64,000 nt of DNA, from NCBI GenBank assembly GCA_016839165.1, contig CP069300.1, forward strand, positions 5,394,001 to 5,458,000, read 5' to 3'. The stretch comes from Bradyrhizobium sp. PSBB068 (GTDB lineage Bacteria > Pseudomonadota > Alphaproteobacteria > Rhizobiales > Xanthobacteraceae). Both the position numbers and the translations under genes were made by a program. Numbering within the stretch: position 1 is the stretch's first letter; the number at the start of each line of letters is the position of its first letter. This document shows, piece by piece, positions 1-64,000 of this stretch. The notes below the pieces were generated by a model that worked only from the letters and a program-made list of their open reading frames with translations, searched no databases and had not been told where the DNA came from.

Positions 1-1
1 A

Positions 2-1432
2 CGCAACCGCTTGTACCTTGTCGAGGGAACGCCCGGTTCAGGCAAAACGACGCTTGCGCTCGAATTTCTCCAAGACGGGCAATCCAAGAACGAGCGCGTA
101 CTCTACATCACATTGTCGGAAACCAAGGAAGAGCTCCAGGTCGTCGCGGACTCCCACGGTTGGAATCTGAGCAGAATTGATATTTTTGAACTGAGCGCCG
201 CGGACGAAGTCCTCGGCCCGGGCAGAGATCAGTCGATACTCCATAGCTGGGAGATCGAGCTTGGAGAAACGATCAAGCTCATCAAGGCGCAGGTCGAGAA
301 GATCAAGCCGACAAGGGTCGTGTTCGACAGTCTCTCCGAAATGCGGCTGCTCGCCCAGGATCCACTCCGGTATCGGCGGCAGCTTCTCGTTCTCAAGCAA
401 TTTTTCTCCGGTCTCAGTACGACCGTCTTGCTGGTGGACGACTTCACCGGGTCAGGCGGAAATTCGGACAATCACTTGCACAGCCTTTGCCATGGCGTCA
501 TTACCCTATCCCGGCTGACGCTGGACTTTGGCGCAGCACGGCGAAGGCTTCAGGTTCAAAAACTCCGAGGCGTGGATTTCATCGCCGGATTCCACGACTT
601 TGTCATTCGGCGTGGCGGCTTGGATATCTTTCCTCGACTGGTCGCAGCCGAGCATGAAATCGAATACTCGAACGAATGTGTTCGTAGCGGCATACCGGAA
701 CTTGACGCGCTGCTGAATGGCGGTCCTGCGCGCGGCACAGGAGTTCTCATCACCGGACCTTCCGGCGCCGGAAAAACCACTCTCGGGCTGCAATATCTTG
801 CTGCCGCTTGCGAGAGAGGAGAGAAGGTGACGGTCTATCAATTCGACGAGCGCATCGACACCCTTCTGGCGCGCGCGGAAGCAATGGGCCTCAACCTTCG
901 GGCGTGCATCGATAAGGGGCAGCTTGTCGTTCGGCAGATCGACCCTGCGGAGATTTCGCCGGGCGAGTTCGCCGCCAACGTTATCAAGGAAGTTCAACAA
1001 CGCTCCATCAAGATCCTCATGATCGACAGCCTCAGCGGCTACGTCGCCGCCATGCCGCAGGAGCAGCAGCTCATTCTGCAACTTCACGAACTGCTGTCCT
1101 ACCTGAGCCAGTCCGGCGTCCTGACACTGATGATTAATCCCCAAAGCGGCTTCTTTGGAAATATGCAGACAAATGGTCTGGATGTTTCGTATCTGGCAGA
1201 CACGGTCATCCTTCTCCGGTTCTTCGAGGCTGCAGGACGTATCCGGAAGGCCATCTCCGTCGTCAAAAACAGGTCGGGAAGGCACGAAGATACGATCCGC
1301 GAGATGCGCATCGACGATCGGGGCGTAAGGGTCGGCGAGCCTCTGTCGGAGTTCACGGGCATCTTGACCGGAGCACCGCATTACACGGGCGTAGCCAATC
1401 CTCTCATGGAAGATCGCGGTTCAGGTGCATAG
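2..1432 (+). CDS. KaiC-like double RecA-fold ATPase (5' end outside window)
   Basis: This is a RecA/KaiC-superfamily ATPase with two tandem domains. The open frame runs back to the window edge. The first start-like codon (TTG at 11) sits only a few residues before a Walker A motif, so about 30 N-terminal residues are probably missing. Counting from that TTG, Walker A motifs are GTPGSGKTT (residues 6-14) and GPSGAGKTT (about 249-257). The second domain aligns with KaiC CII through VSYLADTVILLRF. In cyanobacterial KaiC that stretch carries the phosphorylated Ser-Thr pair; here it reads Ser-Tyr. The paired catalytic glutamates become Ser-Glu in domain 1 and Asp-Glu in domain 2. The stop overlaps the next gene (a kinase) by 8 bases, which implies a shared signalling role. 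No kaiA or kaiB is present, so a clock function is not claimed. Confidence 0.85.
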   Translation, partial: RNRLYLVEGTPGSGKTTLALEFLQDGQSKNERVLYITLSETKEELQVVADSHGWNLSRIDIFELSAADEVLGPGRDQSILHSWEIELGETIKLIKAQVEKIKPTRVVFDSLSEMRLLAQDPLRYRRQLLVLKQFFSGLSTTVLLVDDFTGSGGNSDNHLHSLCHGVITLSRLTLDFGAARRRLQVQKLRGVDFIAGFHDFVIRRGGLDIFPRLVAAEHEIEYSNECVRSGIPELDALLNGGPARGTGVLITGPSGAGKTTLGLQYLAAACERGEKVTVYQFDERIDTLLARAEAMGLNLRACIDKGQLVVRQIDPAEISPGEFAANVIKEVQQRSIKILMIDSLSGYVAAMPQEQQLILQLHELLSYLSQSGVLTLMINPQSGFFGNMQTNGLDVSYLADTVILLRFFEAAGRIRKAISVVKNRSGRHEDTIREMRIDDRGVRVGEPLSEFTGILTGAPHYTGVANPLMEDRGSGA

Positions 1433-3509
1433 GACAGTAGCCGAGGGCCATCGCGTCCTGATCATCGCCCCTTATGGCCGCGATGCGGAGAGCGTATCGG
1501 GGCTACTGCTGTCTCAGGGCTACGATACCAAGATTTGCGGCACGTTCGCCGAACTCGCGCCACTCGTCGATGCGCATGCGGGCGTCATTCTGATGACCGA
1601 GGAAGCACTCGGCGGAGATACGTCGGCGCTGCAATCCGCCTTGACTGCCCAACCGGCGTGGTCGGACATTCCATTCATTCTGCTGTTCGGCCGACGAGCA
1701 GGATGCGAGCGTCCGAACGAAGCGGTCCGCCGCAAGCTGCCGCCAAGCGCGACGAATGTGGTCTTGCTCGAGAGGCCACTCAGCAGCGAATCCCTGCTGA
1801 GTACGATCGCCTCGGCTATGCGGGCGCGGCAGCGGCAATTTCTGATGCGCGATCAACTCGCGGAGCTGGACACGCAGCGGGCGAGCTTGAGAACGCTTCT
1901 CGACAACCTACCGGTCGGGGTCGTGTTTCTTGACAAGACCGGAACTGAACTGCTCTCGAATCCGGCATTCAGACGTTTTTCCAAGTCCGGCAAAAGCCCC
2001 GCTTTCGACCCTGCAGCGGAACATGAATGGCTAGCGCAGGACATCGACGGCTCTCCGCTCTCGCGAAGCCGTTTTCCGAGCGCGCGTGCACTGCAGGGCG
2101 AACATGTGACCGGGGTCGAATTTCTCTACACGGGCTCGGCAGAGGGACCAGTCTGGACCCGCATCAGCAGCGTGCCAATCGTGAGACACGACGGCGCGAT
2201 CACGGGCGCGATAAGCGTCGTCGTCGACATCAACGAGCAAAAGCTCGCGCAGCAAAGGTTGGCGAAGGCCGCAGAGACGCTCGAGTTGCAGGTAGCCGAA
2301 CGTACCGCGGAGCTCGAGAAGGCCTTGTCCGATCTCCGCAGGGAGACGGCAGAGCGGTCGCGGGCGGAATCTGCACTGATCCAAGCCCAGAAAATGGAAG
2401 CTGTCGGTCAGCTCACCGGGGGCATTGCGCACGATTTCAACAACATGCTCACCGGCGTCATCGGCGCCATCGATTTGATGAAACGACGCATTGCATCCAA
2501 TCGGCTCGACGACTTGAATCGCTTCATGGACGCGGCGAGCACATCGGCGCACCGTGCTGCCAATCTGACATCACGACTTCTCGCTTTCTCGCGCCGGCAA
2601 TCTCTCGACAGCAAACCGACCGATATCAATGCTCTCGTCCGGTCGCTTTCGGACCTGCTGCATCACACTGTGGACGAGAACATCTCGATCGCCATCCAAA
2701 CCAACGAGGAGGTGCCCGCCGCCATAGTGGATGCCAATCAGCTCGAGAACGCCATCCTTAACCTCGCCATCAACGCGCGCGACGCGATGCCTCACGGAGG
2801 CAAGCTTACCGTCGAGACGTCTGTAGTTGACCTCGACGCGACATATACGAGGTCTCGACCAGGTATTTCGCCCGGCCGCTACGTGGTCGTGGCAGTTTCG
2901 GACACCGGAGTCGGAATGACGCCGGACCTGATCGAAAAGGCCTTTGATCCCTTCTTCACGACAAAGCCTGTGGGGCAAGGTACCGGTCTCGGTCTATCGA
3001 TGGTCTACGGGTTCGCACGGCAGTCAAACGGCCAGGTCCGGATCCATTCGACACCGGGCCAAGGCACCTCCGCGAAGATCTACCTGCCGGCTGCGGATCA
3101 AAGCGCGATCGAGACCACCGTCCATCATGAAGCGTCTCCGCAAGGAGCCGGTCAGCCTGTTCTGCTTGTCGAAGACGACCCTTCGGTTCGTCTTCTCATC
3201 GGCGAACTGCTATCGGAGTTGGGTTACCGAACGATCGAAGCACCTGATTCCGACTCCGCAATCAAGCTGCTGGAAAGCGGTCGTCCGATAGACATGATGA
3301 TTTCCGATGTTGGACTGCCCGGCATGAACGGCCGGCAACTTGCCGAAGTCGCTCGCAAGCATCACCCGCAAGTGCCGATCCTCTTCGTCACGGGCTATGC
3401 CGCAAACGCCGCCATTCGAGCTGGCTTCCTCGGAACAAACATGGCGATGATAAGCAAGCCCTTTCAGATCGAAGAACTAGCGGTAAAGATAGGTGAGATG
3501 CTGTCCTAG
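1425..3509 (+). CDS. Hybrid sensor histidine kinase with PAS and receiver domains
   Basis: Likely cytoplasmic sensor kinase of 694 residues; no membrane segments are seen. Order: a receiver-like N-terminal domain (about 8-135) with no obvious phospho-acceptor Asp, a PAS domain (about 155-270), a coiled-coil linker (about 275-320), HisKA with the phospho-His in [11 protein letters not shown] (His336), a HATPase domain with N box [14 protein letters not shown], and a C-terminal receiver whose acceptor is probably Asp628 in [10 protein letters not shown]. It starts at GTG 1425 inside the last codons of the KaiC-like gene, so the two are almost certainly co-translated. KaiC-like ATPases paired with kinases are recurrent in alphaproteobacteria; the signal sensed and the output are unknown. 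No DNA-binding output domain is present. Confidence 0.9.
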
Positions 3510-3524
3510 AGAGCGCTTTAGCTG

Positions 3525-3739
3525 ATGGACGAGGCCGGCAAGCTCGCCGGCATTCCCGGCATCCTGGTGCAGGGCCGCTACGATCTGCTGTGCCCGCCCG
3601 CAACCTCGCATGCACTCGCCGCGCGCTGGCTGGGCAGCGAAGTCCGCATCGTCGATGGCGCCGGCCACATCCTCTACGACCCCGGCATCCGCAACGCCGT
3701 GATGAAGGCGATCGCCGATCTGGCGACAAGACAATGACC
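3525..3739 (+). pseudogene. C-terminal remnant of a prolyl aminopeptidase-like alpha/beta hydrolase (copy 1)
   Basis: A 70-codon open frame encodes only the last part of an alpha/beta hydrolase. It shows the GRYD(L)LCPP segment and the GAGHILYDPGI segment that carries the catalytic His of proline iminopeptidases. The nucleophile Ser domain and everything upstream are missing, so it cannot be a working enzyme. A second, more decayed copy of the same sequence lies at 8382-8544 in the same orientation, and similarity continues past the stop codon (CAATGACCAGGGC). It starts 15 bases after the sensor kinase stop. Confidence 0.75.
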
Positions 3740-3794
3740 AGGGCACACTCATAAGCCGGAGCGCCCGCAAGGCGACGCGAAAGCAAACGCTGCA

Positions 3795-4296
3795 TCACAT
3801 CGCGAGCGGCTTTTCATCAACGCGGCGGCAGGGACGCTGATCCGCTCCGAGAAATCGGCCCACGCCGTCGGCTGCCTGTGCGGCCGGATTGATCAGGGAG
3901 CGTAGCCGCAATTCATCGAACGGCAGGTTCGTGTTGATCCGGCCCGAATGATACAGATAGCTGTCGATATCGATAGCTTTCAGATGCGACAGCTGCACCT
4001 CGCGCTCTTCGTAGCGCACCGTGTAATCATTGCGCGAACGATAGTCGAAATCGCGCACGCCGGTGAACCGCACGCGGTCGCCGTCGATGAACGCCCGCGG
4101 CATGACGGCCACTTCCGGGCGCCAATGACGATCATGTGACGGGGGAATGGCGATCCACCATCCGACGACGCCGAAAAACAGCGCGGCCACCACTGCGGAC
4201 ATGCTGCGCCGCCGCGACAGCCACAGCGCCCAGAAAGCCGATGATCGCAATCAGCCGGTCGGCGATTCGAATCAGAAATCCGGCAAGTGCACTCAT
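3795..4296 (-). pseudogene. Broken Lnb-type (DUF4105) periplasmic-domain protein
   Basis: Reading on the minus strand from ATG 4296, the N terminus is MSALAGFLIRIADRLIAIIG, a membrane anchor. The frame is lost near 4215-4235 and resumes in another frame as LWLSRRRSMSAVVAALFFG and DRVRFTGVRDFDYRSRNDYT, which is characteristic of the DUF4105/Lnb family. Right after AIDIDSY the protein jumps to YHSGRINTNLPFDELRLRS, which in family members lies much further on, so the central catalytic part is deleted. Frameshift plus internal deletion make this a pseudogene. A 151-codon open frame (4250 to 3795) remains but is not expected to function. Confidence 0.7.
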
Positions 4297-4484
4297 TGAC
4301 GTCCTTGGCGTCGGGGCGCTTACATCGCGGCGGACAGCGCGAGCGTACACGCATTGAACTTCACTTGTCAGACCCGCTCTGGTAGCATTGATGCCGGCGT
4401 GACGGTCCGCAAATGGCGACCGTCCAGATGCGATACTGTCACAGGCGGCGCTCACTGCTGGATTCCATCCGCGAGGTATCTGCG

Positions 4485-5840
4485 ATGGTTGCCCTGTCCT
4501 TGCGAGCCTTTCGTGCCACGCTTCCGCTTCTAGCCCTCGGTCTGGCGCCCGCGGTCTGCGCCCAGGGCACTCCACCGGCGCCCATCAGCACGACGTTATT
4601 TCAAAATGTACGCATCTTCGACGGCAAGGGCGGTTCGCTCTCGGCGCCGTCTGACGTCCTTGTGAGAGGCAACGTCATCGAGAAAATCTCGGCGACGCCG
4701 ATCACCGCCGAGCCCGGCAGCACCGTGATCGCCGGCAGCGGGCGGACGCTGATGCCTGGCCTGATCGACAACCATTGGCATGCGATGCTGATCCGGACCA
4801 ATCCCGCTCAGGCGATGGGCGACGTCGGCTTCAACAACATCGCCGCCGGTGTCGAGGCGACCGACACATTGATGCGGGGCTTCACGACGATCCGCGACCT
4901 CGGCGGCCCGACCTTCGGCCTGAAGGACGCCATCGACCAAGGATTGATCGCCGGACCGCGCATCTATCCCTCCGGCGCGATGATCACCGTGACCAGTGGA
5001 CACGGCGATTTCCGCCAATTATCCGATCTGCCGCGGACGATCGGCGGCATGCTGACGCGCATGGAACAGGTCGGAGGCAGCATGATCGCCGACAGCCCGG
5101 ACGAAGTCCGCGTGCGCGTCCGCGAGCAACTCATGCAGGGCGCTTCCCAGATCAAACTGACGGCCGGCGGCGGCGTCTCCTCGCCCTTCAGTCCGATCGA
5201 CGTGTCGACCTTCACGGAGGCGGAGCTGCACGCCGCGGTCGAGGCGGCCGAGAACTGGGGGACTTACGTCACGGTGCATGCCTTCACCCCCGCGGCGATC
5301 CAACGGTCGATCGCAGCCGGGGTGCAATGCATCGAGCACGGCTTCCTGATGGACGAGGCGACCGCGAAGCTGATTGCGGACAAGGGCGTGTGGCTGAGCA
5401 CGCAGCCGCTTCCCGAAGAAATGCGAACCGGCCTGGCGGCCGGATCGGTGCAGCGGGCAAAGGCCGATGAAGTCTGGCCCGGCATCGCCAGGACCTACCA
5501 ACTGGCAAGGAAGTATAAGATCAAGACGGCGTGGGGCACCGACGTTTTGTTCTCCGGGGCATTGGCCAAGCGGCAGGGCGCGATCCTCGCTTCGCTCACC
5601 CGCTGGTACACGCCCGGCGAAGTGCTGGTCATGGCGACGTCGACCAACGCCGAATTGCTGGCTTTGTCCGGCAAGCGCAATCCGTATCCCGGCAAGCTCG
5701 GGGTCGTCGAGCAGGGCGCGCTGGCCGATCTTCTGCTGGTCGACGGCAATCCGCTCGAAAATATCGATCTGGTCGCCGACCCCGCCAGGAACTTCAAGGT
5801 GATCATGAAGGACGGCAAGATCTACAAGAACGAGAGTTGA
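4485..5840 (+). CDS. Secreted metal-dependent amidohydrolase (imidazolonepropionase-like)
   Basis: Predicted exported hydrolase of the amidohydrolase (PF01979) superfamily, about 451 residues. The start is set at ATG 4485 because GAGG lies 8 bases upstream and the residues that follow form a signal peptide (LPLLALGLAPAVCAQ, probable cleavage after Ala). Family landmarks are PGLIDNHWH (metal-binding HxH), KLTAGGG (a metal-bridging Lys position), TVHAF and IEHG histidines, GTDVLF (metal Asp), and the C-terminal GALADLLLVDGNPL strand. Relatives act on amide or ester bonds in varied substrates, including peptides and xenobiotics, so the substrate cannot be told. It is complete but is flanked on both sides by gene fragments, which suggests it arrived or survived in a rearranged segment. 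Confidence 0.85.
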   Translation: MVALSLRAFRATLPLLALGLAPAVCAQGTPPAPISTTLFQNVRIFDGKGGSLSAPSDVLVRGNVIEKISATPITAEPGSTVIAGSGRTLMPGLIDNHWHAMLIRTNPAQAMGDVGFNNIAAGVEATDTLMRGFTTIRDLGGPTFGLKDAIDQGLIAGPRIYPSGAMITVTSGHGDFRQLSDLPRTIGGMLTRMEQVGGSMIADSPDEVRVRVREQLMQGASQIKLTAGGGVSSPFSPIDVSTFTEAELHAAVEAAENWGTYVTVHAFTPAAIQRSIAAGVQCIEHGFLMDEATAKLIADKGVWLSTQPLPEEMRTGLAAGSVQRAKADEVWPGIARTYQLARKYKIKTAWGTDVLFSGALAKRQGAILASLTRWYTPGEVLVMATSTNAELLALSGKRNPYPGKLGVVEQGALADLLLVDGNPLENIDLVADPARNFKVIMKDGKIYKNES

Positions 5841-5860
5841 GACGGTGGGCGCCACCGAGC

Positions 5861-6026
5861 GTGTCGCGCCACATCCGAGGGCCGACCTCCTCGGAGAAGC
5901 CGGCAAGGCCCCGGCCCGGTTCGCCGAGACGGTGGGCAGGATAGCAGTCGCCCCCTGATTGACGCGGATGTCCCGGCCGCCGACGTCGTCGAAGCCAGGT
6001 TGAACTGCTCGCGCATCCGGCGCCCG
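5861..6026 (-). pseudogene. Internal fragment of a DUF1501 gene
   Basis: About 165 bases closely match the internal part of the intact DUF1501 gene at about 13068-13235, for example GAGAAGCCGGCAAGGCCCCG and GTTGAACTGCTCGCGCATC. It has small deletions and substitutions that destroy the frame. Neither end of the gene is present. It abuts a fragment of a second gene at 6028 and follows the amidohydrolase stop by about 20 bases. Confidence 0.8.
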
Positions 6027-6027
6027 G

Positions 6028-6140
6028 ACCGGCGGCCGACGCCGTTGCCTATGCCGGCAGCACGATCACCTCCGTCTTGACGAGCGTTCGCGAATAGAGG
6101 GCGAGCATGTCCGGGCTGAGCAAGCCAGTACGGATGCCAG
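6028..6140 (-). pseudogene. 3' end fragment of an L,D-transpeptidase-like gene
   Basis: Bases from about 6028 match the 3' end of the L,D-transpeptidase-like gene at 10925-11035, including ACCGGCGGCCGACGCC beyond that gene's stop codon, GCCGGCAGCACGATCACC and GTCTTGACG. The match fades near 6135. It is joined directly to the DUF1501 fragment at 5861-6026, although the parent genes are about 2 kb apart in the intact locus. The stretch from 6141 to the aqpS stop at 6225 shows no recognisable gene. Confidence 0.75.
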
Positions 6141-6224
6141 GACATATGGAGCATGGATCGCTGCGATAGAAGCCGCGTCTGCGGCGGATGCAACCCGTAC
6201 ACTGTCAACGGTAATGCCCATGGC

Positions 6225-6893
6225 CTATGCCGGCTTCCTCTCGCGCCACAGCCACCCGGCGAGGGCAACCGCAGCCAGCATGCCGACGGACTGAGCGACG
6301 ATAAAAGCGGCAACGCCGCCGGGCGCTATTCCGGCAAAGGTGTCGGAAAGCGAGCGCGCGATTGTCACCGCCGGATTCGCGAACGAGGTCGAGGCTGTGA
6401 ACCAATAGGCCGACGTGATGTACAGGCCGACGGCATACGGAATCGCCCCCGGTGCCCTGGCGGCGCAACCGAATATGGTCAGGAGCAAGCCAAAGGTGGC
6501 AACCGCTTCAGCGAGCCATTGCCCGCTGCCGGAACGCTGCGTCATCGAGAGTTGCAGCACCGGCAGTTCAAACATGAGGTGAGCCACCCATACTCCCGCG
6601 ACGGCTCCAACGATCTGAGCAGCGATGTAGGCAACCGCAATTGGCCAACGCAGTTCGCTCCGAATCGAGAGCGCGAGACTTACGGCAGGATTGAAGTGCG
6701 CGCCTGAGACCGGTCCGAAGACCAATATGAGCACAGCGAGAATTGCGCCGGTTGGGATGGTATTGCAAAGCAGCGCGAGCGCAACATTCCCGCCCGCGAG
6801 CTTCTGGGCCATGATCCCGGAGCCGACGACGGCAGCCAGGAGAAGCGCCGTGCCAAGCAATTCCGCGACCAGACGGCGCGCCAGCGTCGGCAT
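6225..6893 (-). CDS. aqpS: Arsenic-operon aquaglyceroporin AqpS
   Basis: Six-helix MIP-family channel of about 222 residues with both pore motifs, HFNPAVS in the first half and FANPAVTIAR in the second, where the Arg belongs to the selectivity filter. In Sinorhizobium meliloti an aquaglyceroporin in the ars operon lets arsenite made by ArsC leave the cell down its gradient, replacing a dedicated pump. The same role is inferred here because it is the last gene of arsR-arsI-arsC-aqpS and no arsB or acr3 pump is nearby. ATG 6893 overlaps the TGA of arsC by one base (TGATG), indicating translational coupling, and is preferred to a TTG one codon upstream. Confidence 0.9.
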   Translation of the reverse strand: MPTLARRLVAELLGTALLLAAVVGSGIMAQKLAGGNVALALLCNTIPTGAILAVLILVFGPVSGAHFNPAVSLALSIRSELRWPIAVAYIAAQIVGAVAGVWVAHLMFELPVLQLSMTQRSGSGQWLAEAVATFGLLLTIFGCAARAPGAIPYAVGLYITSAYWFTASTSFANPAVTIARSLSDTFAGIAPGGVAAFIVAQSVGMLAAVALAGWLWRERKPA

Positions 6894-7420
6894 CAATGCG
6901 CTTCCGTGGCCTTGGCCGTCGAGCCTTCCATTTGCCCGATCTCTCGGAGCTTGCCCTGCAAGCTGAGCGCGTCGATGGATCGCAGAGGCAGCGCGGTAAA
7001 GACGGCAATTCGCTGATTGAGCATGCGATAGGCATCCTCGAATGCGACCGCGATTTCGGCCGGCGTCCCCTTCGCCTCAGCCGGATCAGGAATGCCCCAG
7101 TGGGCTGTTGCAGGATGTCCGGGCCAGACCGGGCATGCTTCAGCCGCCGCGCTATCGCAGACCGTGAACACGAAGTCGAACTGGGGCTCGCCGGCCTTGG
7201 CGAACTCGTCCCATGATTTCGAGCGGTAGCCCGACGTATCGTAGCCCATGTTTTCGAGAAGATGGATGGCGTGCGGATTGACCCGGCCCTTGGGCTGGCT
7301 GCCGGCGCTGTAGGCGCGGAAATGACCTGCGCCCACCTTGTTCAAGATCGCTTCCGCAATGATCGAGCGCGCCGAGTTTCCGGTGCAGAGGAACAGAACG
7401 TTGTATGGGCGATCAGCCAC
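6893..7420 (-). CDS. arsC: Arsenate reductase ArsC, low-molecular-weight phosphatase fold
   Basis: Cytoplasmic enzyme of 175 residues that reduces arsenate to arsenite. The P-loop is FLCTGNSARS (CX5R) near the N terminus, with the phosphatase-type acid motif GIPDPAE further on and a Cys in FTVCDSAAAEACP that could take part in the disulfide relay. This is the thioredoxin/glutaredoxin-coupled LMW-PTP class, not the glutaredoxin-fold E. coli plasmid class. The start is GTG 7420, 9 bases after the arsI stop, with only a weak ribosome site. The product would be handed to AqpS encoded next. Confidence 0.92.
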   Translation of the reverse strand: MADRPYNVLFLCTGNSARSIIAEAILNKVGAGHFRAYSAGSQPKGRVNPHAIHLLENMGYDTSGYRSKSWDEFAKAGEPQFDFVFTVCDSAAAEACPVWPGHPATAHWGIPDPAEAKGTPAEIAVAFEDAYRMLNQRIAVFTALPLRSIDALSLQGKLREIGQMEGSTAKATEAH

Positions 7421-7429
7421 GGCGCACCG

Positions 7430-7903
7430 TCACGTCGCGCAGCACGCGGAAGAACCTGGCGCTGCCTGCGGGGCGCAGCAGGCCGATTGCTTGCCATGCG
7501 CGACGCGCGCCGTGTTCTCTCCGGTGCCATCACCATAGACCGTGCTCTCGCCGGTCGTGTGAAAGGTTTCCCAGGCGATGCCTGCGGGATCGTCGATCCA
7601 CGACTTCTCGGACTTGGCGTAGCAACAGGCCGCCTCGCCCTGCTCGATGATGTTGCCCCCCGCCTGACTCAAGCGGTCGTAGACCTCGTGAAGCTCCTCT
7701 TGGCTCTCAACCTGAATGCCGAGATGATCCAGGCCGGGCTCGCGGCCTCTGGCCGAAATGGCGAAATTCACGCGAGGATCATCGAGCATCCACTTTGCGT
7801 AATCCGTCTTGAGAACCGTTGGTTGGGCAGCGAACAAGGCAGAGTAGAAGCCTACGGACTGTGAAAGATCGCTCACGGTGACGTGGACATGAAGGCGCTT
7901 CAT
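7430..7903 (-). CDS. arsI: ArsI-type C-As lyase (glyoxalase-fold dioxygenase)
   Basis: Vicinal-oxygen-chelate protein of 157 residues. Start ATG 7903 is chosen because AAGGA lies just upstream and the protein begins MKRLHVHVTVSD, as in the family. Metal ligands expected for ArsI are visible as His5, His60 (GLDHLGI) and Glu112 (WETF), and the vicinal thiols that bind trivalent organoarsenic as Cys93-Cys94 (ACCYAKSEKSW). These features mark ArsI, which cleaves the carbon-arsenic bond of methylarsenite and aromatic arsenicals to give arsenite, rather than a generic glyoxalase. The C terminus has two further Cys-Cys pairs (ACCAPQ and SACCAT). Databases often call such proteins CadI, cadmium-induced. 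It lies between arsR and arsC. Confidence 0.88.
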   Translation of the reverse strand: MKRLHVHVTVSDLSQSVGFYSALFAAQPTVLKTDYAKWMLDDPRVNFAISARGREPGLDHLGIQVESQEELHEVYDRLSQAGGNIIEQGEAACCYAKSEKSWIDDPAGIAWETFHTTGESTVYGDGTGENTARVAHGKQSACCAPQAAPGSSACCAT

Positions 7904-7914
7904 GGAGTGTCCTT

Positions 7915-8262
7915 TCAGGCTGGGATTTTCGTGCGCTTGCGCGCCGGTTTGCATTCGGCGGCGGCAGGCGCACAGGGCGCGCCGCCACAGCAGTTTTCAG
8001 TCAGGAAGCCAAGGAGCGCGTTCATCTGCTCGAACTGCGCGGCATAGATCATCGAGCGGCCTTCGCGGCGAACGCTGACAAGACCCGCCGCGCGCAGCCG
8101 GTCAAAGTGAAATGTCAGCGTATTGGGCGCAAGATCGAGAGCGCCGGCGACTGCGCCCGCTGGCATGCCCTCCGGTCCGGCTTGCACGAGCAGCCGGAAT
8201 ATATCGAGGCGATTGTCCTGCGCGAGTGCCGCCAAGGCGGCAACAGCATCGGTCTTTTTCAT
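7915..8262 (-). CDS. arsR: ArsR-family arsenic-responsive repressor
   Basis: Winged-helix repressor of 115 residues, first gene of the ars operon. The recognition helix region is LAPNTLTFHFDRLRAAGLV, and the wing is VSVRREGRSMIYA. The metal site is probably the C-terminal CCGGAPC (Cys91, Cys92, Cys97), similar in position to the three-Cys site of Acidithiobacillus ferrooxidans ArsR and not in the alpha-3 helix site of plasmid R773 ArsR. A further Cys104 follows. Arsenite or methylarsenite binding should release the operator and induce arsI, arsC and aqpS. Two similar 17-base sequences just upstream are candidate operators. The arsI start is 11 bases beyond the stop. Confidence 0.92.
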   Translation of the reverse strand: MKKTDAVAALAALAQDNRLDIFRLLVQAGPEGMPAGAVAGALDLAPNTLTFHFDRLRAAGLVSVRREGRSMIYAAQFEQMNALLGFLTENCCGGAPCAPAAAECKPARKRTKIPA

Positions 8263-8267
8263 ACTTC

Positions 8268-8323
8268 AGTATTTATCGAAATAAAGTCCGCTGTCAATAA
8301 CATTTCAGCATTCATTGAAATAT
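8268..8323 (-). promoter_or_regulatory. Candidate ArsR operator pair upstream of arsR
   Basis: Two AT-rich near-identical sequences in direct orientation, AGTATTTATCGAAATAA at 8268-8284 and AGCATTCATTGAAATAT at 8307-8323, start 39 bases apart immediately upstream of the arsR start. The second overlaps a perfect inverted repeat ATTTCA/TGAAAT (8302-8321). Position and AT-richness against a GC-rich background fit an autoregulated ars promoter. Binding is inferred. Confidence 0.6.
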
Positions 8324-8381
8324 CGAGGGCAAGCCCTTTGCCGGATTGCGAAGCCGGGATGGAATGATCCGAAGGACCGCC

Positions 8382-8544
8382 GCGCAGTGTTGCTGGTGCC
8401 CGCCCGCGACCTCGCACGCGCTCGTCGCGCGCCCGGCGAGGCAGCGAAGTCCGCATCGTCGATGGCGCAAGCCACATCCTCGACGACCCCGGCATCCGCA
8501 ACGCGGTGATGAAGTCGATCGCGGATCTGGCGGCGAGACAATGA
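8382..8544 (+). pseudogene. C-terminal remnant of prolyl aminopeptidase-like hydrolase (copy 2)
   Basis: A second, shorter remnant of the hydrolase seen at 3525-3739. The shared part begins near GTGCCCGCCCGC and runs through GCAGCGAAGTCCGCATCGTC to the stop and beyond. Translated after the frameshift it reads GSEVRIVDGASHILDDPGIR. One extra base near 8425-8440 breaks the frame relative to copy 1. Same orientation as copy 1, so the two form a direct repeat bracketing 3.7-8.4 kb. Confidence 0.75.
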
Positions 8545-8756
8545 CCAGGGCGCCCGGCATGTTCTCAAACCGAACTTGGCTCCGCTGAAAGTTGACGTAT
8601 TGGCCAGTTGGCATCCTCGTCAGGATGGAGATGCCCAGCACAAATGGCTGCGGGAGTGGTTAGTCAGCGTCCTTTAGATGCATTGAAGTCCGCTTCTGAC
8701 CCATTTCGGAACTCGCAACTTCTTGAGTGAAATTTGGTCAGACCGCAGAACACTCT

Positions 8757-8770
8757 TTGACTCACATCAA
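8757..8770. promoter_or_regulatory. FixK/FNR-type box
   Basis: TTGACTCACATCAA is a perfect TTGA-N6-TCAA palindrome, the core recognised by FNR/FixK regulators (Bradyrhizobium FixK2 consensus TTG-N8-CAA). It lies about 70 bases before the coiled-coil gene at 8840, a workable distance for activation at about -41 with a start site near 8805. The -10 candidate (TTAATC near 8791) is weak. Confidence 0.5.
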
Positions 8771-8839
8771 AAATGGCTTGGCGCGGCATGTTAATCGGCA
8801 ACATGGGGCGGCGTTATTCGACTTCATGGAGACCAGTAA

Positions 8840-9439
8840 ATGGCTACACAAAGCAATATCCACTTCTTTACAAATTGGGCCAAAGAGCGTCTCGACGAAA
8901 TGGACGCAACGGTGACCTCGCTTGAGGGCAAGGCTGCCGAGGTGCAGGCCGATGTCCGCGACAAAGCGAAGAAGGTTCTTGCTGATCTGCGCTCGCAGCG
9001 TGATGACTTCCGTGACACCATGAAGAAGCAGTCGGAAGCTAACGAGGCCGCGTGGATCCAGACAAAAGCAAAGCTTGAGGCTGACTGGGGCTTGTTCCAG
9101 GCCGAGGTCAAGAAATATGTCGAAAGCTTCGGCAAGCAAATCGAGCACCAGCAGGCGACGTTCAAGCTTCAAGCCGATGCCCAATTGAAAGCGTGGCGCG
9201 AAGTAGCCGAGAAGCTTGGCCGCGATGCCAAGAAATTCGCCTCTGAGCGTCGGGACGATATCGACGCCGCCGTTAAGCGCATGAACGCAGATGCAGTCGA
9301 GGCGGAGAAAAAACTAGAGAAGTTGAATCAGGCGGGAACCCAGTCATGGTCCGCACTCATGGCGGCCTTGACGGAAACGCGCACGGCCTTCGATCGCGCC
9401 AATGAGGCTGCGCGGGAGGCGTTCAAGCGAGCTGCTTGA
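8840..9439 (+). CDS. Coiled-coil protein of unknown function
   Basis: A 199-residue hydrophilic protein predicted to be almost entirely alpha-helical and rich in Ala, Lys, Glu and Gln. Long heptad-like stretches are visible, for example ATVTSLEGKAAEVQADVRDK and VKRMNADAVEAEKKLEKLNQ. There is no signal peptide or membrane segment, and it has no Cys. I recognise no catalytic domain. The start is supported by GGAG about 10 bases upstream. It stands alone: a FixK/FNR-type box lies upstream and a strong terminator follows at 9464, so it is probably a monocistronic gene induced at low oxygen. A structural or envelope/stress role is possible but unproven. Confidence 0.8.
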   Translation: MATQSNIHFFTNWAKERLDEMDATVTSLEGKAAEVQADVRDKAKKVLADLRSQRDDFRDTMKKQSEANEAAWIQTKAKLEADWGLFQAEVKKYVESFGKQIEHQQATFKLQADAQLKAWREVAEKLGRDAKKFASERRDDIDAAVKRMNADAVEAEKKLEKLNQAGTQSWSALMAALTETRTAFDRANEAAREAFKRAA

Positions 9440-9463
9440 TGGAGCACCCGGTTAGACTCGGAG

Positions 9464-9489
9464 AGACCGCTGCCAGGCGGTCTTTTTTT
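9464..9489 (+). terminator. Rho-independent terminator
   Basis: Perfect 7-bp stem AGACCGC/GCGGTCT with a 6-base loop (TGCCAG), followed by a run of seven T, 24 bases after the coiled-coil gene stop. Confidence 0.9.
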
Positions 9490-9985
9490 GTTCGACGGGG
9501 ATCAAGAATTGACATTCTCGGCGTGTGTCGACGGGCGAACGCGACCGGACCGCCTGGGACTGGCAGCGTTATGTCGCCTCTTGGCCCGTGGCTGACCTCA
9601 GCCCAGAGCGCGGCGATGTCCGCTTCCGAGAGGTGACCCGACCAAGGGCATGCCGGCTGCCGGGGGCAGCCTTTGACCCAAAGCGGCGGTAGCCCCTCTC
9701 CGCGCCATTGCACACGGTTGTCTTGACAGCCTGAACGAGCGTTTGCCTGAAATAGATTCGCTTTCGGCTTGCTCCAAGTGCCGCAGTTCCATGTTATCGC
9801 GATCATACAAGCCGAGCCTGACGTGCAGCACGCACAAAGCCGAGTATTGGCGTTTGAAACCTGGGTTCGACTTGGCTCAACTCGGATTGCTGGCGCATTT
9901 TCAATGGTCCCTAACGGTTCGCAAAGCGGTATAAGTGAACATAATCGCCCCGAGTACAGGAGCTGACTGCACGAGAAAGGTGATC
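9490..9985. other. Gene-free stretch
   Basis: About 500 bases between the terminator and the PAS gene. Short open frames exist on both strands but none has convincing family features. ATGTCCGCTTCCGAG near 9616 faintly resembles intergenic motifs at about 8690 and 10645 and may be a decayed copy of a dispersed repeat. Confidence 0.4.
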
Positions 9986-10597
9986 ATGATGGATGCTCTC
10001 CACCACCCGACTTTTCGCTCTCCCGCAGCACAAATGCTCAACGCTCAAAAAGCCTGCCGCCTTCTGTTCGAGACTGCGCCGATTAGTCTCCTCGTGCTTA
10101 CTCCAGAGTTGCGGATCATCGATGCCAACGACTCGTATCTTGCCGACGTCGCGATGGAGCGCGATGCCCTCGCGAGCATGTCGATGTTCGAAGTCTTCCC
10201 TGATAGCCCGCACGATCTTAGGGCTGATGGTGTGCGCAACCTTCAAGCGTCTTTTGACGCGGTGATGCATACCGGCCGCGCGGACGTGATGCCCCTGCAG
10301 CGGTATGACATTAAACCGCAAAGGCGGCCATGGGAGGTTCGCTACTGGCATCCGAAGAATTGGGCGATGATAGACGAGGGAGGTTCTGTTCTCGCCTTGG
10401 TACACCACGTGAGAGATGTAACCAGAGAGATCCTCGCGCAGAGGGAGATGAGTTCACGCGCCTCAATAGGCGATCTCTTGCGACGAGCCGATGTTGCAAT
10501 ACAGGATAGCCGAGAAATAATGTCGTTGGCGAGGAAAGATCGCGAGGTGAGCAAAGCGCTTACTCGGCAGGTTCTAAGGCAGAAACCGTACCCTTAA
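9986..10597 (+). CDS. Stand-alone PAS-domain protein
   Basis: About 203 residues. The start is placed at ATG 9986 (an ATG at 9989 is equally possible) because AAGG lies just upstream. A PAS fold spans about residues 25-150: FETAPISLLVLTPELRIIDAN is the typical PAS entry and VRYWHPKNWAMIDEGGSVLALVHHVRDVT the PAS/PAC exit. After it comes a short helical tail (about 150-203), and there is no kinase, GGDEF or DNA-binding domain. In rhizobia this type of PAS domain usually heads hybrid histidine kinases, so the gene may be a truncated kinase or a free-standing sensor acting through a partner. No partner gene is adjacent. Confidence 0.75.
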   Translation: MMDALHHPTFRSPAAQMLNAQKACRLLFETAPISLLVLTPELRIIDANDSYLADVAMERDALASMSMFEVFPDSPHDLRADGVRNLQASFDAVMHTGRADVMPLQRYDIKPQRRPWEVRYWHPKNWAMIDEGGSVLALVHHVRDVTREILAQREMSSRASIGDLLRRADVAIQDSREIMSLARKDREVSKALTRQVLRQKPYP

Positions 10598-10945
10598 TGG
10601 CGTAGCCGTCATCTGTAATGCTATTTATTATAAGTCCTTGCCTACTTCCGCTTCTGGGGCCCATAACCGAAATTCGCCCTGAGCATCGGAACGTCGGCTT
10701 GTTGATGTGAAGCGGACCCAATCTCCCCGATCGAGATGGCTGCCTTTGCCCCATAGCGGCCACGACGTTGACCCGACAAATAGCGCCCTCGATGCTTGTG
10801 CAACGAGCACGCAGCGCTTCGGCCTGCTGTCCGGATTTCGCCGTGACACCAGGGTGAGCCGCACGCGTTCAAGCCGGCACAGTCTAGCCGACGGGATTCT
10901 CGGAGAGCTACTGGCGGTGCCTCGACCGGCGGCCGACGCCGTCGC
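10598..10945. other. Gene-free stretch with end of a repeated segment
   Basis: About 350 bases between the PAS gene and the L,D-transpeptidase-like gene, which are tail to tail. No gene is recognised. The last 20 or so bases (from about 10925) are duplicated in the scar at 6028. No clear terminator hairpin is visible. Confidence 0.4.
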
Positions 10946-11653
10946 CTATGCCGGCAGCACGATCACCTTCGTCTTGACGGGCGTTCGCGCATAGAGATCG
11001 ATCATGTCCTGGCTGAGGAGGCCGGTGCAGCCGCTCGTAATGCCGTTCCCGATCGTTTCGGGGGCGCTGGTGCTATAAATCGTGTAAAGCGTGTACACCC
11101 CGTTTTGGTAGAGGTAGAGCACGCGCGCGCCGAGTGGATTGTCGAGGCCTCCCGGCATGCCGCGCGCATATTTGCCGGCCTCCGGCTGGCGCGCGATCAT
11201 CTCCTTGGGCGGCGTCCAGGTCGGCCATTCGGCCTTGCGCCCGACGTAAGCCTCTCCGCTCCATCGGAACCCATCGCGGCCGACATTGGCGCCATAGCGG
11301 GTCGCGTTTCCCTCGCCTTCGATGCGGTAGACATAGTATTTGCCGGGATCGACGATGATCGTACCGGGCGCCTCACCGCTGTCGTACTTCACTGTCTTGC
11401 GAAAATATTTCGGATCGACCTTGCTGACATCGACCGCAGGGATCGGGAATTTCTCGTCGGGCACGGGCCCGTAGAGCTTCTCCGCCTCGGCGAGGCTCAT
11501 GTAGTCGGATGCGCAACCGGCTACGCTCAGTGCGGCGAGACCGGCAGCAGAGCCGGCTAGAAACGCCCGGCGGTTGAGAAGCCGCGACCGAGGCCCGGGC
11601 AAAGCACCCTCGTCCATCGCGTCGGCGTCGGCATTTCCACGGTCCGTCAACAT
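10946..11653 (-). CDS. L,D-transpeptidase-like (YkuD-fold) lipoprotein lacking the catalytic His
   Basis: Exported protein, about 235 residues from ATG 11653 (an ATG at 11704 is possible). It has a twin-arginine-like signal NRRAFLAGSAAGLAALSVAGC ending in a lipobox, so it is probably a Tat-exported lipoprotein. The C-terminal half is a YkuD domain: VRDG-like RYGANVGRDG, the loop RGMPGGLDNPLG, and ETIGNGITSGCTGLLSQDMIDLY with the catalytic Cys. In active rhizobial enzymes this region reads IHG and SGCIR; here the His is Tyr (TIYST) and the Arg is Gly (SGCTG). The fold is clear, but cross-linking activity is doubtful. A fragment of this gene's 3' end occurs in the scar at 6028. Confidence 0.82.
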   Translation of the reverse strand: MLTDRGNADADAMDEGALPGPRSRLLNRRAFLAGSAAGLAALSVAGCASDYMSLAEAEKLYGPVPDEKFPIPAVDVSKVDPKYFRKTVKYDSGEAPGTIIVDPGKYYVYRIEGEGNATRYGANVGRDGFRWSGEAYVGRKAEWPTWTPPKEMIARQPEAGKYARGMPGGLDNPLGARVLYLYQNGVYTLYTIYSTSAPETIGNGITSGCTGLLSQDMIDLYARTPVKTKVIVLPA

Positions 11654-11763
11654 GATTTCGGATTTTCCCTTGTCCCGTCGTACGCCCGGATAAGACTTTG
11701 GCATACCGCAGGAAGGTGGAGAAAAAGTTCTTCGTCAGCCGGGGTCGAAAATCTCCTTGACGC

Positions 11764-12543
11764 CTAGGCCGGATCCATTCCCTTGGACTTGAGCACGGCG
11801 GAACCGGTCGGACCGGTGAGGAGCTCGATCAGCGATCTGGCGGCTGCCGGATCCTTGCTCGTGGATCCGATGCCGACCGCGAAGACGATCACGCTGTTCA
11901 AATCACCGGGCAGAGGGCCGACCACCTGAGCCCCCGGAACCGCGGCAATTTCCGAGGCCTGTGCGACGCCCATTTCGACTTCGCCCTTGGCGACGAGTTC
12001 GCCCGCTTCGGCGCCCGGCACCAGGACCGTCTTGGATTTCATCTGCTCGGCGATGCCGAGACGATCGATGACCTTGGCGAAATAGACGCCACTGGCACCG
12101 CCCTTCGCTGGATCGGCGTAGGAGATCGATTTGGCGGCGAGAAGCGCAGTCTTCAGTTGCTCCACCGTGCCGATGTCGGGCTTGGGCGCACCGGTACGAA
12201 CCCCGACGGCGACATAAGAGCGGCCCACGTTGACGATGCTGCCCTCGGCAACCTTGCCCTGGGTCAAGAGACCGTCGAGGGCCGCGCGCGACAGGATCAT
12301 CACATCTGCGGTTTCGCCCGCCTCGATCCGCTTCTTCAGATCGGCGATCGTGCTGTAGACGACGATTAGCTTGTTGCCGCTGCCGCTCTCGAACTTCGGG
12401 ATCAGTTCGCCGAGTGTGGGGGTGAGCGCGACCGTGCTCATGACCTTGACGTCGGCCGCATGCGCGGCGGGTGCTGCCGCTTCCAGAGTTAACAGGAACG
12501 CCGCCGTGAGGGCGGCCCGCCGTGAGAAAAACCGTCCCATCAT
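11764..12543 (-). CDS. ModA-like periplasmic substrate-binding protein
   Basis: About 259 residues from ATG 12543 (GGGAGG 10 bases upstream); the open frame extends further but without a signal sequence. A signal peptide RRAALTAAFLLTLEAAAPAAHAAD is followed by a type II periplasmic binding fold (SBP_bac_11). Visible features are VKVMSTVALTPTLGELIPKF, STIADLKKRIEAGETADVMIL and KSISYADPAKGGASGVYFAKV, as in molybdate-binding ModA relatives. No permease or ATPase gene (modB, modC) is nearby, so it is an orphan. Such orphans in rhizobia are often annotated as molybdate-binding, but the ligand is not established. It lies 59 bases or more before the L,D-transpeptidase-like gene on the same strand and may be cotranscribed with it. 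Confidence 0.82.
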   Translation of the reverse strand: MMGRFFSRRAALTAAFLLTLEAAAPAAHAADVKVMSTVALTPTLGELIPKFESGSGNKLIVVYSTIADLKKRIEAGETADVMILSRAALDGLLTQGKVAEGSIVNVGRSYVAVGVRTGAPKPDIGTVEQLKTALLAAKSISYADPAKGGASGVYFAKVIDRLGIAEQMKSKTVLVPGAEAGELVAKGEVEMGVAQASEIAAVPGAQVVGPLPGDLNSVIVFAVGIGSTSKDPAAARSLIELLTGPTGSAVLKSKGMDPA

Positions 12544-12769
12544 GGCTTGCTTGCCTCCCGGTTGGCTGCATCCCAGGCATGAGCCTAAGCGGGACAGCGT
12601 CGCCCGCGCGGCCTGGACCGGTTCGCCGGCCATACCGGCAGCCATGCAAGATTTCTGAATAATAGAAGTGTACTGTTGATTTGCCCGACGTGTCAAGTCG
12701 CCGGGTCGAACCCCGGCAACCTGTCGCTCCTTTGCATGGGGTTGTTTTCGATATTTTTGCAGTGCCACT

Positions 12770-13963
12770 TCAAACCAGGTTCAGGTCCTTCGGCTTGATG
12801 CCGGTGAAGATGCGCTCGAGGCTCGCCTGCTGCAGGCCGTAGACGTGCTGGATCAGGCCGGCGAAGAACGCCTTGTAATCGGTCAGCACAGGAAAGTCGC
12901 GGTTCTGGAACAGCGTCGCCTGGGCGACCTGGACCTGCTCGCCGGCCATCCGGCCGCCATTGATGCCGCCGCCCATCACCCAGTAGACGCTGCCATGGCC
13001 ATGATCGGTGCCGCGGTCGCCATTCTCGCGGAAGGTGCGGCCGAACTCGGAGATCACGACCACGACGGTGTCGCGCCACATCTGAGGGCCGATCTCTTCG
13101 GAGAAGCCGGCAAGGCCCCGGCCCAGTTCGCCGAGACGGTCGGCGAGATAGCCGGTCGCGGCGCCCTGGTTGACGTGGGTGTCCCAGCCGCCGACGTCGA
13201 CGAAGCCGAGGTTGAACTGCTCGCGCATCAGGCGGCCGATCCGCCGCGCCGACAGTTCGAAGCCGCGCGGCGACACCGCGCCGCGGTTCGCCGCCATCAT
13301 CTCCTCGGAGACCGACTTGTAGACGTCGTCGCGGACGCGAAAACCTTCGGACACCGAGTTGGCGAGGTCGCCCTTGCCGTACATGTCCCTGATCAGCCGC
13401 GCCTGGCGGTCGTCGACACCCGGCTTGCTGACGCTGGCGATGCCGATGTTCGGGATCTGGTTCTGGCCGCGGAAGATCAGCGGCAGCTGGTCGGTGAAGG
13501 AGATCGGCTTCACCCGCGTCAGCTCGGTCGCGAGCCGGCTCATGAAGCCGGAGCGATAGTCGCGGCTGCCGCCGACCGCCTGGCCGAGTTCGATCGTGTC
13601 CTGGGTTTCGAAATGGCTGCGCGAAAGGTCGTCGCTGGTGCCGGCAAACGGCACGAACGCGATCTCGCGCTTGGCCCACAGCGGATAGATCGAATCGCGC
13701 AGCGCCGGATGCAGTCCCCATCCGGCGTCGAGCGCCAGCGCGGCGTTGGGATTGCCCGCATCGGGCCGCGCCACCGCAAGCGTCGGGCGCGAGGCGTAGT
13801 AGAACTCGCTGCCGACCGGCACCACCACGTTGGCGGCGTCGTAGGCGCCGCGCAGGAACACCACCAGCATGCGCGCGTCGGTGGCCGGCGCCGCCCAGAC
13901 CCGGCCGGCCAGGGTGAGCGAGGTGGAAGCGGCGAAGGCCTTGATCAGTTCGCGGCGGTTCAT
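12770..13963 (-). CDS. Exported DUF1501 (sulfatase-like) protein
   Basis: 397 residues with a twin-arginine signal (MNRRELIKAFAASTSLTLAGRVWAAP), then the DUF1501 domain of the alkaline-phosphatase/sulfatase superfamily: VVFLRGAYDAANVVVP, FAGTSDDLSRSHFETQD, VDVGGWDTHVNQG, VVVVISEFGRTFRENGDRGTDHGHGSVYWVMGG. The DTH and TDHG motifs are likely metal sites. Start ATG has GGGAGG 7 bases upstream. It follows the DUF1800 gene by 15 bases and these two families are regularly neighbours in bacteria. Their biochemical role is not established. An internal fragment is duplicated at 5861-6026. Confidence 0.9.
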   Translation of the reverse strand: MNRRELIKAFAASTSLTLAGRVWAAPATDARMLVVFLRGAYDAANVVVPVGSEFYYASRPTLAVARPDAGNPNAALALDAGWGLHPALRDSIYPLWAKREIAFVPFAGTSDDLSRSHFETQDTIELGQAVGGSRDYRSGFMSRLATELTRVKPISFTDQLPLIFRGQNQIPNIGIASVSKPGVDDRQARLIRDMYGKGDLANSVSEGFRVRDDVYKSVSEEMMAANRGAVSPRGFELSARRIGRLMREQFNLGFVDVGGWDTHVNQGAATGYLADRLGELGRGLAGFSEEIGPQMWRDTVVVVISEFGRTFRENGDRGTDHGHGSVYWVMGGGINGGRMAGEQVQVAQATLFQNRDFPVLTDYKAFFAGLIQHVYGLQQASLERIFTGIKPKDLNLV

Positions 13964-13978
13964 CGTCGAACCTCCCTT

Positions 13979-15547
13979 TCAGTGCATGAACTCGGGTGAC
14001 GACAGAAACAGCGTGTTCCAGTCCTGCGGTGAGACCGCCTGGTCGAGCGCGGCGAGCGTGGTCGGGCTCAGCGTCTGCCTGATGTTGCTGAAATAGAGCC
14101 CGTTCATCACGAGCGGAAACGCCGGCTGGTCGACGGCATTGGGCTCGTTCGGCTTGAACAGTCCGGCCGATCCCGAGCCGATCGCGCGCGCGATCTCGAA
14201 ACGCAGCATCATCTGCCCGGGACCGTTCCAGGCCGCCGACAGCATCGAATAGCCGTCGGGCGTCTCGTGATTGAACAGACCTTCGGACAGGCGATTGAGC
14301 CAGCCCTGGATCGGCAACGTATTGAGGATCACCTTGTTGTCGTAGGCGAGCCGCACCGACGACATCACGTAGAGCATCGGGTCCTTGAACTTGGCGCCGC
14401 CCTTCAGGCTCGCGGTGAATTCCGGCGCATGAACCAGCGTCGACATCACGGCCGCGATATCGCCGTCGGTCTTCTGGAAGGTCTGCGCCATCTGCTGCAC
14501 CAGCGCCGGCGGCGGATTGTCGGACACGAAATAGGTCGCCAGCTGCTTTGCGATGTGCGTGGCGGTCGCGGGATGATGGCAGAGAATGTCGAGGGCCTCA
14601 TCGACCTCGGCGAGGCCGCGGCCCTTGATCTGATGGCCCAAGAAAGCCTTGTCGCCGAAATCGTGGCGCGCCGGATTGAACTCGAAGGCACCTTCGCGAA
14701 CCAGCTGCGACTGCTGCTCGGGCTTCAGCTTCGGATCCTCCGACTTGAAGTCGATGCCGACGCCGGTGAGGATCCGCGCCAGCGCCTCGACATCGGCCTG
14801 GGTGTAGCCTGAGCCGACGCCCATGGTATGCAGCTCCATGATCTCGCGGGCGTAGTTCTCGTTGAGGTGACCGGCCGCGTTATCGGCGTTGTCGAGGTAT
14901 CGCAGCATCACCGGATGATGCAGCGTCGCCGACAGCAGGTTGCGGAACTTGCCGAGCGCGTTGGCGCGGATCGCGCGGTCCTCGTAGTCGCCGACCAAGA
15001 CGCGGATGTTGGCCTTGTACTGGTGAACGTTGAAGTGGTTGAACCAGAACCAGGTCAGGCGTTCGCGCAATTGATCCGGAGCATAAAGCGCGCGCAGGAT
15101 GGTGCGGGCCGCGGCCTGCCTGGCGCGGTCGTTCATGGCCTGCTGATAGACCTGTTGCGCCGCCTTCTTCTGCTCCGGATCGGCTACCTGGTTGGCGGAT
15201 TTGCCTTGCTGGTCGAACGAGGCCGCGATGTCGAACGGGAAGCGATGCACGTCCGGCATCGCCTCGATCTGCTTCTGGACGGCGTCCGGCAATACGGTGC
15301 CAGCCGGATGCAGTTGCTCCTGCAACCAGCGCTCGGTGCCGACCTCTCGCAGATGCGCCGCGCTGGACGCGTTGACGCCCCAGGTCAGGCGATCGAGCAG
15401 CGCGATGTCCTGCGCGGCAAGCTCGGCCGCCCGTGCCGGCTGGTGATATGCCACCAGCGCGGCGATCGTGCCGATCATCAGTTTCGCGACTGTCCGCGAT
15501 CCGAGTGTGGCCGTGGTGCTCATCAAAGGCTGACCTGCTCGGCTCAT
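13979..15547 (-). CDS. Exported DUF1800 protein
   Basis: 522 residues. The N terminus carries an export signal (VAKLMIGTIAALVAYHQPARAAE). The remainder is the DUF1800 domain: LLDRLTWGVNASS, RERLTWFWFNHFNVH, NLLSATLHHPVMLRYLDN, NENYAREIMELHTMGVGSGYTQADVEALARILTG, and HDFGDKAFLGHQIKGRG. It is predicted to be periplasmic and helical. Function is unknown; it pairs with DUF1501 downstream (15-base gap) and the caspase-fold gene upstream (12-base gap), so the three are probably one transcript. Start ATG 15547 has GAGGG upstream; ATG 15523 would shorten the signal region. Confidence 0.9.
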   Translation of the reverse strand: MSRAGQPLMSTTATLGSRTVAKLMIGTIAALVAYHQPARAAELAAQDIALLDRLTWGVNASSAAHLREVGTERWLQEQLHPAGTVLPDAVQKQIEAMPDVHRFPFDIAASFDQQGKSANQVADPEQKKAAQQVYQQAMNDRARQAAARTILRALYAPDQLRERLTWFWFNHFNVHQYKANIRVLVGDYEDRAIRANALGKFRNLLSATLHHPVMLRYLDNADNAAGHLNENYAREIMELHTMGVGSGYTQADVEALARILTGVGIDFKSEDPKLKPEQQSQLVREGAFEFNPARHDFGDKAFLGHQIKGRGLAEVDEALDILCHHPATATHIAKQLATYFVSDNPPPALVQQMAQTFQKTDGDIAAVMSTLVHAPEFTASLKGGAKFKDPMLYVMSSVRLAYDNKVILNTLPIQGWLNRLSEGLFNHETPDGYSMLSAAWNGPGQMMLRFEIARAIGSGSAGLFKPNEPNAVDQPAFPLVMNGLYFSNIRQTLSPTTLAALDQAVSPQDWNTLFLSSPEFMH

Positions 15548-15559
15548 GGTGTCACGCCC

Positions 15560-17863
15560 TCAGTGTTTGCATTTGCCGGGAGGGCACGCCGGCGCGGCGC
15601 GGGCTGGTGCCGCGGGCCTTGGCGGCGGCGCTGCCATCCGCGGCGGCGGTGCTGCGCGTTGCGCCTGCATCGCCGGCCGCGGTGGCGGCGGCGCAGCACG
15701 TGGGGCCGGCGCCGGTGCCGGACGCGGCTGCACGGCTGCGGCACGCGGCGGCGGCGGCGCTGCGGCCCGTGCCGGCGCGGGCCGCGAGACCGGCGGCGGC
15801 GACACCGCGGCATGCGCCGGTGCCGAACGCGCAGCCGGCGTCGTCCGTGCCGGTGCCGCGCGGCTCGCCGGCCCTGCCGCGGTTGCGGGCTTTACGTTTG
15901 CGGTCGGCGCGGTCGTGGCATGCATGAGCTGTTGCTGCCGTCCTGGTTTGCCGGCGGTCGCGGGCGAGGCCGGCGCGTTTGCTGTCGGTGCAACGCCGGG
16001 CTTGGCTGGAGGCGCAGGTTGCGCGTTGGCAGGCGCCATCGCCGTCGCCGGCTTGCCTGGCGCTGGCGCATTCGGCTTCGCCCCGGGTTGCGTAGAGCCG
16101 GGCTGCGCGGCGCCCGGCTGCATGACGCCCGGCTGGGCGGCGCCATGCTGCTGCGTGGCGTTGGCCGGCGCGGTCGCCGACTGCGGCAGCGGCGGTCCAT
16201 TCTTCGCGCCCGGCAAAGTGTGCGCGCCCGGAGCGCCCATCGCGTTCGGCGTGGTGGCGGCGTTGGGCGCCGCGCCAGGGGCTCCCATCGCGCCTTGCGC
16301 CGGCGTCGCGCCTTGCGGACCGCCTGGTTGCACCAGGTTGGCGCGCTGCATCGCGGCGGCCGGCAGTTGCGGAGCCGCCGTGACCGGCGCCCCGCCCATC
16401 GCTGCGGTCACCCCGGCGGCATGGAGCTGCGCCGGCGTGGGGTTGGGATTGTTGATGACGGTGTTGATGACCGTCGTGTTGTGGATGTTGTTGAACACGA
16501 TGTTGTTCTGCGGCGGCACCACATAGGCCGGCGCGGCGACATAGGCCGGCATCGCCACGAAGAACGGCGTCGGCAGCACGAACAGGCCGATCGGCGGCGG
16601 CGGCGGCGGCAGCACGACGAAGTCCGGCGGCGGCGGCGGCAGGAAGAACACCGGCGGCGGCGGCGGCGGCGCGAAGGCGAACACCGGATCGCTGTAGTAG
16701 AGCACCGGACGGTCGACATAGACGATCTCGTCGGGCGGCGGCGGCGGCACGTCGTAATCGATCGCCGCGAACTGCGGCGGCGGCTCCAGCGCGGCCGACA
16801 GATAGGCGAGCCGGCGCCTTGCGTCGTAAGCATGCGGCCCGCGCGGATAACGCCGCAGATACGACCAATACGCGTCGGCCGTGTCGGCGTTGTAGGTGCG
16901 CCGCCAGGTGATCGCCTCGCGCCGCGCCGCCACGATCGCGCGCACCCGCTTGGCCAGCGGATCGGTCGGATAGGCCTGCAGGTAATCCTCATAGCCTTGC
17001 AGCGTGTCGCGCTCCAGCGCCGCCGCATAGGCATCCTGCGCCGGGAAATCGCGGATCGGCTTGGTGCGCAGTCCGGCATCGACCTGCTGCGGCGGCGCAT
17101 CCGGCTTGCGCTCGAAGAACATGAAGGGCGCGTCGACCTTCTGCGCATTCCACGGGATCTCGGCGCCCTTGGTCATTTCGTTGACCCGCAGGCGAACGCG
17201 GTCGAACACCTCGGGCAAGGTCAGGCCGCCGGCGCGAATCATTTCCGCCAGCGCCTGCGCGTAGGGCCCGTAAGGCGGCGCGCCGTCGGGGGCGACGGTG
17301 CCCGGCGCCGAATTGAAGGCGATCAGCATCTTCGGTTCGGGATCGACCAGCGCGAGGCCGCCGGCCAGCGGCTGGCCGTCCTTGGCGAAGGGATTGCTGC
17401 GCGCCGCATCGAGCACGATCACGCCGGCCTTGATCGGCAATGCCGAGAGCAGATGGCTGTAGTCGGAGATGCGGATCGCCTCGACCGGCACGTCGGTGTC
17501 GCGGGCGATCTTGGCGTCGACCGGCACGAAGTAGTTCTCGCCGGTGAGTTGCACGCCGTAGCCGGCGAGGTAGACGAAGGCGACGGCGTTCGGTCCGGCG
17601 TCCTGCACCTTCTGGATGAAGTCGCGGAACGACTTGCGGAGCGTCTCGCTATCGAGATCGCGCGCCCCGATCACGTCGAAGCCGGCGGCCTGCAAGGTCT
17701 GCGCCACCAGTCCGGCGTCGTTTGCGGCGGTCTGCAGCGCGCCGGCCTGGTAGGCGCCGTTGCCGACGACGAGCGCGAGGCGCTTCTCCTGGTCCTCCGC
17801 ATGGACAGGAAGCGCGGCGAACGACACCAGACCGACGATCAAAGCCCACAGAATGCGCGCCAT
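15560..17863 (-). CDS. Exported caspase-fold protein with both catalytic residues replaced (pseudocaspase), proline-rich tail
   Basis: 767 residues. A signal peptide (residues 1-22, LVSFAALPVHAED) is followed by a caspase/peptidase C14 domain at about 27-255: KRLALVVGNGAYQ, NDAGLVAQTLQAAGFDV, NYFVPVDAKI, AFNSAPGTVAPDG, MTKGAEIPWNAQ. In active bacterial homologues the dyad lies in YSGHG and D(A/S)CR. Here these are LAGYG (Tyr102) and DAAR (Ala154), so both His and Cys are lost and proteolysis is not expected. A middle region (about 255-370) has repeat-like helices (DTLQGYEDYLQAYPTDPLAKRV). The rest is low complexity: several polyproline runs, then Gln-Pro-Gly and Ala-Pro repeats ending PPGKCKH. 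It is the first gene of the DUF1800-DUF1501 operon. A scaffold or binding role in the periplasm is an inference. Confidence 0.88.
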   Translation of the reverse strand: MARILWALIVGLVSFAALPVHAEDQEKRLALVVGNGAYQAGALQTAANDAGLVAQTLQAAGFDVIGARDLDSETLRKSFRDFIQKVQDAGPNAVAFVYLAGYGVQLTGENYFVPVDAKIARDTDVPVEAIRISDYSHLLSALPIKAGVIVLDAARSNPFAKDGQPLAGGLALVDPEPKMLIAFNSAPGTVAPDGAPPYGPYAQALAEMIRAGGLTLPEVFDRVRLRVNEMTKGAEIPWNAQKVDAPFMFFERKPDAPPQQVDAGLRTKPIRDFPAQDAYAAALERDTLQGYEDYLQAYPTDPLAKRVRAIVAARREAITWRRTYNADTADAYWSYLRRYPRGPHAYDARRRLAYLSAALEPPPQFAAIDYDVPPPPPDEIVYVDRPVLYYSDPVFAFAPPPPPPVFFLPPPPPDFVVLPPPPPPIGLFVLPTPFFVAMPAYVAAPAYVVPPQNNIVFNNIHNTTVINTVINNPNPTPAQLHAAGVTAAMGGAPVTAAPQLPAAAMQRANLVQPGGPQGATPAQGAMGAPGAAPNAATTPNAMGAPGAHTLPGAKNGPPLPQSATAPANATQQHGAAQPGVMQPGAAQPGSTQPGAKPNAPAPGKPATAMAPANAQPAPPAKPGVAPTANAPASPATAGKPGRQQQLMHATTAPTANVKPATAAGPASRAAPARTTPAARSAPAHAAVSPPPVSRPAPARAAAPPPPRAAAVQPRPAPAPAPRAAPPPPRPAMQAQRAAPPPRMAAPPPRPAAPARAAPACPPGKCKH

Positions 17864-18058
17864 AGTGGTCGTCCCTTTTCTTCTCGAGAGTTGGCGTAAC
17901 GGATGGAAAGGCTACTTCCGTGAATGCGCGCTGAACAGGATTGCGGCAATTGTGGCAATCCTTGGTCTGAGCCGCCCGCGGCGCCCGGATCCGGCTTCCC
18001 CGGCCGGCGCCGGTCGGCGATATTGTGCAGATAAAACAAGGCAAAAAAGGAGCACCCG

Positions 18059-18730
18059 ATGCCAATCGCCGGACAAGGCATGCTGCTGACCTCGATGGAT
18101 ATCGACAGCTTACACGAAGCTGAATTCAACCGCTGGTACGACCGCGAGCATCTCGAAGAACGTGTCGCGATCGAGGGATTCGAGGAGGCCCGCCGCTACG
18201 TCGCCCATGACGGCAAGCCGAAATATCTCAGCCTCTACTCCACCACCACCTTCGAGGTGCTTGAGAGCCCGGCCTACCGCAAGGCGCTCGCCAACCAGAC
18301 CGACTGGTCGAAGACCAACATCGCGCGCTTCCAGAACATGATCCGCGGGGTGGCGCGCATCACCATCAGCCGCGGCGTCGGCCGAGGCGCCGCGCTCGGC
18401 ATCATCCGCCTCCGCCCGCCGGCCGAAGGAGCGGACCGGCTCCGCGCTGCATTGCGGGAGCAACTCGATCCCGCCGCGCGTGATGGCATCATCTCGATGC
18501 ATCTCCTGGAGAACGATCCCGTGCTGTCGAAGCCGCTGACGCCGGACGCTGGCAAAGCCGATCCCGGCGCCGGTGACTGGTTCGTCTTGATCGACGCCAC
18601 CGACGTCGGCGCAGTCCCTGCGGCCGCGGCCGTCATCACGGGCAACGCAGCCTTGAAACCGATGGTGGTCACCAGCGGCGTCTATCGATTGCTGTGGGAT
18701 ATCGTGAAGAGCGATCTTCCGCGCGGCTAG
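18059..18730 (+). CDS. Conserved protein of unknown function, tandem alpha/beta-barrel-like domains
   Basis: 223 residues, no signal peptide. AAAAGGAG lies 6 bases before the start. The pattern MLLTSMDIDSLHEAEFNRWYDREHLEER with ARRYVAHDGKPKYLSLYSTTTFEVLESPAYRKAL resembles dimeric alpha/beta-barrel (EthD/DUF4286-like) proteins. A second half (GAALGIIRLRPP to the end) looks like a related repeat. Such folds include small monooxygenases and heme or substrate-binding proteins, but I see no decisive catalytic residues. It is divergent from the pseudocaspase gene (195-base gap) and not closely linked to the oxidoreductase operon downstream. Confidence 0.7.
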   Translation: MPIAGQGMLLTSMDIDSLHEAEFNRWYDREHLEERVAIEGFEEARRYVAHDGKPKYLSLYSTTTFEVLESPAYRKALANQTDWSKTNIARFQNMIRGVARITISRGVGRGAALGIIRLRPPAEGADRLRAALREQLDPAARDGIISMHLLENDPVLSKPLTPDAGKADPGAGDWFVLIDATDVGAVPAAAAVITGNAALKPMVVTSGVYRLLWDIVKSDLPRG

Positions 18731-18971
18731 CAACGCAGATTGGCGGTGCGCACATGCTGCACCGCCACATAACGCAATCGAGATTAACGCTACACGCGCA
18801 TCAGCCGCGCGAAAGCAGATGATCGGACAATTTAGCCTTTGCCTTCTCTGGAACGGCTCTAATAAGATAAACCTATGATCCAATTCAAAAACCGGAACAA
18901 CGCCACGTGAGCGTTCGTCGTCAACGATAAGGCCGCGCGGTCAGGCATTTTTGCGCGGGTCAAAGGTAGGA

Positions 18972-20771
18972 ATGAAACCGACTGATATCTCGGCGCCGGA
19001 TTACTTTCATAAAGTAGTCGATTGCCAATGGGCCTGTCCCGCACACACCCCCGTTCCCGAGTACATCCGGTTGATTGCTGAGGGGCGTTACAGCGACGCC
19101 TACATGATCAATTGGAAGTCCAACGTGTTCCCCGGGATTCTCGGGCGCACCTGTGACCGTCCATGCGAGCCGGCGTGCCGCCGCGGCCGGGTCGAGGACA
19201 ATCCGGTCGCGATCTGCCGCCTGAAGCGCGTCGCCGCCGACTTCAAGGACGACATCAAGCATCGGCTGCCGAAGCCGGGGCCGAAGAACGGCAAGCGCAT
19301 CGCGCTGGTCGGCGGCGGCCCTGCTTCGCTTGCCGTGGCGCGCGATCTCGCGCCGCTCGGCTATCACTGCACCGTGTTCGACGGCGATCCCAAGGCCGGC
19401 GGCATGATGCGCAGCCAGATTCCGAAATTCCGCCTGCCCGACAGCGTGATCGACGAGGAGACCGACTACGTCCTCAACCTCGGCGTCGAGTTCAAGGGCG
19501 GCCAGCGCGTCGACAGCCTGAAGCAACTGCTCTCCGAGAACTACGACGCGATCTTCGTCGGAAGCGGCGCGCCGCGCGGCCGCGAGCTCGACATTCCCGG
19601 CCGCAAGGAAGCCGGCGCCAACATCCATATCGGCATCGAGTGGCTCGCCAACGTCTCGTTCGGCCATGTCGAAAAGATCGGCCGCCGCGTCATCGTGCTC
19701 GGCGGCGGCAACACCGCGATGGATTGCTGCCGCACCGCGCGCCGGCTCGGCGGCGAGGCCGTCAAGGTGGTCGTCCGCTCCGGCTTCGAGGAGATGAAGG
19801 CCTCGCCGTGGGAGAAGGAAGACGCCATCCACGAGGACATCCCGATCCTCAACTACATGGTGCCGGTGGCATTCAAGCATGTCGCCGGCAAGCTGATCGG
19901 CGTCACCTTCCAGAAGGTCCGGGCCGAATACGACGACAAGGGCCGGCGCAATCTGGTGCCCTCGGGCGAGCCGGACGAGACCATCCCCTGCGACGATGTG
20001 CTCGTTGCGGTCGGCCAAGAGAACGCGTTCCCCTGGATCGAAGCCGATTGCGGCATCGAATTCGACAAGTGGCACATGCCGAAGGTCGACCCCAAGACGT
20101 TCGTCTCGACCAATCCGAAGGTGTTCTTCGGCGGCGACGCGGCGTTCGGGCCGAAGAACATCATCTGGGCGGTGGCGCACGGCCATGACGCCGCGCTGTC
20201 GATCCACAAGATGCTGTCCGGCGAGGACATCAACGAGCGTCCGCTGCCCGAGGTGCACGTCTCCTCGCAGAAGATGGGCATCCACGAGTGGAGCTACGAC
20301 AACGACATCTCCGCCGACAAGCGCTTCAAGGTGCCGCATCGCGACAAGGTGGTGGCGCTGAAGGACATCCGCGCCGAAGTCGAGCTCGGTTACGACCTCA
20401 AGCTCGCGCTCGGCGAGGCGCAGCGCTGCCTGAATTGCGACGTGCAGACGGTATTCTCCGCGCCGCTCTGCATCGAATGCGACGCCTGCGTCGACATCTG
20501 CCCGATGGACTGCATCAGCTTCACCGAGAACGGCGAAGAGGATGATTTGCGGCAACGGCTGAAGGCCCCTTCGCCGCATCACGACCAGGCGCTGTACGTT
20601 TCCGGTGACCTGAAGACCGGCCGCGTGATGGTGAAGGACGAAGACGTCTGCCTGCATTGCGGACTGTGTGCCGAGCGCTGCCCGACCGGCGCCTGGGACA
20701 TGCAGAAGTACCTCATCGATATGGCTCAAGCGGGATCAACATGTCAGTCCAAAGCCCGATCAGCAGCGTAA
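18972..20771 (+). CDS. GltD-like FAD/Fe-S oxidoreductase subunit of a 2-oxoacid oxidoreductase
   Basis: About 599 residues from ATG 18972 (AAAGG upstream). The N terminus has the GltD-type Fe-S Cys set (CQWACPAHTPV, GRTCDRPCEPACRRG). Then come an FAD-binding segment (IALVGGGPASLAVARDLAPLG) and an NAD(P)-binding segment (RVIVLGGGNTAMDCCRTARRLG). The C terminus has two [4Fe-4S] motifs, CIECDACVDICP and CLHCGLCAERCP. It is predicted to pass electrons between NAD(P)H and ferredoxin-type clusters. The next two genes encode a 2-oxoacid oxidoreductase. The Azoarcus evansii 2-oxoglutarate:NADP+ oxidoreductase has a similar flavoprotein third subunit, so this is probably its counterpart (KorC-like). 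It overlaps the next gene by 31 bases. Confidence 0.88.
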   Translation: MKPTDISAPDYFHKVVDCQWACPAHTPVPEYIRLIAEGRYSDAYMINWKSNVFPGILGRTCDRPCEPACRRGRVEDNPVAICRLKRVAADFKDDIKHRLPKPGPKNGKRIALVGGGPASLAVARDLAPLGYHCTVFDGDPKAGGMMRSQIPKFRLPDSVIDEETDYVLNLGVEFKGGQRVDSLKQLLSENYDAIFVGSGAPRGRELDIPGRKEAGANIHIGIEWLANVSFGHVEKIGRRVIVLGGGNTAMDCCRTARRLGGEAVKVVVRSGFEEMKASPWEKEDAIHEDIPILNYMVPVAFKHVAGKLIGVTFQKVRAEYDDKGRRNLVPSGEPDETIPCDDVLVAVGQENAFPWIEADCGIEFDKWHMPKVDPKTFVSTNPKVFFGGDAAFGPKNIIWAVAHGHDAALSIHKMLSGEDINERPLPEVHVSSQKMGIHEWSYDNDISADKRFKVPHRDKVVALKDIRAEVELGYDLKLALGEAQRCLNCDVQTVFSAPLCIECDACVDICPMDCISFTENGEEDDLRQRLKAPSPHHDQALYVSGDLKTGRVMVKDEDVCLHCGLCAERCPTGAWDMQKYLIDMAQAGSTCQSKARSAA

Positions 20772-22588
20772 ACGACTTCGTCGTCCGCTTCGCCAACGTC
20801 AACGGTTCGGGCTCGGCTTCCGCGAACGAACTGTTCGCGCGTTCGATCCTGCGTCACGGCGTGCCGGTCTCGCCACGCAACATCTTCCCGTCCAACATCC
20901 AAGGCCTGCCGACCTGGTATGAGGTGCGCGTCACCGAGGACGGCCATCTCGGTGCCCGCGGCGGCGTCGACATGATGGTGGCGATGAATCCGCAGACCTG
21001 GGACAAGGACGTCGCCTCGATCGAGCCCGGCGGCTATCTGTTCTACGATTCGACCAAGCCGATGCCGTCGTCGAAATTCCGCGAGGACATCACGGTCATC
21101 GGCGTGCCGCTGACCGCGATCACCAACTCGACCTACACCGATCCTCGGCAGCGCCAGCTGTTCAAGAACATCATCTATCTCGGCGCGCTCTGCGCCCTGC
21201 TCGACCTCGATCCCAAGGTGGTCGAGCAGCTGATCGGCGAGCAGTACAAGGGCAAGGAGAAGCTGCTCTCCTCCAACGTCCATGCGCTGCATCTCGGCCG
21301 CGACTGGGCGCTGCAGAACCTGAAATGCCCGCTCGGGCTGCGGGTGAAGAAATCCGACAAGGTCGGCGACCGCATCTTCATCGAAGGCAACAGCGCCGCC
21401 GCGCTCGGCGCCGTCTATGGCGGCGCCACCGTGTGCGCCTGGTATCCGATCACGCCGTCATCGTCGGTGGCGGAAGCCTTCACCAGCCACTGCAAGAAGT
21501 ATCGCCACGATCCCGAGACCGGCAAGGCGAAATACGCCATCGTGCAGGGCGAGGACGAGCTCGCCTCGATCGGCATCGTGATCGGCGCCTCCTGGAACGG
21601 GGCGCGGGCCTTCACCGCGACCTCGGGTCCGGGCATCTCGCTGATGACCGAATTCATCGGCCTGTCCTATTTCGCCGAGATCCCGGCCGTGATCATGAAC
21701 ATCCAGCGCGCCGGCCCCTCGACCGGCATGCCGACCCGCACCCAGCAATGCGACGTGATCGCCTGCGCCTATGCCTCGCACGGCGACACCAAGCACGTGC
21801 TGCTGTTCCCGGAAGATCCGGCCGAGGCGTTCGAATTCGCCGCCGCCGCATTCGACCTCGCCGAGCGGCTGCAGACCACGATCTTCCTGATGCTCGATCT
21901 CGACATCGGCATGAATCACCGGCTGTGCCGCCCGCTGAAGTGGGACGATGCGAAGCAATATGACCGCGGCAAGGTGATGACCGCGGAGATGCTCGAGGAA
22001 GGCCGCGACTTCGGCCGCTATCTCGACGTCGACGGCGACGGCATCCCCTATCGCACCTATCCCGGCACCCATCCGACCAAGGGCTCCTATTTCACCCGCG
22101 GCACCTCGCGCGACCGCTATGCGCGCTATTCCGAGGAAGGCGCCGTCTACGCCGACAACATGCAGCGCCTGGTGCGCAAGTTCGAGACCGCGCAGGACAT
22201 GGTGCCGCGGCCGCTGCAGGCCAACGCGGCCAAGCCGACCAAATACGGCGTGCTGTATTTCGGCTCGACCTCGCCGGCGATGGACGAGGCGATCGGGATA
22301 CTGGAGGCGCGCGGCCATCAGCTCGACCGCATGCGCATCCGCGCCTTCCCGTTCCACTCCAGCGTCGCGAGCTTCATCGCCGACCACGACTTCGTCTATG
22401 TGGTCGAGCAGAACCGCGACGCGCAGCTGCGTCAGCTGATCGTCAACGAGAACGGCATCGACCCCGTCAGGCTGGTGCCGATCCTGCACTATGACGGCAC
22501 GCCGATCACCGCACGCTTCATCGCCAACGCGATCGGCGACCACCAGGACCACCTCAAGGTGACCCCTCTCCGCAAGGCCGTGACATGA
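20741..22588 (+). CDS. korA: 2-oxoacid:acceptor oxidoreductase, fused gamma-alpha subunit
   Basis: 615 residues from ATG 20741, which lies inside the end of the flavoprotein gene and gives the natural N terminus MSVQSPISSVNDFVVRFANV. The first ~190 residues form the gamma-type domain (NGSGSASANELFARSILRHG). The remainder is the alpha domain: EGNSAAALGAVYGGATVCAWYPITP and the pyrimidine-binding region ATSGPGISLMTEFIGL. With the beta subunit it should oxidatively decarboxylate a 2-oxoacid to acyl-CoA; 2-oxoglutarate is the likeliest substrate by analogy, but pyruvate or branched oxoacids cannot be excluded from sequence. A 4-base ATGA overlap couples it to korB. Confidence 0.88.
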   Translation: MSVQSPISSVNDFVVRFANVNGSGSASANELFARSILRHGVPVSPRNIFPSNIQGLPTWYEVRVTEDGHLGARGGVDMMVAMNPQTWDKDVASIEPGGYLFYDSTKPMPSSKFREDITVIGVPLTAITNSTYTDPRQRQLFKNIIYLGALCALLDLDPKVVEQLIGEQYKGKEKLLSSNVHALHLGRDWALQNLKCPLGLRVKKSDKVGDRIFIEGNSAAALGAVYGGATVCAWYPITPSSSVAEAFTSHCKKYRHDPETGKAKYAIVQGEDELASIGIVIGASWNGARAFTATSGPGISLMTEFIGLSYFAEIPAVIMNIQRAGPSTGMPTRTQQCDVIACAYASHGDTKHVLLFPEDPAEAFEFAAAAFDLAERLQTTIFLMLDLDIGMNHRLCRPLKWDDAKQYDRGKVMTAEMLEEGRDFGRYLDVDGDGIPYRTYPGTHPTKGSYFTRGTSRDRYARYSEEGAVYADNMQRLVRKFETAQDMVPRPLQANAAKPTKYGVLYFGSTSPAMDEAIGILEARGHQLDRMRIRAFPFHSSVASFIADHDFVYVVEQNRDAQLRQLIVNENGIDPVRLVPILHYDGTPITARFIANAIGDHQDHLKVTPLRKAVT

Positions 22589-23640
22589 CCTACATTGCAA
22601 AGCCGAAGTTTCATCACCCCGGCCTGAAGAAGAACGAGCTGGGCTATACCCATCGCGACTACGAGGGCAAGATCTCGACGCTGTGCGCCGGCTGCGGCCA
22701 CGATTCGATCACCGCCTCGATCATCGAGGCCTGCTACGAGCTCTCGATCGAGCCGCACCGGGTGGCGAAGATTTCCGGCATCGGCTGCTCGTCGAAGACC
22801 CCGGACTATTTCCTCGGCAATTCGCACGGCTTCAACTCGGTGCACGGCCGCATGCCGTCGGTGCTAACCGGCGCCAACCTCGCCAACCGCGACCTGATCT
22901 ATCTCGGCGTCTCCGGCGACGGCGACAGCGCATCGATCGGCTTCGGCCAGTTCGCGCATTCGATCCGGCGCGCGGTCAACATGACCTATATCGTCGAGAA
23001 CAACGGAGTGTATGGCCTGACCAAGGGCCAGTTCTCGGCGACCGCCGACCGCGGCTCGAAGTCCAAGAAGGGCGTCACCAACACCGACAATGCGATCGAC
23101 CTGGTTGCGATCGCATTGCAGCTCGGGGCCACCTTCGTGGCGCGCAGCTTCTCGGGCGACAAGACGCAATTGGTGCCGCTGATCGCGGCCGCGATCCGCC
23201 ACAAGGGCGCGTCCTTCATCGACGTGATCAGCCCCTGCATCGCCTTCAACAATCACGCCGGCTCGACCAAGAGCTTCGACTATGTCCGCGAGCACAATGA
23301 TGCGGTGAACCGGCTCGACGTGCTGGTCGGCCGCGAGCCGATCAGCGTCGATTACGCGCCCGGCACCGTGCAGGTGGTCGAGCAGCATGACGGTTCGCGC
23401 CTCGCGCTGCGCAAACTCGACGCCGACTACGATCCGCATGATCGGCTCGGCGCGATGACCTTCCTGCAGAAGCATGCGGCCAAGGGCCAGATCGTCACCG
23501 GCCTGCTCTACGTCGATCCGGACGCCGAGGATCTGCACACCCATCTCGACACCGTCGAGACGCCGCTCAACGCAATGGATGAGCAGGCGCTGTGCCCCGG
23601 CTCGGCCGTGCTGGACAAGATCAACGCCAGCCTACGGTAA
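22585..23640 (+). CDS. korB: 2-oxoacid:acceptor oxidoreductase, beta (TPP-binding) subunit
   Basis: 351 residues. Thiamine diphosphate site: VSGDGDSASIGFGQF (GDG) through IVENNGVYGLTKGQFS. Cys residues for the subunit [4Fe-4S] cluster are visible in STLCAGCGHDS, SGIGCSSKT and SPCIAFNNH. Typical length for the family is about 280-350. It starts inside the korA stop (ATGA). This is the last gene of the operon; the next element is a REP sequence split by an insertion sequence. Confidence 0.9.
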   Translation: MTYIAKPKFHHPGLKKNELGYTHRDYEGKISTLCAGCGHDSITASIIEACYELSIEPHRVAKISGIGCSSKTPDYFLGNSHGFNSVHGRMPSVLTGANLANRDLIYLGVSGDGDSASIGFGQFAHSIRRAVNMTYIVENNGVYGLTKGQFSATADRGSKSKKGVTNTDNAIDLVAIALQLGATFVARSFSGDKTQLVPLIAAAIRHKGASFIDVISPCIAFNNHAGSTKSFDYVREHNDAVNRLDVLVGREPISVDYAPGTVQVVEQHDGSRLALRKLDADYDPHDRLGAMTFLQKHAAKGQIVTGLLYVDPDAEDLHTHLDTVETPLNAMDEQALCPGSAVLDKINASLR

Positions 23641-23693
23641 GCGCTCATTCTCGCCGTCATAATGAGGCGGCAAGGATGTACAACAAACTCCGT

Positions 23694-23711
23694 GTCGTCC
23701 CTGCGAACGCA
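23694..23711. repeat. Left half of a REP-like palindrome interrupted by the IS
   Basis: GTCGTCCCTGCGAACGCA ends in the 10-base duplicated target TGCGAACGCA (23702-23711). Joined to 25190 onward it would restore GTCCCTGCGAACGCAGGGAC, a near-perfect hairpin, so the IS sits at the loop. Confidence 0.85.
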
Positions 23712-25179
23712 CTAGGGCATGCACACATCTAGTTGGGTGGGGATTCCCGAATCGGTATTTCGTGTGATTCATATTGCGGCACTTCGGCTTTGGCGGAGGT
23801 GTCGACATGCTGGCGCAAATTGACTGGTCATTAGGTCGGTTCGGGGATCTCCGCCTCGATAAAGGGGGGCGGCGCTCGTCGAATGCATGGTCGCGGGCAA
23901 GGATGTCTGCCTGCGACGGCTGGCAGGAGGCATGCGTGCCCGGGAGGTGCGCTTCAACCGCTTTCTCGGCAATGCCAAGGTGACGACGACGCGGATAATC
24001 GAAAGCTGGAGCGATGGTACGGTAATGGCGGCCGAAGGCCGCCATGTGCTGGCGATCCAGGATACCAGCGAGATCAATTTTGCCACCAAGGCACAAAACC
24101 GGCGTGGCTTGGGCGAGATCGGTCATGGCAACACCCGCGGGGTGTTGCTGCACCCGATGCTGGCCGCAGACGCGGAAAGCGGCTGCTGCCTTGGCCTGTT
24201 GCACGGCGAGATCTGGACCCGCCAGGGCCGCCGCACCGTCTCGCACGACAATCGCGATCTGAAGGACAAAGAATCGCAACGCTGGATCGCGACCGCTCTG
24301 GCAGCCAAGCCGCTGTTGGCGAAGGCTGCGATGGTGACCATGCTGGGCGACCGCGAGAGCGACATCTTCGCGCTCTACGCCTGCGCCGCAGAACACCAGT
24401 TCCACGTCATTGCCCGGAGCATGCATGATCGCAAGCTGGCGGATGGCTGTGGCCTGTATGCGGCCAGCGAGGCCATGACCAGCATCGAACAACGGACCAT
24501 CGTATTGCCTGCGCGAGCACAACGGCCTGAGCGGGCTGCGCTTCTCGATCTGCGCTTCGGCGCCGTCGAACTGGCCCGACCGCAAACCAAGTTCCTGCGC
24601 CATCTGCCGAAAAGCCTACCCTTGATCCTGGTCGATGTGCGCGAGATCGAGCCGCAGGCCGGGATCGAGCCGCTGCACTGGCGGCTGCTCACCACGCATC
24701 CGGTGACGAATGCAGAAGAGGCCTGGCGCATTATCGAATGGTACAAGCGGCGGTGGCTGATCGAGCAGTTCTTCCGCATCTTGAAGACACAAGGCCTCAA
24801 GCTCGAAGACAGTCAGATCGGGACCGCCGAGCGGCTTCTCAAGCTGGTCGCGATCGCGGCCAAGGCGGCAGTCATCTCCCTTCAGCTTGTGCAGGCGCGC
24901 GATGGTCGCGACAACCAGTCTGTCCGAATTGCCTTCAATGCTGGGGAAGTCGCTACACTTGCCGCCCTCAATCGCAACCTCGAAGCCCAAAGCAAGCGGC
25001 TGAGAAACCCGCACCCGCCTGACAGCCTCGCTTGGGCCGCCTGGATTATCGGCCGGCTCGGCGGCTGGGACGGCTATCCATCGTCCAAACCGCCGGGCCC
25101 CATCACTATGAAACACGGCCTGCAATACTTCCACGCCGCAGCCGCTGGATGGTCCCTCAGAGATCTGTGCATGCCCTAG
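23712..25179 (+). mobile_element. IS4-family insertion sequence, 1468 bp
   Basis: Terminal inverted repeats are CTAGGGCATGCACACATCT on the left (23712-23730) and, read inward, CTAGGGCATGCACAGATCT on the right (25161-25179): 18 of 19 match. Both ends are flanked by the identical 10-base direct repeat TGCGAACGCA (23702-23711 and 25180-25189). One transposase gene fills the element and its stop codon lies inside the right repeat. The target-duplication length and the DDE transposase fit the IS4 family. Confidence 0.92.
23807..25179 (+). CDS. IS4-family DDE transposase, frame interrupted at a G6 tract
   Basis: Translation most likely starts at ATG 23807 (GGAGG 7 bases upstream) as MLAQIDWSLGRFGDLRLDKGG. 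At AAAGGGGGGC (23861-23870) the frame must shift by -1 to continue as AALVECMVAGKDVCLRRLAG; an internal ATG (23887) would otherwise give a 430-residue product lacking the N terminus. Catalytic features: Asp in AIQDTSEINFA, Asp in MLGDRESDIFA, and the IS4 signature Y-x2-R-x3-E-x6-K, seen as YKRRWLIEQFFRILK. The homopolymer could be a programmed slip, a mutation, or a sequencing error. The rest of the protein is intact and the element ends are near-perfect, so it inserted recently. Confidence 0.85.
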
Positions 25180-25293
25180 TGCGAACGCAGGGACCCATAA
25201 CCACCGATGCAGATCGTCGAGCTACGCTGGAACGACGAGTCCCATTCATAACAACAGCCGCGGCGTATGGGTCCCTGCTTTCGCAGGGACGAC
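25180..25293. repeat. Right half of interrupted REP plus a second, inverted REP copy
   Basis: TGCGAACGCAGGGACCCATA at 25180-25199 is the right half of the palindrome split by the IS. About 70 bases on, 25266-25293 holds the same motif inverted (TATGGGTCCCTGC, then TTTCGCAGGGACGAC). The pair forms a bipartite REP-like unit between korB and the convergent binding-protein gene. Confidence 0.85.
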
Positions 25294-25310
25294 GGCGGAG
25301 CTATTGACGG

Positions 25311-26501
25311 CTACTTGTCGCTCAGCACATCGCCGAACAGCGCCCAGGACTTGCCGTCGAACCGCGCCATCTGGATCTGGCGGATCGGCGTCACGTTGTC
25401 GGACTCGGTCTGCACCTTGATGCCCGGCAGCAGCATCGGCAATTCGAGCGGCTTCAGATTGGTCGCCTGTTTGATGATGTTGTCGCGGCTGTAGTCGCCG
25501 TTGCAGTTCTTCAGCACCGCCGTCATGACCTGCGCGACCGTGTAGCCCTGCACATTGAACAGATCGCCCGGGCTCGCATTGGGCTGATACTTCTTCATCC
25601 AGGCCGAGAACTCCTGCTGCCCGGCGTCGTCGGCCCAGCGCGGATCGGTCGGGTCCTTCAGGTAGAGCCCGGTCACGACACCGATGACGTTCTCGAGCCC
25701 GGCCGGCTCGAGCACCGCGGAGACCGAGTTGGAGACTGTCGGCAGGATGGTCAGCGGCTTCCAGCCCATGCTCGCCGCCTTGCGCAGCGCTTGCGCGGCG
25801 AATTTCGGCGTCGCCTCGGCGAAGAACACATCCGCGCCGGACTCGCGCATCGTCACCATCTGGGAATCGATGGTCGGATCGGTGGTGAGGTATGTGGTCT
25901 CGGCGACGATCTGGCCGACGTGCTCGCCGAGCCCGTCCTTGAAGCCCCTGAGATAGTCTTTACCGGCGTCTTCGTTCGGCGTGATGACGGCGATCTTGGC
26001 GTCCGGCTTGGTCTTCAGGATGTACTTTGCATAGAGCCGGCCTTCGAGCTCGTAGGTCGGATTGAAGCCGACCGTCCACGGGAACTGCTTCGGATCGTTC
26101 CAGCGCGTCGCGCCCGACGACACGAACAGCTGGGGGACCTTCTTGATGTTGAGATACTTCTGCACCGAGATGTTCGGCGCGGTGCCGACCGCGCTGAAGA
26201 TCGCGAGCACCTCGTCCTGCTCGACCAGCTTGCGGGTCTGCTCGACCGTCTTCGACGGCGAATAGCCGTCGTCGAGGCTCTCGAACTCGATCTTGCGGCC
26301 GTTGATGCCGCCCTGATCGTTGAGCATCTGGAAGTAGGCGGCCTCGGCGCGCGCGATGGTGCCGTAGGCCGACGCAGGGCCGCTATAGGGCGCGGTATTT
26401 CCAATCTTGATCGCGGAATCGGCCGCAATGGATGACGAGATCGACGCAGCCATGAGCGCGGTGACGGCGAGAAGACCCGCCAGGCGGGAGCGAGTTGACA
26501 A
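25311..26501 (-). CDS. Branched-chain amino acid-type ABC transporter substrate-binding protein
   Basis: 396 residues with a signal peptide (LLAVTALMAASISSSIAAD), followed by a type I periplasmic binding fold of the LivK/Peripla_BP_6 class. Landmarks are IKIGNTAPYSGPASAYG, ARAEAAYFQMLNDQGGINGRKIEF, DDGYSPSKTVEQTRKLVEQDEVLAIFSAVGT and VPQLFVSSGATRWNDP. No permease or ATPase genes adjoin it, so it is an orphan whose ligand is unknown; relatives bind branched-chain amino acids, amides, or aromatic compounds. It is convergent with the korA-korB operon across the REP/IS region. The 250 bases upstream hold no recognised gene. Confidence 0.88.
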   Translation of the reverse strand: MSTRSRLAGLLAVTALMAASISSSIAADSAIKIGNTAPYSGPASAYGTIARAEAAYFQMLNDQGGINGRKIEFESLDDGYSPSKTVEQTRKLVEQDEVLAIFSAVGTAPNISVQKYLNIKKVPQLFVSSGATRWNDPKQFPWTVGFNPTYELEGRLYAKYILKTKPDAKIAVITPNEDAGKDYLRGFKDGLGEHVGQIVAETTYLTTDPTIDSQMVTMRESGADVFFAEATPKFAAQALRKAASMGWKPLTILPTVSNSVSAVLEPAGLENVIGVVTGLYLKDPTDPRWADDAGQQEFSAWMKKYQPNASPGDLFNVQGYTVAQVMTAVLKNCNGDYSRDNIIKQATNLKPLELPMLLPGIKVQTESDNVTPIRQIQMARFDGKSWALFGDVLSDK

Positions 26502-26754
26502 GAGCGTATCCTTTTCTTGGTTTTCTTGACGCGGCGCACCTTATCAATCGCGCCCGCGCAGGCAATCACCAAGACGGCAGCGAAATTTCCGCAAGCCGGC
26601 AATCACGCTCGCGCGCGGAACGTGATGCGCTTCAAATCCGAAAATGTTGCCGGGATGTTCATGATGTGGGCCTTCGATAGAAATGAAGGTCCACCGAGCG
26701 AGACGTGCATTCCACGCCGCGGTCAGCTCGCTTGTCGCTGCATGAGCGCCATGC

Positions 26755-28299
26755 TCAAGCCGCGACCGCCGCTGCGCGCGGGCTGACGACGTATTCCTTC
26801 AGCACCTTGTCGGCACCGTCGACTTCGGTCAGCGCGACGTCGTAGGACCACAGATCAGCGAGATGCTGCAGCACGCGGCGCGTGTCGGTCTCGTTGAGCT
26901 GCGCGCCCTTCACGGTGGTGTGACGCAGCATCAGGCGACGATCGCCGTCGAGGTCGACATCGACGACCTCGATATTGGCGTCGACGAAGCCGACGTCGTA
27001 TTGCCGCGCCAGTTCGCGCCGCACCCGGCGGTAGCCACGCTCGTCATGAATCGCATCGACCTTGATCCCCTGGCTTTCGGCGGGGTCGTCGTGCAGATGG
27101 AACATGCGGAAGCGCCGGATCAGCGCCGGGCTGAGGAACTGGTTGATGAAACTCTCGTCGCGGTAGTTGCTCCAGATCTCGCGCAGCACGCCTTCGACGT
27201 CGCCCTTGCCGGCAATGTCGGGGAACCAGTCGCGATCCTCGTCCTCCGGATTCTTCACGATCCGCTCGATGTCCTGCATCATGGCGAAACCGAGCGCGTA
27301 AGGGTTGAAGCCGGAATAGCGGCGGTCGTCGAACTCGGGCTGGAACACTACGTTGGTGTGCGACTGCAGGAATTCGAGGAAATTTCCGTCGGTGATCCGG
27401 CCCTGCTGATGCAGCCGGCTCATGATGCGGTAATGGACGTAGGTCGCGGTGCCCTCGTTCATCACCTTGGTCTGGCCCTGCGGGTAGAAATACTGCGCGA
27501 TATGACGCACGATGCGAATGAGCTCGCGCTGCCAGGGCGCAAGCCGCGGCGCGGTCTTCTCCAGGAAATAGAGGATGTTCTCCTGCGGCAGACCGAGCAG
27601 CGCGCGGCGGCGCTCGGCAGTCAGCGCAGCCTTGCTCTTGGCCTTGGTGTTCGGCACCGTCCGCCACAGATCGTTGAACACGGCCTCTTCGTGCTGGCGG
27701 CGCTCGCCGGCACGCTTCTCCTCGGCGCGCAGGTCGAGCGTCTTCTTGCCGGGATAGCGGTCGACGCCATGCGACATCAGCGCATGCGCGGCATCCAGCG
27801 TCCGCTCCACCGTCTCGCGGCCGTGGCGGTCCTCGCAGGCGGCGATGTAGCCCTTGGCGAATTCGAGATAGTCGAGGATGCCGTCGGCGTCGGTCCACTG
27901 CTTGAACAGATAGTTGTTCTTGAAGAAGTGATTGTGCCCGAACGCCGCATGCGCGATCACCAGCGTCTGCATCGTCGCGGTGTTCTCCTCCATCAGATAG
28001 GAGATGCACGGCGAGGAATTGATCACGATCTCATAGGCGAGGCCCATCAGGCCCTTGCGATAGGACGCTTCCTGGAATGCGAACTGCTTGCCGAACGACC
28101 AGTGCTTGTAGAACAGCGGCATGCCGACCGAGGAATAGGCGTCGAGCATCTGCTCGGCGGTGATCACCTCGATCTGGTTGGGATAGACGTCGAGCCCGAG
28201 CTCCTTGCGCGCGACCTCCTCGCAGGCGTCGTGAATCCGCTGCAGCGTCTGGAAATCCCAGTCGGCGCCCTCGAACAGCCGTTCGCCGGAAGATCCCAT
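26755..28299 (-). CDS. SpoVR-family protein (YcgB)
   Basis: About 514 residues. ATG 28299 is preferred because AGGAAAGGG lies 8 bases upstream; a TTG one codon earlier directly follows the yeaH stop. Family landmarks are RIHDACEEVARKELGLDVYPNQIEVI, MPLFYKHWSFGKQFAFQE, YEIVINSSPCISYLMEENT, HAAFGHNHFFKNNYLF, and MNEGTATYVHYRI with DGNFLEFLQSHTNVV. Although named after a Bacillus sporulation gene, SpoVR proteins are common in non-spore-formers, where they sit with the yeaG kinase and yeaH and are linked to stationary-phase and stress survival. The molecular function is unknown. Third gene of yeaG-yeaH-spoVR. Confidence 0.93.
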   Translation of the reverse strand: MGSSGERLFEGADWDFQTLQRIHDACEEVARKELGLDVYPNQIEVITAEQMLDAYSSVGMPLFYKHWSFGKQFAFQEASYRKGLMGLAYEIVINSSPCISYLMEENTATMQTLVIAHAAFGHNHFFKNNYLFKQWTDADGILDYLEFAKGYIAACEDRHGRETVERTLDAAHALMSHGVDRYPGKKTLDLRAEEKRAGERRQHEEAVFNDLWRTVPNTKAKSKAALTAERRRALLGLPQENILYFLEKTAPRLAPWQRELIRIVRHIAQYFYPQGQTKVMNEGTATYVHYRIMSRLHQQGRITDGNFLEFLQSHTNVVFQPEFDDRRYSGFNPYALGFAMMQDIERIVKNPEDEDRDWFPDIAGKGDVEGVLREIWSNYRDESFINQFLSPALIRRFRMFHLHDDPAESQGIKVDAIHDERGYRRVRRELARQYDVGFVDANIEVVDVDLDGDRRLMLRHTTVKGAQLNETDTRRVLQHLADLWSYDVALTEVDGADKVLKEYVVSPRAAAVAA

Positions 28300-28302
28300 C
28301 AA

Positions 28303-29574
28303 CTATACCCTTTCCTGGCTGGTGGTACGGCGCTTGAACAGGTCCTGGAACACCGGGAAGATCTCGCCGCGTTCGCTCACCTTGCGCATCGACAACGGCG
28401 CGCCGTCGTTGCGAAGACGCTCATAGAGCGTCCAGAGCGAGGAGTCCGGCATGTCGAAGGTGTAGTTGGCGGCCTCGCCGACCTCGAGATAGGCGAAGAA
28501 CTGGCACACCGGCAGGATCTTGTCGGTCAAGAGATGCCCGGTCAGCCCGCTGTCGGAGGTCATGTTGTCGCCGTCCGAAGCCTGGGCCGCGTAGATGTTC
28601 CAGTCGGCGGGGCGGAAGCGGGTGCGCACGATGTCGTTCATCGCAACCAGCGCGCTCGACACCAGCGTGCCGCCGGACGCCGGTCCATGGAAGAACGTAT
28701 CCTCGTCCACCTCCTCGGCGCGGTCGGTGTGCCGGACGAACACGATCTCGACGTGCTTGTAGCGCCGCTTCAGGAAGACGTAGAGCAGCATGTAGAACCG
28801 CTTCGCGAGATCCTTCATGTGCTCGGACATCGAGCCCGAGACGTCCATCAGGCAGAACATCACGGCCTGCGCCACCGGCTTCGGCACCGTCTCGAAGCGC
28901 CGGTAGCGAATGTCGATCGGATCGATGAACGGGATCCGCTTGGCCTTGGCCTTCAGCGCTTCGAGCAGCGCAAGCAGCTCGCGGCGGCGCGTATCGTCTT
29001 CGCACGCGGCAAGCTCGGCCTCGAGCGCCTCGATCTCGTCCTTGCGCGGCCGGCGCAGCGCCACGCGGCGCGCCAGCGCCCGGCTCACCGTGCGACTGAT
29101 CGAGATGTTGGCGGGCGAGCCCGAGGTCGCATAGCCGGCGCGCTGGATGCCCTCGCTCTCGGTTTCCGCGAGCTTGCGCTTGGCGAGATCGGGCAGCTCG
29201 AGATCGTCGAGGAAGAGGTCGACGAACTCCTCGCGGCTCAGCACGAAGCGGAAGGCGTCTTCGCTGTCGCCCTCGCCGGCGCCGGAGCCCTTGGCGCCGC
29301 TCTGGTTCGGGCGCTGCAGCCAGTCGCCCTCGACGAACTTCTTGTTGCCGGGCAGCACCATGTCACGCGTGCCGCCCTCGCGCCGGAACCGCGGCTCGTC
29401 CATGCCGTCCAGCGGGATGGTCACCTCGCCGCCCTCCAGGACATCCTTGATGTCCCGGTCCTGTGACGACTTCTTGACGGCTCCCTGCACCAGCGCCTTG
29501 GCGCGCCGCAGGAACCGCTGACGGTTCTCCAGGCTCTTGCTACCCGGATTCAACCGCCGATCGACGATGTGCAT
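28303..29574 (-). CDS. yeaH: YeaH/YhbH-family (DUF444) protein
   Basis: About 423 residues; ATG 29574 gives the family N terminus MHIVDRRLNPGSKSLENRQR. A von Willebrand A-like MIDAS motif is visible in FCLMDVSGSMSEHMKDL, with a further conserved segment IYAAQASDGDNMTSDSG. The family accompanies PrkA/YeaG kinases in Enterobacteria and Proteobacteria and is thought to act with the kinase in nitrogen or carbon starvation responses. The gap from yeaG (about 150 bases) contains two hairpins; spoVR begins 3 bases after the stop. Confidence 0.93.
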   Translation of the reverse strand: MHIVDRRLNPGSKSLENRQRFLRRAKALVQGAVKKSSQDRDIKDVLEGGEVTIPLDGMDEPRFRREGGTRDMVLPGNKKFVEGDWLQRPNQSGAKGSGAGEGDSEDAFRFVLSREEFVDLFLDDLELPDLAKRKLAETESEGIQRAGYATSGSPANISISRTVSRALARRVALRRPRKDEIEALEAELAACEDDTRRRELLALLEALKAKAKRIPFIDPIDIRYRRFETVPKPVAQAVMFCLMDVSGSMSEHMKDLAKRFYMLLYVFLKRRYKHVEIVFVRHTDRAEEVDEDTFFHGPASGGTLVSSALVAMNDIVRTRFRPADWNIYAAQASDGDNMTSDSGLTGHLLTDKILPVCQFFAYLEVGEAANYTFDMPDSSLWTLYERLRNDGAPLSMRKVSERGEIFPVFQDLFKRRTTSQERV

Positions 29575-29653
29575 GACCACTTTGCATCTGCCTCGCGCCG
29601 GATGCGATCATCACAGTCGCATCGCATTCTTATTGGACGGAACCGGACGAGAC

Positions 29654-29725
29654 GGAAAGCCGCTGCCGGCTTTCCGGATCGTACACTGGATTCTTGCTCG
29701 AGCATGATCTCTTCGGATCATGCTC
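29654..29725. repeat. Two hairpins in the yeaG-yeaH gap
   Basis: GGAAAGCCG/CGGCTTTCC (29654-29675, 4-base loop) and GAGCATGATC/GATCATGCTC (29700-29725). The second overlaps the yeaG stop and matches the GAGCATGATC palindromes scattered in rhizobial genomes. No T-tract follows, so they look like RNA processing or stability elements rather than full terminators. Confidence 0.7.
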
Positions 29726-31668
29726 TAGCCGGCCTGCTTCACCCGCATGTACCACTCGACGAGCCGGCGGACCTGGCGCTCGGTATAACCGCGCTCCACC
29801 ATCCGCTCGACGAACTCGCCGTGCTTCTTCTCGGTCTCGCCGTCCTTCTTGGAGCCGAACGAGATCACCGGAAGCAGATCCTCGACCTGCGAGAATATCC
29901 GCTTCTCGATCACGTCGCGAACCTTTTCGTAGGAGGTCCAGCTCGGGTTCTTGCCGCCATTGTGCGCCCGCGAACGCAGCGAGAACTTGACGACCTCGTT
30001 GCGGAAGTCCTTCGGGTTGGCGATGCCGGCCGGCTTCTCGATCTTGGTCAGCTCCTGATTCAGAAGCTCGCGGTTCATCAGCTGGCCGGTGTCGGGATCC
30101 TTGAAGTCCTGATCCTCGATCCAGGCGTCGGCGTAGTCGACGTAGCGGTCGAACAGGTTCTGGCCGTAGTCGGCATAGGATTCCAGATAGGCCTTCTGGA
30201 TCTCGTTGCCGATGAACTCGGCATAGCGCGGCGCAAGGTCGGCCTTGATGAATTCGAGATAGCGCTTCTCGGTCTCGTCAGGCAGCTGCTCGCGGCGGAT
30301 CGCCATCTCCAGCACATACATCAGGTGCACCGCGTCGGCGCCGACCTCCGTGGTGTCGTGGTTGAAGGTCGAGGCCAGCACCTTGAAGGCGAAGCGGGTG
30401 GAGACGCCGTCCATGCCCTCGTCGACGCCGGCGGCGTCCTTGTACTCCTGCACGCTGCGCGCCTTCGGATCGGACTCCTTCAGGCTCTCGCCGTCATACA
30501 CCCGCATCTTGCCGAACAGCGTCGAGTTCTCGTGCTTGCGCAGCCGCGACATCACCGAGAAGCGGGCCAGCGTTTCCAGCGTCGCCGGCGCGCAGGGCGC
30601 TGCGGCGAGCTCGGAGCCCTGGATCAGCTTCTCGTAGATCTTCTGCTCCTCGGTGACCCGCAGGCAGTACGGGACCTTGATGACGCAGATGCGGTCGATG
30701 AAGGCCTCGTTGTTCTTGTTGGTCTTGAAGCTCTGCCACTCGGCTTCGTTGGAGTGCGCGAGGATGATGCCGGTGAACGGGATCGCACCGATGTTTTCGG
30801 TGCCGATGTAGTTGCCCTCCTGCGTCGCGGTCAGCAGCGGGTGCAGCATCTTGATCGGCGCCTTGAACATTTCGACGAACTCGAGCACGCCCTGGTTGGC
30901 GCGGTTAAGGCCGCCGGAATAGCTGTAGGCGTCCGGATCGTTCTGGGCGTAGGTCTCGAGCTTGCGGATGTCGACCTTGCCGACCAGCGAGGAGATGTCC
31001 TGGTTGTTCTCGTCGCCGGGCTCGGTCTTGGCGACCGCGATCTGGCGCAGCCGCGAGGGCTGGATGCGCGCGACGCGGAACTGCGAGATGTCGCCGCCGA
31101 AGGCCTCGAGCCGCTTGTAGGCCCAGGGTGACATCAGCCCGCTCAGCCGGCGGCGCGGAATGCCGTACTTCTCCTCGATCATCGGACCGAGCTGCTCGGG
31201 GTCGAACAGCCCGAGCGGGCTCTCGAACACCGGCGACAATTCGTCACCCGCCTTCAGCACGTAGATCGGATGGATTTCCATCAGCGCCTTGATGCGCTCG
31301 GCGAGCGAGGACTTGCCGCCGCCGACCGGTCCGAGCAGATAGAGGATCTGCTTGCGCTCTTCGAGGCCCTGCGCGGCGTGGCGGAAGAAGCCGACGAGGC
31401 GCTCGATCGTGTCCTCCATGCCGTAGAAGCCGGCGAAGGCCGGATACGACCGGATCGTACGGTTCAAAAAGATACGGCCAAGGCGTGGGTCCTTGGCCGT
31501 GTCGATCATCTGGGGCTCACCGATTGCCGCTAATAACCGCTCGGCCGCATTGGCGTATCGCATCGGATCACTTCGACACGACTCCAGATACTCGGCCATC
31601 GACATGTCGGTCTGGCTTCGCGCTTCAAACGACCTTGCGAAGGCGTTGAACAAAGAATCGTTGTACAT
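29725..31668 (-). CDS. yeaG: PrkA-family serine protein kinase YeaG
   Basis: About 647 residues from ATG 31668 (GGAGATAGGG just upstream). An AAA-type N-terminal domain has Walker A LLGPVGGGKSSLAERI near residue 115. A PrkA C-terminal kinase-like domain includes RLSGLMSPWAYKRLEAFGGD, GALN-like GGLNRANQGVLEFVEMFKAPI and LLTATQEGNYIGTENIGAIPF. In E. coli YeaG and YeaH are induced on nitrogen starvation and in stationary phase. It heads the operon with yeaH and spoVR. No clear EcfG-type site was found within the ~150 bases before the start. Confidence 0.94.
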   Translation of the reverse strand: MYNDSLFNAFARSFEARSQTDMSMAEYLESCRSDPMRYANAAERLLAAIGEPQMIDTAKDPRLGRIFLNRTIRSYPAFAGFYGMEDTIERLVGFFRHAAQGLEERKQILYLLGPVGGGKSSLAERIKALMEIHPIYVLKAGDELSPVFESPLGLFDPEQLGPMIEEKYGIPRRRLSGLMSPWAYKRLEAFGGDISQFRVARIQPSRLRQIAVAKTEPGDENNQDISSLVGKVDIRKLETYAQNDPDAYSYSGGLNRANQGVLEFVEMFKAPIKMLHPLLTATQEGNYIGTENIGAIPFTGIILAHSNEAEWQSFKTNKNNEAFIDRICVIKVPYCLRVTEEQKIYEKLIQGSELAAAPCAPATLETLARFSVMSRLRKHENSTLFGKMRVYDGESLKESDPKARSVQEYKDAAGVDEGMDGVSTRFAFKVLASTFNHDTTEVGADAVHLMYVLEMAIRREQLPDETEKRYLEFIKADLAPRYAEFIGNEIQKAYLESYADYGQNLFDRYVDYADAWIEDQDFKDPDTGQLMNRELLNQELTKIEKPAGIANPKDFRNEVVKFSLRSRAHNGGKNPSWTSYEKVRDVIEKRIFSQVEDLLPVISFGSKKDGETEKKHGEFVERMVERGYTERQVRRLVEWYMRVKQAG

Positions 31669-32189
31669 GATCCCTATCTCCACGATATGTATCGCCGCAC
31701 GACTGACACGAGTCGTAACCAGAGCGTCCTAGGATCGAATCAGCGTCGGCACGCTGGGTCCATTGGACACTCGACCGACTCACTTCGGCAATGCACGGCG
31801 CATGCAGCCTCTGCCTTATCAACAGGCAGGAAGCTTAATGGTTCATCAATATCCCCTGTTGGTGGCCTGTTTTTGGCGGTTGTAGCCCCTTCGCCACATC
31901 CGTGGTTTACCGGGGCTAGAGCCTCCAACAGCGCCTCCGAAGCGGACATCCGAGCGGGGCAACTTCCCCGTCCGAAGATGAACGTTGGGCTTCCCTGAAG
32001 AGGTGTGATTGTCCAGCCTTGGCGTCAAGATGGGCACTTCACGGGGCCGCATAAACAAAGGTTTATGTGCCGTTGAACGTGCCTCCTTGTCGCCGCGACT
32101 AAGGCAACGAGCCCGCGCAGTTCCGCGCGGCACCATTGCCGCGCTGTAAAGATGACACCTTGGAGGCGCGGGCTATTCCCGAGGCGGCC
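31669..32189. other. Long intergenic region between divergent genes
   Basis: About 520 bases between yeaG (minus) and the small exported protein at 32190 (plus). It must hold promoters for both. Short hairpins are visible, for example CCGCGC/GCGCGG at 32113-32130. No RNA gene or convincing small protein is recognised. Confidence 0.4.
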
Positions 32190-32807
32190 ATGAAGCAGAC
32201 GCTCCTCGTTGTCGCACTTGCCGTCGCAGCCGGTGCCGGCGCCACGTCGGCCGTCCAGGCGCAGGAAGAGGTCGACAAGGCCACCGCAGCCGCCTTCGAC
32301 AACAGAATGTTTGCAGGCCCGCTAGGGGCGAAAGCCTATGCCTGCTTTGTGCGTCGCTACGATGCAAATCATCTGGCGCAGCATCCGAAGCAGAAGGTCA
32401 GCGCCATGAAGCTGCTGGTCTCGGCGGAAGACGCACCGGAGGACAAGACCACCAACTACTCGTTCCGCCTCGGCGTCGCCTACCGCCACCGCTCGGGCAA
32501 TTTCGACTCCAGCGGCTATTGCCACCACGCGCTCGCGACCGAATCCGGACACGAAATCCGCTTCGAATGCAGCGTCGATTGTGAAGGCGGCGGCATCAGC
32601 GTGGCGCTGTCGAAGGACGATAAATCCGCGATCGCGCGCCTCGCCAGCATCAGGATGTGGAATCGCAACAAGCCCGACGATGACGCGAGCGAAGAGCTGC
32701 TCGCCGGCGCCGACGACAGGATCTTTCGGATCGATCGCGCGGACTTGCGCGAATGCGCCGAACTTGTGACTGACCGCAAGGAACTCGCTGCGCTCCGCCA
32801 CAAGTGA
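32190..32807 (+). CDS. Small exported protein of unknown function
   Basis: 205 residues from ATG 32190, with GAGG 5 bases upstream; an earlier in-frame start lacks a signal sequence. Signal peptide LLVVALAVAAGAGATSAVQAQE with cleavage after Ala-Gln-Ala or close by. The mature part has four Cys (AYACFVRRY, SGYCHH, ECSVDCEGG) plus one near the end (LRECAEL), suggesting disulfides. It is otherwise hydrophilic, without a domain I can name. The next gene starts about 40 bases later on the same strand and may be cotranscribed. Confidence 0.75.
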   Translation: MKQTLLVVALAVAAGAGATSAVQAQEEVDKATAAAFDNRMFAGPLGAKAYACFVRRYDANHLAQHPKQKVSAMKLLVSAEDAPEDKTTNYSFRLGVAYRHRSGNFDSSGYCHHALATESGHEIRFECSVDCEGGGISVALSKDDKSAIARLASIRMWNRNKPDDDASEELLAGADDRIFRIDRADLRECAELVTDRKELAALRHK

Positions 32808-32845
32808 TAGGATTGCTCGTCAACAACAATTGCGCGAGGGACGCC

Positions 32846-33292
32846 ATGCACCGACGCAGCATCCTGTGGGGCACGCTCTCGGCAATCGGCGCCGCTTTCG
32901 CCGCGTCACGCGCCAACGCCACGGCCGAAGCGCCGCAGCAGAAGCTGAAGGTGGCCTATCACCTCGACGACCTCGACAAGGTCGGTTTCGTGATCGGCAA
33001 CATCCAGAACCATCTCGACGGCGTCGGCGGCCCCGGCAATGTCACGATCGCGCTGGTGGTGCACGGCCAGGCGCTGAAGGCGTTTCATTCGGCAGCGGCC
33101 AATCCCGACCTGTCAAAGCATGTCGGGCAGTTCACCAGGGACGGGATCGAGCTTGCCGCCTGCGGCAACACCATGAAATCGCAGAACATCGGCCTGAAGG
33201 ACCTGCTGCCCGGCTTCGTCGCCGCCGAGCGCGGCGGCGTCGTTCGGCTCGCCGAGCTGCAATCCCAGGGTTACCTCTACCTGCGGCCCTGA
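32846..33292 (+). CDS. Exported DsrE-fold protein
   Basis: 148 residues from ATG 32846 (GAGGGA upstream). An N-terminal export signal with paired Arg (HRRSILWGTLSAIGAAFAASRANA) may use Tat. The mature domain resembles DsrE/DsrF-like proteins: KVAYHLDDLDKVGFVIGNIQNHLDG, VTIALVVHGQALKAF, and GIELAACGNTMKSQNIG with a single Cys at the position where sulfur-relay members carry theirs. Cytoplasmic DsrE proteins move persulfide sulfur; exported single-domain versions are common but of unknown function. Link to the upstream gene is by position only. Confidence 0.8.
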   Translation: MHRRSILWGTLSAIGAAFAASRANATAEAPQQKLKVAYHLDDLDKVGFVIGNIQNHLDGVGGPGNVTIALVVHGQALKAFHSAAANPDLSKHVGQFTRDGIELAACGNTMKSQNIGLKDLLPGFVAAERGGVVRLAELQSQGYLYLRP

Positions 33293-33508
33293 CCTGAGGC
33301 GTGCGCCGCAACGCGTCATAAAAATGTGCCGAGATCAGGGTCTGCTCGGGACCGCGTCCGAGGGGATCGAACTGTTGTGAATGGCGTTATCCCTTGGGAA
33401 TGCTGATATTCCGCCCGGGCCCCACCTGATGTTGACAATCCTCCGCTGTCCCCGAAAGCTGCCCGGGAACCCAAAAACCGACCCTCGATCGAACGAGAAC
33501 AGGCACCC

Positions 33509-36355
33509 ATGAACCCCGTCAAAGAACTCGAAAATCACCGCCAGGCCGTCTGGCTGGACTTCCTCGCCCGCGGCTTCGTCGCCAAGGGGGATCTGAAGCG
33601 GCTGATCGAGACCGACGGCGTCAAGGGGGTGACCTCCAACCCCTCGATCTTCGAGAAGGCGATCGGCTCTTCGGACGAGTATGACGGGGCGATCGGCCAG
33701 GCGCTCAAGAAGGGCGACCGCTCGGTCGCCGACCTGTTCGAGCACCTTGCTGTCGTGGATATCCAGCATGCCGCCGATGTGCTGCGCCCGGTCTACGACC
33801 ACAGCCACGGCGGCGACGGCTTCGTCAGCCTCGAAGTGTCGCCCTATCTGGCGATGGACACCAAGGGCACGATCGTGGAGGCCGAGCGGCTCTGGAAGGA
33901 CGTCCATCGCAAGAACCTGATGGTCAAGGTGCCGGCGACGCCGGAAGGCCTGCCGGCGATCGAGTATCTGATCGGCGAAGGCATCAGCATCAACATCACG
34001 CTGCTGTTCTCCCAGGAGGTCTACCGCCAGGTTGCCGAGGCCTATCTCAAGGGCCTGGAGAAGTACGTCGCCAAGGGCGGCGACCCCTCCCATGTCGCGA
34101 GCGTCGCCAGCTTCTTCGTCAGCCGCATCGACTCTGCCGTCGACAAGCAGCTCGACGAGAAGATCGCGCGCGCCAACGATCCCTTAGAAAAGGAGCGGCT
34201 TGCCGCGCTGAAGGGCAAGGTCGCGATCGCGAACGCAAAGCTCGCCTACCAGGACTACAAGCGCCTGTTCTCGGGCGCGCGCTGGGATAAGCTCGCGAAG
34301 AAGGGCGCCAAGCCGCAGCGGCTGCTGTGGGCGTCCACCGGCACCAAGAACAAGGACTACAGCGACGTGCTCTATGTCGAGGAGCTGATCGGCCCCGACA
34401 CCGTCAACACCGTGCCGCCGGCCACGCTCGACGCCTTCCGCGATCACGGCAAGGTCCGCGACAGCCTGGAGGAGAATGTCGAGGCGGCCCGCCGCGTGCT
34501 GGAGGAGCTGGAGCGGTCCGGCATCTCGCTCGATGCGATCACCGAGGAGCTGGTCAAGGACGGCGTCAAGCTGTTCGCCGACGCGGCTGACAAGCTGTAC
34601 GGCGCGGTTGCCCACAAGCGCGCCACCTCGCTCGGCGGCGGCATCGACCACCAGAAGCTGGCGCTCGGCGCCGGCATCGCGAAGGCGGTCGAGAAGAGCG
34701 CCGAGGAATGGCGCGCCTCGGCCAAGATTCGCAGGCTCTGGCACAAGGACAAGTCGGTCTGGACCGGCGATGACGAGGACAAATGGCTGGGCTGGCTGAC
34801 CAGCGCCGCAACCGCCGATGTCACCGACTACGAGGATTTCGCCAAGCGCGTGAAAGGCCAGAGCTTCACCGACGCCGTCGTGCTCGGCATGGGCGGATCG
34901 AGCCTCGGGCCGGAGGTGCTGGCGCAGACCTTCCCGCACAAATCCGGCTTCCCGCGGCTGCACGTGCTCGATTCGACTGATCCGGCGCAGGTGCGCGCGA
35001 TGGAGGAGTATGTCGACATCGCCAAGACGCTGTTCATCGTGTCCTCCAAATCCGGCGGCACCACCGAGCCGAACGTGATGAAGGACTATTTCTTCGACCG
35101 GGTCGCCAAGGCGATCGGCAAGGACAAGGCCGGCCACCGCTTCATCGCGGTGACCGATCCGGGCTCCTCGCTGCAGAAGGTCGCGATCAAGCAGGGCTTT
35201 GCCCGGATCTTCTACGGGGACCCGGCGATCGGCGGCCGCTATTCCGTGCTGTCGCCGTTCGGCCTGGTGCCGGCGGCCGCAGCGGGCATCGACGTCCGCA
35301 GCCTGCTCGGCCACACCCTCGCCATGGTGCGCTCCTGCGGCGCCGACGTGCCGCCGCAGGAAAATCCGGGCGTCCAGCTTGGATTGGCGATGGGCATCGC
35401 CGGCCTCGAAGGCCGCGACAAGGTGACGCTGTTCGCCTCACCCGACGTCGCCGATTTCGGCGCCTGGGCCGAGCAGCTGATCGCGGAATCCACCGGCAAG
35501 GACGGCAAGGGCCTGGTCCCGATCGAGGGCGAAACCATCGGCGACGCCGCGGTCTACGGCAACGACCGCTTCTTCATCGACCTCCGCACCGAACGCGAGC
35601 ACGATGCCGCGCATGAGGCAAAACTAGCGGCGCTCGAGGCCGCCGGCCATCCGGTGGTCCGGATCGTGATGAAATCGATCGACCATATCGGCCAGGAGTT
35701 CTTCCGCTTCGAGATCGCAACTGCGGTGGCCGGCTCGATCCTCGGCATCAACCCGTTCAACCAGCCCGACGTCGAGGCCGCCAAGATCAAGACGCGCGAG
35801 CTGACCGCGGCGTTCGAGAAGACCGGCGCGCTGCCGGCCGAGCAGCCGGTGGTGTCGGCCGATGGGGTCGAGCTCTACACCGACGCGCAGAACGCCGAGG
35901 AGCTGCGCAAGGCGGGCGCCAACGGCGATCTCAATTCGTGGATCAAGGCCCACCTGTCGCGCTCCGGCCGCGGCGACTATGTCGCCCTGCTCGCCTATAT
36001 CGAGCGCGACGGCGACACCATCGACGCGATGCAGGCGATGCGGCTGAAGCTGCGTGATGCAAAGCACCTTGCGACCTGCGCCGAGTTCGGCCCGCGCTTC
36101 CTGCATTCGACCGGGCAGGCCTACAAGGGCGGCCCCGACAGCGGCGTGTTCCTGCAGGTCACGACCGACGATAGCCAGGACCTGGCGGTGCCCGGCCAGA
36201 AGGCGAGCTTCGGCGTCATCAAGGCGGCGCAGGCGCGCGGCGATTTCGACGTGCTCACCGAGCGCGGCCGGCGGGCGCTGCGCGTGCATCTCAAGGGCGA
36301 CCTCAACTCCGGGCTTGCGGCACTCGACGCCGCGATCTCGGCCGCACTGAACTGA
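33509..36355 (+). CDS. tal-pgi: Bifunctional transaldolase / glucose-6-phosphate isomerase
   Basis: 948-residue fusion. Residues about 1-370 are transaldolase (TDGVKGVTSNPSIFEKAI; Schiff-base Lys in NLMVKVPATPEG). Residues about 375-948 are glucose-6-phosphate isomerase (VVLGMGGSSLGPEVL, FIVSSKSGGTTEPN, GGRYSVLSPFGLV). The fusion is known from Bradyrhizobium and related bacteria and joins the non-oxidative pentose phosphate step to the hexose phosphate pool. It is the first gene of a run with gnd, zwf, pgl, gntK and a HAD phosphatase. The 215 bases upstream probably contain the promoter but no clear EcfG site. Confidence 0.95.
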   Translation: MNPVKELENHRQAVWLDFLARGFVAKGDLKRLIETDGVKGVTSNPSIFEKAIGSSDEYDGAIGQALKKGDRSVADLFEHLAVVDIQHAADVLRPVYDHSHGGDGFVSLEVSPYLAMDTKGTIVEAERLWKDVHRKNLMVKVPATPEGLPAIEYLIGEGISINITLLFSQEVYRQVAEAYLKGLEKYVAKGGDPSHVASVASFFVSRIDSAVDKQLDEKIARANDPLEKERLAALKGKVAIANAKLAYQDYKRLFSGARWDKLAKKGAKPQRLLWASTGTKNKDYSDVLYVEELIGPDTVNTVPPATLDAFRDHGKVRDSLEENVEAARRVLEELERSGISLDAITEELVKDGVKLFADAADKLYGAVAHKRATSLGGGIDHQKLALGAGIAKAVEKSAEEWRASAKIRRLWHKDKSVWTGDDEDKWLGWLTSAATADVTDYEDFAKRVKGQSFTDAVVLGMGGSSLGPEVLAQTFPHKSGFPRLHVLDSTDPAQVRAMEEYVDIAKTLFIVSSKSGGTTEPNVMKDYFFDRVAKAIGKDKAGHRFIAVTDPGSSLQKVAIKQGFARIFYGDPAIGGRYSVLSPFGLVPAAAAGIDVRSLLGHTLAMVRSCGADVPPQENPGVQLGLAMGIAGLEGRDKVTLFASPDVADFGAWAEQLIAESTGKDGKGLVPIEGETIGDAAVYGNDRFFIDLRTEREHDAAHEAKLAALEAAGHPVVRIVMKSIDHIGQEFFRFEIATAVAGSILGINPFNQPDVEAAKIKTRELTAAFEKTGALPAEQPVVSADGVELYTDAQNAEELRKAGANGDLNSWIKAHLSRSGRGDYVALLAYIERDGDTIDAMQAMRLKLRDAKHLATCAEFGPRFLHSTGQAYKGGPDSGVFLQVTTDDSQDLAVPGQKASFGVIKAAQARGDFDVLTERGRRALRVHLKGDLNSGLAALDAAISAALN

Positions 36356-36367
36356 CGGAGGCGCGCG

Positions 36368-37351
36368 ATGCAACTCGGCATGATCGGCCTCGGGCGGATG
36401 GGCGGCAACATCGTCCGCCGCCTGATGAGCAACGGCCACACCACCGTGGTCTACGACAAGGACCCCAAGGCAGTCGCCGCGCTGGTCGCGGACAATGCCA
36501 CCGGCGCCTCTTCGCTTGAGGATTTCGTCCTCAAGCTGGAAGCGCCGCGCACCGCCTGGGTGATGCTGCCGGCCGGCAAGATTACCGAAGCCACCATCGA
36601 GGCGCTGTCGAAGCTGATGCAGCCCGGCGACGTCATCATCGACGGCGGCAACACCTTCTGGCAGGACGACGTCCGCCGCGGCAAGGCGCTCAGGGAGCGC
36701 GGACTGCATTACGTCGATGTCGGCACCAGCGGCGGCATCTGGGGCATCGAGCGCGGCTACTGCATGATGATCGGCGGCGACAAGCCCGTGGTCGACCGGC
36801 TCGACCCGATCTTCAAGACGCTGGCGCCCGGCATCGGCGACATCCCGCGCACCCAGGGACGCGAGGGCCGCGACCCGCGCATCGAGCAGGGCTATATCCA
36901 CGCCGGTCCCGTCGGCGCCGGGCATTTCGTCAAGATGATCCACAACGGCATCGAATACGGCCTGATGCAGGCCTATGCCGAAGGCTTCGACATCCTGAAG
37001 AACGCCAACATCGAGGCATTGCCGGCGGAGCATCGCTTCGATCTCGACATCGCCGACATCGCCGAAGTCTGGCGGCGCGGCAGCGTGATCCCGTCCTGGC
37101 TGCTCGACCTCACCGCCTCGGCGCTGGCGCAGAACCACACGCTCGACAACTACTCCGGCTTTGTCGAGGATTCCGGCGAAGGCCGCTGGACCGTCAATGC
37201 CGCGGTCGACGAGGCGGTGCCGGCCGAGGTGCTGACGGCCGCGCTCTACACCCGCTTCCGCTCGCGCAAGGATCATACCTTCGCGGAGAAGATCCTCTCG
37301 GCGATGCGCGCAGGTTTTGGCGGCCACAAGGAGCCGCCGAAGAAGGCTTAA
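36368..37351 (+). CDS. gnd: 6-phosphogluconate dehydrogenase, short (decarboxylating) type
   Basis: 327 residues, the short GndA/YqeC-like class rather than the ~470-residue E. coli type. Nucleotide site [19 protein letters not shown], substrate motif [10 protein letters not shown], catalytic Lys in [22 protein letters not shown]. It converts 6-phosphogluconate to ribulose-5-phosphate and CO2; the short class is often NAD-preferring. GGAG lies upstream of the ATG and the gap from tal-pgi is 12 bases. Confidence 0.94.
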
Positions 37352-37440
37352 AGGCGTTTTCGAGCGGGGCCTGTCCCGCACTTGATGCGGGATGGACACC
37401 GGTTCGCGTGAAGAAAGCGCGTCAAAACGAAATCTGGAGT
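37352..37440. repeat. REP-like intergenic element between gnd and zwf
   Basis: Contains the hairpin CCCGCA-CTTGA-TGCGGG (37375-37391) and then ACACCGGTTCGCGTGAAG and AGCGCGTCAAAACGAAATC, a sequence type widely dispersed between genes in Bradyrhizobium and Rhodopseudomonas. It interrupts an otherwise tight gene run and may modulate read-through. Confidence 0.65.
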
Positions 37441-37450
37441 CCACGTTTCG

Positions 37451-38989
37451 ATGCAATCGGAACGGGGGCTCGAGACGATTACCACGGAAGGTCACGTGCA
37501 GAAGAAACCCGATCCTTGCTCCTTCATCATCTTCGGCGCCACCGGTGATCTGACCCATCGCCTGGTCGTCCCGGCGCTCTACAATCTCGCCGCCGGCAAC
37601 CTGCTGCCGGACAAATTCTGCGTCGTCGGCATCGTCCGCAAGGGCATGTCGAGCGAGCAGCTCAGCGACAGCCTGATGCAGGGGCTGCGCAAGTTCGCCA
37701 CCCGCCCGGTAGACGAGGCGATCGCGAAGCGGCTGTTTGAATGCGTCACCTCGGTCGAGGCCGATCCACGCGATCCCGCGTCGTTCGACGCGATGAACGA
37801 ACGGCTCGACAAGCTGGAAAAGGCGCGCGGCACCGGCGGCAACCGGCTGTTCTATCTTGCGACCCCGCCGAGCGCCTTCCTGCCGATCAGCGAGCAACTC
37901 GGTCGCACCGGCATGCTGGAGGAAAACGGCGCCTGGCGGCGGTTGATCATCGAAAAGCCGTTCGGGACCGACCTGGCATCGGCCCGGGCGTTGAATGCCG
38001 CGCTGCTGAAGCTGATGGACGAGCACCAGATCTACCGGATCGACCATTACCTCGGCAAGGAAACCGTCCAGAACATCCTGGTGCTGCGTTTCGCCAACGG
38101 CATGTTCGAGCCGATCTGGAATCGCAACCACATCGACCACATCCAGATCACGGTGGACGAGAAGCTCGGCGTCGGCCATCGCGGCAGCTTCTATGACGCA
38201 ACCGGCGCGTTGCGCGACATGGTGCCGAACCATCTGTTCCAGCTGCTGTCGCTGGTGGCGATGGAGCCGCCGGCGCGCTTCGACGCCCACGCGGTGCGCT
38301 CGGAAAAGGCTGAGGTGCTGAGCGCGATCCAGATCCAGAGCGAGCAGGAAGCGCTGTCCAACTCGGTGCGCGGCCAGTATCGCACCGGCCGGGTCGGCGA
38401 CACCGAGATCGAGGACTATCTCAAGACACCGGATGTCAAGCCGAACAGCTCGACCGAAACCTATGCCGCGCTGAAGCTGACCATCGACAATTGGCGCTGG
38501 GCCGGCGTGCCGTTCTATCTGCGTACCGGCAAGGCGCTGACCGCCAAGCGCACCGAGATCGCGATCAAGTTCAAGCAGGCGCCGTTCGCGATGTTCCGCG
38601 ACACCGCGGTCGACCGCCTGTCGCAGAATTACCTGGTCATCTCGACCGAGCCGACCGAAGGCATCGAGCTGCAGTTCAACACCAAGGTGCCTGGCCCGGC
38701 CATCAACATCGACGGCGTCGAGATGAAGTTCCGCTACAAGGACTACTTCAAGGCCGAGCCGTCGACCGGTTACGAGACGCTGATCTATGACTGCATGATC
38801 GGCGACAATTTGCTGTTCCAGCGCGCCGACAGTGTCGAGGCCGGATGGCAGGCGGTGCAGCCCTTCATCGACGCCTGGAGAACGGCCGGCGGGCGCGGCC
38901 TGCAACCCTACAAGGCCGGCAGCGAGGGCCCGGAGGCCGCCAACGCGCTGCTGACGCGCGACGGCCGCAGCTGGCGGAAGCTGGGCTGA
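37451..38989 (+). CDS. zwf: Glucose-6-phosphate 1-dehydrogenase
   Basis: 512 residues. Coenzyme-binding FIIFGATGDLTHRLVVPALY, substrate/catalytic motif RIDHYLGKETVQNI with the conserved His and Lys, and IIEKPFGTDLASARAL. It catalyses the NADP-linked entry step of the oxidative pentose phosphate and Entner-Doudoroff routes. pgl starts 2 bases after its stop, so they are coupled. GGAG lies about 11 bases before the start; a few internal starts are possible. Confidence 0.95.
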   Translation: MQSERGLETITTEGHVQKKPDPCSFIIFGATGDLTHRLVVPALYNLAAGNLLPDKFCVVGIVRKGMSSEQLSDSLMQGLRKFATRPVDEAIAKRLFECVTSVEADPRDPASFDAMNERLDKLEKARGTGGNRLFYLATPPSAFLPISEQLGRTGMLEENGAWRRLIIEKPFGTDLASARALNAALLKLMDEHQIYRIDHYLGKETVQNILVLRFANGMFEPIWNRNHIDHIQITVDEKLGVGHRGSFYDATGALRDMVPNHLFQLLSLVAMEPPARFDAHAVRSEKAEVLSAIQIQSEQEALSNSVRGQYRTGRVGDTEIEDYLKTPDVKPNSSTETYAALKLTIDNWRWAGVPFYLRTGKALTAKRTEIAIKFKQAPFAMFRDTAVDRLSQNYLVISTEPTEGIELQFNTKVPGPAINIDGVEMKFRYKDYFKAEPSTGYETLIYDCMIGDNLLFQRADSVEAGWQAVQPFIDAWRTAGGRGLQPYKAGSEGPEAANALLTRDGRSWRKLG

Positions 38990-38991
38990 GC

Positions 38992-39744
38992 ATGACCACG
39001 AGCGGCGAGCGCAAGATCATCACGGTCGCCGATCCGGCGGCGCTGGCGAAGACGGCCGCCGAACGGGTGATCGCGCGGATCGCCGGGAATCCCGGCTGGA
39101 TCGCGGTCTGCCTCACCGGCGGCTCCAGTCCGAAGGCGCTCTACCAGCTGCTGGCGACGCCGGACTATCGCGAGCTGATCCCGTGGGACCGTATCCACTG
39201 GTTCATCGGCGACGAGCGCCTGGTGCCGCGCAAGGACAAGCTGCACAACATGAGCATGGCGCGCCAGGCCTTCCTCGACCGCTGCGCCCCGGCTGCGAAT
39301 GTCCACCCGATCGCAACCGACACCGCCGACCTCAGGGATCCCGACGTCAGCGCGGCGCTGTACGAGAACGAGCTGATGGCGTTCTACGGCGCCGAGCAGC
39401 TCGACCCGCAGCGGCCGCTGTTCGACCTGGTGCTGATGGGCATCGGGCCTGACGGTCACACCGCCTCGCTGTTTCCCGGCTATCCCGCGGTCGAAGAAAC
39501 CCGACGCTGGGTGGTCGGAGTGCCCAAGGCCAATGTCGAGCCGTTCGTGCCGCGCGTCTCCTTGACGCTGCCTGCCCTCGCCTCCTGCCGCGAGATGCTG
39601 TTCGAGGTGGCCGGTGAAAACAAGCGTGCGATCTTGACGCGCCTGTTCGCAGGCGAGAACCTGCCGGCAAACCGCGCACGATCGCTGGGCGAAACCGTCT
39701 GGCTGATCGATCAGGCGGCGCTGCCGGAGAATTTTCCTGGATGA
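38992..39744 (+). CDS. pgl: 6-phosphogluconolactonase
   Basis: 250 residues, DevB/SOL type. ATG 38992 follows the zwf stop by two bases. Motifs: AVCLTGGSSPKALYQLL, WFIGDERLVPRKDKLHNM, LVLMGIGPDGHTASLFPG. It hydrolyses the lactone made by Zwf to 6-phosphogluconate for Gnd. The longer frame upstream within zwf is in a different frame from zwf and is not expected to be used. Confidence 0.94.
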   Translation: MTTSGERKIITVADPAALAKTAAERVIARIAGNPGWIAVCLTGGSSPKALYQLLATPDYRELIPWDRIHWFIGDERLVPRKDKLHNMSMARQAFLDRCAPAANVHPIATDTADLRDPDVSAALYENELMAFYGAEQLDPQRPLFDLVLMGIGPDGHTASLFPGYPAVEETRRWVVGVPKANVEPFVPRVSLTLPALASCREMLFEVAGENKRAILTRLFAGENLPANRARSLGETVWLIDQAALPENFPG

Positions 39745-39753
39745 CTTTGCTGG

Positions 39754-40287
39754 GTGACCACCTTGGGTGACAGGCAAAATCCCTGCGCGCTGGTCGTCAT
39801 GGGTGTCTCCGGCTCAGGCAAGAGCACCATCGCCGACCGCCTCGCGATCCGGATCGGCTGGCGCTATGAGGACGGCGACGGCTTCCATCCGCCGAGCAAT
39901 GTCGCAAAGATGCATTCCGGCCAGCCGCTCACCGACGAGGATCGCTGGCCCTGGCTGCGCGCGATCGCCGCCGAGATCGATCGCACCTGTAGCGTCCGCG
40001 AACGCGCCGTGATCGCCTGCTCGGCGCTGAAGCGCAGCTATCGCGACATCCTGGTGCATGGCCGCGACGACGTCCGCATCATCTTCCTCGACGGCACCCA
40101 GGAGCTGATCGCGACGCGGCTGGCCGCGCGCAAGGATCATTTCATGCCGCCCGGACTTCTTGCGAGCCAGTTCAAGACACTGGAGCCGCCGACGCCGGAC
40201 GAACGCCCGATCATTGTTGCGATCGACCGTTCGGTCGACACCATCATCGAAGACATCGTCAATCAATTGAAGCTGGACCGCCCATGA
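39754..40287 (+). CDS. gntK: Gluconokinase
   Basis: 177 residues, P-loop gluconokinase: ALVVMGVSGSGKSTIADRLA, RYEDGDGFHPPSNVAKM, and VIACSALKRSYRDIL. It phosphorylates gluconate to 6-phosphogluconate, giving a second entry to the pathway. Start GTG 39754 is 9 bases after pgl; a TTG three codons later is possible. Its stop overlaps the next start (ATGA). Confidence 0.92.
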   Translation: MTTLGDRQNPCALVVMGVSGSGKSTIADRLAIRIGWRYEDGDGFHPPSNVAKMHSGQPLTDEDRWPWLRAIAAEIDRTCSVRERAVIACSALKRSYRDILVHGRDDVRIIFLDGTQELIATRLAARKDHFMPPGLLASQFKTLEPPTPDERPIIVAIDRSVDTIIEDIVNQLKLDRP

Positions 40288-41090
40288 ATCGTATCGCCCT
40301 TGTCGTATCCGATGTCGACGGCACATTGCTCACCAAGGACAAGACCCTGACCGACGGCGCCCTGACGGCGGTGCGCAAGCTCCACGAGGCCGGCATCGGC
40401 TTCACCATCGTCTCCAGCCGGCCGACGATCGGGATGGGCTTCCTGGTCGCGCCGCTCGCGATCACGCTGCCGATCGGCGCCTTCAACGGTTCATCGATCG
40501 TCGATCCGCAATTGAAGCCACTCGAACAGCATCTGATCCCCGCCGCGACAGCCAAGCGCTGCATCGACCTGCTCCGCGAGCGTGGCATCGACATCTGGCT
40601 GTTCACCAACGACCGCTGGCTGACCCGCAATCCCAACGGCGAATACAACGCGCATGAAAAGCGCGCGATCAAGCACGATCCGACCATCGTCGATGACTTC
40701 GCGCCTTATCTCGACCAGGCCTGCAAGATCGTCGGTGCCAGCTCGGATGCGCCGCTGCTGCAACGCTGCGAAGCCGACATGCAGCAGATGGTCGGCCATG
40801 ATGCGACCGCGGTGCGCTCGCAGACCTACTATCTCGACGTCACCCCGCCCGGCCATGACAAGGGCACCTTCGTCGAAGGCATCGCCAAGCGCCTCGGCGT
40901 GCCGCTGGAGAATGTCGCCACGATCGGCGACATGCAGAACGACCTGCCGATGTTCGCAAGAAGCGGCGTCTCCTTTGCGATGGGCAATGCCAGCGACGAC
41001 GTCAAGGCACACGCCACGCATGTCACCGAGACCAACGAGCACGACGGCTTCGCGCGCGCGATGGATGTCGTGCTGACGACCGGCCGTTAA
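40284..41090 (+). CDS. Cof-type HAD-IIB phosphatase
   Basis: 268 residues. HAD motif I VSDVDGTLLTKDK, motif II IVSSRPT, motif IV GDMQNDLPMFARSGVSFAMGNA. HAD-IIB proteins dephosphorylate sugar phosphates or related metabolites; a trehalose-6-phosphate phosphatase-like or pentose phosphate clean-up role could fit the neighbours but is not shown. Overlaps gntK by 4 bases and ends the plus-strand run; the GH15 gene is convergent 16 bases away. Confidence 0.88.
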   Translation: MNRIALVVSDVDGTLLTKDKTLTDGALTAVRKLHEAGIGFTIVSSRPTIGMGFLVAPLAITLPIGAFNGSSIVDPQLKPLEQHLIPAATAKRCIDLLRERGIDIWLFTNDRWLTRNPNGEYNAHEKRAIKHDPTIVDDFAPYLDQACKIVGASSDAPLLQRCEADMQQMVGHDATAVRSQTYYLDVTPPGHDKGTFVEGIAKRLGVPLENVATIGDMQNDLPMFARSGVSFAMGNASDDVKAHATHVTETNEHDGFARAMDVVLTTGR

Positions 41091-41106
41091 GGCGCGAGAG
41101 GGAGAA

Positions 41107-42915
41107 TCAGGTCGACCGCTGCACCGCGGGCTTCCCGGCACCGGCGCTGGCGGCGCTGAGATTGTGCGCGGTGTTGATCAGCGCGATATGGGTCAGCGCC
41201 TGCGGGAAGTTGCCGGTCTGCCGGCCGGCTCGAGAGTCGAACTCCTCCGCCAGGAGGCCGAGATCGTTGGCAACCGCCACCACGCGATCGAACATGGCCT
41301 GCGCCTTGTCGACATCTCCGGCGAGCACATGGGAGTCGGCGAGCCACAGGCTGCAGGCCAGGAACGCACCCTCGATCGGCTGGATCTCATCGGACACCTC
41401 GCGCGGATCGTGCCGCAGCACAAAGCCGTCGCGCATCATGTGCCGCTCGACCGCCGCGATGGTGCCGCGGATGCGCGGATCGTCCGGCGGCAGGAAGCCG
41501 ACCGACGGCAGCAGCAGCAGGCTGGCGTCGAGCAGCTTTGAGCCATAGCTTTCGACGAAGCTGTTGAGATCGGGATCGAAGCCGCGTCGGCAAACGTCGC
41601 GATGGATCGCCTCGCGCAGCACCCGCCATTTCACCAGCGGCGCCTTGAAGCCGAACCGCTCGGCACTCTTGATGGCGCGGTCGAAGGCAACCCAGCACAT
41701 CACCTTGGAGAACACGTAGTGCCGGGGCGCGCCGCGACGCTCCCAGATGCCGTGGTCGGGCTGGTCCCAGACCTCGGCGAGGTGAGCGACGACGGTGCAT
41801 TCCAGCGACCAGCTCTCCTCGTCGAGCTTGAGCTTGGCCATGCGGGATTGATGGAAGGCGTCGATCAGTTCGCCGTAGACGTCGAGCTGAAGCTGCGCAT
41901 GCGCGGCGTTACCGACACGGACCGGCTGCGCCCCTTCATAGCCGGGCAGCCATCCGGCCTCCCATTCCAGCAGGCGGCGCTGACCGAGGATGCCGTACAT
42001 GATCTGCATGTTGGCCGGCGCGCCGGCGGCGGCCCGCAGCAGCCAATTGTGCCAGGCCGCCGCTTCCTCGGTGTAGCCCGAATTCATCAGCGCCAGCAGC
42101 GTGAAGGTGGCGTCGCGCAGCCAGCAGAACCGGTAGTCCCAGTTGCGCGCGCCGCCGAGCTTCTCCGGTAATGACGTGGTCGGCGCGGCGACGATGCCGC
42201 CGGTCGGCCTGAAGGTCAGCGCCTTCAGCGTGATCAGCGAGCGCATCACGAGGCCGCGCAGATCTCCGCCGTCATAGGTCGAGCGGCTGCACCATTCTCG
42301 CCAATAGTCTTCGGTGTCCTTCAGCGCAGCCTCGGGATCGATCGGTTCCGGCACCGGCTGAAAGGACGCTCCGTAGGTCAGGACGAACGGCACGGTGTCG
42401 CCCTCGCCGACTTCGAAATCGGCGATCGTGGTCAGGTCCTTGCCGCGGGTCTCGACCGGCGTGCGCAGCACGGTCATGTCCTGCCCGCTGATCGCCAGCA
42501 GCCCGCCGCCGTCCGGGTTCTTCTTCACCCAGGGAACATCGACCCCGAAGCCGAAGCGGATCACGAGCTCCATGTGCATCTTGACGCGGCCGCTGATGCC
42601 GCGAACTAGGCGGACCACGTCGGAGGCATGGCCGCGCGGCGGCATGAAGTCGATCAGTTCAACCACGCCGCCGTTGGTCTCGAACCGCGTCTCCAGGATC
42701 AGCGTATCGTCTCGATAGCGGCGCGAGGTCCGCTTGATCGTCTCGGCTGGCGCCAGCAGCCAGCGGCCATTGCGCGAGGTGCCGAGCAGCGCCGCGAAGC
42801 AGGCATCGGAATCGAACGCCGGCCAGCACAGCCAGTCAATCGAGCCGTCGCGGCCGACCAGCGCCGCGGTCTCGCAATCACCGATCAGTCCGTAGTCTTC
42901 GATCCGGGAAGCCAC
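41107..42915 (-). CDS. Glycoside hydrolase family 15 protein (glucoamylase or trehalase)
   Basis: 602 residues, no signal peptide, so cytoplasmic. An N-terminal beta-sandwich (IEDYGLIGDCETAALVGRDGSIDWLCWP) is followed by an alpha/alpha barrel with GGARNWDYRFCWLRDATFTLLALMN and the C-terminal QTGNFPQALTHIALINTAHNL. Family 15 members split glucose from alpha-glucans, and some bacterial ones split trehalose; the substrate cannot be told from sequence alone. It follows malQ by 18 bases in a two-gene operon under an EcfG-type promoter, so it probably recovers glucose from glycogen debris or trehalose in the stress response. Confidence 0.9.
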   Translation of the reverse strand: MASRIEDYGLIGDCETAALVGRDGSIDWLCWPAFDSDACFAALLGTSRNGRWLLAPAETIKRTSRRYRDDTLILETRFETNGGVVELIDFMPPRGHASDVVRLVRGISGRVKMHMELVIRFGFGVDVPWVKKNPDGGGLLAISGQDMTVLRTPVETRGKDLTTIADFEVGEGDTVPFVLTYGASFQPVPEPIDPEAALKDTEDYWREWCSRSTYDGGDLRGLVMRSLITLKALTFRPTGGIVAAPTTSLPEKLGGARNWDYRFCWLRDATFTLLALMNSGYTEEAAAWHNWLLRAAAGAPANMQIMYGILGQRRLLEWEAGWLPGYEGAQPVRVGNAAHAQLQLDVYGELIDAFHQSRMAKLKLDEESWSLECTVVAHLAEVWDQPDHGIWERRGAPRHYVFSKVMCWVAFDRAIKSAERFGFKAPLVKWRVLREAIHRDVCRRGFDPDLNSFVESYGSKLLDASLLLLPSVGFLPPDDPRIRGTIAAVERHMMRDGFVLRHDPREVSDEIQPIEGAFLACSLWLADSHVLAGDVDKAQAMFDRVVAVANDLGLLAEEFDSRAGRQTGNFPQALTHIALINTAHNLSAASAGAGKPAVQRST

Positions 42916-42933
42916 GCGCCGTGCTCCGCGTTG

Positions 42934-44880
42934 TCAGGCATGCGACCGCTCGCGGGTTGCGCGCTTGAGCGCGTCGATATCGATCGCCGACGCGAGATGC
43001 TCGATCGAGACCGGCAGCCGCTGCTTCCAGTTCGGATGCTCGTAGACGGTGCCGGGGATGTTCGGTTGCTCGACGATGCCGAGCAGGTCCTCCATCGAGA
43101 CCGCCAATATCCGCGATCGCGTCCGCGCCATGAAGCCCACCACCGAGTAGAAATCGTTGTGGTGGATGTCGAGCCGGCGCAGCACGTCGTCGAGACGGCC
43201 GAGCGCGTCCCAGCGCCCCTGGTCGGTCTCGCCGGGATCGATCCCGAGCGCGCGCTTGGTTTTGAGATCGCTGAACGAGCGCCAGCCGGCATAGGTCGAG
43301 AGGTCGTGGGTGTTGAAGGTGACCAGCGCGTCCGGCAGATAATAGTCGGCGTTGCGGAACACGCCCTGGTCGTCGGTCTCGAACATCATCACCAAATAGG
43401 ACCAGATGCCCCAGCCGTTCATCTGTTCGCGGAATCCCGGCGGCACGGTGCCGAGATCCTCACCGATCACGACACAACGGCTGGCTGCGCTCTCCTGCGC
43501 GGTCGCCGCCAAGAGCGCCTCGAACGGCATCAGCACATAGGCGCCGTTGGCCGGGCCGAAGCCGCGCGGCACGAGATAAAGCCGCTTCAGCCCGAAGGCG
43601 TGGTCGAGCCGGATTGCGCCGGCGTGGTGCATGGAGGCGCGCAGCATCTGCCGGAACGGTTCGAACGACCGCTGTTCGAGACCCGCGGCATTGAAGCCGG
43701 CGAGTCCCCAGTCCTGGCCGGCGGTGTTGAGCGGGTCCGGCGGCGCGCCGACGCCAAGATGGCGCGAGATCGCGGTCTGCTCATTCCAGGCATCGAACCC
43801 ATCCGACTGCACGCCGACCGCGACGTCGAGATAGAGCCCGACCCGCATCCCGAGCTTGTGCGCGAGTCCCTGGCAGGCGCCGAGCTGGCGGTCGGCGGTC
43901 CATTGCACGAATTCGACGAACTCGACCTCGGCGGCGGTGTCGCGCGCCCAGCGCAATTTCGTGCACGCCGCATCGTCGGGCTGCCGCCAGTCGTCCGGCC
44001 ACTCCCACCACGGCGTGTTGAACTTGTGCCGCACCACCTCGAAACAAGCGAAGCGCGACAGCAGCGTGCCCTGCTCCTTGCGGTAGGCCTCGAAATCCTG
44101 CCAGCGCCCGAGGCCGGGATTGGCCTTGAAGGCCGCGAAGGCCGCGCGCAGCGCCGGCCATTTCAGCGCCGCGACGCCGACATAGTCGACCATGTCGCGG
44201 CTGCGCAGCTGCGCCAGCGCGGCCTGCGTCGCCGCATCGACGCGATATTCGGGAATCTTCTCGACGTCGATATAGAGCGCGTTGAGGAACAGCCGGCTGT
44301 TCGGCGAATACGGGCTGCAATCGCCCGGCCGGTCGTCGAACAACGCATGCAACGGATTGAGCCCGATGCCATCGGCACCGAGCCGATGCGCGAATGCGAG
44401 CAGGCCCTCCAGATCTGTGAAGTCGCCGATGCCCCAGTTGCGCGCGGACCGCACGCCGTAGAGCTGGACCGCGATCACCCAGCAGCGATCGAACGCGCCG
44501 CCGAACGCACGGTCCGGCGCCACCAGCAACGGCAGCTCCTCACTGCCGGATGCATCCTTGAGCTGCAAGCGATGCACGCCCTCGGGCAGGCCGGCCGGCC
44601 ACGTCACGCTCCGCTCACGTGCCTCGCCTTGCGCGAGCACCGCGCTGCCGCTGGAGAGCTTCCATTGCACCGGCAGCCGGGCCGCCTCGGAGAGCTGCGT
44701 CTGACCGCCATGGCCGCCTCGGACGACCACGGGGTCGATGACGATCCGCCGCGGCGTGTGGGGCGGCAGCGCGGCAAGGATCGCTGTCAGCGCCTCCGGG
44801 GTTGTCACACGGCGGTGACCGCTCCCATCGATATACTCGGTCTGGATTCCCAGGCTCTGGGCTTTGGCGTAAAGGTCCAT
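42934..44880 (-). CDS. malQ: 4-alpha-glucanotransferase
   Basis: 648 residues, GH77. GIGDFTDLEGLLAFAHRLGADGIGLNPLHALF near residue 155, nucleophile Asp in AIRLDHAFGLKRLYLVPRG, acid Glu in CVVIGEDLGTVPPGF, and FNTHDLSTYAGW. It moves maltodextrin units between chains, releasing glucose and recycling the short oligosaccharides left by GlgX. An EcfG-type promoter lies about 75 bases upstream. Divergent from glgE. Confidence 0.94.
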   Translation of the reverse strand: MDLYAKAQSLGIQTEYIDGSGHRRVTTPEALTAILAALPPHTPRRIVIDPVVVRGGHGGQTQLSEAARLPVQWKLSSGSAVLAQGEARERSVTWPAGLPEGVHRLQLKDASGSEELPLLVAPDRAFGGAFDRCWVIAVQLYGVRSARNWGIGDFTDLEGLLAFAHRLGADGIGLNPLHALFDDRPGDCSPYSPNSRLFLNALYIDVEKIPEYRVDAATQAALAQLRSRDMVDYVGVAALKWPALRAAFAAFKANPGLGRWQDFEAYRKEQGTLLSRFACFEVVRHKFNTPWWEWPDDWRQPDDAACTKLRWARDTAAEVEFVEFVQWTADRQLGACQGLAHKLGMRVGLYLDVAVGVQSDGFDAWNEQTAISRHLGVGAPPDPLNTAGQDWGLAGFNAAGLEQRSFEPFRQMLRASMHHAGAIRLDHAFGLKRLYLVPRGFGPANGAYVLMPFEALLAATAQESAASRCVVIGEDLGTVPPGFREQMNGWGIWSYLVMMFETDDQGVFRNADYYLPDALVTFNTHDLSTYAGWRSFSDLKTKRALGIDPGETDQGRWDALGRLDDVLRRLDIHHNDFYSVVGFMARTRSRILAVSMEDLLGIVEQPNIPGTVYEHPNWKQRLPVSIEHLASAIDIDALKRATRERSHA

Positions 44881-44958
44881 TCGGCACGCTGCTTGCTCGC
44901 AACGGTATCGGGATCGTTGCTAAATTGTACTGATACGGGAAAGGAATAGTTGATGTTC

Positions 44959-44984
44959 AACGCTCTACCCTATCAAGCGTTCCC
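44959..44984 (-). promoter_or_regulatory. EcfG-type general stress promoter for malQ-GH15
   Basis: On the minus strand: GGGAAC (44984-44979), 16 bases, CGTT (44962-44959). This matches the alphaproteobacterial EcfG consensus GGAAC-N16/17-CGTT. The start of transcription would be near 44951, about 70 bases before the malQ ATG. Confidence 0.75.
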
Positions 44985-45083
44985 GCCGGGAACCATTGTC
45001 CGGCGAGCGGCTTTCTATCTGGGTCTGGCGCGCCTCCTTCCCGGCGTCGAGACGTCATTTGCATTCTCAATGGCGGCATCACC

Positions 45084-47033
45084 GTGAACAAAACCCTCCG
45101 GCCTGTCGAGAGTGCCCATGGCACTTTTCATGTCACCGATGTCTATCCGTCGGTCGATGGCGGCCGCTTCCCGGTCAAGCGTATCGCCGGCGAGCCGGTC
45201 GAGGTGTGGGCCGACATCTACCGGGACGGACATGATGTAATATCGGCGGCATTGGTGTGGCGACGCGAAGGCGACGACGCATGGCAGTCCGCTCCGATGA
45301 CGCCGCACAGCGACGACCGCTGGGGCGGCGCCTTCGTGCCCGAGCGGCCGGGACGCTACACATTCGCGATCGAGGCTTGGACCGACCAATTCGCCAGCTG
45401 GCGGCACCGCTTTGTGCAGAAGCAGCGCGACGGCAGCGACCACACGCTGGACGCGCTCGAGGGCGCCGGCATGCTGACCCAGGCGCAGGCAGGCGGACCT
45501 GCCGCGGCTGCCGTGATCATCAAACAATGTGAAATCTTTCTGCAGACCGGCGAGCCGGGCGCCCTGCTTGCGCCCGAATTGCAGGCGGCGATGGCCGGCA
45601 GCCAGTTTCGCCGCGACCTGATGCGATCGCAGCCCTATCCCCTCACCGCCGACCGTCCGCGGGCACGCAGCGGCGCGTGGTACCAGATGTTTCCGCGTAG
45701 CCAAGGCCGGACGTCAGGCGTGCACGCGACTTTCAACGATTGCATCGCGCGGCTGCCCGATATCGCCGCGATGGGCTTTGACGTCGTGCTGCTGGCACCG
45801 ATCCACCCGATCGGACAGACGCATCGCAGGGGCCGCAACAACGCTGCAATCGCGCAGGCTGGCGATCCCGGCAGTCCTTATGCCATCGGTTCGACCGAAG
45901 GCGGCCACGACGCGGTGCACCCCGAGCTCGGCACGCTCGACGACTTCCGCGCGTTCGTTGTGGCATGCAAGGCGCACGGCCTCGAGGTCGCGCTCGATTT
46001 CGCCGTGCAATGCTCGCCCGATCATCCCTGGCTGACCGAGCATCCGGAATGGTTCAAGCGGCGTCCGGACGGATCGATGCGCGCGGCCGAACACCCCCCG
46101 CAGCGCTGGGACGACGTGGTCACTCCGGATTTCGGGTCCGAGGATGCCGGCGCGTTGTGGCATGCGCTGCGCGATGTCGTGCTGTTCTGGGTCGAGCAGG
46201 GCGTGAAAATCTTCCGGGTCGACAATCCGCACACCAAGCCGCTGGCATTCTGGGAATGGCTGATCCGCGAGGTGCAGGATCGCGATGCCGACGTGCTGTT
46301 CCTGTCGGAAGCCTTCGCACGGCCGAAACTGATGAAAGGCCTCGCCAAGCTCGGCTTCTCGCAGTCCTATACTTACTTCACCTGGCGCACGCAGCGCGCC
46401 GAGCTCGAGCAGTATCTCGGCGAGTTGACCTCGTATCCCGAGCGTGACTTCTTTCGGCCGAATTTCTTCGCCAACACACCGGACATCCTGCCCTTCCACC
46501 TGCAAAGCGGCGAATCCTGGATGTTCAAGTCGCGTCTCGCGCTGGCCGCGACGCTCTCAAGCAGCTACGGCATGTACAGCGGCTTCGAGTTGCTCGAGCA
46601 CGCGCCGGTGCCCGGCCGCGAGGAGTATCTCAACTCCGAGAAGTACGAGATCAAGGTGCGCGACTGGGACAAGCCGGGGAACATCAAGCTCTACATTGCA
46701 ACCCTCAACCAGATCAGGCGCAACAATCCGGCCCTGCAACAATTCGCCAATCTGCGCTTTATCAATGTCGGTGACGGCGGCGTGATCGGCTTCGTCAAGG
46801 AGGCGGCCGATCAGGGCAATGTGATCGCGGCCGCGATTGCACTGTCGTCAGAACCGCGCGAGGTCTGGCTTCCGCTCGGCGACGTCATGCTCGGCCGCGG
46901 CGATGACCGCCGCCCCGCCACGGACGTGGAAGACCTTGTCACCGGCGAGCGTCATGCGCTCGAATGGGGAGGCATCCGCCTGCGTCTCGATCCTGCGCGC
47001 GATCCCGCGTTGCTGTTGCGCTGTGTCGCCTGA
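45084..47033 (+). CDS. glgE: Alpha-1,4-glucan:maltose-1-phosphate maltosyltransferase
   Basis: 649 residues, GH13 subfamily 3. The N-terminal beta-sandwich (GGRFPVKRIAGEPVEVWADIYRDGHD) is typical. The nucleophile Asp lies in KIFRVDNPHTKPLAFWEW, the acid Glu in VLFLSEAFARPKLM. It extends alpha-glucan with maltose from maltose-1-phosphate, releasing phosphate. Start GTG 45084 is the first usable start in frame; no strong ribosome site is seen. Followed after 10 bases by the gene that makes its substrate. A weak EcfG-like sequence (GGGAAC at 44988-44993) precedes it but the -10 part does not match well. Confidence 0.94.
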   Translation: MNKTLRPVESAHGTFHVTDVYPSVDGGRFPVKRIAGEPVEVWADIYRDGHDVISAALVWRREGDDAWQSAPMTPHSDDRWGGAFVPERPGRYTFAIEAWTDQFASWRHRFVQKQRDGSDHTLDALEGAGMLTQAQAGGPAAAAVIIKQCEIFLQTGEPGALLAPELQAAMAGSQFRRDLMRSQPYPLTADRPRARSGAWYQMFPRSQGRTSGVHATFNDCIARLPDIAAMGFDVVLLAPIHPIGQTHRRGRNNAAIAQAGDPGSPYAIGSTEGGHDAVHPELGTLDDFRAFVVACKAHGLEVALDFAVQCSPDHPWLTEHPEWFKRRPDGSMRAAEHPPQRWDDVVTPDFGSEDAGALWHALRDVVLFWVEQGVKIFRVDNPHTKPLAFWEWLIREVQDRDADVLFLSEAFARPKLMKGLAKLGFSQSYTYFTWRTQRAELEQYLGELTSYPERDFFRPNFFANTPDILPFHLQSGESWMFKSRLALAATLSSSYGMYSGFELLEHAPVPGREEYLNSEKYEIKVRDWDKPGNIKLYIATLNQIRRNNPALQQFANLRFINVGDGGVIGFVKEAADQGNVIAAAIALSSEPREVWLPLGDVMLGRGDDRRPATDVEDLVTGERHALEWGGIRLRLDPARDPALLLRCVA

Positions 47034-47043
47034 AGGAGCCGTC

Positions 47044-50000
47044 ATGAACGTATTCTCCTCCGTCAACGCCGAGGCGAAGGTCGCGACCGAGACCGCGGAC
47101 CAGCTGTGGTACAAGGACGCGATCATCTACCAGCTGCACGTCAAGGCGTTCGCCGACAGCAACAATGACGGCATCGGCGACTTCACCGGGCTGACGGAGA
47201 AGCTCGGCTATTTGCAGGAGCTCGGTGTCACCGCGCTGTGGCTGCTGCCGTTCTATCCCTCGCCCGGCCGCGACGACGGCTACGACATCGGCGATTACGG
47301 CGACATCAATCCCGATTTCGGGACCATGAAGGACTTCAAGCGCTTCATCCAGGAAGCCAAGAAGCGCGGCCTGCGCGTCATCACCGAGCTCGTCATCAAC
47401 CACACCTCGGACCAGCATGCCTGGTTCAAGCGCGCGCGCCGCAGCCCGCCGAATTCGAGCGCGCGCAGCTGGTACGTCTGGAGCGATACCGACCAGAAGT
47501 ACCTCGATACACGTATCATCTTCACCGATACCGAGAAGTCGAATTGGACCTGGGATCCGGAGGCCGGCCAGTTCTACTGGCACCGCTTCTTCTCGCACCA
47601 GCCGGACCTCAATTTCGACAATCCGCGCGTGGTGCGGGCCATCGTGCAGGTGATGAAGCGCTGGCTCGACACCGGCGTCGACGGCTTCCGGCTCGACGCC
47701 ATTCCCTATCTGTGCGAGCGCGACGGCACCAACAACGAGAACCTGCCGGAGACGCATGCCATCATCAAGCGGCTGCGCCAGGAACTCGATGCCTATGCCA
47801 AGGGCAAGATCCTGCTGGCCGAGGCCAATCAATGGCCGGAGGACGTGCAGGAATATTTCGGCCATGGCGACGAATGCCACATGGCCTATCACTTTCCGCT
47901 GATGCCGCGCATCTACATGGCGATCGCGCAGGAAGACCGCTTTCCGATCACCGACATCTTGAGGCAGACGCCCGACATCCCGGCGGCGTGCCAATGGGCG
48001 CTGTTCCTGCGCAATCACGACGAGCTGACCCTGGAAATGGTCACCGACGTCGAGCGCGACTATCTATGGTCGACCTACGCCAACGATCCACGCGCCCGCA
48101 TCAATGTCGGCATCCGCCGCCGTCTTGCGCCGCTGATGGACAATGACCGGCGCAAGATCGAGCTGATGAATTCGCTCTTGCTGTCGTTCCCCGGCACGCC
48201 GATCATCTATTACGGCGACGAGATCGGCATGGGCGACAACATCTATCTCGGCGACCGCAACGGCGTGCGGACGCCGATGCAATGGTCGCCGGACCGCAAT
48301 GGCGGCTTCTCGCGCGCCGATCCGGCGCGGCTCTACGCGCCGATGATCATGGACCCGGTCTACGGCTACGAATCCGTCAATGTCGAGGCGCAGTCGCGCA
48401 GCCTGTCGTCGCTGCTGTCGGCGACCAAGAGGCTGATCGCGGTGCGCAAGTCGACGCTGGCCTTCGGGCGCGGCACCATGACCTTCATCCGCCCGGAAAA
48501 CCGCTCGGTGCTCGCCTATGTCAGGCAGTATCAGGGCGAGGTCATCCTCTGCGTCGCCAATTTGTCGCGCTCGGCGCAGGCGACCGAGCTCGACCTCTCC
48601 GCCTTCAAGGACCGCATCCCGCTCGAAATGCTCGGGCGCACGCGCTTCCCCGCGATCGGCGAGCTGCCCTATATGATCACGCTGGCGCCCTACGGCTTCT
48701 ACTGGTTCCAGTTGCAGGAGCGCGACAAGTCCGAGCCGGTGACGCCGCGCGCGGTGCCGGAATTCGAGACCCTGGTGGTGCCGCTGAATTCGACCTGGAC
48801 GTCGCTGGCGCGGGAGCGCGGCGTGTTCGAGCACGACGTGCTGCCCGGCCATCTGGCCCGGATGCGCTGGTACCCGGAGCATTCCGCCAAGGCGATCCAG
48901 CCGACGCTGGTGGCGGCGATCCCGTTCTGCGACGTCGGCGACAACCGGCCCTGGCTGATCTTCTTCGAAACCACCGAACGCGGCACCACCAGCCGCTACG
49001 TGCTGCCGATGCAGATTGAATGGGTGCGGTTCGACCGCGAACGCTACAACCCGCGCGCTTTCGCCGCCGTGCGCCAGGGCGCGCGCGAGGGCACGCTGCT
49101 CGACGTCGCCACCGACCAGATCTTCACCGGCCTGTTCCTGCGCAATTTGCGCGAAAACCTCACGGTCGATGAAGGCGAGCAGGGCCTGAAGCTCGAATTC
49201 CGGCCGACCAGCCGCTTCTCCGACCGGCCGGTACGGCAGCCCGAGCGCATCCGCGTGTTCGAGAACGATCAGCCGCATTCGACCGCGCTGGTCGACAATG
49301 AATATGTCACCAAGATCTACCGCAAGCTCGAAGTCGGCATCAATCCGGAGATCGAGATGGGCCGCTTCCTCACCGAAGTGGTCAACTTTCCGAACACCCC
49401 GGCCCTGCTCGGCACCTCTGAACTGGTCGAGGGCGACAAGCGCAGCGCGATCGCGGTGCTGCATGCGATGGTGGTCAACCAGGGCGACCTATGGACCGTG
49501 GCCGCCTCGCACCTCGACCGCCTCGTCGAACGGCAGCGCCTGCTCGCCGCGAGCGAAGGCCCCGCCGAGAACGGCGGCGATCAGGCAACCTATCTGCGCC
49601 ACATGGCGCATGCCGGAAAGCGTCTCGCCGAGCTGCACATCGCGCTCGCCAGCAACCGGGATCTGCCCGAGTTCGCCCCCGAGCCGACCAGGTCCGAGGA
49701 CCTGCAGCGCTGGATCGACGAGATCGTGGCGCGCGCCGAGCGCGTGTTCGACACGCTGAAGCAGCGCCGCAGTTCCCTGAAGGAGGCCGAGCGGCTGCTG
49801 GCCGATCAATTGCAGGCCCAGCACGATATGCTGCCGGAGCGGCTCAAGGCGCTGCTGCCGCGCGACACTGACGGGTTCAACATCCGCCACCATGGCGACC
49901 TGCATCTCGGCCAGCTGCTGGTGGTCAAGGACGACGTCTTCATCATCGATTTCGACGGCGGACCGGGCCGCACCATCGCCGAGCGGCGCCGCAAGGCCCC

Positions 50001-50352
50001 GCCTGCGCGAGACGTCGCCGGCCTGATCCGCTCGATCGACTATGCCGCGACCGCGGCGCTGGAACGGGCGCTCAAAGTTTTCCCCGACGAGAGCGGCAGG
50101 TTAAGCCTCGCTCTGGCCGAATGGCGCGACCAGGCAGCGGATACCCTGCTGGCGGCCTACCGCGTGACCATGGCCGGGCAGCGGCTTTGGCCCAATGAGG
50201 CCAAGGCGGCCGACCGCCTGCTCAACTTTTTCCTGCTTGAGAAAGCCTTCTACGAGATCGAGTATGAGTTGGCCAACCGCCCGGATTGGCTCCGCGTCCC
50301 GCTGACTGGCCTGTTGAGACTTCTGGCGCAACAGCCGCATGAGGTTGCATGA
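47044..50352 (+). CDS. treS-mak: Trehalose synthase / maltokinase fusion
   Basis: 1102 residues from ATG 47044 (AAGGAG 7 bases upstream). The first ~550 are trehalose synthase, GH13: [33 protein letters not shown] (nucleophile), [17 protein letters not shown] (acid), [13 protein letters not shown]. The rest is maltokinase, with an aminoglycoside-kinase-like active site near the end: [25 protein letters not shown]. The pair isomerises trehalose to maltose and phosphorylates it, feeding GlgE. The fusion is widespread. Stop overlaps glgB (ATGA). Confidence 0.95.
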
Positions 50353-52496
50353 ACAAACTGCCCGCCGAGGCCTATGCCATCATCGAGGGTCGCCACTCCG
50401 ATCCGTTCCACTATCTCGGCCTGCACGCCGAGGGGGATCGCAACGTCGTGCGCGCCTTCCTGCCTGATGCCACCAATGTCGAGGCGATCGGCGAGCATGG
50501 CGAAACCGCACCGCTGGCGCGGATCCATGATGCCGGCCTGTTCGCGGGCCCCCTGCCGAACGGCTCGACGCGCTACCAGCTCCGCGCCCGATTCGGCGAC
50601 AACGTCGTCGAGCTGGAGGACGCCTACCGCTTTCCGCCGATCCTGAGCGATTTCGATCTCTATCTGCTCGGCGAAGGCACGCATCAGCGGGTTTACGACA
50701 CGCTCGGTGCGCATCCGATGACGCTCGACGGTGTCGACGGCATCGGCTTCGTGGTGCTAGCGCCGAATGCGCGGCGAGTCAGCGTGGTCGGCGACTTCAA
50801 TTTCTGGGATGGACGGCGGCATCCGATGCGGGTGCGCGGCCCCGGCTATTGGGAGCTGTTCATCCCGCGGGCACGGGTCGGCGACCACTACAAGTTCGAG
50901 ATCATCGGGCGCAACGGCCAGCATCTGCCGCTGAAGTCTGATCCGCTGGCGTTTGCCGCCGAGGTACGGCCGAAGACCGCCTCGATCGTGATCGACGAGC
51001 GCAAGATCCCGCATCCGCGTCCGGCGCCCGATCGCGTCAACGCACTGAGCTCGCCGATGTCGATCTACGAGGTGCATCTCGGCTCGTGGCGCCGCAAGGG
51101 CCGCAATGAGTGGCTGACCTATCGCGAGATGGCCGAGCAGTTGCCGGCCTATGCCAGCGACATGGGTTTCACCCATCTCGAGTTCCTGCCTATATCAGAG
51201 CATCCGTTCGACGGCTCCTGGGGCTACCAGCCGACCGGGATGTTCGCGCCGACCAGCCGCTTCGGCTCGCCGGACGATTTCGCCGCGCTGATCGACGCCT
51301 GTCACGGCGCCGGCCTCGCCGTGCTGCTCGATTGGGTCCCCGGGCATTTCCCCGACGATCCGCATGGCCTCGGCAATTTCGACGGCACCGCGCTCTACGA
51401 GCACGCCAATCCGCTGCAGGGCCGCCACCTCGACTGGGGCACCTTGATTTACAATTACGGGCGCACCGAGGTCACCAATTTCCTGGTGTCGAACGCGCTG
51501 TTCTGGCTCGACCGCTACGGCGTCGACGGGCTGCGGGTCGATGCCGTCGCTTCGATGCTCTACCTCGACTACAGCCGTCCGGCCGGCGGCTGGATCCCGA
51601 ACAAATATGGCGGCCGCGAGAACATCGAGGCGATCGATTTCCTGCGCCGCTTCAACACCGAGCTGTTCGCACACTTCCCGCAGGCGACGACCGCGGCGGA
51701 GGAGTCCACTGCCTGGCCGCAGGTGTCGCGTCCGGTCGAATATGGCGGGCTCGGCTTCGGCTACAAGTGGAACATGGGCTGGATGCACGACACGCTGAAA
51801 TACATCGGCAAGGACCCGATTCACCGCAAGCACCATCACGGCGACATCCTGTTCGGCCTGCACTACGCCTTTTCGGAGAACTTCATCCTGCCGCTGTCCC
51901 ACGACGAGGTCGTGCACGGCAAGCGCTCGATCCTCGGCCGCATGCCCGGCGACGACTGGCAGCGCTTCGCCAATCTGCGCGCCTATTACAGCTTCATGTT
52001 CGGCCATCCCGGCAAGAAGCTGATGTTCATGGGCTGCGAGTTCGGCCAGGAGCGCGAGTGGAATCACGACTACTCGATCGATTGGCATCTGCTGCAACAG
52101 CCGAAGCACAGCGGCATCCAGAACCTGGTCCGCGACCTCAACCGGCTCTACCGCGCGCTGCCGGCGCTGCATGAGCTCGACTGCGACCAGGCCGGGTTCG
52201 AATGGGTCATAACCGACGATGCCAACAACAATGTGTTCGCCTGGATCCGCAAGGGCAATGATGCGCGCGCACGCTGCCTCGTGGTCGTGAATTTCTCGCC
52301 CAACGTCTATCGCAATTATCGCGTCCGCGTGCCGTTCGCCGGCAAATGGCACGAGGTGTTCAACTCGGATTCCTCGCATTACGGCGGCACCAATGTCGGC
52401 AATATCGGCGAGGTCCGTGCTTCCGAGGGCGCCACGCCCGAGCTGAGCCTGACCATCCCGCCGCTGGCAGCGATCTTCCTCGTACCGGAAAGCTAG
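50349..52496 (+). CDS. glgB: 1,4-alpha-glucan branching enzyme
   Basis: 715 residues with the N-terminal carbohydrate-binding module and the GH13 barrel: [21 protein letters not shown] (nucleophile), [17 protein letters not shown] (acid), [16 protein letters not shown]. It adds alpha-1,6 branches to the glucan built by GlgE. The length is normal. It overlaps treS-mak by 4 bases and precedes glgX by 3. Confidence 0.95.
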
Positions 52497-52499
52497 CTC

Positions 52500-54572
52500 A
52501 TGCGTCTGACCGGGGGAACGTCCGCACGGCTCGGTGCAAGCTGGGACGGCAGAGGCACCAATTTTGCGCTGTTCTCGGCGAATGCGGAGAAGGTCGAGCT
52601 GTGCCTGTTCGACGGCCAGGGACGCCGCGAGCTCGAGCGGATCGAGATGCCGGAGCGTACCGAGGACGTCTGGCACTGCTATCTCAATGACGTCTCGCCG
52701 GGCCAGCTCTACGGCTACCGCGTCTACGGGCCCTACGCGCCGGAACGGGGTCACCGCTTCAACGCCAACAAGCTGCTGCTCGATCCCTACGCCAAGCGGC
52801 TCGCCGGACGGCTGGTGTGGAGCGACGCGCATTTCGCCTATCGCACCGGCAGTGCGCGCGAGGATCTTTCCTTCGACCGGCGCGACAACGCCCGCGGCAT
52901 GCCGAAGGCGGTCGTGGTCGACGAGAGCTTCAACTGGGGCCGCCGCGAGATCCGGCCGCACGTTCCCTGGCAAGACACCATCATTTACGAGGCCCACGTC
53001 AAGGGCCTGACCCAGAAGCGCGAGGACGTGCCGCCGAATTTGCGCGGCACTTATGGCGGCCTGTCCTCGCCTGCGATGATCGACCATCTCAAGCGGCTCG
53101 GCGTCACCACCATCGAGCTGTTGCCGATCCACGGCCTGATCGACGACCGCGTCCTGGTCGAGAAGAAGCTTTCGAATTACTGGGGCTACAACACCATCGC
53201 CTTCTTCGCGCCCGAGGCGCGTTACGCCCAGGAAAATGCGCTGGACTCGTTCCGTACGACAGTCGCACGACTGCACGATGCCGGCATCGAGGTGCTGCTC
53301 GACGTCGTCTACAACCACACCGCCGAGGGCAACCACATGGGCCCGACGCTGTGCTTCCGCGGCATCGACAATGCCTCCTACTACTGGCTGAACCGCGAGA
53401 ACCCGCGCTTCTACGACGACTTCACCGGCTGCGGCAGCTCGGTCAACCTCACCCATCCGCGCGTGCTGCAGATGGTGATGGACTCACTGCGCTACTGGGT
53501 CGAGGTCTGCCATGTCGACGGCTTCCGCTTCGATCTCGCCACGACCCTCGCACGTGGGCCGAACGGATTCGATCGCAACCATCCCCTGCTCGCGGCGATC
53601 CGCCAGGACCCGGTGCTGGCGACCGCAAAAATGGTCGCCGAGCCTTGGGACCTCGGTCTCGGCGGCTACCAGGTCGGCGCCTTCCCGTCGCAATGGTCGG
53701 AGTGGAACGACCGCTATCGCAGCGCGATGCGGCGCTACTGGAGCGGCGAGGGCAGCCTGATCGGCGATATCTCCGGCCGCATGACCGCCTCCTCGGATCT
53801 GTTTCACCACGACAACCGCGCGACCCGCGCCAGCATCAATCACATCACGGTGCATGACGGCTTCACGCTCGCCGACCTGTTCAGCTACAACGAGAAGCAC
53901 AACGAGGCCAATGGCGAGGACAATCGCGACGGCTCCAACGACAACCACAGCAACAATTGCGGTCATGAAGGCCCGACCGATGACCCAGCGATCATCGCGA
54001 TGCGCCGCCAATTGCGGAAGAACGCGCTGGCTTGCCTGCTGCTCGCACAAGGCACGCCGCTGATACTTGCCGGCGACGAGGTCGCCAACACGCAAGGGGG
54101 CAACAACAACGCCTATTGCCAGGACAATGAGACCGGCTGGATCGGCTGGGAGAACCTCGGCACGGACGACGACGTCATCGATTTCATCGGTCATCTCACC
54201 GCACTGCGGCAGCGGTTCGGGCAGATCCGCTGCCAGAGCTGGCTCGACGGCCGCCGCGCCGACGGCAGCTACGGGGTACTCTGGCTGACGCCGGCGGCGG
54301 AGGAGATGAAGGAATCCGACTGGCAATTCCCGGAAAGCCGGTTCCTCGCCTACGTGCTGGGGCCGATGGAACAAGGACAGGCGCCGATCTTTATCGTGCT
54401 CAATGCCGCGCCGCAGGAGATCGTGTTCAGGATGCCGAGGATGGCCGAATACAAGAGCTGGCAGCAGGTTCTGAACACGACGAAGTCGGAGCAGACCGGT
54501 GACCAGATTGCGGCCGGCGCCGATACCACCGCACCGCCGCGTTCGGTGCTGGCATTTGCAGGCTCCGCATGA
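52500..54572 (+). CDS. glgX: Glycogen debranching enzyme
   Basis: 690 residues, isoamylase-type GH13: CBM48-like N terminus (GASWDGRGTNFALFSANAEKVEL), VCHVDGFRFDLATTLARG, KMVAEPWDLGLGGYQVG, NHITVHDGFTLADLFSYN, ANTQGGNNNAYCQDNE. It removes alpha-1,6 branches, producing linear maltodextrins suited to TreY and MalQ. Its stop overlaps treZ (ATGA). Confidence 0.94.
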   Translation: MRLTGGTSARLGASWDGRGTNFALFSANAEKVELCLFDGQGRRELERIEMPERTEDVWHCYLNDVSPGQLYGYRVYGPYAPERGHRFNANKLLLDPYAKRLAGRLVWSDAHFAYRTGSAREDLSFDRRDNARGMPKAVVVDESFNWGRREIRPHVPWQDTIIYEAHVKGLTQKREDVPPNLRGTYGGLSSPAMIDHLKRLGVTTIELLPIHGLIDDRVLVEKKLSNYWGYNTIAFFAPEARYAQENALDSFRTTVARLHDAGIEVLLDVVYNHTAEGNHMGPTLCFRGIDNASYYWLNRENPRFYDDFTGCGSSVNLTHPRVLQMVMDSLRYWVEVCHVDGFRFDLATTLARGPNGFDRNHPLLAAIRQDPVLATAKMVAEPWDLGLGGYQVGAFPSQWSEWNDRYRSAMRRYWSGEGSLIGDISGRMTASSDLFHHDNRATRASINHITVHDGFTLADLFSYNEKHNEANGEDNRDGSNDNHSNNCGHEGPTDDPAIIAMRRQLRKNALACLLLAQGTPLILAGDEVANTQGGNNNAYCQDNETGWIGWENLGTDDDVIDFIGHLTALRQRFGQIRCQSWLDGRRADGSYGVLWLTPAAEEMKESDWQFPESRFLAYVLGPMEQGQAPIFIVLNAAPQEIVFRMPRMAEYKSWQQVLNTTKSEQTGDQIAAGADTTAPPRSVLAFAGSA

Positions 54573-56320
54573 GCGCGCAGCATTTCGGACCCGAACTGAC
54601 CGCTGATGGCGCGCGCTTTCGGCTCTGGGCGCCGGCGGCGAAGCGCGTCGACCTGCTGCTGGACAAGCCGCACGCGCTCACGCGCGATGCGGCCGGCTGG
54701 TACGTCGCCGAGATTCCGGGCACGCGCGACGGAACCCGCTACAAATTCCGCATCGATGACGAGGTCGACGTGCCCGACCCCGCCTCCGCGTTCCAGCCGG
54801 ACGATGTGTTCGGCCCGAGCGAGGTGATCGATCACGCAGCCTTCAAATGGCGCGCGACGGGGTGGCGTGGACGTCCGTGGCACGAGGCCGTCATCCTCGA
54901 GGCCCATGTCGGCACCTTCACGCCGGACGGCACCTATCGCGCCATGATCGACAGGCTCGATCATCTGGTGGCAACCGGCATCACCGCGCTCGAACTGATG
55001 CCGCTGGCGGATTTCGCCGGCAAGCGCAACTGGGGCTATGACGGCGTGCTGTGGTATGCGCCCGACAGCGCCTACGGCAGGCCGGAGGACCTCAAGACCC
55101 TGATCGACGAGGCGCATCTGCGCGGGCTGATGGTGATGCTCGACGTGGTCTACAACCATTTCGGCCCCGAGGGGAATTACCTCGGCCGCTATGCGCCGAG
55201 CTTCTTCAGCGACGCGCATACGCCATGGGGCAGCGCGATCGATTATCGCGTGCCCGAAGTGCGCGCCTTTGCGATCGGCAGCGTCGTGAGCTGGCTGCGC
55301 GACTATCGCTTCGACGGCCTGCGGTTCGACGCCGTAAACACCATCGTCGAAGCCGGCGAAATCTCCATCCTGCACGACTTCAGCAAAGCCGCCGGCCAAC
55401 TCGCGGCTGAGACCGGCCGCCAGATCAACCTCGTGCTCGAAAACGGCGACAACATCGCGAGCCTGCTCGATGATGCGGAGGACCCGCCGGATGGCAAGTT
55501 CCGTGGACAGTGGAATGACGACTACCACCACGCCTGGCATGTGCTGCTGACCGGCGAAAAGCAGGGCTATTATGGCGACTACCGGGCGCCGAAGCTGGAC
55601 CTCGCGCGCGCGCTGTCATCGGGCTACATCTACCAGGGCGAAGTATCGGAGTTCTGGGGCGGCAAGGCCCGCGGCGAGCCGAGCGGCGCGCTGTCACCGA
55701 CCTGCTTCATTAACTTCCTGCAGAATCACGACCAGATCGGCAACCGCCCGCTGGGCGACCGGCTCGAGAGCATTGCAAAACCCGAGGCGATCGAAGCCGC
55801 GCTCGCGGTCACGCTGATCGCACCCAACACGCCGATGCTGTTCATGGGCGAGGAATGGGGCGCGACGACCCCCTTCCCGTTCTTCTGCGATTTCAACGGC
55901 GACCTCGCCAATGCGGTCCGCGCCGGGCGGCGCCGCGAGTTCGCCTGGGCCTATGCCAAATATGGCGACGAGATTCCCGATCCGCTTATTGATGAGACAA
56001 TGCAGTCGGCCGTGCTCGATTGGGCGGCGCTCGACCATGATCCGGCGCGTGCGCGGCTTGCGCTGGTGCGCGACCTGCTCGCCGTACGCCGGCGCGAGAT
56101 CACGCCGCGGCTCCCAGGGGCAAGCTTCGGCGGCGACCGCGTCACGAGTGATCTCCTGACCGCGCATTGGCGGCTGGGCGATGGCCGCACGCTGTGGCTG
56201 ACCGCCAATCTGTCCGATCGGGACATACCCGGCGCGCCGGAGCCGAAGGGAACTGCGATCTGGGGCCGCGCGTTGTCCGGCAACCTCCCCGGCTGGGCGG
56301 CGCGCTGGCACATCGGATAG
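54569..56320 (+). CDS. treZ: Maltooligosyltrehalose trehalohydrolase
   Basis: 583 residues, GH13: GARFRLWAPAAKRVDLLLD, YRFDGLRFDAVNTIV (nucleophile), INLVLENGDNIASL (acid), CFINFLQNHDQIGNRPLG, FMGEEWGATTPFPFFCDF. It cuts trehalose off maltooligosyltrehalose made by TreY. Ends 4 bases before treY. Confidence 0.95.
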   Translation: MSAQHFGPELTADGARFRLWAPAAKRVDLLLDKPHALTRDAAGWYVAEIPGTRDGTRYKFRIDDEVDVPDPASAFQPDDVFGPSEVIDHAAFKWRATGWRGRPWHEAVILEAHVGTFTPDGTYRAMIDRLDHLVATGITALELMPLADFAGKRNWGYDGVLWYAPDSAYGRPEDLKTLIDEAHLRGLMVMLDVVYNHFGPEGNYLGRYAPSFFSDAHTPWGSAIDYRVPEVRAFAIGSVVSWLRDYRFDGLRFDAVNTIVEAGEISILHDFSKAAGQLAAETGRQINLVLENGDNIASLLDDAEDPPDGKFRGQWNDDYHHAWHVLLTGEKQGYYGDYRAPKLDLARALSSGYIYQGEVSEFWGGKARGEPSGALSPTCFINFLQNHDQIGNRPLGDRLESIAKPEAIEAALAVTLIAPNTPMLFMGEEWGATTPFPFFCDFNGDLANAVRAGRRREFAWAYAKYGDEIPDPLIDETMQSAVLDWAALDHDPARARLALVRDLLAVRRREITPRLPGASFGGDRVTSDLLTAHWRLGDGRTLWLTANLSDRDIPGAPEPKGTAIWGRALSGNLPGWAARWHIG

Positions 56321-56324
56321 CACA

Positions 56325-59108
56325 ATGCCTCCGGCGATCCCGATCGCGACTTACCGTCTGCAACTCACCGGTGATTTCGACTTCGATGCCGCAGCCCAGG
56401 TGGCGCCGTATCTGAAGGCGCTCGGCATCAGCCATGTCTACGCCTCGCCGTTCATGAAGGCGCGCAAGGGCTCGAGCCATGGCTATGACGTCGTCGACCA
56501 CACCAAGTTCAATCCGGAACTCGGCGGCGAGGAAGGTTTTGCGCGGTTCAGCGATGCGCTGAAGCGGAACGACCTCGGCCTGATCCTGGATTTCGTGCCG
56601 AACCATGTCGGCGTGCATTTTGCCGACAATCCGTGGTGGCTCGACGTGCTGGAATGGGGACCGCAGTCGCCGCACGCGGTCTCCTTCGACATCGACTGGG
56701 ACCAGCTGCCTTATCGCGCGCGCGGCGGCGTGCTGCTGCCGATCCTCGGCTCGTCCTATGGCCTGGCGCTGGAGCGCGGCGAGATCGCGCTGCGCTACGA
56801 CGCAAGCGAAGGCGGTTTCTCCGCCTGGTATTTCGAGCACCGCCTGCCGATTGCACCTGAACGCTATGGCGAGGTGCTGCGGACCATCGTTCGCGAGGCC
56901 GCTGCCGAAGACAGCCAGGCCGGGCGCGCGCTGGTCGAACTGGCGGCGCGCTACCGCGGCCTGCGCCATCCGAACCGCAAGGAGGCGCCGACGCTGAAGG
57001 CGGCGATCAAGGCGATCGAGGGCGGCGCCGAGATCATCGCGCGCGGGCTCGACGCCTATCGTGCCGGCGAAGACCGCTCCACCCAGACGCTGGCGCTGCA
57101 TCATCTCTTGGAACGCCAGCACTACAAGCTCGGCCACTGGCGGCTCGCCTCCAGCGACATCAACTATCGCCGCTTCTTCGACGTCAATACGCTGGCCGGC
57201 CTCAGGGTCGAGGACGCCGCGACCTTCGAGGCAAGTCATAGCCTGGTGAAGCGGCTGATTGCGGAAGACCGGCTGCAGGGGCTGCGGCTCGACCATATCG
57301 ACGGCCTGCGCGATCCCGCGCAGTACTTCCAGCGGCTGCGGCGCCTGATCCGCTCGGCGCAAGGTGACAAGGCCAGGCCGTTCTACATGGTGATCGAGAA
57401 GATCCTCGGCGAGGACGAGAAGCTGACCAGGTTTGCCGGCGTGCACGGCACCACCGGCTATGAATGGATGAACACGATCAGCCAGGTGCTGGTCGATGGC
57501 AGCGGCCTCGATCCGCTCAACGAGATCTGGCGCCAGATCAGCAACCAGTCGCCGAACCTGACACCGGTGCTGCGCGAGGCCAAGCGCCGCGTGCTGGAGA
57601 CCTTGCTGACCAGCGAGTTCACCGTGCTGGCGCGGCTCGTCGCGCGCATCGCCAGCGGGCACTATTCGACCCGCGACTTCTCCGCCGACAGCCTGCGGCA
57701 GGCGCTCGAGCTCTACGTGCTGCATTTTCCGGTCTATCGCACCTATCTCACCGCGTCCGGCCCGACCGCGCACGACCGCGCGCTGATCAGCGAGACCATC
57801 GCCCGCGCCCGCGCCGACTGGTTCGCCGCCGACGAAGGCATCTTCGACTTCCTGCGCGACGCCCTGACCATGGACCTGCTGAAGCCCGGCCGGCCACCGC
57901 ACAGCGCGCCGCGGGTGCGGCGCTTCGCGCTGAAGGTGCAGCAATTCACCGGGCCGATGATGGCGAAATCGCTCGAGGACACCACCTTCTACCGCTACCA
58001 CCGCCTGCTCGCGCTCAACGAGGTCGGTGGCGATCCGGCCGCAAATGCGATCGCGCCCGAGCGCTTCCACGCCATGATGGCGGCCCGCGCCCGCGAATGG
58101 CCGCACGGCATGACGGCGACCGCGACCCACGACACCAAACGCGGCGAGGACGCGCGCGCCCGCATCATGGCACTTGCGGAAATCCCCGGCGAATGGACCA
58201 GCGCGGTGGCCCGCTGGAAGGTGCTAAACGCACCGCACCTGGTGCTGGAGGGCGAGATGCGCGCGCCATCGGCGACGTTCGAATACATGCTCTATCAGGC
58301 CCTGCTCGGCGCCTGGGACCCGGACGATCCTTCGCTGCTCGCGCGTATCCAGGCCTATGCGCTGAAGGCGGCCCGCGAAGGCAAGCAGGAGACCAGCTGG
58401 CTCAATCCGCACGAGCCTTATGAGACCGGCGTGAAGACCTTCATCGACCGGATCCTCGATCGCAATATCTCGCCCGAATTCCTCGACGCACTCGACGCGC
58501 TGGCGCGGCGCACCACGCTGATCGGCGCGCTGAACTCGCTCAGCCAGGTCACGCTGAAGGCGACCATGCCGGGCGTGCCGGATTTCTACCAGGGCACCGA
58601 AGGATGGGATCTATCGCTCGTTGACCCCGACAACCGCCGTCCGGTCGACTTTGCCGAACGTGCGGACACGCTCGCCGCACTGGAAACTCCGGACTGGGAC
58701 GCGCTGACCGAGGGCTGGCGCGATGGCCGCCTGAAATTCGCGTGGACGCGGCACCTGCTGCGATTGCGCAACGAACTGCCCGAAGTCTTCACCGGCGGCG
58801 ACTATCAGCCGCTCACGGTCGGCGGTCCGCACCGCGATCATGTCATCGCCTTCGCACGGCGCCATGGCCGCGCGGCGGTCATCGTCGCGGTGGGCAGATC
58901 ATTTGCGCCGTTCACGCAGGGCGGACGCAGCTGGCCGCGCCCCGAAGCCTTTGAAGGCGAGATCGACGTGACCGGATACGCACTCCCGGGCGGCGACAGC
59001 AAAGTTCAGCTCGCGACATTGTTCGCCAAGCTGCCGGTCGCGGTGCTGAAGGTCAAAGCCGCGGCCGGCACGAAGCAGGTCCGAAAACGCGCCCGCGCGC
59101 ACAGCTAG
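56325..59108 (+). CDS. treY: Maltooligosyltrehalose synthase
   Basis: 927 residues, longer than most GH13 but normal for TreY: PIATYRLQLTGDFDFDAAAQ, YASPFMKARKGSSHGYDVVDH, QGLRLDHIDGLRDPAQYFQRL (nucleophile), FYMVIEKILGEDEKL (acid), TATATHDTKRGEDARAR. It turns the reducing end of maltodextrins into a trehalosyl end. With TreZ this gives trehalose from glycogen, the opposite direction to TreS-Mak-GlgE. Last gene of the run; convergent with the PHA-family gene 9 bases away. The basic tail (KQVRKRARAHS) is unremarkable. Confidence 0.95.
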   Translation: MPPAIPIATYRLQLTGDFDFDAAAQVAPYLKALGISHVYASPFMKARKGSSHGYDVVDHTKFNPELGGEEGFARFSDALKRNDLGLILDFVPNHVGVHFADNPWWLDVLEWGPQSPHAVSFDIDWDQLPYRARGGVLLPILGSSYGLALERGEIALRYDASEGGFSAWYFEHRLPIAPERYGEVLRTIVREAAAEDSQAGRALVELAARYRGLRHPNRKEAPTLKAAIKAIEGGAEIIARGLDAYRAGEDRSTQTLALHHLLERQHYKLGHWRLASSDINYRRFFDVNTLAGLRVEDAATFEASHSLVKRLIAEDRLQGLRLDHIDGLRDPAQYFQRLRRLIRSAQGDKARPFYMVIEKILGEDEKLTRFAGVHGTTGYEWMNTISQVLVDGSGLDPLNEIWRQISNQSPNLTPVLREAKRRVLETLLTSEFTVLARLVARIASGHYSTRDFSADSLRQALELYVLHFPVYRTYLTASGPTAHDRALISETIARARADWFAADEGIFDFLRDALTMDLLKPGRPPHSAPRVRRFALKVQQFTGPMMAKSLEDTTFYRYHRLLALNEVGGDPAANAIAPERFHAMMAARAREWPHGMTATATHDTKRGEDARARIMALAEIPGEWTSAVARWKVLNAPHLVLEGEMRAPSATFEYMLYQALLGAWDPDDPSLLARIQAYALKAAREGKQETSWLNPHEPYETGVKTFIDRILDRNISPEFLDALDALARRTTLIGALNSLSQVTLKATMPGVPDFYQGTEGWDLSLVDPDNRRPVDFAERADTLAALETPDWDALTEGWRDGRLKFAWTRHLLRLRNELPEVFTGGDYQPLTVGGPHRDHVIAFARRHGRAAVIVAVGRSFAPFTQGGRSWPRPEAFEGEIDVTGYALPGGDSKVQLATLFAKLPVAVLKVKAAAGTKQVRKRARAHS

Positions 59109-59117
59109 CGCCGCCTC

Positions 59118-59426
59118 TCAGCGCTTGGTCAGCAGCAACTGTCCGCTCTTCTGGATGGCGGCCTGCGCGACCTCGGCGAACCGCTGCAGCAGCCACGGCA
59201 GCGTCACCTCCAGCCGCACATGGCTATCCTCGACATCGACATGCCCGGCGGCGACCTGCCCCAGCGCGCGGACGCGAAAGCTCATGCGGTTGCCGTCCCA
59301 GCGCTCCTCCTCGACGCTCATGACCGGCACGTTCGCCGCCGCGCGCGACAAACCGGTCTTCAGACGGCGCACGGCCTCGTCGCGACCAAGGCTGTGGGGA
59401 ATCGAGACGATAAGCGGAGCCGACAT
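59118..59426 (-). CDS. Polyhydroxyalkanoic acid system family protein
   Basis: 102 residues from ATG 59426 (GGAGGAG 9 bases upstream). Matches the small PHA-granule-region family (PF09650): APLIVSIPHSLGRDEAVRRLK, SVEEERWDGNRMSFRVRALGQVAAGHVDVEDSHVRLEVTLPWLL. The exact role is unknown; members are found on or near PHA granules. Cytoplasmic. No PHA genes adjoin it here. Its upstream region is shared with the DUF3309 gene. Confidence 0.85.
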   Translation of the reverse strand: MSAPLIVSIPHSLGRDEAVRRLKTGLSRAAANVPVMSVEEERWDGNRMSFRVRALGQVAAGHVDVEDSHVRLEVTLPWLLQRFAEVAQAAIQKSGQLLLTKR

Positions 59427-59514
59427 CGCAGTGCACTCCTCCACGGATTCCGTTCATGTAGTTCTGTTCCAACCCAAACGGAAGATCGCACAGCTTTATC
59501 GTACCGCCGAAACC

Positions 59515-59539
59515 GGAACCTTCGTAGTTGCGGATTGTT
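59515..59539 (+). promoter_or_regulatory. EcfG-type promoter for the DUF3309 gene
   Basis: GGAAC (59515-59519), 17 bases, GTT (59537-59539). It fits GGAAC-N17-GTT, about 54 bases before the start codon. Confidence 0.65.
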
Positions 59540-59592
59540 TCCCTACCCGAAGGGCAGAGATCGGTGAGCCCACGGGGCTGAGGAGAGACTCA

Positions 59593-59757
59593 ATGTCAAT
59601 TGGAACAATCATTCTTATCATTCTGGTCATCGCGCTGCTTGGCGGCTTCAGCGGCATCGGCGGCGGACCGTTCTACGGCACCGGCTATTACGGCGGTGGC
59701 GGTCTCGGCCTGGTGATCGTGATCCTGCTGATCCTGCTGCTGCTCGGACGGCTGTAG
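59593..59757 (+). CDS. DUF3309-family small membrane protein
   Basis: 54 residues. AGGAG precedes the ATG. Two hydrophobic stretches (IILIILVIALLGGF and LGLVIVILLILLLLGRL) flank a Gly/Tyr-rich loop (GGGPFYGTGYYGGGG), the pattern of DUF3309 proteins, which are small, stress-associated and of unknown function. Predicted inner-membrane. EcfG-type promoter upstream fits a stress gene. Confidence 0.88.
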   Translation: MSIGTIILIILVIALLGGFSGIGGGPFYGTGYYGGGGLGLVIVILLILLLLGRL

Positions 59758-59797
59758 CCTGCGCGCATGTTGCGTACTATCCGCATCGACACCTGTC

Positions 59798-59965
59798 ATC
59801 ACCCGCTTTCGCGAAAGCGGGTGATCCAGTATTCCAGAGACGCCAGCGCTTGAATCGATAGGCCGCGGCGTACTGGATACCCCGCTTGCCGCCTTCGCCA
59901 AAGCTTCGGCGGGCCCAGCCCTTCTGCCCCGGCGAAGCCTTGGCGAAGACGGGTCGCGGGGTATG
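59798..59965. repeat. REP-like palindromes between the DUF3309 gene and ligD
   Basis: A perfect 28-bp palindrome at 59798-59825 (arms ATCACCCGCTTTCG and complement), followed by GATCCAGTATTCCAGAGACG. From 59870 TACTGGATACCCCGC pairs with GCGGGGTATGACGA near 59955-59970, making a two-part element. It may also terminate the convergent transcripts. Confidence 0.75.
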
Positions 59966-60000
59966 ACGAGGAGAGGCGAAGTCGCTTGTCGTGACGATTC

Positions 60001-62658
60001 TCAGCGCGTCGCGAGTTTCTTCATCGCCGCCTTGATCGACGATGCTGCATCCTCATAGCCGTCCCACGCCTTGGTCTTGGCGAGCAGCGCGGGCACCGAC
60101 CGCACCGTGTACTTCTTCGGATCGAGATCGCCGCGCACCTGGGCCCAGGTCAGCGGCATCGATACCGTTGCACCCGCCCGAGCCCGCGGCGACAGCACCG
60201 CGACCGCAGTCGAAAGCCGGTCGTTGCGCAGATAATCGAGGAAGATCTTTCCGGTGCGCTTGGCCTTCGACATGTTGATCAGATAGCGCTCGGGAGCATC
60301 CTGCGCCATCCACTGGCAGATCCCTTGCGCGAAGCCCTTGGCCTCCTTCCACGTCACCCTGTCGCGCGCCCCTGACAGCAGCGGCGCCACGACGTGAAGG
60401 CCCTTGCCGCCGGTGGTCTTGCAGAAACTCTCGAGGCCGACCGCGGTCAGCCGCTGGCGCATGTCCTTGGCCGCGTCGATCACGTCGGAGAATGCGACGT
60501 CGGGCGCGGGATCGAGATCGAACACCAGCCGGCCCGGTGTGTCGTAAGCATCGGGCGCGCAGTTCCAGGGATGCAGTTCGAGGCCGCCGAGCTGCGCGAC
60601 CGCAGCCAGCCCCTCGATCTGGTCGATCTGCAGATAGGGCTTGCGATCGCCGGAGACCTTGGCGAGCTTCAAGAGCTTCGACGTGCCGGCCATCGCGTGG
60701 CGCTGGAAGAAGGTCTCGCCCTTGATGCCGTCGGGCGCGCGCACGATCGAGCACGGCCGGCCCTTGAGATAGCCGATCATCCATTCGCCGACCGCCTCGA
60801 AATAATTGGCGAGGTCGAGCTTCGTCACCGGCGCGCCGTCGCCGGCGTCGGGCCAGAGCGCCTTGTCCGGGTGGGAGATCGCGACGCCCATCACCGTACC
60901 GGATGATTTCCCTTTCGCCATCGGCTTCACCGCTCTGGTTACGACCGGCCGTTCGGCCTCGACCTCATGCGCCGGCTTGTCCTGGCGCAGGCCCTTGAAC
61001 GCGGCCTGGCGGATATTGCCGGCGTCGGTCCAGCCGGCGAACTCGATCTCGGCGACCAGCTCCGGCTTCAGCCAGTGCACGTCGCGGGTCTTCTTCGGCG
61101 CGTCCTTACCGCCGAACGGGCTGGTGTCCGATGCTGCGGCGTTCAGCGCCGGCATGATGCGGCGAACCGTGTCCTGCCCGAAGCCGGTGCCGACGATGCC
61201 GACGAAGGCGAGATGATCGTCGCGATAAACGCCCGCCATCAGCGAGCGGAATTTGCCGTTGGTGGTCTTCCAGCCGCCGATCACCACCTCGTGGCCGGCG
61301 CGGATCTTTGCCTTGGTCCAGTCGTCGGAGCGGCCGGAGCGATAGGCGCCGTCGAGCCGCTTGGAGACGATGCCTTCCAGCCCGAGCTTGCGCGCTGACT
61401 CCAGCACGGCGTCGCCGCGCTCCTCGAAATGCTCGACATAGCGGACCAGAGGGTATTTGCCCTTGCGCGCCGCGAGCATCGCCTTGAGCCGCGCCTTACG
61501 CTCCGTGAGCGGCAGCGGGCGCAGATCCTCGTGGCCGGCAAACAGCAGGTCGAACGCGTAGAAGATCAGTTGATCGGTCTTGCCGTCGGAGAGCGCCGCC
61601 TGCAACGCCGAAAAATGCGGTATGCCCTTCGCATCGAGCGCGACGATCTCGCCGTCGATCAGGGCATCCGGCAGTTTGCCGGCCTCCTTCACGATCGCGC
61701 CGAACTTGTCGGACCAGTCGAGTCCCTTGCGGGTCTTCAGGACGGCCTCGCCATCCGCGATCCGCAGCTGCACGCGGTAGCCGTCGAACTTGATCTCGTG
61801 GCACCAGCCCGCAGCATTCGGCGGACTCTCGACTGCGGCGCAGAGTTGCGGCGCGACGAAGTCCGGCATATCTGCCACCTGCTTCGATTTCGCCTGCGGC
61901 GGCTGCTTCAACGGCGCCTTCAATTTTCCCTTGGGCGCCGGCGCCTTGGTCTTGGCGCGCGAATCCGCGGTCATGCCGTGATTGGAATGCCAGACCGCGT
62001 CCGCCTTGATGGTCGGCTTGGCCTTGCCGTTTCCCTTCCCATTTCCCTTGGCCAGCATGAACGGCTTCGGCGCGCGGCCCTTGCCGGCTGCGATCTCGGC
62101 CATCGAGCGGCCGGAGGCGACCGAGCGGTCCTCATCGAGGATCGCTTCGCCATTGCCGTCCACGGCATACTCGTCGCGGTGCTTGATCAAGAGCCAGTTG
62201 GTGCGCTTGCCGCCGAAACGGTCGTTCTTCATCCGCACCAGCACCCAGCTGCCATGCAACTTGTCGCCATGCAGCGTGAACTTCAGATCACCCTTCTTGA
62301 AGCCGCGCTCGGGATCGTCGGATTCCCAGGTGCCGCGATCCCACAGCTGCACGGTGCCGCCACCATACTGGCCTTCGGGAATCGTGCCTTCGAAATCGCC
62401 ATAGTCGAGCGGATGATCCTCGACCTCGACCGCGAGCCGCTTGTCATGCGGATCGAGCGAGGGCCCGCGCGTCACCGCCCAGGACTTGAAGACGCCGTCG
62501 AACTCCAGCCTGAAATCATAATGCAGCCGCGTCGCATCGTGCTTCTGGATCACGAAGCGCCGTTGCCTGCTGGGCGCGACCTTGACGTCGCCCGACGGCT
62601 CGCTGGTCTTCTCGAAGTCGCGCTTCTTGCGATAGGTGGTGAGGTTTCTCAGCGACAC
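60001..62658 (-). CDS. ligD: DNA ligase D (NHEJ)
   Basis: About 885 residues. GTG 62658 gives the usual N terminus [18 protein letters not shown] and has GAGG 7 bases upstream; a TTG at 62676 is the alternative. Order is phosphoesterase, ligase, polymerase, as in Pseudomonas LigD. Phosphoesterase: [20 protein letters not shown] and [20 protein letters not shown]. Ligase (from about residue 280): adenylated Lys in [12 protein letters not shown], with IDGEIVALD and [21 protein letters not shown]. Polymerase: [14 protein letters not shown] (DxD) and [15 protein letters not shown] Gly/Asn/Lys-rich linker ([11 protein letters not shown]) sits between the first two domains. Works with Ku, encoded divergently. 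Confidence 0.95.
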
Positions 62659-62706
62659 GTGCAGGCCTCGGCGCAAACGGCGGCCGCCGCCCCAGTGCGG
62701 CCGTCA

Positions 62707-62731
62707 GGAACCAAAACCTACGGTATCCGTT
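62707..62731 (+). promoter_or_regulatory. EcfG-type promoter for ku
   Basis: GGAAC (62707-62711), 16 bases, CGTT (62728-62731), a full match to GGAAC-N16-CGTT. The ku start codon is 33 bases further on. Confidence 0.75.
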
Positions 62732-62739
62732 CAAGTTCC
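62715..62739 (-). promoter_or_regulatory. EcfG-type promoter for ligD, overlapping the ku promoter
   Basis: On the minus strand GGAAC (62739-62735), 17 bases, GTT (62717-62715). The two promoters interlock, so one holoenzyme bound in one direction should block the other. It lies about 57 bases upstream of the ligD GTG. Confidence 0.65.
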
Positions 62740-62764
62740 AAACTCAAGCTGTTTGGAGACGATC

Positions 62765-63652
62765 ATGGCCGCTCCCCGCGCCTACTGGAAAGGCACGCTC
62801 AAGCTCTCGCTGGTGTCATGCCCTGTGGCGCTCTATCCGGCCTCGACCACGGTCGAGAAAACCCGCTTCCACATGATCAACCGGGAGACCGGCAACCGGC
62901 TGAAGCAACAGATGGTCGATACCGAAACCGGCGACATCGTCGAGGGCGACCAGAAGGGCCGCGGCTACGAGGTGAGCAAGGGCAAATATGTCGAGATCGA
63001 GAAGGACGAGCTCGAGGCGGTCCAGATCGAGAGCAATCACACCATCGATATCGACGCTTTCGTGCCCGAGAGCGAGATCGACAAGCGCTATCTCGACCAC
63101 CCCTATTACATCAGGCCCGACGGCAAGGCCGGCATCGACGCATTCGCGGTGATCCGCGACGCCATGAAGGACCAGGACCGCGTCGCGCTGGCGCGGATCG
63201 TGCTGACCAACCGCGAGCACGTGATCGCGATCGAGCCGCTCGACAAGGGCATGCTCGGCACCACCCTGCGTTACCCCTATGAGGTGCGCGACGCCGACGA
63301 CTATTTCGACGATATCAAGAGCCCGAAGGTGACCAAGGACATGATCGAGCTCGCCGGCCACATCCTCGACAGCAAGGCCGCACATTTCGACCCGTCGAAA
63401 TTCAAGGACGAATACGAGGCCGCGCTCAAAGCCCTGGTCCGCCGCAAGGCAGCCGGCAAGCCGATCAAGGCCGCCGAGCGCGAGGAAAAGCAGAGCAATG
63501 TGGTGAGCCTGATGGACGCCTTGAAGCAGAGCCTGAAGGACCGCAAGGGTGGCACGCTGCGACAGGCCTCGAGCCCAAGACGTCCGACGTCGCACCGCCG
63601 TGCGGCGAAGAAGGCGCATCGCTCGAGCGCGCGGCGGCGGAAGGCGGGCTGA
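62765..63652 (+). CDS. ku: Ku protein (NHEJ)
   Basis: 295 residues. ATG 62765 gives MAAPRAYWKGTLKLSLVSCPVALYPA, the usual start. Core Ku barrel: FHMINRETGNRLKQQMVDTETGDIV, GYEVSKGKYVEIEKDELEAV, DAFVPESEIDKRYLDHPYYIRPD, and LDKGMLGTTLRYPYEVRD. The C-terminal tail from about residue 262 is basic (RRAAKKAHRSSARRRKAG), as is common in bacterial Ku for DNA or LigD contact. Binds DNA ends as a homodimer and recruits LigD. Confidence 0.95.
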   Translation: MAAPRAYWKGTLKLSLVSCPVALYPASTTVEKTRFHMINRETGNRLKQQMVDTETGDIVEGDQKGRGYEVSKGKYVEIEKDELEAVQIESNHTIDIDAFVPESEIDKRYLDHPYYIRPDGKAGIDAFAVIRDAMKDQDRVALARIVLTNREHVIAIEPLDKGMLGTTLRYPYEVRDADDYFDDIKSPKVTKDMIELAGHILDSKAAHFDPSKFKDEYEAALKALVRRKAAGKPIKAAEREEKQSNVVSLMDALKQSLKDRKGGTLRQASSPRRPTSHRRAAKKAHRSSARRRKAG

Positions 63653-63663
63653 ACTCCCTCCCC

Positions 63664-63747
63664 GTCACTGCGAACGAAGCGAAGCAATCTATTTCTCCGC
63701 GCGTGCGGAAAGATGGATTGCTTCGTCGCTTTGCTCCTCGCAATGAC
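63664..63747. repeat. REP-like inverted repeat after ku
   Basis: CACTGCGAACGAAGCGAAGC and onward (63664-63689) pairs with GATTGCTTCGTCGC... CGCAATGAC (63716-63747), a sequence type scattered in Bradyrhizobium genomes. It lies between convergent genes and may act as a transcription barrier. Confidence 0.75.
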
Positions 63748-63768
63748 GGCTGGACGGGTCGGCTATCT

Positions 63769-64000
63769 CTACCGTTTCTTCGCGACCTTGCGCTTCTTGG
63801 CCGTCTTCCGCGTCTTGGCGGTCTTCTTGGACGCCTTCTTCGGCACCCTCTTGCCCTCGGCACGCGCTTCCGAGAGGCCGATCGCGATCGCCTGCTTGCG
63901 GCTCGTCACCTTCTTCTTGGAGCGGCCGCTGCGCAGCGTCCCGGCCTTGCGCTTCTTCATCACACGCTCGACATCATCAGACGCCTTCCGCGAGTATTTT
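63769..64000 (-). CDS. Lysine-rich small basic protein (DUF6496-like), 5' end outside window
   Basis: The readable part ends in a histone-H1-like tail (KKASKKTAKTRKTAKKRKVAKKR). The family core is KKRKAGTLRSGRSKKKVTSRKQAIAIGLSEARAEGKRVPKKAS. Internal starts exist at 63963/63960, but the open frame continues upstream in family-like sequence (KYSRKASDDVERVM), so the true start is probably beyond the window. Likely nucleic-acid binding by charge; function unknown. Convergent with ku. Confidence 0.75.
   Translation of the reverse strand, partial: KYSRKASDDVERVMKKRKAGTLRSGRSKKKVTSRKQAIAIGLSEARAEGKRVPKKASKKTAKTRKTAKKRKVAKKR

Follow-up and report, generated by a model that had tools for sequence, protein, structure and literature searches.

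Pseudo-orthocaspases are numerous in bacteria and little tested. Among those of Rhizobiales, Tyr-Ala is one of the most common dyads (Klemencic et al. 2019, PMC6426788); the same work considers the role of acidic residues in the specificity pocket and proposes, from the distribution of pseudo-orthocaspases in general, that these proteins are involved in photosynthesis. An earlier survey reported lower conservation of the dyad in Alphaproteobacteria (75%; PMC3501461). In Synechocystis, deletion of the caspase homologue SyOC results in a higher tolerance to oxidative stress (PMC7889975). The genes for DUF1800 and DUF1501 proteins, which follow the pseudocaspase gene analyzed here, are known to occur side by side, the DUF1501 protein being of the twin-arginine kind, and the pair is found also beside bacterial chitin synthase genes or operons (PMC5122149).

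The pseudocaspase is encoded on the minus strand (15560..17863, 767 amino acids; all its parts are given on that strand) of a 64,000-nucleotide stretch of the Bradyrhizobium sp. PSBB068 genome, hereafter the window. Residues 27-244 (17132..17785) comprise the p20 caspase domain (PF00656, Peptidase_C14; E 1.1e-33, 117.4 bits against a cut-off of 21.4), and the AF2 model of the protein matches caspase-fold PDB entries (8v4x, 3uo8 and others). The N-terminus (MARILWALIVGLVSFAALPVHA-ED) was judged by eye to be a Sec signal peptide (residues 1-22, 17798..17863; pLDDT below 50 over residues 1-23). The place of the catalytic His is taken by Tyr102 (17558..17560, within YLAGYG) and that of the catalytic Cys by Ala154 (17402..17404, within VLDAAR); when the His-Cys paralogues from the same genome are aligned, the two residues fall in the columns of the catalytic His and Cys (His in 8 of the 11 caspase-domain proteins), and in an alignment with MALT1, Tyr102 faces the His of the AGHG motif. 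Thus, the well-kept caspase fold and the two replacements that the initial annotation had read from the sequence are both borne out. Two acidic residues, Asp49 (17717..17719) and Asp152 (17408..17410, two positions before the lost Cys), are invariant among the relatives and, by analogy, would belong to the specificity pocket (PMC6426788); in our own reading, they probably correspond to Asp95 and Asp211 of TbMC2, respectively. Judging from these features, the protein is a member of the Tyr-Ala class of pseudo-orthocaspases already described in 2019 (PMC6426788): the p20 domain carries Tyr and Ala instead of the His-Cys dyad of active orthocaspases and metacaspases, the pocket aspartates are retained (by analogy), and the prolonged C-terminus contains no identifiable domains.

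Downstream of residue 244, no Pfam or NCBIfam match was detected at E 0.01, and the NCBIfam search assigned the protein to no family; nevertheless, this part has a discernible structure. It begins with a helical domain (residues 263-358, 16790..17077; mean pLDDT about 87), which is followed by a conserved proline/aromatic region (residues 359-480, 16424..16789) that closes with a short asparagine-rich motif, NNIVFNNIHNTTVINTVIN, and is recognizable from Bradyrhizobium to Rhizobium, Mesorhizobium and Methylorubrum. The mean conservation of the window residues drops from 0.68 over positions 369-480 to 0.32 over positions 481-740, within a variable Pro/Ala-rich linker (residues 481-758, 15590..16423). 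The only cysteines of the protein form a C-terminal pair, CPPGKC (Cys760 and Cys765, 15569..15586), and 50 of the 56 full-length relatives have at least two cysteines among their final 15 residues.

To assess the loss of the dyad among relatives, we scanned one genome per species with patterns that exclude the dyad itself; 120 relatives were confirmed, and 80 of these were examined. The dyad is Tyr-Ala in 76 of the 80 and Gln-Ala in the other four; there is no His-Cys pair, and neither His nor Cys occupies either of the two places in any of the 80, so the loss goes beyond chance. The alignment of orthologues that had been suggested as a check on the replacements thus yields Ala in 80/80 and Tyr in 76/80 and did not turn up orthologues retaining His or Cys. 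Among the 56 full-length relatives plus the window protein, the weighted frequency is 1.0 for Ala154 and 0.91 for Tyr102, with Asp49 and Asp152 invariant (24 of the 80 did not enter this count, owing to a prematurely ending contig or frame, a short protein or masked stretches). A search with residues 275-480 gave a concordant picture: the best 120 of the 3224 matches, mostly close relatives, include 117 Tyr-Ala proteins and three that are unaligned at one or both positions. The dyadless relatives span Bradyrhizobium, Afipia, Rhizobium, Mesorhizobium and Methylobacterium/Methylorubrum, among others, and the loss would seem to predate the split of the carrier genera, with transfer between genera being possible.

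The dN/dS ratio of the caspase domain is 0.06-0.21 in 10 comparisons within the clade of the window protein (group A) and that of the tail/linker is 0.17-0.40 in the same comparisons; in three more distant comparisons, the ratio is higher, reaching 0.21-0.39 in the caspase domain and 0.52-0.83 in the proline/aromatic region, which weighs somewhat against constraint. By this measure, purifying selection acts on the p20 domain. Given the shared loss in 80 of the 80 relatives, the intact fold and purifying selection, the suggestion of the initial annotation that the protein binds rather than cleaves is the best reading of the data, and the missing nucleophile suggests that proteolytic activity is absent. 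All considered, it is quite probable that the protein is an exported orthocaspase in which the dyad was replaced by Tyr-Ala and which is kept as a non-proteolytic binding protein, with DUF1800-DUF1501 being a chance or regulatory neighbour and not a required partner.

Most likely, then, the pseudocaspase works by binding outside the cytoplasm. It would be exported by the Sec route; through its p20 pocket and helical domain it would contact basic peptides or a second protein, perhaps an active sibling caspase that is likewise exported; and the long linker together with the cysteine pair might place or tether the protein in the envelope. Alternatively, the conservation of the dead pocket could reflect a constraint on folding alone.

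A specific form of the binding reading involves the siblings of the pseudocaspase, 11 caspase-domain genes being present in the genome: eight His-Cys, two Tyr-Ser and the single Tyr-Ala gene in the window. Two of the His-Cys siblings, L002 and L003, resemble the p20 domain of the pseudocaspase at about 40% identity, contain C-terminal parts that match its helical domain (E 2e-10 and 1.8e-5, respectively) and possess signal peptides as judged by eye. The pseudocaspase could regulate or pair with such exported active orthocaspases, or hold their substrates, as cFLIP does for caspase-8 or TbMC4 in trypanosomes; we regard this as possible although unlikely. An L003-like sibling is present in 110 of 117 Bradyrhizobium genomes (E 1e-75) and is more common in genomes that carry the pseudocaspase (99/103) than in others (11/14), a weak association (Fisher p 0.036, kinship ignored). 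Against this possibility, at the cut-offs applied, 11 genomes contain the sibling but no pseudo-form and four show the reverse, and Klemencic et al., where they discuss prokaryotic pseudo-forms, hold that these are most likely not regulators of the true ones (PMC6426788). More speculative still is the idea that the Tyr-Ala pseudo-orthocaspases represent an envelope protein of ancient origin in Hyphomicrobiales, with a dead pocket that is kept for basic peptides or for pairing with exported two-domain active caspases, that is, an extracytoplasmic counterpart of cFLIP tethered by the linker and the cysteine pair. Because the genome encodes active-type siblings that share the p20 and helical domains, the notion that a dead caspase regulates a live one is directly testable here. 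The two Tyr-Ser pseudo-caspases, L006 and L007, lie about 15 kb apart (contig positions 6844381-6845037 and 6860537-6861184), and the repeats of L006 look TPR-like by eye.

A second alternative was put forward in the initial annotation, namely that the pseudocaspase, DUF1800 and DUF1501 are encoded in one operon and make up a three-protein system in which the pseudocaspase serves as scaffold; overall, we consider this improbable, at odds with the carriage data below. Both neighbours are on the minus strand, as is the pseudocaspase gene. The DUF1800 protein (13979..15547, conserved start probably at 15523) matches PF08811 (E 3.6e-134, 448.5 bits) and the DUF1501 protein (12770..13963) matches PF07394 (E 2.3e-41, 142.7 bits), both above the curated cut-offs; the DUF1501 protein carries an N-terminal Arg-Arg, and Arg3-Arg4 is invariant in 19 aligned members. 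The gap of 12 nt originally given between the pseudocaspase and DUF1800 is correct if translation begins at the first in-frame ATG (15547). Of the 10 clade orthologues compared, however, eight carry this ATG, and in all eight its frame differs from that of DUF1800. Counted from the conserved start, codon 9 (15523), the gap is 36 nt in the window, 33-35 nt in most orthologues and some 140 nt at locus L031. The 15-nt gap between DUF1800 and DUF1501 was found as described; it spans 13-16 nt in the ten clade orthologues, nine of which have GGGAGG, a ribosome-binding-like motif (13971..13976, minus strand, in the window), before the DUF1501 start. No promoter- or terminator-like site was found in the two gaps in a scan of the region, which contains one promoter-like site against 0.6 in shuffled sequences and seven terminator-like sites against 4.4, no clear excess, so that the scan itself says little. 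With gap lengths that are compatible with it, the three genes may be co-transcribed in the clade of the window protein.

The region contains several further features. The one promoter-like site, TTGACA-18-TACACT (12667-12696), precedes a gene for a solute-binding protein (modA-like, falling just short of the NCBIfam threshold) that may be transcribed on its own. ARAGORN identified no tRNA in the window, and a tRNA-like string downstream of DUF1501 was discarded on this ground; PADLOC models produced no match at E 0.01 to the caspase, DUF1800 or DUF1501 proteins, although the model set may lack defence caspases. On the other side, divergent from the pseudocaspase gene at almost every locus of the clade, is a gene for a 223-aa protein without Pfam or NCBIfam matches at E 0.01 (18059-18730). 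It is followed, in the divergent upstream stretch 18966-23640, by the gene for an oxidoreductase with 4Fe-4S clusters that resembles the glutamate synthase small subunit and is conserved in nearly all clade loci, and then by two ORFs which we take to encode 2-oxoacid:ferredoxin oxidoreductase subunits.

The gene order of the window is shared by part of its clade only. Among the 25 group A loci (L012-L036), 11 have DUF1800-DUF1501 after the pseudocaspase, one (L027) retains DUF1800 only in fragments, five lack the pair despite more than 5 kb of downstream sequence, and in eight the contig ends early. At L027 (9188-9591), DUF1800 residues 9-143 remain in two pieces and DUF1501 is absent, with the caspase gene open, which indicates that the neighbours can decay alone and speaks against a three-protein system. 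In the remaining 55 loci, tblastn with the window proteins detected the pair only at L080, from Methylorubrum rhodinum, where the gap between the pseudocaspase and DUF1800 is 4-178 nt depending on the start chosen (some contigs end early). At L022, L031 and L034, where DUF1800 is absent or further off, a palindromic repeat (CGGAAAA and its complement) lies shortly after the pseudocaspase gene and is possibly a mobile intergenic repeat.

The position of the gene in other genomes points to its history. The site of most other Bradyrhizobium and Afipia loci examined is the interval between dnaE and rpsB, often with small genes in between: dnaE is upstream of the pseudocaspase at 26 loci (Bradyrhizobium, Afipia and genome bins), with rpsB also downstream at 19 of the 26. 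In the PSBB068 genome, dnaE and rpsB are 0.7 kb apart with no caspase between them. In nine loci of Rhizobium and other Rhizobiales, the pseudocaspase has tyrS and a gene for an acetyltransferase nearby (names assigned from L087). In the caspase tree, the clade of the window protein (24 rows, support 98) is nested within Bradyrhizobium and Afipia (support 99), and relocation after vertical descent is hence the simplest reading; the gene would have moved, in this clade, from the dnaE-rpsB interval and landed beside DUF1800-DUF1501, the pair being a chance or regulatory neighbour of the moved gene. The DUF1800 tree requires at least two changes between caspase-linked and unlinked states, so that the adjacency arose at least twice, in the Bradyrhizobium clade and in Methylorubrum rhodinum, which hints at more than chance (both trees are quick reconstructions with SH-aLRT support only, and the caspase tree does not include L035 and L036).

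The proposed partnership was also examined through carriage across genomes, where the counts depend on the E-value cut-offs given. The pseudocaspase is present in 103 of 117 Bradyrhizobium genomes (E 1e-60), 98 of which give just one match; it is missing at this threshold in 14 of the 117 genomes and in 9 of the 109 more complete ones, indicating that the gene is dispensable for some. DUF1800 of the window subfamily is present in only 20 of the 117 genomes (E 1e-100), and the pseudocaspase is found in 18 of these 20 compared to 85 of the other 97 (Fisher p 1.0, kinship ignored). In 6 of the 20, the pseudocaspase is located within a few kb of DUF1800, in three the two are on different contigs, and in 11 they are apart or the pseudocaspase is lacking; the latter is the case in two (G311 and G327) at the cut-offs used. 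Among 111 genomes of the Methylobacterium group, 41 encode the pseudocaspase, 41 encode DUF1800, and 10 encode both, against about 15 expected; only in the genome matching M. rhodinum (G448) were the two genes seen side by side. At the order level (297 genomes), a close relative of the pseudocaspase (at least 55% identity) is present in all five genomes with the DUF1800 subfamily (61-100% identity) compared to 20 of the 292 others (Fisher p 3e-6, kinship ignored), an association that favours the link, is confounded by relatedness and is absent within either genus. Elsewhere, all 26 of the 26 regions examined have DUF1800 and DUF1501 adjacent with no caspase; 20 of these are among the best DUF1800 matches and six come from the 11 genus genomes with DUF1800 not beside the pseudocaspase, and 10 belong to the window subfamily and 16 are more distant (the caspase HMM used detected 6/6 caspase-bearing positive sources). 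The short gaps on the same strand, with no promoter- or terminator-like site in them, the shared order in group A, the independent adjacency in Methylorubrum rhodinum and the order-level count are the case for the three-protein scaffold; against them stand the lack of association in the 117 genomes, the low joint carriage in the Methylobacterium group and the caspase-free pair in the 26 regions, by which the claim of a functional partner is not supported and the operon as a functional unit is rejected as a general rule.

Still less probable is that the pseudocaspase serves photosynthesis. Apart from the published distribution argument (PMC6426788), this proposal draws support from the PSBB068 genome itself, which contains two reaction-centre genes (1611966-1613652). 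Reaction-centre genes (PF00124) are found in 11 of the 117 genus genomes, the other 106 being without them, and the pseudocaspase is present in 9 of these 11 and in 94 of the 106 (Fisher p 0.62, kinship ignored). Given this independent carriage, the link is disfavoured within the genus. Furthermore, Tyr-Ala or Gln-Ala relatives are encoded in Rhizobium and Mesorhizobium, which are not known to be phototrophic. These data weaken the published connection in Bradyrhizobium.

In two loci, from Bradyrhizobium tropiciagri SEMIA 6148 (L035) and B. viridifuturi SEMIA 690 (L036), the caspase frame breaks at about codon 200, at the same place near 7600, which may be either a sequencing error or a true frameshift (genome G371 shares its contig position with L036, as G448 matches L080; the sets of loci and genomes overlap). 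That the window gene is, by extension from these two, a pseudogene in decay or an isolated inactive allele deserves almost no credence: all 80 relatives are dyadless, yet 56 have a full-length open frame and most others end with the contig, and purifying selection and presence in 103 of the 117 genus genomes refute decay for the window copy.

The reading of the pseudocaspase as an exported binding protein lends itself to experiment, a clean knockout being possible as the family is present in most Bradyrhizobium genomes and usually as a single match. A note of caution follows for annotation: the neighbouring DUF1800-DUF1501 genes should not be taken as partners of the pseudocaspase.

Among known systems, the window protein matches in fold entries such as those of the paracaspase MALT1, an active protease with His and Cys. 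MALT1 (8v4x, 3uo8) has the catalytic dyad, whereas the window protein has neither residue. SyOC of Synechocystis, a cyanobacterial protein, is likewise a caspase homologue from a prokaryote that lacks the active dyad (PMC7889975). The DUF1800-DUF1501 pair described previously can adjoin chitin synthase genes (PMC5122149), whereas the pair in the window comes after a pseudocaspase; our literature search found no text on DUF1800 with a caspase, and two texts that contain both DUF1501 and a caspase (PMC4452313, PMC5587647) do not join them in their accessible parts. The helical and proline/aromatic regions, the C-terminal cysteine pair and the gene neighbours of the Tyr-Ala class were not found described in the accessible part of PMC6426788; these regions and the cysteine pair, together with the active-type siblings that share the p20 and helical domains, were not found described in the literature covered. 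In its Tyr-Ala dyad, its bacterial order and its p20 domain followed by a prolonged C-terminus without identifiable domains, the window protein resembles the Rhizobiales class of PMC6426788; unlike what the photosynthesis proposal made there would imply, its carriage within Bradyrhizobium is independent of reaction-centre genes.
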